A DNA stretch of 21,666 bases from a virus. Positions 1 to 21,666 of the stretch are shown here, piece after piece. How positions within the stretch are numbered: the first letter of the stretch is position 1; every line of letters starts with the position of its first letter. Below the pieces are notes generated by a model that did no database searches, was not told the origin of the DNA, and saw only the letters and a list, made by a program, of their open reading frames with translations. The DNA lies in IMG/VR virus record IMGVR_UViG_3300007345_000335, positions 1-21,666 of that record; one strand, 5' to 3'. A program made the position numbers and the translations under genes.

Positions 1-536
1 AATGGCTTACAAAACATTTCACTTGGATTCTTCCTGATGATGACAAGGAATGGTCTATTGATGTTATACTTGAATCTGCTAAAAGATTGGTTCTTACCAA
101 AGGTATAAGAGGTTTAGTTATAGATCCGTGGAATGAATTAGAGCATCTACGCAGGGATGGACAGACTGAGACAGAATATATTTCTGTTGCTCTAAAAAGA
201 ATGAGACAATTTGCTAGAAAGTATGGGATACATCTTTGGATTGTTGCTCATCCCGCTAAACTTTATAGAGATAAGAATGGTAAGATACCCATTCCTACTC
301 CTTATGACATCAGTGGTTCAGCAAGATGGAGGGATAAATCAGACAACTGTATAACTGTTTGGAGAGACTTTACAAACACAAATGAATCAATAGTAACTGT
401 TCATATTCAAAAGGTTAGGTTCAAACAGGATGGTAAACTTGGGGAGGTTGAACTGACCTACAACTGGAGAACTGGTACATACCATCTTCCAGAAAATGCA
501 GTAAAAGAAATACCACCAGTGGCTATGTATGGATAA
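1..536 (+). CDS. Replicative DNA helicase (DnaB/Twinkle/T7 gp4 type), C-terminal part, 5' truncated by window edge
   Basis: The frame is open from base 3 to the stop at 534-536, so only about 177 C-terminal residues are present and the true start lies outside the window. The segment GLVIDPWNELEH has the hydrophobic strand plus acidic residue expected of a Walker B motif. It is followed by HLWIVAHPAKL, the strand with the conserved His seen in the RecA-like core of DnaB/Twinkle helicases. Next comes a SGSARWRDKSDNCITVWRD stretch typical of phage hexameric helicases, where an Arg-rich region acts as arginine finger and DNA contact. The Walker A motif and any primase domain would be upstream. 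The product should unwind the phage fork 5' to 3'. It heads the replication and recombination genes that follow and overlaps the next gene by 8 bases. The family call is strong; whether a primase is fused cannot be seen. Confidence 0.85.
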   Translation, partial: WLTKHFTWILPDDDKEWSIDVILESAKRLVLTKGIRGLVIDPWNELEHLRRDGQTETEYISVALKRMRQFARKYGIHLWIVAHPAKLYRDKNGKIPIPTPYDISGSARWRDKSDNCITVWRDFTNTNESIVTVHIQKVRFKQDGKLGEVELTYNWRTGTYHLPENAVKEIPPVAMYG

Positions 537-840
537 GGTCTGGAAAAAATTTGAGCGTTGGGTTGGTGAGTTTCTAACTGAACTTGGGGACAACGCAGAT
601 CGTGTTCCAATCACAGGAAGAACAAGGGGAAGCGCACCAGATGTTACAAGTAATCAATTGTCTATTGAATGTAAATATAGAAAAAATATACCAATCTGGA
701 TAAAGGATGCTATGGCTCAAGCGGTTGCATCTTCACGAGATAATAAAGTACCCGTAGTTTTTATAAAAGAAAAAGGTGCTTCGTTTGATGACACACTAAT
801 AGTCTTTAGGGCTAAGGATTTCAGGGAGAAACTAAAATGA
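529..840 (+). CDS. Small PD-(D/E)XK nuclease, Holliday-junction-resolvase-like
   Basis: A 103-residue protein that is essentially one nuclease fold. Conserved-looking elements are a helix with Glu9/Glu14 (FERWVGEFL), a G-R-x-x-G-S-A-P-D38 loop, and I-E47-C-K49 on the following strand. This is the E...D...ExK layout of PD-(D/E)XK enzymes. A helix with DAMAQA and a VPVVFIKEKG strand complete the core. Small single-domain proteins of this kind in phages are usually annotated as resolvases or structure-specific endonucleases. Beside the helicase and the Rad52/NinB recombination genes, a role in cutting branched intermediates is the reasonable inference, but the substrate is not shown by sequence. 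The ATG overlaps the end of the helicase gene, suggesting coupled translation. Confidence 0.72.
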   Translation: MDKVWKKFERWVGEFLTELGDNADRVPITGRTRGSAPDVTSNQLSIECKYRKNIPIWIKDAMAQAVASSRDNKVPVVFIKEKGASFDDTLIVFRAKDFREKLK

Positions 841-1046
841 AAAGAGAATATTTTAATTTGGCTAGGGCAATTGCAGCAGAAGATTCTCCTTGTATGCCTT
901 GTGTTAATTGGAGGCGCTGTGCTAAAAAAGAAATGGCTTGTGAAGCATATCAAAACTATTATGAAACCGGAGATATAATGGGTAACAAAGAACCAACAAC
1001 TATAATTTATAAAGGTATATTTGATGTCGGGTTTGGAAGCGCTTAA
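837..1046 (+). CDS. Small cysteine-rich protein of unknown function
   Basis: A 69-residue protein with four cysteines at 19, 22, 28 and 35 (CxxC-x5-C-x6-C), a spacing suited to one Zn ion or possibly an Fe-S site. The N-terminal half is basic and the C-terminal third is uncharacteristic. A purine-rich GGGAGA lies about nine bases before the ATG, and the ATG overlaps the previous stop by four bases (ATGA), so the start is convincing. The 3' end overlaps the next gene by about 23 bases. I recognise no named family. Being in the replication operon between a nuclease and a zinc-ribbon protein points to a nucleic-acid-related accessory role, which is inference only. Confidence 0.6.
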   Translation: MKREYFNLARAIAAEDSPCMPCVNWRRCAKKEMACEAYQNYYETGDIMGNKEPTTIIYKGIFDVGFGSA

Positions 1047-1554
1047 ATATTTAACAATCAAACCCAACAGTATATGGACTGAGCGAGATGGCCCTGACTG
1101 GGAAGATATAGCAGGCACTCTTGCTAAAGCAAGCGACATGGCTGCTTGTTACGGAAGATACAAGTACTGCCTTGAAACTAAATGGCATAATAAATTAATT
1201 AGCTATTTATATTCTGAAGCTAAAAAATTAAACTGGAACAAAACAATATCTGATAAAGATATATTTATAGCAGTTAATCTTGCTCTATATGAAATGGTTA
1301 ACCCATCTATATGCCCCAAGTGTAACGGAAGAAGGGAGGTAATTATATTAGATAAACTATACAAATGTGATGTGTGCGATGGATCAGGAAAAAAACAAAT
1401 GTCAGATAGAGCAAGAGGATTATATCTAAAAGGAGAAAGACATGTCTTTTATAGATATTTTAAATATAATTATTTCAATCATCTTATTCCCATTCTTGAT
1501 CAGTGGGAAATGGAATTGAATAAAGTATTTAATCCATACAATAAAGTAAAATGA
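1024..1554 (+). CDS. Zinc-ribbon protein resembling phage Q-type antitermination proteins
   Basis: A protein of 176 residues from the ATG at 1024; a TTG codon directly before it is also open, but AAAGG at 1011-1015 is spaced better for the ATG. It has an alpha-helical N-terminal half, then a DnaJ-like zinc ribbon with Cys97/Cys100 (CPKCNG) and Cys115/Cys118 (CDVCDGSG). A basic segment follows (SDRARG), then an aromatic- and Arg-rich helix ending in ILDQWEMELNKVF. A CxxCxG...CxxCxGSG ribbon followed by a helical tail with a W...E..L pattern is the layout of lambdoid-type Q antiterminators. The match is by architecture only. If correct, it would let RNA polymerase read through terminators into late genes. 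A structural zinc protein with another role is the main alternative. Confidence 0.45.
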   Translation: MSGLEALKYLTIKPNSIWTERDGPDWEDIAGTLAKASDMAACYGRYKYCLETKWHNKLISYLYSEAKKLNWNKTISDKDIFIAVNLALYEMVNPSICPKCNGRREVIILDKLYKCDVCDGSGKKQMSDRARGLYLKGERHVFYRYFKYNYFNHLIPILDQWEMELNKVFNPYNKVK

Positions 1555-1817
1555 AGAATAAAAAATATCTTAAGTGGGTAGCAGAACAACCATGTATATA
1601 CTGTGGAAAGGAATCTCAAGCACACCACCTTAGAGTTTATTCGTTGGGAGCTGGAGCAGGAAAGAAAGCTCCTGATTATTTTACTTTGCCAGTATGTTAT
1701 GAGCATCACGCAGAGTGCCACAGCCTTGAGATAGATAAGGAAACTCAAATGAGATGGTGTCTGCAAACAATAGGACGAGCATTTGAATATGGTATAATAG
1801 AATGGAAGGAAAAGTAA
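1551..1817 (+). CDS. HNH-type zinc nuclease (Ref/NinG/DUF968-like)
   Basis: An 88-residue protein with Cys15 and Cys18 (CIYCG), His25-His26 (AHHLR), then Cys49, His52-His53, Cys56 and His57 in a CYEHHAECH block. This combines a zinc knuckle with the beta-beta-alpha metal finger of HNH nucleases. Similar short proteins (P1 Ref, lambda Rap/NinG, DUF968) sit in phage nin-type regions and act in recombination as ssDNA- or junction-directed nucleases. Here it directly precedes ninB, as in many nin clusters. The ATG overlaps the upstream stop (ATGA), so translation is probably coupled. Which subfamily it belongs to cannot be decided by eye; the HNH-like fold is well supported. Confidence 0.7.
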   Translation: MKNKKYLKWVAEQPCIYCGKESQAHHLRVYSLGAGAGKKAPDYFTLPVCYEHHAECHSLEIDKETQMRWCLQTIGRAFEYGIIEWKEK

Positions 1818-2221
1818 AAACACAACGATTTAAATTGTATGATGTACACGCTAAGAATAGATGTGTCGATTATATACAACAATTATCGCTATCAAAAGAG
1901 CCTTACGAGGTTATTGTTAGACCATATAACAAAAAGAACCAAAGGTCTATTGACCAAAACAATAGATACTGGCACATAATTAGGGAGGCTGCGAATGAAA
2001 TAGGATACACAGCAAACGAGTTACACTCTATAATGTCTGTCCAAATACTTGGAACAAATACTATAACTAACTTAGATGGAGAGCCAGTACAGGTAGCAAT
2101 TCAAACATCAAGTTTAAATGTTCATGAGTTTGCTGAATATATGGAGCGTGTGGAATCAACGTTGATTGAAGCAGGATTTTATAATCCACTAACAATGACC
2201 AGAGGAGCTGCAGTGCTATGA
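1802..2221 (+). CDS. ninB: NinB recombination protein (lambda Orf family)
   Basis: 139 residues, close to the usual NinB/Orf length of about 140. The signature RSIDQNNRYW at residues 48-57 is the classic NinB motif. It is followed by a helical region (IIREAANEIGYTANELH) and a C-terminal helix including VHEFAEYMERVE. Orf-family proteins are dimeric ssDNA/SSB-binding recombination mediators that can replace the host RecFOR functions in phage recombination. The genes for a Rad52-like annealing protein and SSB lie just downstream, so a mediator loading the annealing protein on SSB-coated DNA fits. The start overlaps the end of the HNH gene by 16 bases, and the stop overlaps the next start (ATGA). 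Confidence 0.85.
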   Translation: MEGKVKTQRFKLYDVHAKNRCVDYIQQLSLSKEPYEVIVRPYNKKNQRSIDQNNRYWHIIREAANEIGYTANELHSIMSVQILGTNTITNLDGEPVQVAIQTSSLNVHEFAEYMERVESTLIEAGFYNPLTMTRGAAVL

Positions 2222-2445
2222 ATGAAGATGATGTTCCTGATTGGTGGCACCAACAAACTCTTGAGGAGGAGGAGTACAATGAACGCATAGAGTTTGAAGA
2301 TTGGCTAGATAAAATTGATGCTCAAACATATGAACTAGACTACTTTGAGTATCAAAAATTTATAAATAATAATGGGAGAAAAGATGGACAGTATAGAGAT
2401 GGGATTGAAAAGGCCCTTTCCAGAAAGCAAGATTCGTTGGCGTAA
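2218..2445 (+). CDS. Small acidic protein of unknown function
   Basis: A 75-residue protein, rich in Asp, Glu, Trp and Tyr in its first 55 residues (for example DDVPDWWHQQ and EEEEYNERIEFEDW) and more basic at the end. I recognise no family. The start is coupled to the ninB stop through an ATGA overlap. The 3' end overlaps the Rad52-like gene by about 60 bases, which is long for this genome, so either that gene starts at a later Met or the two really overlap. An acidic, aromatic small protein in a recombination operon could be a DNA mimic or a protein-binding accessory, but nothing in the sequence proves this. Confidence 0.55.
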   Translation: MNEDDVPDWWHQQTLEEEEYNERIEFEDWLDKIDAQTYELDYFEYQKFINNNGRKDGQYRDGIEKALSRKQDSLA

Positions 2446-2806
2446 GGGCGGAGGAGGAGCTGAGTTAGCATACATTACAGCCAGAGATGTTATGGATAGG
2501 CTTGATGATGTGCTTGGTATGGCTAACTGGCAAACAAAATACTCTTGGATTGGTGATAGGATGATATGTGAATTGTCAATTAAGATTGGAGATCAATGGA
2601 TAACCAAATCAGATGGTGCTGATGATTCAAATATTGAAGGAGCAAAGGGTGGTATATCTGATGCGCTAAAACGTGCTGCTGTATTGTTTGGGATAGCTAG
2701 ATATCTTTATCACCCTAATGCTTTTGACAGGAATAAAAAAGCCGCTTCTTGGGCAACGCCAGAAGGCTTCGATAAACTAATGGCAGAGCGATCAAAGGAT
2801 AAGTAA
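2384..2806 (+). CDS. Rad52/Rad22-family single-strand annealing protein
   Basis: About 140 residues matching the short phage Rad52-type proteins. It shows an LKRPFPESKIRWRKG start, then TARDVMDRLDDVLG and NWQTKYSW. A strand with ELSIKIGDQWITKSDGA and the helix EGAKGGISDALKRAAVLFG plus IARYLYHP complete the conserved core. The family anneals complementary single strands as an oligomeric ring and is the phage recombinase in place of RecT/Beta. Three in-frame ATGs exist (2372, 2384, 2399). I chose 2384 because GGGAG sits five bases upstream; 2372 has no visible ribosome site. The stop TAA overlaps the ATG of the downstream nuclease gene by one base, the usual annealase/exonuclease pairing. The family assignment is firm. 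Confidence 0.87.
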   Translation: MDSIEMGLKRPFPESKIRWRKGGGGAELAYITARDVMDRLDDVLGMANWQTKYSWIGDRMICELSIKIGDQWITKSDGADDSNIEGAKGGISDALKRAAVLFGIARYLYHPNAFDRNKKAASWATPEGFDKLMAERSKDK

Positions 2807-3570
2807 TGCATTGGTATAGCAAAGATAGAAAGCCACAACATTTTATTGAAGGTAAAAATGGCAAGACTAGGGCAACAACTTTAAAAGATGCAAGGAAGTA
2901 TGGCTGGATGCCATCTGTCACATCTGTATTAGATATCCTTGCTAAGCCCGGACTTGATACATGGAAAACCAACAAAGCAATTGAGGCTGCTGCGATTGTC
3001 CCAAGAGGCGAGCTTGATATAACAGACTGGAAAACAAAAGTATTATCTGAAAGCAAACGAGAAACAGTAGAGGCATCTGAAAGAGGAAGTCGTATACATA
3101 ATATGCTTGAGCAGTGCTTTAAAACAAAAGAACAGCCAAGCGATCCAGAGGATGCTGGAATATTTAATGCTGTATCTGCATTGCTAGATATAAATTGCGG
3201 AAAACAAGAATGGAGATCTGAAGAAATTATTTGCAATCTAAGGGATGGGTATGGGGGTATGATTGATCTAGTATCTGATGAATGGGTGATTGATTTTAAA
3301 ACCAAAGAGTTTTCTACTGGATCAAAACAATTAGCTTATGAATCAATGGCTTATCAATTGATTGCATATGAGCGAGCATTGCCTGCACCACCTAAAAGAA
3401 TAGCAAACATTTTTATAAGTGCTAACAATCCCGGCACAGTTGTATTTCATGAATGGGATAAATCAGAGTTCGATAGATACTGGATGATATTTAAATCTTC
3501 TCTAGAAGTTTGGAAGAATGTAAAGAAGTATTGGCCAGAAAAACACGGAGAAAATAATGAAGGGAATTAA
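2806..3570 (+). CDS. PD-(D/E)XK nuclease of the RecB/Cas4 type, probable recombination exonuclease
   Basis: 254 residues. Motifs of RecB-like nucleases appear in order: GSRIHNMLE with His98, an acidic residue near 140, GGMIDLV with Asp154, VIDFKTKE with Asp163 and Lys165, and the QxxxY element Gln184/Tyr188 in MAYQLIAYERAL. That is a complete active-site set, so the enzyme is expected to be active with divalent metal. No Cys cluster for an Fe-S site is evident, so this is not a classic Cas4. It directly follows the Rad52-like annealase, as exonucleases do in phage two-gene recombination systems, which implies resection of double-strand ends to expose ssDNA. Polarity is not predictable from sequence. 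The 3' end overlaps ssb by 14 bases. Confidence 0.82.
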   Translation: MHWYSKDRKPQHFIEGKNGKTRATTLKDARKYGWMPSVTSVLDILAKPGLDTWKTNKAIEAAAIVPRGELDITDWKTKVLSESKRETVEASERGSRIHNMLEQCFKTKEQPSDPEDAGIFNAVSALLDINCGKQEWRSEEIICNLRDGYGGMIDLVSDEWVIDFKTKEFSTGSKQLAYESMAYQLIAYERALPAPPKRIANIFISANNPGTVVFHEWDKSEFDRYWMIFKSSLEVWKNVKKYWPEKHGENNEGN

Positions 3571-3988
3571 TAAAGTAATACTGCTTGGTAACGTATGGAA
3601 AGAGCCTACTGTCCGAGATACAAAAAACGGTAGCAAGATGGCTCAAGTTTCTATGGTAACTGAGTCTGGTTACGGAGAATATAAAAAGGCAGACTGGCAC
3701 AACGTAATCTTCTATGGCAAACAAGCAGAGGTTGTTGATGCATACGTTGGCAAAGGAACTAATCTATATGTAGAGGGTTCTATTGATTATAGAAAGTATA
3801 CTGATAAGTCAGGGGTAGAAAAGTATACTACTGATATCAAAGGATATACTTTACAAATGATCAATAGCCCAGATGCTTATAAAGAAGTTGATGTTCAATC
3901 AAGCGGTAGCCAACCAATGCCCGCAAGTGCTAGGGCAGAGATGGCATCAATAGCCAGAGATGTTTCGGCAGATGACATACCGTTCTAA
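3557..3988 (+). CDS. ssb: Single-stranded DNA-binding protein
   Basis: 143 residues with the SSB OB-fold: an N-terminal MKGINKVILLGNVWKEPTVRDT strand pair, a middle DWHNVIFYGKQAEVV, then a KGTNLYVEGSIDYRKYTDKSG hairpin to about residue 105. A flexible linker rich in Ser, Ala and Met follows. The last five residues, DDIPF, are the acidic tip that bacterial SSBs use to recruit partner proteins, so this phage SSB can probably engage host or phage partners such as NinB. It protects ssDNA at the fork and in recombination intermediates. The gene starts inside the nuclease gene and its acidic-tip codons overlap the start of the next gene. Confidence 0.93.
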   Translation: MKGINKVILLGNVWKEPTVRDTKNGSKMAQVSMVTESGYGEYKKADWHNVIFYGKQAEVVDAYVGKGTNLYVEGSIDYRKYTDKSGVEKYTTDIKGYTLQMINSPDAYKEVDVQSSGSQPMPASARAEMASIARDVSADDIPF

Positions 3989-4187
3989 AGGAGAGCCATA
4001 CGACGAAATAATATATTTCTTAGCAAGAGACATATATCGTGGAAAAGATCAAAAGCCCGTTAAGTTTAACTCATGGGAAGAATGTTTCAAGCACCACGCA
4101 GGATGTACTCTGCAACAATACATGAAGTATGCTAAAGATAACAAACTAAAGAAAAGGTATATCGATGAGCGATCAAATAAAAGTTGA
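3960..4187 (+). CDS. Small basic protein of unknown function
   Basis: A protein of 75 residues, or 71 if the in-frame ATG at 3972 is used; neither start has a strong ribosome site and both overlap the end of ssb. It is predicted mostly helical, with a central SWEECFKHHAGCTLQQYMKYA segment containing two cysteines and a His pair, and a strongly basic C-terminus. I do not recognise the family. The length, frame conservation through both overlaps and operon position support a real gene. It overlaps dut by 23 bases. Confidence 0.5.
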   Translation: MFRQMTYRSKGEPYDEIIYFLARDIYRGKDQKPVKFNSWEECFKHHAGCTLQQYMKYAKDNKLKKRYIDERSNKS

Positions 4188-4617
4188 GCTAATGGACATT
4201 GCATATGCAACGCCAGATAAAGGCACAGAGTTTTCTGTAGGGTATGATCTGTACGCTGCAGAAGATGAGGTCATCAGACCTCTCGATAAAAAACTTATTC
4301 GCACTGGAATAAAATTGCACATGCCAATTGGTATCGAGGCTCAAGTAAGAAGTAGAAGCGGCCTTGCTGCAAAGCATGGAGTCTTTGTTCTTAACTCTCC
4401 GGGAACAATAGACCCTGACTATAAAGGAGAAGTAAAAGTAATTCTATTTAATACTGGACATCTTCCTTTTGATATCGAACGAGGAGATAGGATTGCACAA
4501 CTTGTATTCCATTCTTACTTATCGCCAGTAATTAATACAGGAGAAATTAAACATTCAATTCGTGGAGAAGGTGGCTTTGGTAGCACAGGTATTAATGATC
4601 AAAGAATGGTAGGTTAA
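4165..4617 (+). CDS. dut: dUTP pyrophosphatase (trimeric dUTPase)
   Basis: 150 residues, the standard size of a trimeric dUTPase, with all five motifs. Motif 1 is GYDLYAAE at 26-33; motif 2 is VRSRSGLA at 61-68. Motif 3, around NSPGTIDPDYKGE at 77-89, carries catalytic Asp83 and the base-stacking Tyr86. Motif 4 is RGDRIAQLVF at 106-115, and the glycine-rich P-loop-like motif 5 is RGEGGFGSTG at 133-142. The enzyme hydrolyses dUTP to dUMP and PPi, keeping uracil out of phage DNA and feeding dTMP synthesis. AAAGG lies eight bases before the ATG. The stop directly abuts the ribonucleotide reductase start, so the two nucleotide-metabolism enzymes are probably co-translated. Confidence 0.95.
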   Translation: MSDQIKVELMDIAYATPDKGTEFSVGYDLYAAEDEVIRPLDKKLIRTGIKLHMPIGIEAQVRSRSGLAAKHGVFVLNSPGTIDPDYKGEVKVILFNTGHLPFDIERGDRIAQLVFHSYLSPVINTGEIKHSIRGEGGFGSTGINDQRMVG

Positions 4618-6255
4618 ATGAAATTTAAAACACAACTAGGTGAAGATATATTTAAAAACAAATACGCATCTACTGAGTATGAAACTTGGAGTGACAAGGC
4701 GCATGCTGTAGTAAATAGTGTATGCGGTGACTTCAATGGAACAAAGAATCCATTGATGGATAAATCTGAAAGGGATCAACTTGCTGAATATATATCAGAC
4801 TTTAAGTTTATTCCCGGTGGTAGATACCTTTGGTATGCAGGTCGAGATGCTAGGTTCTACAACAACTGCTATCTACTTAGGCTTGAAGAAGATACCAGAG
4901 AAGAATGGGCTGGCGTTACGCAACGTGCCATGTCTTGTCTTATGACTGGCGGTGGTATTGGTGTAGATATCTCAGCTGCTCGTCCATCTGGTCGTAGACT
5001 AAAGCGTACAGGTGGCGTTGCATCTGGACCTATTCCATTGCTGTATACTCTTAATGAGGTTGGTCGCAATGTTATGCAAGGTGGTAGCCGTAGATCTGCG
5101 CTATACGGTAGCATGAACTGGCAGCATGAAGATGCATCCCAGTTACTTAAAGTTAAAAACTGGGGAGACATTCAGGTAGGAGATACAACTTATGCTGACC
5201 TAAAGAAGGCAGACTTTAATGCTCCTGCTCCGCTAGATATGATGAACATCTCTTTAAACTACGATGATGAGTGGTTAAAAGACCAGATGAATCCTATCTA
5301 TATGGAAAATGTACGACAAGCTATGATGACTGGTGAGCCGGGCTTCTCGTTTAACTTCGGTGATAAACAAAATGAAACGCTTCGCAATGCTTGTACAGAA
5401 ATTACGTCTGAAGATGACAGTGATGTATGCAATCTTGGCTCTGTCAATCTTGCTAACATTGACTCGGTTCAAGAGTTTCGTGATGTCGTTAGTCTTGCTA
5501 GTAAGTTCTTGGTATGCGGACTTATTAGAGCGCAAGTTCCGTATGAAAAGATTGCAAAAGTAAGAAGGCAAAACAGTCGTATTGGTCTTGGTCTTATGGG
5601 CATGCATGAATGGCTGCTCAAAAGAAATCACAAATATGAAATGACAGATGAACTAAAACAATGGATGAAAGTATATGAATCAGAAAGCAAACGATCCGCT
5701 GATGCTCATTGTGACAGGCTTTTTCTGCAACGTCCTAAAGGATACAGAGCTATTGCTCCAACAGGGACAATTAGCATCCTCGCAGGAACTACCTCTGGAG
5801 TGGAGCCGATCTACGCCGTGGCATACCGCAGGCGCTATCTTACAGACGGAACCAAATGGAAGCATCAGTTTGTTGTTGACGGTACAGCCCAAGCCCTAAT
5901 TGATTCTGGTATTAATCCTAACTCAATTGAATCTGCTGTTGATTTAGCAGAAGATCCAGAGCGCAGGATTAAGTTCCAGTTTGAACTGCAAAAGTATGTT
6001 GATCATGCAATCAGCAGTACACTTAATCTTCCCGCTTGGGGATCTGATCTTAACAATGAAGACACGGTACTAAAGTATGCAGGTACTATCGCTAAGTATG
6101 CTCATGGTTTGCGTGGATTAACTGTCTATCCAGATGGTGCTCGCGGTGGTCAGCCTATTACTTCTGTACCTTACGAAGAGGCTCATGCCAAACGCGGTGT
6201 TATTTACGAAGACAACTCTGAAGAACAATGTTTAAGTGGAGTTTGTGGAATCTAA
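4618..6255 (+). CDS. Class II (adenosylcobalamin-dependent) ribonucleoside-triphosphate reductase, compact form
   Basis: 545 residues with the full set of reductase residues: first redox Cys84 (YNNCYLL), the N257-A-C259-T-E261 active-site triad with thiyl-radical Cys259, second redox Cys271 (VCNLGSVNL), and C-terminal shuttle cysteines Cys538 and Cys543 (CLSGVC, five apart). PTGTISILAGTTSGVEPIY is the phosphate-binding loop, with the TSGVEP form common in class II enzymes. No small-subunit gene, NrdG or glycyl-radical motif is present, supporting a B12-dependent enzyme. It lacks an N-terminal ATP-cone and is clearly shorter than the Lactobacillus monomeric enzyme (about 740 residues). It makes dNTPs from NTPs for phage replication. 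nrdJ would be the usual symbol, but I leave it blank because the monomer/dimer subclass is not settled. Confidence 0.9.
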   Translation: MKFKTQLGEDIFKNKYASTEYETWSDKAHAVVNSVCGDFNGTKNPLMDKSERDQLAEYISDFKFIPGGRYLWYAGRDARFYNNCYLLRLEEDTREEWAGVTQRAMSCLMTGGGIGVDISAARPSGRRLKRTGGVASGPIPLLYTLNEVGRNVMQGGSRRSALYGSMNWQHEDASQLLKVKNWGDIQVGDTTYADLKKADFNAPAPLDMMNISLNYDDEWLKDQMNPIYMENVRQAMMTGEPGFSFNFGDKQNETLRNACTEITSEDDSDVCNLGSVNLANIDSVQEFRDVVSLASKFLVCGLIRAQVPYEKIAKVRRQNSRIGLGLMGMHEWLLKRNHKYEMTDELKQWMKVYESESKRSADAHCDRLFLQRPKGYRAIAPTGTISILAGTTSGVEPIYAVAYRRRYLTDGTKWKHQFVVDGTAQALIDSGINPNSIESAVDLAEDPERRIKFQFELQKYVDHAISSTLNLPAWGSDLNNEDTVLKYAGTIAKYAHGLRGLTVYPDGARGGQPITSVPYEEAHAKRGVIYEDNSEEQCLSGVCGI

Positions 6256-6267
6256 TGGGAGATAAAT

Positions 6268-7065
6268 ATGAAGGGACAAAGGAAAAATATGCTAATCATT
6301 CCGGATGCACATGCTGCTCCGGGATACGATAGCGACAGGTTTACGGCGCTAGGTAACTACATAGTTGCTCAGAAGCCTGACATAATCGTATGCTTGGGAG
6401 ACTTTGCAGACATGCCTAGTCTCTCTTCATACGATAAAGGAACCAAGGGTTTTGAAGGAAGGAGATATAAGAAAGATATAGATGCTGCTCTTGATGGACA
6501 AGACAAGATGTTTGCTCCAATCAAAAAGCATAATGATCTAAAAAGAAAACGAAAGGAAAAGCAGTACAAACCTAAGATGCATATGTGCTTAGGCAATCAT
6601 GAGGATCGTATTGATAGAGCAATTAACTCAGCTCCAGAACTAGATGGTGCCATATCTATGAAGGATCTACAATACGAAAAGTATGGTTGGAAGATTACCC
6701 CTTTCAAAGGATGCTTATCTCTAGAGGGAATATCATTCTCTCACTACTTCACATCTGGGGTGGCGGGAAGGCCAATCAGCTCAGCACACATTGGCCATCA
6801 ACTGGTTTCTAAACTGCACTGCTCAGCGGTGCAAGGACATTCACACTTGTATAATCATGCAGAACAAACACGTCCTGATGGTCAAAAGATCTTTGGACTA
6901 AGCGCGGGGTGCTTCTCTCACCCACATTATTCAGAAAGCTGGTGTCGTGATACTGAATATAACTGGTGGAGAGGAGTGGTAACTTTAAACGGACTAGATG
7001 GAGAAGGATACTACGATGAAATACACGCTGTAACTCAGCGCAAACTATTGAGGGATTACCTATGA
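6268..7065 (+). CDS. Calcineurin-like metallophosphoesterase
   Basis: 265 residues with all metal-binding blocks of the family: D13-x-H15 (PDAHAAPG), G44-D45-x-x-D48 (LGDFADM), G109-N110-H111-E112 (LGNHEDR), H159 (FSHYF) and G190-H191-x-H193 (GHSHLYNH). An active two-metal phosphoesterase is therefore expected. The lysine/arginine-rich stretch between residues 84 and 103 is an insertion that could contact nucleic acid or be a flexible loop. Phage members of this family sit in replication modules, where DNA-end processing or nucleotide hydrolysis is suggested; the substrate is unknown. GGGAGA precedes the ATG by six bases. A second Met at residue 8 is a possible start. The stop overlaps the next ATG (ATGA). 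Confidence 0.85.
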   Translation: MKGQRKNMLIIPDAHAAPGYDSDRFTALGNYIVAQKPDIIVCLGDFADMPSLSSYDKGTKGFEGRRYKKDIDAALDGQDKMFAPIKKHNDLKRKRKEKQYKPKMHMCLGNHEDRIDRAINSAPELDGAISMKDLQYEKYGWKITPFKGCLSLEGISFSHYFTSGVAGRPISSAHIGHQLVSKLHCSAVQGHSHLYNHAEQTRPDGQKIFGLSAGCFSHPHYSESWCRDTEYNWWRGVVTLNGLDGEGYYDEIHAVTQRKLLRDYL

Positions 7066-7220
7066 ATCTAAAGCCATGTCCATTTTGTGGAACAGAGGCT
7101 GTAATTAGCACATTTGTTGTTGGATGTCCAGAGTGTGCTACATCTTTTACCTATGTTCCAGACGATAAAGAAGATAAGAATAAAGCAATCAATCAATGGA
7201 ATACAAGAAATGGCAAGTGA
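7062..7220 (+). CDS. Lar-like zinc-ribbon protein (restriction-alleviation family), short
   Basis: A 52-residue reading frame. It begins MNLKPCPFCG and shows a second pair in GCPECATSF, then ends AINQWNTRNGK. Cys6/Cys9 and Cys22/Cys25 form a zinc ribbon, and the tail A-I-x-x-W-N-x-R is the hallmark of the Lar family (Rac prophage restriction-alleviation protein) and its many short phage relatives. GAGGG lies seven bases before the ATG, and the ATG overlaps the phosphoesterase stop (ATGA), so translation is well supported. Lar from E. coli modulates type I restriction, but most short phage members are untested, so function here is inference. It is the last gene of the + strand operon, just before the terminator hairpin. 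Confidence 0.75.
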   Translation: MNLKPCPFCGTEAVISTFVVGCPECATSFTYVPDDKEDKNKAINQWNTRNGK

Positions 7221-7226
7221 TATATT

Positions 7227-7244
7227 TAAAATAATATTATTTTA
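7227..7244. repeat. 18-bp perfect AT-only palindrome in the convergent intergenic gap
   Basis: TAAAATAATATTATTTTA is its own reverse complement and fills most of the 25-base gap between the + strand and - strand operons. A 12-bp palindrome, AGGATATATCCT, follows at 7248-7259. Without G/C pairs it is a weak hairpin, but its place between two converging operons fits an end-of-transcription element working both ways or a protein site. Chance is possible in AT-rich DNA. Confidence 0.4.
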
Positions 7245-7245
7245 T

Positions 7246-7527
7246 TTAGGATATATCCTTCTTTCTGGCTTTGGCCTCTGGCTTTTTAATTGATCCCTGT
7301 TTCCCCCCTGTAACAAGGGGGGTTATTTTTCTAACACATCCAATAGGCATAACAGTAAACCCAAACCATTCACCTTTCTCATCTTTGGTCGTGGCAATAC
7401 GGACTTCTTCATGGTCATGATTAATTAAATATCCATACGACCAAAAGATTGGCATTGTTGTTTCTTCAGACTTTTCCCACCCGGCAGTTGATATTATATC
7501 AACCCACTCTACTTCAACGTAGTTCAT
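7246..7527 (-). CDS. 93-residue phage protein of unknown function at the end of the structural operon
   Basis: The start codon overlaps the stop of the giant protein gene by four bases (ATGA), so it is the last cistron of the leftward operon. The protein shows EVEWVDIIS, GWEKSEE, then SYGYLINHDHEEVRIATTKDE, FGFTVMPIGCVRKITPL and a basic tail (KKPEAKARKK). The pattern V-x-W-x-D..W..S.G.L....V.IA......MPIG.V..I is typical of a widespread small phage protein family predicted to be a small beta-barrel, with no assigned function. No signal peptide or membrane segment is seen, so it is not an obvious holin. A terminator hairpin for the opposite strand is embedded in its C-terminal codons. A role as partner of the giant protein is possible but unsupported. 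Confidence 0.7.
   Translation of the reverse strand: MNYVEVEWVDIISTAGWEKSEETTMPIFWSYGYLINHDHEEVRIATTKDEKGEWFGFTVMPIGCVRKITPLVTGGKQGSIKKPEAKARKKDIS
7303..7330 (+). terminator. Intrinsic terminator for the + strand replication operon
   Basis: Six C (7303-7308) pair with six G (7317-7322), extended by one T-A pair around a loop of about six bases, and TTATTTTT follows. The T-run lies on the + strand side only, so the element stops rightward transcription. It sits about 80 bases past the last + gene, inside the 3' coding end of the opposing 93-residue gene. Confidence 0.8.
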
Positions 7528-10500
7528 AAAGGAACCTTGCTTGCTGCTTCAGACCACTTTTGTAATTCAAGATACTTCTGAGAAGCAAGCAGTCTATACT
7601 CATCATAAAGATCTTGCCTCTTTGCTGGACTAAGATTAGGATCTTGTAATACTTTGTAAGCCCTAGAAATAATATCATCTATCTCTCGCTGCTTCCAGTA
7701 GTATTTGTTCTGCATTTCATAAGGTCCAATCTTAATGGTATTTATACCAAACCAAGACAAAGCAGCATCTACTGAACCGTACTTTGCAAGACCATCCTTT
7801 CCTATATTTCCTTCAATAAGATCTGCAACCGCCGCAGATTTCCACAAAGGACCGCCCCCTGCAGATATATCACCAGACTTGTTTCTAGGAAGAATCATAG
7901 GTGGAAGCATATAAGAAGCCATAAACATCATAATGTCTTGGGCCTGTTGTGAAGTAGGATCAGACTCATTCCATATCTCTTGCCCAGTAAATGGATCAAT
8001 GTTCTGCATACCGCTTATCAATCCTTGAACAGGACCGCCAAAGATTCCAACAGTTTTCCAAGCCTCGCCAAGCTCCCCCTTAGCAATGTCCTTCATCATT
8101 GAGTAGTGAGCTCCCCAAGGCAGGAAATAACTCATGTCAAACGCAACCCATTTTCCGTTATCATCCTTGTATGGCAAGAAGAATACATTCATATTTCCTT
8201 CGGCATACTCAGGAACAAACTTCTTCAATGCCTCTAACTCTTCATCATCAATGTCATCAAACTGCGCCATAAACATCTCTGCCATCAGGTAAGGCAATGC
8301 AATAAACTTTAAGTTTGCTACAGGATGATCTTTAATATTTCTCATTATCTGAGTTAGAGCCTTGGCATTAAATGTGATAAACGGAGAGCCAAGAGGCATA
8401 GACCTTAAAGTTCTAAGCAAAGGAGAAACATTACCGTAATCAAGAAGTGCTTCGTTTGCTTTAATAGCTGCTTCTGCCTCTGAAAGACCAAGCCTTTCTA
8501 CCCCATCAATAAGCTTTGCTATCTTAAACAGTACCTCTGTTTTTTGATACATCCTACCAAAGACATTAAACTGATCCATTGCTAATTTAGTTTTAGCAAA
8601 GAACCCAGTCATTCCATCCTCATCTTTTTGCAATTGGGCAAGTTGTTTGTCAATACTTCCTAGTTCTTCAGAAGAAAATGTTGTAGTCTCAATGCCATAC
8701 TTTCTAGCAAGTTCCATGTACTTGCCGTTATTAATTATTTCATTAAGAGATTTGCTAATTAAATTAGGTATCCTATGAATCGGAACTCCAGAACTGTTCA
8801 AAAGAGTAAGGTTTGATATTGCGTTCCTTGACTGAGCAGGAATTTGCATTGGAACGTGAGTATACTTAAATGTTTTTTGAGCCTTAGATGCAAACCTAAG
8901 CACACTATTTAAAACCTCGTTCTGAGAGCTAATAATACCCTGCTGAACTATATCATCCCATATTCTTTTATCAAGATACAGTCCTCTCATCGCGCCATAC
9001 CTAACAGAGTTAGGAACTTTCTTATACTTCTTCGTATCTACATTAGCTATTTCTGGGCGTTTAGCAATCTCGCTGTCTATTCTTCTGGCAAAAGCTTCAG
9101 TTGCATTTGCATCAGCCGCTTGTCCTTTTGATCTAAGAATAGCAGCCCTTTGTTTCATTCCATCTGAAAGCTCTTTGAAATAAAATGTAGAACCTGTTAC
9201 TCCATCAATCTCCATAATCTGATTAGGAATAACCCAACCGTTAGTTAATGGAGCGCTAGCAATAAAGTTAAGCAGATCAATTGTTGCTAGGTCTGTTCCA
9301 GCCATTGTGATATATCTAGACGCAAGATAAGCTGGATCTTTTATTCGACCAGATATAAGTCCTTGTATAACAGATTCCTCATCCTTTCTGGCTCTAGTAT
9401 ATCCCATACTTCCAGTCATAAACCCACTTCCAATTTTATCCTGACCTTTCATAACAAACTCAAGATAAACTCTTGGCAGGTACTTGCCTCGCAAACCCTC
9501 AAACTGATCTCTATCTAAAACTCCAGCATTTACAAGCCTTTCTCCAAGATCCTCTATCATTCTCTTAGCTCTAACAGCTCCCTCTCTGACAGTCATCTTC
9601 GCTTCGTTCTTTGGTCCGGGCCTAGTCCCCCTTAGCACAGATTCAAATGGAGCGTATGATATTTTTTTGTTTGAAATGCGATCAGGAGATGCGTCCCTAG
9701 TCTCAAAGAATTCTTGCAAGGCTCTTTTTTCTGCAGGAGTTTTAGCATTTCTAAGAACGTCATTTAAAACTCTTCCAAGATTTGCATACTTTTCCTTCTC
9801 ACCCTTCATCAACATCCTTGCTTCTTCTAGAACTTTATACTCATTAACAGTCATCAAAGGCTCAATGTATTTCTGAATAGCCTTGAATGAACTTTGCATA
9901 ATACTTCTGCCTTTCTCAGCAGCCTGAGTATTTTGCACTGCATCTCCTATGATTCTTTTACCTCTGCTTTCAAATATACTAACAGCTTTGTCATCATAAA
10001 GAATAGCCTGCTCACTTTTAAATTGGCCGTCATTTAAAAGAATGTAGCTACTAGATCCATAATCTTCTTTTTCATTTGTATATTTAATTGAGTCGTAGCC
10101 GTCTTCTAATAAAATATTCCTTACCTTTTTGGCAAAAGATTTTCTTTGTGCTTCTGATACAGTTGTTGAAAGTTTTTTCTCGCCCTTGGCAATAGAATAA
10201 GCAACCTCTAATATTTTATTAAGGGTATCATTTTCGCTAGCATCTTCTAAAAGTACCTCTCTAATCCAAGCAAACGGATTATCAAATGCTCCCAAGTCTG
10301 CCATCTCTAAAGGATTTTTAATACTTGCATAGCCAGAGTACATAACTTCTTGATCGCTTCTAGGCAGGAATTGACCTTCAGCTATAGACTCTAATCTTTC
10401 TGCAGCTGCTTGCCTAGTACCAACGTGAAGACCAAGCTCAGTTTTTTCAAAAACTGGAGCAGTAAAGTTAACTAAAGATCCATGATAAACAATATCTTTT

Positions 10501-13500
10501 ACCTTTGAATCTTTTAAAAATTTGTTTCTTCTTATAACTGCAAGACGATCTTTTGCTGCTCCCTCATAAGTTCTTAAAGCATGAGCTGGAACTCTTCCTA
10601 CAGAATACTGAACAAGAGAAACAATATCATCAACGGATACTTCTGGTTTTGCATTTGGATCAAAAGGTTTTAATATCTTTGCAAAGAATCTATTAAAGGC
10701 TTTTGTAATTTTATTCCACAAAGATGGCTTTATATCGGCAGCTTTAAACTGAATAACATGAGCAAGAACCTCCTCCCAGAATGAAGAGTTGTCTTCATTT
10801 CTTACCCACCGATCAAACTCTCCAATGTTTCTTGCAGGAGCGCCAATCTTTAATTCAGATAAAGGTATTCTCTTGCCATAGTAATTATCAAGAACAGCAT
10901 TTACTGCATCAACAACTACCTCATCTCCAGTCCTATGCAGTTTATATATCTGGTCTAGTACCTGAGCAAACTCTCTATCAGATAAAATATTTTTACCGTA
11001 ATGAACTCCAAGCTCATGTAATATTAAGCCTCTAACATCGTTTGTATTATTAGCTATGTTGTCGATAATAAATACAACACTTCCGTTTTGAGCATCAACA
11101 AAAGCATTAGTTTCTTTCTTGATATTCTTGTATCTTTGAGAAGAAGATACGACTTGGTTGTAAGTCATCAGCTTTATAAAGCCAATATCAATCATTCGCT
11201 TAGTAGCTTTGCTTCCCCAGATGTCATTCATCTCTGACATTAAGGCGTTGCTTGCAAGAACTGGAGATTCAAATCCTTTTTCTGGCGCTGCAGATCTTGA
11301 CTCTTTTATGTTAGAGTCACCCCAACCAAGGTCATCATCATCAACTATAAAGTTAGATTCATCTTCTATGTAAGATGTATCAATCTCTTGGTCTGAGTTA
11401 AGCCATTCAGTTATAGCAAGAACATATGTAGACTTGCTAGGCTTTTTCTTTTTATCCCTATAATCAACGCCTTCTTTTGATTTAAAGAATTTATCTGGGT
11501 ATAATTGGAAAGAACTTTCCTGAGACTCTATAGATTCGGCAAGCTTTTTAAGGTCGCCAAGAGACATGCCACCATTTTTCTTGGTGTTGTTTAGTGTTAG
11601 AAGTACTGTATCTTTTTCTCCTGACTCCCACATATCCATCATCACTGTGTAGTCATCGAGAAACTGATCAGAAAGAGATTGAATATCTTCTACTACATCT
11701 TTTTCTTCAGCAAAGACTTCAGCTATTTCTTTTTTTTTTAACTCATCAACTCTTGCTGCAGCGTCTAATATTTCTGCGTCATCTGTTTCGCTGTATCTAT
11801 CTTTTAAGAAAAGCTCCTCTTCTTCTGCCTCTTCACGCTGAGCATCTGCTTCACTTGATTTTATCGCTTTGGAAGCAACATCTGCAACATCTTCGCCAGC
11901 AATATTACCTATAAATGCAGAATCTAGTACACCCTTATCAAGCAAAAGCTCAAACCAATCTTGCAATGATTCATCTGGATTTGATGGAACCATAGCGTAT
12001 TTAATCTGTGGTTTTGATTGAAGATTTTTAATCTCTTTTTTGGCGTCAGCTATTGTAGCTTTCTGCTCACTAGTAAGAGGCTTCTTATCTTTCTTGCTCT
12101 TATCATTGATACGATCAATTCTTCTCTGTGCTGCCAATATTTCATTGGCATTATCTACAACATCAACAGGAGCAAGAACCGCCTTGTCGTTTTCTATCTG
12201 ACTAGTAATGTAATCATAGAATAAAAACGGCTGTTGTTGAACAGAATCTGAGATCCTTCTGGCATCATTAAGATCAGCAGCACTAAAGTAAACAATCTCT
12301 ATTCCCTTTCCTTTGTATTGAACTGCAACGTCGTACCCAGCCGAAGACATTCTTTCGGAAAGATGGTAGTTTGTTTTTACGCTTGGAACAATATCCCTCT
12401 TGTCTTTACTATTCTTATCTCCAGATTTTCCGGGAATAGTCTGAGGAATCCTTGCTCTTCCAGCAAACTTACCAATGCCTTGATCTTTGGCCTCAGCCAA
12501 AATTGCTGCTTTTCTTTCTTCAGCGGAAGACACTTTTGCTTCCTGCTTTGAAGTTATAATAGCAGATCTTTTTCTTGCGCGAGATATCCTTGATGCTTCT
12601 CTCTCAGCGGCAGTAGATTCTTTTGAAGCCTTATCAACTCTTCGCTGGTAAATCTTGTCAAGCTCTTCCTGAGTTGCTCGATTAAGCATATTACTAGCAT
12701 TAAGTCGATTTGTACTTGCCTTGAATGGCTCTCCATCCACATAGGTTTGGTAAGGTTTTCCTTTCTCAAGAGGGTTATTTAATTTCTTAATCTCTCCCAT
12801 CTTGCCCGGAATATTAGGAAGTTCCTGTGGGGTAGAGTACTTCCTCTTACTTTCCTTTGGCTCTTCTACCTGCTTACCTTTGGAAGGCTTCTTACCTTGA
12901 AGTTTTGAAAGCTCAGCATTAAGATTAGTCAGTTTTGTCTGGCCTGTATTTAATACAGTCCTGTTTGCAGCGTACCTTCTTGCCTGCTCTAAATAATTAT
13001 CAGCAAATTTGCTAAGCCGGGAATCGTTTCTAATTACATCAGCTCTTTTCTGAATAGCTTTGTTTACTACAAAATTCTGAGCAGTTACGTCTGCAATGGC
13101 TTTCTTTTCAATTTCAATTAAAACCTTTTGCTCGTCTATCTCCTTCTGTAGATTAGCTATCTTTTGCTTATCTGCTCCAGATTTTAGCTTGCTTTTTTGT
13201 GCGTCAGATCCAAATCTACTGATTGCAGCATTTTTTACAGAATCTAGAGATCCAGTAAATTCAACGGTCTCCCCTCGATAAGTAACATTGTACACATTCT
13301 CTGCATCAGTTGATCTAATCGTAGTAGGATATCCATTTAGAGTACCAGAGATAGCCCCATCTTTCTTCTCTCTCCATACAACAGCTCTATCTTTCTGTCG
13401 TTTAGATGGTTCTTTAGTAGGCTCAGCCTCTTGTTCAATCTCTGGTTTAGCCTTTGGTTCAGCTGCTTTTTCTTCTGCCTTTTTTGTCTCCCTTTTATCC

Positions 13501-15950
13501 TCTGTTGTTTTCTTCTTCTCAGGCTTAACAGGGGCCTCCTCAGCAGCTTTTTTAGGTTTAGTTGGGGGTGGGGTAGCACCCTCCTCTGTCTCCTCTTGAG
13601 CGGCCTCTGGTTTCGTCTCAGGAGCAGGCGCAGGTTTGGTAGTTGCTTTAACCTTGGGCTCTGCTGCAGCACGCTCTCTTGCATCTGCTTCGCGCTCAGC
13701 CCTAAGATCTTTGATTCTGCTGTCTACTTCTTTTCTAAATAAGCTTCTAGCTTCCGGACCAAGCTCTCTCCCAACGGACTCAGCCTCTGACTCAGACATT
13801 GCTTTGATGGTTCTAATAGGAGTATCGTCATCCACATTTAAATATGGAGTAATGAATCTGTAAGCCCTATCTTCTGCCTCCAGCTTGTTAATCTCGACTT
13901 GTCTTGCTTGGGATTCTGCCTCACGAGCAGCTTGACGATCATCAATTTCACGCCTAGTACGCTCCTGTTCTGCTTGTTGTTTGGCAGCGTCGGCTTGCTC
14001 AGCCTCCATTCTTGCAAGTCTTTCTTGCTCAAAAGCTCTCAAGTCTTCCAATGTTGGAGAAGGTGAGGCTTCTGGAATTCCCTGCGCTCTACGTCTTGCT
14101 CTCTCCTGTGCTGCCCTAGCCTCATTAAGCATGTCAACATCTTGCGCTGTTTCTGGTACGCCCTGAGCCTTACGCCTCGCCCTTTGCACCGCCTCACCAC
14201 CAACTTCAACATCTGCATTGGTAAGAGTAGTTGGACCAAGACCAGTTTTAATTACTGGTTCTTCAGACTTAGCCCCTTCATCTGCACGTCGTCTTATTTC
14301 TTCAGTAAGAGCAATGTCTTCTTCAGTTGCAGCAGCAGCCCTAGCACGCTCTTGTGCTCTCTGCTCTCCCGCAATGGTAGGCATCTCAACTCCACGGGCC
14401 TGATCAATTCTTGCTTGCTCTTCGGCTCTTCGCTGCCTGCCTTGCTCAAGAATTCTGGACATTCTTGGCATCAAAGGCTCTGGCTGTGGGGCAGCTTGAG
14501 GCATATCGTATTCGCCTTCTATTGGCTGCTCTCCTACAAATACACCTGAAGCATCATCTCTGCGAGGAAGTATTTCTGGCATAGAAGTTTGAGCGTCTAC
14601 ATCTACTTCTTCACCAGCTTGTCCAGCTGCTTCAAGCCCAGCATCTGCTCGTTCTGCAATAGTTCTTGATGTTTCTTCCTCAAGAGTTGGCTCAGTTCTT
14701 CCTCCGCCTATTTCAATGGTAAGCTTTCCATCTTTAATAGTAACGCCCGGAGGTAGATTATTTGGATCAACATTTTCCAATATGCCAAATGCAGGAACCT
14801 CTATCTGAGAAGGTCCCCCTTCTACAGGAGTAACAATATTTCCTTCTTGATCCCTTACTCCCTCTCCCTCTTGTGTTGGAGTGGTGTCTACATCAACCTC
14901 TTCTCCTAACTGGCCAGCAGTTTCTGGAGTTTCAACAACGTCAGGAGAAACGGTTGGGTAAGCAACATTAAGCTTCGTCAAGTTCTTTGCGTTCTTGACC
15001 TTTTTTATCTCACGATTAATTCTTATCTTTGCAATTCTATTTGGAGCGTTTTCTAGTTCCTGCTCCAGAGTTGCAACAATCTCATCCTTTCTTGTTTCTA
15101 ATGCTCTTTTAGCTGACTGTCTATTTGAGTGTTGAACTGCTTGACCGGTAACGGTAAAGCCAGTAGTTCCAAGACCGCCAAGAACTTCCAAGAAAGCTTG
15201 CTTGCCAATGTCCTCAGCAGTAAGCTTAGCGTCAGTTCCTATCTTAGTAAGAATTTCCTCTGATGCTCCGCCTGCAGCCTCCCATCCAAGATCTCTCTTA
15301 ATGGCATTTAATGAAACCTTTAAAAGGCCTGCATCTGCAAGTTTTTTAGATGGCGCAAGAAATGGCAATCGCTCAGCAGCAACGTTTATAACAGCGCTAG
15401 TAGCTGCAGCGGCAACATCTAAAGGGCTCGCCTCATTATTTGTAAGGCCCTTATTCGCCATTCTTTCATTAAGCGTTCTTTCTGTCTCAGAAACAAGAAG
15501 AGGAGCGCCCATTGCTGGAATAGCAGAAAGCAAGTACGCGGCAGCGTTAGGAAATTGGTCTCTTACAAAAAGCAATGAGGGCATAAAGTCCCCATTCTTT
15601 AGACCCTCAAATACTTCATCACCAGTTACTTTGATACGATCAGATTCTGTTGCTTTTGATACACCCATCAAAATATCTTGGGCAGTCCTAAAAATAGAAG
15701 CGCCAGTTGACTGCCAATCAGAATCATCAGCGTCATCATCTATCCACTCAAACACAGTTCCAGCAGCGCCGGATAGATTGCCAACAATAGATGAAAGAGT
15801 AGATACAAAATCACCAGCAGCCCCAGTAAACGTCCAATCACTTGAAGAAGCAGCAGTCTCCGTAGGTTGCGACACAGCGCTAGGAGATTGAGGTCTGTAG
15901 GTGTCTGTGATACTACCTAGTAAAGCTTGTACATCTGGTTGAGTAGCCAT
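7524..15950 (-). CDS. Giant 2808-residue polyvalent/ejection protein with zincin-like, ADP-ribosyltransferase-like and LPD38-like regions
   Basis: Seen in order: an Ala/Gly-rich N-terminus with hydrophobic segments (about 125-290); a long Glu/Arg/Lys/Ala/Pro linker (about 300-900) with repeated motifs, then more charged coiled-coil sequence. A metallopeptidase-like helix LHELGVHYG has His1645, Glu1646 and His1650, with WEEVLAH at 1725 as candidate third ligand. An ADP-ribosyltransferase-like unit (about 1815-1995) begins IVYHGSL with His1823 and ends GYDSIKYTN...EDYGSSSYILL. The C-terminal part carries MPLGSPFITFNAKAL (near 2515), the LPD38-type signature of phage polyvalent proteins. Such proteins are thought to be packaged and delivered with DNA to act on host targets; virion location is inferred from the operon. 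AAGGA lies six bases before the ATG, which overlaps the upstream stop. Catalytic activity is unproven. Confidence 0.8.
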   Translation of the reverse strand: MATQPDVQALLGSITDTYRPQSPSAVSQPTETAASSSDWTFTGAAGDFVSTLSSIVGNLSGAAGTVFEWIDDDADDSDWQSTGASIFRTAQDILMGVSKATESDRIKVTGDEVFEGLKNGDFMPSLLFVRDQFPNAAAYLLSAIPAMGAPLLVSETERTLNERMANKGLTNNEASPLDVAAAATSAVINVAAERLPFLAPSKKLADAGLLKVSLNAIKRDLGWEAAGGASEEILTKIGTDAKLTAEDIGKQAFLEVLGGLGTTGFTVTGQAVQHSNRQSAKRALETRKDEIVATLEQELENAPNRIAKIRINREIKKVKNAKNLTKLNVAYPTVSPDVVETPETAGQLGEEVDVDTTPTQEGEGVRDQEGNIVTPVEGGPSQIEVPAFGILENVDPNNLPPGVTIKDGKLTIEIGGGRTEPTLEEETSRTIAERADAGLEAAGQAGEEVDVDAQTSMPEILPRRDDASGVFVGEQPIEGEYDMPQAAPQPEPLMPRMSRILEQGRQRRAEEQARIDQARGVEMPTIAGEQRAQERARAAAATEEDIALTEEIRRRADEGAKSEEPVIKTGLGPTTLTNADVEVGGEAVQRARRKAQGVPETAQDVDMLNEARAAQERARRRAQGIPEASPSPTLEDLRAFEQERLARMEAEQADAAKQQAEQERTRREIDDRQAAREAESQARQVEINKLEAEDRAYRFITPYLNVDDDTPIRTIKAMSESEAESVGRELGPEARSLFRKEVDSRIKDLRAEREADARERAAAEPKVKATTKPAPAPETKPEAAQEETEEGATPPPTKPKKAAEEAPVKPEKKKTTEDKRETKKAEEKAAEPKAKPEIEQEAEPTKEPSKRQKDRAVVWREKKDGAISGTLNGYPTTIRSTDAENVYNVTYRGETVEFTGSLDSVKNAAISRFGSDAQKSKLKSGADKQKIANLQKEIDEQKVLIEIEKKAIADVTAQNFVVNKAIQKRADVIRNDSRLSKFADNYLEQARRYAANRTVLNTGQTKLTNLNAELSKLQGKKPSKGKQVEEPKESKRKYSTPQELPNIPGKMGEIKKLNNPLEKGKPYQTYVDGEPFKASTNRLNASNMLNRATQEELDKIYQRRVDKASKESTAAEREASRISRARKRSAIITSKQEAKVSSAEERKAAILAEAKDQGIGKFAGRARIPQTIPGKSGDKNSKDKRDIVPSVKTNYHLSERMSSAGYDVAVQYKGKGIEIVYFSAADLNDARRISDSVQQQPFLFYDYITSQIENDKAVLAPVDVVDNANEILAAQRRIDRINDKSKKDKKPLTSEQKATIADAKKEIKNLQSKPQIKYAMVPSNPDESLQDWFELLLDKGVLDSAFIGNIAGEDVADVASKAIKSSEADAQREEAEEEELFLKDRYSETDDAEILDAAARVDELKKKEIAEVFAEEKDVVEDIQSLSDQFLDDYTVMMDMWESGEKDTVLLTLNNTKKNGGMSLGDLKKLAESIESQESSFQLYPDKFFKSKEGVDYRDKKKKPSKSTYVLAITEWLNSDQEIDTSYIEDESNFIVDDDDLGWGDSNIKESRSAAPEKGFESPVLASNALMSEMNDIWGSKATKRMIDIGFIKLMTYNQVVSSSQRYKNIKKETNAFVDAQNGSVVFIIDNIANNTNDVRGLILHELGVHYGKNILSDREFAQVLDQIYKLHRTGDEVVVDAVNAVLDNYYGKRIPLSELKIGAPARNIGEFDRWVRNEDNSSFWEEVLAHVIQFKAADIKPSLWNKITKAFNRFFAKILKPFDPNAKPEVSVDDIVSLVQYSVGRVPAHALRTYEGAAKDRLAVIRRNKFLKDSKVKDIVYHGSLVNFTAPVFEKTELGLHVGTRQAAAERLESIAEGQFLPRSDQEVMYSGYASIKNPLEMADLGAFDNPFAWIREVLLEDASENDTLNKILEVAYSIAKGEKKLSTTVSEAQRKSFAKKVRNILLEDGYDSIKYTNEKEDYGSSSYILLNDGQFKSEQAILYDDKAVSIFESRGKRIIGDAVQNTQAAEKGRSIMQSSFKAIQKYIEPLMTVNEYKVLEEARMLMKGEKEKYANLGRVLNDVLRNAKTPAEKRALQEFFETRDASPDRISNKKISYAPFESVLRGTRPGPKNEAKMTVREGAVRAKRMIEDLGERLVNAGVLDRDQFEGLRGKYLPRVYLEFVMKGQDKIGSGFMTGSMGYTRARKDEESVIQGLISGRIKDPAYLASRYITMAGTDLATIDLLNFIASAPLTNGWVIPNQIMEIDGVTGSTFYFKELSDGMKQRAAILRSKGQAADANATEAFARRIDSEIAKRPEIANVDTKKYKKVPNSVRYGAMRGLYLDKRIWDDIVQQGIISSQNEVLNSVLRFASKAQKTFKYTHVPMQIPAQSRNAISNLTLLNSSGVPIHRIPNLISKSLNEIINNGKYMELARKYGIETTTFSSEELGSIDKQLAQLQKDEDGMTGFFAKTKLAMDQFNVFGRMYQKTEVLFKIAKLIDGVERLGLSEAEAAIKANEALLDYGNVSPLLRTLRSMPLGSPFITFNAKALTQIMRNIKDHPVANLKFIALPYLMAEMFMAQFDDIDDEELEALKKFVPEYAEGNMNVFFLPYKDDNGKWVAFDMSYFLPWGAHYSMMKDIAKGELGEAWKTVGIFGGPVQGLISGMQNIDPFTGQEIWNESDPTSQQAQDIMMFMASYMLPPMILPRNKSGDISAGGGPLWKSAAVADLIEGNIGKDGLAKYGSVDAALSWFGINTIKIGPYEMQNKYYWKQREIDDIISRAYKVLQDPNLSPAKRQDLYDEYRLLASQKYLELQKWSEAASKVPL

Positions 15951-17386
15951 TAATATTCCTTCAATACTTCGTTGATTAAGCCGCCGCCTGTTCTGACTTT
16001 GTTACCATATTTATCAACTGTATCTCCGGGTTTAGATGTTTTTGAAGCGCCCATACCCCTAAAGATATTGGCAAACCTTTTTTGAAACTCTGCATTGCTG
16101 ATCTGTCCTTTTAAGAACTGAGTAATTCCAGCATCTTCTGCTGCTAGCGCAATCAGCTGGTCTTGGAATGTTTTATTAAATACGATATTATCTAATTGAT
16201 CAGCTGTCATGCCAAGATATTTTTCTGCAATTGGTCTAATAAATACGCCATATTTAAACTGACCAACACCAACAGCCTTGTCTCCGTATTTTTCTCTGAT
16301 CTGTTTAATAGTCATGTTTGTTAACTCAGAGTCCCCCTTCGTACTACCTGCAACAGCGTTGTATCCATTAACATTAGATTCGGCAGCTTTAACAAGAGGT
16401 GCAAGCTCCCTAATAAGTCCTGATTTTTTAATCTCAATATCTTCAGATTCTTTTGGTATGTTTGTTGGGTACACGTCTACGGAGCCCATTTCCATAACAT
16501 TTGGATCATTCCAAGGTTGCTGAGAAAGCCTGTAGTTAACAGCTTCCTCGCTAAAAGGATCTTCAAAGGTAACAGTTTCTGATGCTGGTTCAGTAGTAGC
16601 AATACTGCTTCCACCCAACAGACCACCCTCCATCATCAGTTGCTCTGCTTGTCCTACATCACCTTCAAATATAGTTCCCTCTGGTGTACCGCTACCTATT
16701 AAACTACCGATTCTTCCTTCTAATGCTTCCTCTCCTCCGGCAATTGCAATAATTGCCTCTTTTATTTCTTGTTTAATATCGTCAGGAAGAGATTTAATAA
16801 TGCCGTCAGCAATCTTTATCACTTCATCTTTTGCTAATTTACCCAATGGGCTGTTAAAAAATTCTTCAGCGGTTTCTTTTGCTGCTGCAACAGCATCTCT
16901 CTGCATCTGTTCTTTGTTAATACCACCGGGAGGAGTTTTGTAACTATCCCCTTTAAACAATGCATCAGGAGTGTCAGATTTTTTTATTGCATTTAAACTC
17001 GCTACTGCCTCAAGAGCTTTCTCAGCTGCCTCAGCAGCTTGTTGTCTTGTAACATTTGAAGAACCAATATAAAAAGCACCTAAGATTGCTTGAGCATCAT
17101 CAATAGAGGCTAACGTAGTTAGCACTTGTTGTTTTGTTTGAGGATCAAGAGATCCTTTCATTGGATCAGTCTCTAATAATTTTATCCAGTCACTAGATTT
17201 TTTTCCTAATTGCTCATACAAAAATTTGTATTTATCTTCCTGTCTAATTAGAGCAGCGCTTTCAATACCAGCTTGATATCTTTCTTCTTCTTTTAAAGCG
17301 GCTTCTTTTGCTGCCACAACAGGGGCAATTTCTTGCATTCCAGTGCCAACTGCACTTAACAAACCTCCCAACTTTTTAATTGCCAT
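15950..17386 (-). CDS. Internal virion protein with C-terminal lytic-transglycosylase-like (lysozyme-fold) domain
   Basis: 478 residues. The N-terminal part is a long Ala/Glu/Lys-rich helical region typical of ejected internal proteins. The last 150 residues look like a muralytic domain: LVKAAESNVNGYNAVAG with candidate catalytic Glu336, then LTNMTIKQIREKYG, AVGVGQFKYGVF with the Gly-Gln-Phe at 375-377, and an EKYLGMTADQLDN...FQDQLIALA tail. This E...G-Q-F/Y order is that of SLT/lysozyme-like virion hydrolases. Podophages place such an activity in an ejection protein to pass peptidoglycan during DNA entry (compare T7 gp16). GGAGG lies six bases before the ATG. The gene lies between small internal proteins and the giant protein, with an 11-base overlap upstream and a TAATG overlap downstream. 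Confidence 0.72.
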   Translation of the reverse strand: MAIKKLGGLLSAVGTGMQEIAPVVAAKEAALKEEERYQAGIESAALIRQEDKYKFLYEQLGKKSSDWIKLLETDPMKGSLDPQTKQQVLTTLASIDDAQAILGAFYIGSSNVTRQQAAEAAEKALEAVASLNAIKKSDTPDALFKGDSYKTPPGGINKEQMQRDAVAAAKETAEEFFNSPLGKLAKDEVIKIADGIIKSLPDDIKQEIKEAIIAIAGGEEALEGRIGSLIGSGTPEGTIFEGDVGQAEQLMMEGGLLGGSSIATTEPASETVTFEDPFSEEAVNYRLSQQPWNDPNVMEMGSVDVYPTNIPKESEDIEIKKSGLIRELAPLVKAAESNVNGYNAVAGSTKGDSELTNMTIKQIREKYGDKAVGVGQFKYGVFIRPIAEKYLGMTADQLDNIVFNKTFQDQLIALAAEDAGITQFLKGQISNAEFQKRFANIFRGMGASKTSKPGDTVDKYGNKVRTGGGLINEVLKEY

Positions 17387-17924
17387 CAGTTGCCTCCATT
17401 GGGGCTAGCATTCCGCCAGCTGGTTGAGGTTGTGGCACTCCGCCAAGCGCTCCGGTAAGCATGTTCATTAAAGATTCCTCTGTAACTTGAGGATCATTTG
17501 ACTCAACTGCTGCATTGATTGCATATGTTAAAGCTTCTCCTGCAAAAGCCTGTTCTTTCTGCTCGTTTGCAAAATCAATAACACCCTTGCTTTCGGCTAA
17601 ATCCATAATCTCATGAACAATCTCAGCCATAATTTCAATTTCAATACCGCGATCAATATCGTTACCATCCTCCTCTTCAAGAGCAATCTCATTAGTAACT
17701 AAGTTACCAGCAACTTCTCCTAATTTTTGAGCGCTTCCATTGCTAATCTGCTGAAGAATGTCCGCTACTCCATCAGAGTAAATGTAATCAACAATTTTTA
17801 ATACAACACCTCTAGCTTGTGCAACTTCTTGCTCTGATGCTTCTTCGATAGCAGGATCTTGATCACCTGATTCAACAGGGGATCCTGTAGGCATTGGCAT
17901 TGCTCTTGCTTGATCTTTAACCAT
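17376..17924 (-). CDS. Putative internal virion protein, acidic, unknown function
   Basis: 182 residues, strongly acidic. A flexible N-terminus (AMPMPTGSPVESGDQDP) leads into helical sequence (residues about 30-150) and a Gly/Pro/Met-rich C-terminus (GGVPQPQPAGGM). There are no catalytic motifs, signal peptide or membrane helix. AAGGA lies seven bases before the ATG. Its position between a membrane-segment protein and the transglycosylase-domain protein, in the run of genes behind the tail hub, suggests a virion or ejection component, as in other podophages where this block encodes internal proteins. No specific family is recognised, so the role is inferred from position. Confidence 0.55.
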   Translation of the reverse strand: MVKDQARAMPMPTGSPVESGDQDPAIEEASEQEVAQARGVVLKIVDYIYSDGVADILQQISNGSAQKLGEVAGNLVTNEIALEEEDGNDIDRGIEIEIMAEIVHEIMDLAESKGVIDFANEQKEQAFAGEALTYAINAAVESNDPQVTEESLMNMLTGALGGVPQPQPAGGMLAPMEATDGN

Positions 17925-17933
17925 ATTAATTCC

Positions 17934-18617
17934 TTAAGATAAAAGTCCACCACCACCAGTAGGAGGAGATGGCATTCTAGGTGGAGTGTATCCTTGCTCA
18001 GTAGTAACCCCTTCAGCATTTGCAACAGTAGGGCTGGTAAAGCCCATATAAGTTCCAGACAAAGCGTTTGCCCTATTTTTAGCTGCAAGTTCAGCCATTG
18101 CTATTTCTTCTTTAATTCTTAATTCTTCGTAATCAAATTCAAGTTGAGCTTCAAAATTTTGTTGGCTAAAATCTTCATCATCAGAAAGAAGATTCCCAGC
18201 TACCTCAAGGGCTTTTCCTCCAATGTAAAGATCCATTGAATCCATTCCTTTTATTTTTCCAAAAGTCCAAGACGCAGCTTTGCTAACTCCATCAAATATA
18301 GAGCCAAGACTGAATGAATCGGAACCAACGCCAGGTACAGATGGTGAAGTTTTGTAAGCATCTCCCATGTAAGTTGCAATAGTATTTGCAGCAGACTTAC
18401 CACCAAAACCAAATAAAGATTTAAGGCCCTTTAAAAAACCGCCGCCACCGGCAGATGAAGTTCCACCAAAAGCCCCAACTCCAGCAGCAAGAGCAGCTGT
18501 TGCTACAATAGCTGGAACAATCTTTTTCATCCTGCTTTTCTTTTTAGGAGTAACAGCTAATCTTGACAAGCCTGTTTCCCTATCAATTCCTACTGTTTTA
18601 ATCTTTGTCATTGCCAT
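17934..18617 (-). CDS. Putative internal virion protein with one membrane-like helix
   Basis: 227 residues. A basic stretch (TPKKKSRMKK, 24-32) precedes a hydrophobic Ala/Val/Gly-rich segment at about 33-50, followed by Gly/Ser-rich and Phe/Gly-rich sequence (GGGGFLKGLKSLFGFGG) and a later charged coiled-coil (residues about 150-190, FEAQLEFDYEELRIKEEIAM). A small protein with an amphipathic or hydrophobic N-terminal region plus a coiled coil, encoded with other internal proteins, fits a component that enters the host envelope during DNA ejection. That is inference from context. An alternative Met at residue 3 exists. The gene follows the upstream stop by two bases. Confidence 0.55.
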   Translation of the reverse strand: MAMTKIKTVGIDRETGLSRLAVTPKKKSRMKKIVPAIVATAALAAGVGAFGGTSSAGGGGFLKGLKSLFGFGGKSAANTIATYMGDAYKTSPSVPGVGSDSFSLGSIFDGVSKAASWTFGKIKGMDSMDLYIGGKALEVAGNLLSDDEDFSQQNFEAQLEFDYEELRIKEEIAMAELAAKNRANALSGTYMGFTSPTVANAEGVTTEQGYTPPRMPSPPTGGGGLLS

Positions 18618-18619
18618 AA

Positions 18620-19684
18620 TTAATAAAACTCCGGAGGAGTAACACTTCCTATCGCAGCCTCAGCAGCTCCAGCACTCATTCCGGGTTGAGTTGCAATAGA
18701 TGTTCTAGCATTAAGAACTGCTCTCCAATTTGCAGATCTTTCCGCTAACTGACGAAGAGACATGTCAATACTTCCCTGAAGTTTAGACAAGAAAGATTTA
18801 TAGTATGCTTCGTTTTGAGCAGCTTTAAATTCATTACTATAGTTTTGATTAGCTAATCTTTGTTGCATAAAAGCATCAGCATCCCTTTGTGCAATAGGAA
18901 CAGCTACAGATAAGATTGCGTTCATAACAGCCTCTTCCGCAATCGAACTATTAAACAACCCCCTAGCAGCCATAGACTGTAATGCTTTGGTACTAGCGGC
19001 TCTAAACAATGGGTTGTTTTTGTTGATAAGAGATTTAAGTCTATTCTCTAAAACTTCTGAGCTTGCGCCTTCTTGTACAATTTCTTCTAGATCAGGAAGC
19101 TGTAATTTAGATGTATCAATTGTTGCATCTCTAATTTCTGCAGCATAATCTGTACCGCCAGAAGCAACAGATGCTGTAGGTGGCGGTGGCGGAGGAGGCG
19201 GCGAAGCAGATTTACTACCACCAGAAGATCCTCCTCCTGTTGTAGTTGTTGGTTCTATTTCTACTTTAGGTGTTTCTGCTTTAGGAGTAGAAGCTGGTTT
19301 TATAATTCCATAACCCGGTACTGGATAAAGATCTCCCTCTGCACTTCCATAAGGAACTGGAACTGTAGGAGCTCCAACATATCCAGCACTTAAACCTTTG
19401 CTAACATGTACATATTTTTCTTCCCCACCTTCACCGCCAGAAGTTCTAATTTTTTTAAATCCAGAAGCTTTTAAAGCTGCTTCTTTTTCTCTAAGCTCCT
19501 TAAGTCTTGCCATATCAGCTGCGTAGTCTGCACCGCCACCATCAGCCTCTAATCTAGGCAATCCTTGAGGAGTAATTTTAGCATCAGGCGAACCTTTAAC
19601 AGCGTCTCGCCGTCTTAAAAGTTTACGCTCTTCATTAGTAACATAAGCAAGACTTGTCTTGCCACGCTTCATTGGAATGTTCAT
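18620..19684 (-). CDS. Putative virion structural/internal protein with polyproline linker
   Basis: 354 residues in two parts. The first half is basic then Gly/Thr/Ser-rich and low in predicted structure, ending in eight consecutive prolines near residues 162-169. The second half is helical and carries LENRLKSLINKNNPLF, SMAARGLFNSSIAEEAVMNAILSVAVPIAQRDADAF and an Asn/Gln-rich continuation. That R-G-L-x-N-S-S-x-A...A-x-P-I-A-x-x-D-A pattern recurs in phage virion proteins encoded behind the tail hub, so a structural or internal role is likely, though no biochemical function is known to me. The start codon overlaps the hub gene stop (ATGA). The linker and Gly runs suggest a flexible tether between two functional halves. 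Confidence 0.6.
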   Translation of the reverse strand: MNIPMKRGKTSLAYVTNEERKLLRRRDAVKGSPDAKITPQGLPRLEADGGGADYAADMARLKELREKEAALKASGFKKIRTSGGEGGEEKYVHVSKGLSAGYVGAPTVPVPYGSAEGDLYPVPGYGIIKPASTPKAETPKVEIEPTTTTGGGSSGGSKSASPPPPPPPPTASVASGGTDYAAEIRDATIDTSKLQLPDLEEIVQEGASSEVLENRLKSLINKNNPLFRAASTKALQSMAARGLFNSSIAEEAVMNAILSVAVPIAQRDADAFMQQRLANQNYSNEFKAAQNEAYYKSFLSKLQGSIDMSLRQLAERSANWRAVLNARTSIATQPGMSAGAAEAAIGSVTPPEFY

Positions 19685-21624
19685 CGCCTAATTCCTCTTG
19701 GAGAATAGTTTACAACCACGCCCTGTAACGTGATAGGTTTATCGTAAATAGATTCGTTTTTAATTATAAGACTCATGTTGGTACCAATACCATTGATCTT
19801 TAATCTTTCTGTTGCAACAACCGTAATACCAGTGTTATCGTTAGAAATGTCATCTTCGTTCCACTGGTCTGCAGTTACGCCAACAGTATAAGTTGTTGCT
19901 GATGGAGATGTCTTTGGTGTAAAGGTGCCTCCATAATCTAAGCTTGGCTGAACAGTAAGCGTGGTTGCAGTGTCAGCATTTACTTCTAGATTTAAATCTC
20001 TAAATCTTTTCTTTATCTGCGGAGATCCATAGTTATGGTAAGCAGTCCTAATAAAAGATGGTACTGACTGGCCATCAAAGCTAGTACCAGAATCAAGCTT
20101 TCTAACATAACCATCATCAAAACCCCCGTAAAGAACCTCAAACCCATTAGAATCTTCAGCAGAGCAAACAGAAGATATCTGGTGCTTAAAAGTAAATGGC
20201 ATAATACCTTGGTTAGATCTGTTAATATAGGTCATGGCTATGCCAGTCTTATCATCGAAGTACAGTCTGTACTGATTTTTACCCCTTACTCTTACAGATA
20301 AAATAGCGTTTGATTTTTTTTTCTGAATGTATGGATCAATAGAATCTGATGCAACAGCAGACTGAAAATCGCCAAACGCTTGGACAGTAAAGATAGAAGT
20401 GATTCCTCTATCATCCAAGAAAAATGTTTGATCCATCTTTTGGATTGTATACTCAACAGCACCAGTTCCTTGGTGAAACCTTCTTAACTCCCAATCAGCT
20501 GCGGATGAACCATACAACATAAATGTGTTGTTCTTAGTAAATACAGACATTACATCATTAACTTCTGTGGAAAACCCAGTAACAACATCACCAACAGAAA
20601 GCTCTGCAGCGCCTGTTATAGCGCTCCATTTATTTGGAGCACCAATACTAGAGTGTTGAATAGAGCCGCTAGGATAAGAATAAAACAGATGCTTTGTGTG
20701 CGCGTTTACATGTTCTGGAGTGTCAGTATCTGTTCCAGTTTTAATCTTAATAAAAGTGGTGCCATCGTAAGAGAATCCATTGTCTACTCTGTTAACGCCA
20801 TACATTGTAATTCCAGATGAGGCACCTCTGAAATTATAATTAATAAATTCGTATTTACCATTTGGATTAATAGTTTGATCGTAGATCGTTCCGTCTGCTG
20901 TTGCCACAGTTACTTTGCTTGGCTCAGCAGCTCCGTTAACTAGCGCCCTGTTAGTTCCAAGAACTGTAATATTTTCGTTATCAGTCCAAGTTCCAGTATT
21001 ATTTTTAATGGATAAATATCCAGCCGCAGTACCACCAGTCCATGTACCAGAAGATAAAGTGACGCTTGTTACAACGGCTGTTTTACCAGAGGTAGCACCT
21101 GTAATTGTATCTCCAGCAACAATCTCAGATGTACCTGTGTCAAAATTAAGCAACGACATTTGAAGGTCTTCGCCATCAACAAAACCTCCGCTAATGTCAG
21201 TCAATACCATAGTACCTTTAGCGCCAGTTTCCCACAGACCATAGTATGAAATACCAGCAAGGTTGGCAGTGGCCCCGCTAGTTGCTCCAGATATTTCTGT
21301 TGGAGTACCAGTATCTCCGGGAGTTGGCTCTCCAGAAGATGTAGTATTTTCAAAATCTAACGCTTGACCAAGCTCTACTTCAGACCATCCAGTAGATGAC
21401 GACTTATACATGCCAGCAGTTGCGCCACCTGACTTATTTCTAAATGCATAGATATTGCCATTATATACCCATACACCAAGAACAGAACCTTCACCCGGAA
21501 CAATAGTAATAAGGTTCCGTTGGTTCTCAATACGTTCTTGAAGCTCTGGTAAAAGATTTGCGTCCGCGTTCGCATCTCTTAGAACCGGATCGCCATAGGC
21601 ATACGCGCTGGCGTAGATACCCAT
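19681..21624 (-). CDS. Tail hub / packaged-DNA stabilisation protein (P22 gp10-like, beta-propeller type)
   Basis: 647 residues, nearly all beta-strand in character. Conserved-looking blocks include HLFYSYPSGSIQHSSIGAPN, VGDVVTGFSTEVNDVMSVF, the central FFLDDRGITSIFTVQAFGDF followed by DSIDPYIQ, and RLYFDDKTGIAM. This succession of short blades is that of the P22 gp10-type hub/stabilisation protein, or tail-nozzle protein, which plugs the portal-tail channel and keeps packaged DNA in. Residues 111-221 hold two copies of a Gly/Thr-rich module with GATSG-x-TA starts, likely an inserted beta domain on the tail surface. Its ATG overlaps the stop of the upstream gene (TAATG). The gene-level call is good; gp10-like versus T7 gp12-like cannot be fully separated by eye. 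Confidence 0.68.
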   Translation of the reverse strand: MGIYASAYAYGDPVLRDANADANLLPELQERIENQRNLITIVPGEGSVLGVWVYNGNIYAFRNKSGGATAGMYKSSSTGWSEVELGQALDFENTTSSGEPTPGDTGTPTEISGATSGATANLAGISYYGLWETGAKGTMVLTDISGGFVDGEDLQMSLLNFDTGTSEIVAGDTITGATSGKTAVVTSVTLSSGTWTGGTAAGYLSIKNNTGTWTDNENITVLGTNRALVNGAAEPSKVTVATADGTIYDQTINPNGKYEFINYNFRGASSGITMYGVNRVDNGFSYDGTTFIKIKTGTDTDTPEHVNAHTKHLFYSYPSGSIQHSSIGAPNKWSAITGAAELSVGDVVTGFSTEVNDVMSVFTKNNTFMLYGSSAADWELRRFHQGTGAVEYTIQKMDQTFFLDDRGITSIFTVQAFGDFQSAVASDSIDPYIQKKKSNAILSVRVRGKNQYRLYFDDKTGIAMTYINRSNQGIMPFTFKHQISSVCSAEDSNGFEVLYGGFDDGYVRKLDSGTSFDGQSVPSFIRTAYHNYGSPQIKKRFRDLNLEVNADTATTLTVQPSLDYGGTFTPKTSPSATTYTVGVTADQWNEDDISNDNTGITVVATERLKINGIGTNMSLIIKNESIYDKPITLQGVVVNYSPRGIRR

Positions 21625-21666
21625 TAGCCAACCCTAACTACATTAAGTTGCCCGTATTGAAGTAGC
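21624..21666 (-). CDS. C-terminal end of an upstream structural-operon gene, truncated by window edge
   Basis: Only 13 complete codons are present (LLQYGQLNVVRVG, then stop). The TAA overlaps the ATG of the hub gene, a TAATG junction like others in this operon, which supports this frame over the alternatives. By synteny with short-tailed phages it could be the tail adaptor or another tail component, but the fragment is too short to identify. Confidence 0.4.
   Translation of the reverse strand, partial: LLQYGQLNVVRVG

Follow-up and report, generated by a model that had tools for sequence, protein, structure and literature searches.

What does a phage do with a single gene that fills 38.9% of the DNA in which it is found? 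The stretch analysed, called the window below, is 21,666 nt long, and the gene runs from 7524 to 15950 on the minus strand as a single frame of 2808 codons. A first-pass annotation had recorded its length and its share of nearly 40% of the window, both of which hold; the strand, not given there, is added here. The reading that we favor, at a probability of roughly 0.7, is that the product is an ejection protein packaged in the virion, in which a zincin would process the chain and an ADP-ribosyltransferase (ART) would act on host proteins early in infection.

Genome Context

The virion operon is transcribed from the minus strand in the order p647 (19681..21624), p354 (18620..19684), p227 (17934..18617), p182 (17376..17924), p478 (15950..17386), the giant gene, and p93 (7246..7527). 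The product of p647 is homologous to podovirus stabilization/head-closure proteins, namely those of Pseudoalteromonas phage Y3, Vibrio phage 1.232.O and E. coli phage PTXU04, and also matches proteins of Puniceispirillum and Pelagibacter phages; with this gene in the conserved operon, the initial assignment of the giant gene to a virion operon is confirmed. The genes p354, p478 and the small downstream p93 are conserved in the operon, as are p227 and p182, which by position are likely to encode internal virion proteins. The stop codon of p478 overlaps the start of the giant gene (TAATG), and the stop of the latter overlaps the start of p93 (ATGA), so that they are coupled. The order from p647 through the giant gene to p93, convergent with phosphoesterase and ribonucleotide reductase (RNR) genes, is kept in relatives with sufficiently long contigs; beyond the subgroup to which the window belongs, identity drops to 27-47% in p227 and p478. 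A giant gene at the end of the operon is common to N4 gp50, BcepIL02 gp70, DC1 gp67 and podovirus ctwe8250. The T7-type connector family PF12236 matched nothing anywhere, the controls included, and is uninformative.

The C-terminal block of p478, about 170 residues, has a lysozyme-like AES...GxGQFK pattern in which, by eye, the E-S and GxGQFK-like residues are invariant. Its N-terminal part varies in length, and the whole protein exceeds 860 residues in two relatives (L034 and L074). Searches of PDB and PHROG lent no support to a lysozyme, which remains a motif resemblance only.

Family matches elsewhere in the window identify a class II RNR (PF02867/PF21995), NinB (PF05772), DUF968 and Rad52. 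The B12-dependent reductase and Nin-type genes noted at the outset are thus present, but they are ordinary phage genes, and an RNR gene is found close by in ctwe8250 too; the special bearing once given to them falls away. A 177-residue protein encoded at 1021-1551 gives a weak match to the DnaJ-type CxxC zinc finger, and Pseudoalteromonas phage Y3 also has a DnaJ-annotated gene, near its Holliday junction resolvase. A strong terminator-like hairpin for the early operon of the plus strand (CCCCCC..GGGGGG followed by a T-run) is found at 7303-7322, within the p93 coding sequence of the opposite strand.

Domain Organization of the Giant Protein

Comparison of the full-length protein with Pfam and PHROG yielded nothing useful, and Pfam scanning was therefore done on pieces; neither single domains nor profiles retrieved a relative from the PDB by sequence. 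The coordinates that follow are all on the minus strand. An N-terminal domain (residues 1-330; 14961..15950) precedes a charged, low-complexity spacer (residues 330-870; 13341..14963; 37% D/E/K/R, net -35) that is probably coiled or disordered. Residues 870-1559 (11274..13343) are without a family match in the Pfam scan of pieces and, among the relatives, evolve fast between subgroups. The motifs picked out in the first-pass annotation lie where it placed them: HELGVH at residues 1645-1650, YHG at 1822-1824 leading to GSSSYI at about 1965-1970, and PFITFNAKAL at 2523-2532.

Relatives of this protein occur on dozens of IMG/VR contigs. Successive scans with the C-terminal half returned 16, 32 and 57 loci, and a scan with the zincin-ART region 66, counts that include several repeats of one contig. 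A search of annotated phages with the whole protein brought up two records and no more: the match lies in the C-terminus (24%) for MW202615.1 and in the ART (31%) for Rctr197k. Bacterial genomes gave 106 pattern matches and not one true relative, and so provide no clue to a host or prophage. Very large single genes are also seen in related or zincin-sharing phages, for example about 3698 codons at L037:1197-12290 and about 4690 codons at L083:290-14359.

The Zincin-Like Domain

Residues 1560-1790 (10581..11273) form one domain in all relatives, characterized by the motif pair HE[LIVM]G[VA]H and EE[VI][LI]A. In the window these are HELGVH (11001..11018), the predicted metal site, and WEEVLAH (residues 1725-1731; 10758..10778), which carries the EExxA motif and the predicted third metal ligand. 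The first motif is found in 72 of the 75 family ORFs that hold both the zincin and C-terminal domains, a count that takes in redundant loci; HExxH occurs in none. An AlphaFold model of residues 1560-2040 has a mean pLDDT of 76, and 160-167 residues of its zincin part align with the zincin-type fold of Certhrax and the anthrax lethal factor at Z 6.0-6.5, values within the range reachable by unrelated folds and alone not decisive. Many other giant phage proteins (1.2-4.7 kaa; L077-L103) that do not have this C-terminus carry a HEVGVHYG version of the module, accompanied in some by LPD37; the motif served as the search pattern there, so that its conservation in that set is partly by construction. 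The zincin itself is apparently covered by no Pfam model.

The zincin-type region proposed at first therefore stands in its motif pair, its homology to the HExxxH domains of other giant phage proteins and its weak fold match, but its motif is HExxxH and not HExxH. HEXXXH is a known zinc motif, used by DPP III and the TMCP carboxypeptidases (PMC10499314), and Iyer et al. 2017 described a set of polyvalent metallopeptidases with exactly this motif (PMC5512222). The window protein has the motif, a further acidic ligand and, by a weak match, the zincin fold, and is a candidate member of that set. From sequence and model, the domain is an HExxxH-type zincin and a predicted metallopeptidase.

The ART Domain

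The region at residues 1812-1992 (9975..10517) matches ART-PolyVal (PF18760) over residues 1820-1979 with E=2.7e-4 and 22.1 bits, the gathering cut-off of 31.2 not being reached; the match is likewise weak, and below the cut-off, in 7 of 14 relatives. The predicted fold is more telling. A search of BFVD gave 23 matches at E<=1e-3, the best at 1.2e-8 and several named ART-PolyVal; PARPs and tankyrases align at Z of about 6.6, and the best match of all (Z 8.2, 142 residues) is chain B of the cyanophage A4 pre-ejectosome. This chain is A-4L ORF27 (PDB 9k3a chain B), with YHGT...GTYF at 1425-1449, and it places the ART fold in a podovirus protein seen inside the virion. The first-pass annotation had staked its claim on an ART fold in residues 1800-2000, and the family match and the fold matches together bear it out strongly.

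The motif GYDS..SYILL of this domain, like GSPFITFN of the C-terminus, is conserved across proteins that are 37-71% identical in the C-terminus. The strand-1 histidine (H1823, within YHG at 10479..10487) is conserved. Iyer et al. 2017 described an H-Y-D triad (strands 1, 2 and 5; ART-PolyVal / Tox-ART-HYD2) with the tyrosine on strand 2 (PMC5512222); at this position the window protein has H (GLHVGT) and the sister L005 group Q (GLQVGT), which makes catalysis uncertain, and the strand-5 acid could not be placed with certainty. On sequence and model we regard the region as an ART-PolyVal domain and a candidate transferase.

The C-Terminal Half

Residues 2041-2808 (7527..9830), which include PFITFNAKAL (8355..8384), are the most conserved part of the protein, at 37-71% identity over a divergent set, and are matched by no Pfam family. 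The LPD38 model (PF18857) matched none of 17 family members; it was also silent in 14 records whose control genomes gave nothing either. LPD38 is found in the C-termini of Bcep22-type phages (PF18857, E 1.4e-36 in BcepIL02), and hhalign aligned the C-terminal half with an alignment of these at a probability of 86.6% (E 4.4e-6, 502 columns). The structural model has a mean pLDDT of 66; in BFVD it aligns over 850-1000 columns with proteins that bear the name LPD38 or large polyvalent protein, with E down to 7e-13 and low TM-scores, and VIA-align returned only a terminal helix pair (model 701-768), which is uninformative. The LPD38-like C-terminus claimed earlier thus survives in the profile-profile and fold comparisons with LPD38-bearing proteins, but not in the Pfam model itself. 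We call this half LPD38-type and not LPD38; the comparisons point to a remote relative of LPD38-bearing phage C-termini.

An LPD38-type C-terminus and the position in the operon are also features of the DarB-like proteins of Bcep22-like phages, and a defence-blunting protein that shields the incoming DNA from restriction would share both. The Pfam scan of the whole protein and of its pieces, however, detected no helicase or methylase domain, and we consider a DarB-type function highly improbable.

Loss and Exchange of Domains

One relative (L022) is devoid of an ART: its zincin and its C-terminus, the latter 71% identical, are only about 90 residues apart. The ART is consequently not needed by every relative. 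The YHG strand is absent from L111 and L074-L076, and L112 and L111 are 96% identical in the C-terminus and only 39% in the zincin.

Replacement within the ART is seen between L104/L105 and L106-L108/L115. Their C-termini are 98-99% identical, the zincins 93-96% and the ends of the ART 74-93%, and the ART middle, some 80 residues between the NPF and GYDS motifs, is 16% identical. The equivalent in the window is the middle helical segment at about residues 1883-1939 (10134..10304). Nucleotide identity in the ART middle is 36-43% over about 240 bases, with flanks of 80-100%, and dS between L104 and L115 is 0.87 in the ART as opposed to 0.09 in the zincin and 0.10 in the C-terminus. Since each allele was recovered from at least two separate assemblies, we set aside the idea of an assembly chimera. 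Clean middle-segment swaps, as counted here, exclude L074/L076, where the length of the middle segment is meaningless, and L111, where the ART is degenerate.

The N-terminus varies as well. In L002, a member of the window's close group, residues 1 to about 330/360 are 69% identical to the window protein, and p478 also differs, as against mostly 97-99% for the rest; in L005 the N-terminal domain (residues 1-330) is 45% identical. The difference in L002 is a single tract over p478 and the N-terminus of the giant protein (about 360 residues), which may point to an interaction of these parts or to their joint exchange.

Where dS is adequate, dN/dS of the ART is approximately 0.1-0.5, above that of the C-terminus (0.04-0.20); two pairs with very small dS (dN/dS 0.6-1.9) were given no weight. 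These ratios suggest that the ART is mostly under purifying selection.

They bear on the possibility that the protein is mainly a structural ejection protein, comparable to T7 gp16 or A-4L ORF27, which would form an internal core and trans-envelope channel, with zincin and ART folds that have a part in assembly or survive as relics and do nothing enzymatic to the host. The position after p182-p478 resembles that of podovirus internal-core genes, A-4L ORF27 has its ART fold inside a pre-ejectosome, and the ART triad is imperfect, with the YHG strand missing in L111 and L074-L076. Relics would not be expected to look like this, however: the residues of the zincin motif are invariant, and the ART strand motifs are conserved around a replaced middle, with dN/dS mostly below 0.5. 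We think a mainly structural role unlikely.

Proposed Role in Infection

We propose that the giant polyvalent protein would be made last in the virion operon, enter the capsid, be packed with the DNA and be pushed into the host at infection. Packaging and injection are, by analogy, well supported by operon position and precedent: CsCl-purified virions of phage JC1 yielded 51 unique peptides of its LPD38 protein gp69 (PMC9144972), the ART-bearing A-4L ORF27 belongs to a pre-ejectosome, and the N4 virion RNA polymerase is packaged, its zincin region being needed for encapsidation (PMC5512222). The alternative of an unpackaged intracellular late protein acting in assembly, for instance as a protease for virion proteins, would give the zincin other late proteins to process, but it leaves the ART without an obvious place, and both the remote LPD38 relative (JC1 gp69) and the ART-bearing podovirus protein (A-4L ORF27) are in virions; this we hold to be improbable.

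In the packaged ejection protein, the conserved LPD38-type C-terminal half may act as a chassis for virion placement or ejection. The HExxxH zincin would most likely cut its own polypeptide, before or after delivery, and free parts of it, as we infer from Iyer et al. and from P1 DdrB. The ART would be the cargo, most likely ADP-ribosylating host proteins at an early stage of infection. That relatives have lost or exchanged it fits a host-directed cargo under changing selection, and an ejected chassis carrying exchangeable host-directed cargo is our best reading of the family. The retention of the C-terminal half through exchange or loss of the enzyme domains appears, as far as the search for precedent went, to be a new observation. 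In a bolder and less likely reading, the protein would be a modular injection vehicle with a fixed LPD38-type chassis. Recombination among podoviruses that circulate together would exchange on it the target-recognition segment of the ART, the ART as a whole, or the ART along with the zincin; if so, the specificity of the injected enzyme would change with the virion unaltered. The natural pair that is nearly identical but for its replaced ART middle offers a ready test of recognition by an injected phage ART.

Comparison with Known Systems

The first-pass annotation had suspected that the combination of domains might be undescribed, which is not the case: Iyer et al. 2017 defined the class of polyvalent proteins, with zincins (including an explicit HEXXXH clade), ART and LPD38 in virion operons (PMC5512222). 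Such proteins join at least two biochemically unrelated domains in one polypeptide, and the giant protein joins a zincin-like domain, an ART and an LPD38-type C-terminus. It is a new family within this already described class. Like the proteins of Iyer et al., it is multi-domain, is encoded in a virion operon and has a zincin metallopeptidase (their list includes the HEXXXH set), an ART and an LPD38-type region; it differs in having no curated Pfam LPD38 match and an ART-PolyVal match under the cut-off, and adds the exchange of the ART middle on a constant C-terminus.

Phage N4 gp50, the virion RNA polymerase, is likewise encoded by a giant gene that closes the virion operon and faces the early genes; it is packaged, and has a zincin as well as an encapsidation region (PMC5512222). 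No similarity was detected to residues 2100-3500 of gp50 (the C-terminal 1400), and neither the whole window protein nor its pieces gave an RNA polymerase family match. A-4L ORF27 is a podovirus internal protein whose ART fold was solved inside the virion pre-ejectosome; it lacks HExxH and HExxxH motifs and has no detectable sequence similarity to the window protein, the link being by fold only.

Homology is found with three other systems. BcepIL02 gp70, DC1 gp67 and JC1 gp69, the DarB-like LPD38 proteins of Bcep22-like phages, are also the last large gene of the virion module and are homologous by profile in the C-terminus, but are annotated with transglycosylase, methylase and helicase domains (PMC9144972) instead of an HExxxH zincin and ART. 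The "DNA repair protein" of podovirus ctwe8250 (MW202615.1; UOF79314.1, 2166 aa) is homologous in the C-terminus (hhalign probability 100, E 8.6e-47) and shares an ART-like YHSS...SYILL motif, the last place in the virion operon and the neighboring RNR gene; its peptidase motif, however, is HExxH (HELGH, residue 1056) and follows the ART (about 631-788), the reverse of the order seen here. Gp25 of Escherichia phage PTXU04 (QBQ76639.1, 2197 aa) has a homologous HExxxH zincin (HEIIVH...EEVLA; hhalign probability 93, E 4.2e-7), is encoded by a large gene near the end of a virion operon and is accompanied by a p647 homologue; no YHG-type ART motif was found in it, and its C-terminus alone is not recognized by the profile of the window family. 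These comparisons place a widespread family of uncultured podoviruses within the polyvalent-protein class and tie its parts to phages tractable in the laboratory, the zincin to E. coli phage PTXU04 and the C-terminus to the Bcep22-like phages, and, by fold, to the virion structure of cyanophage A4.
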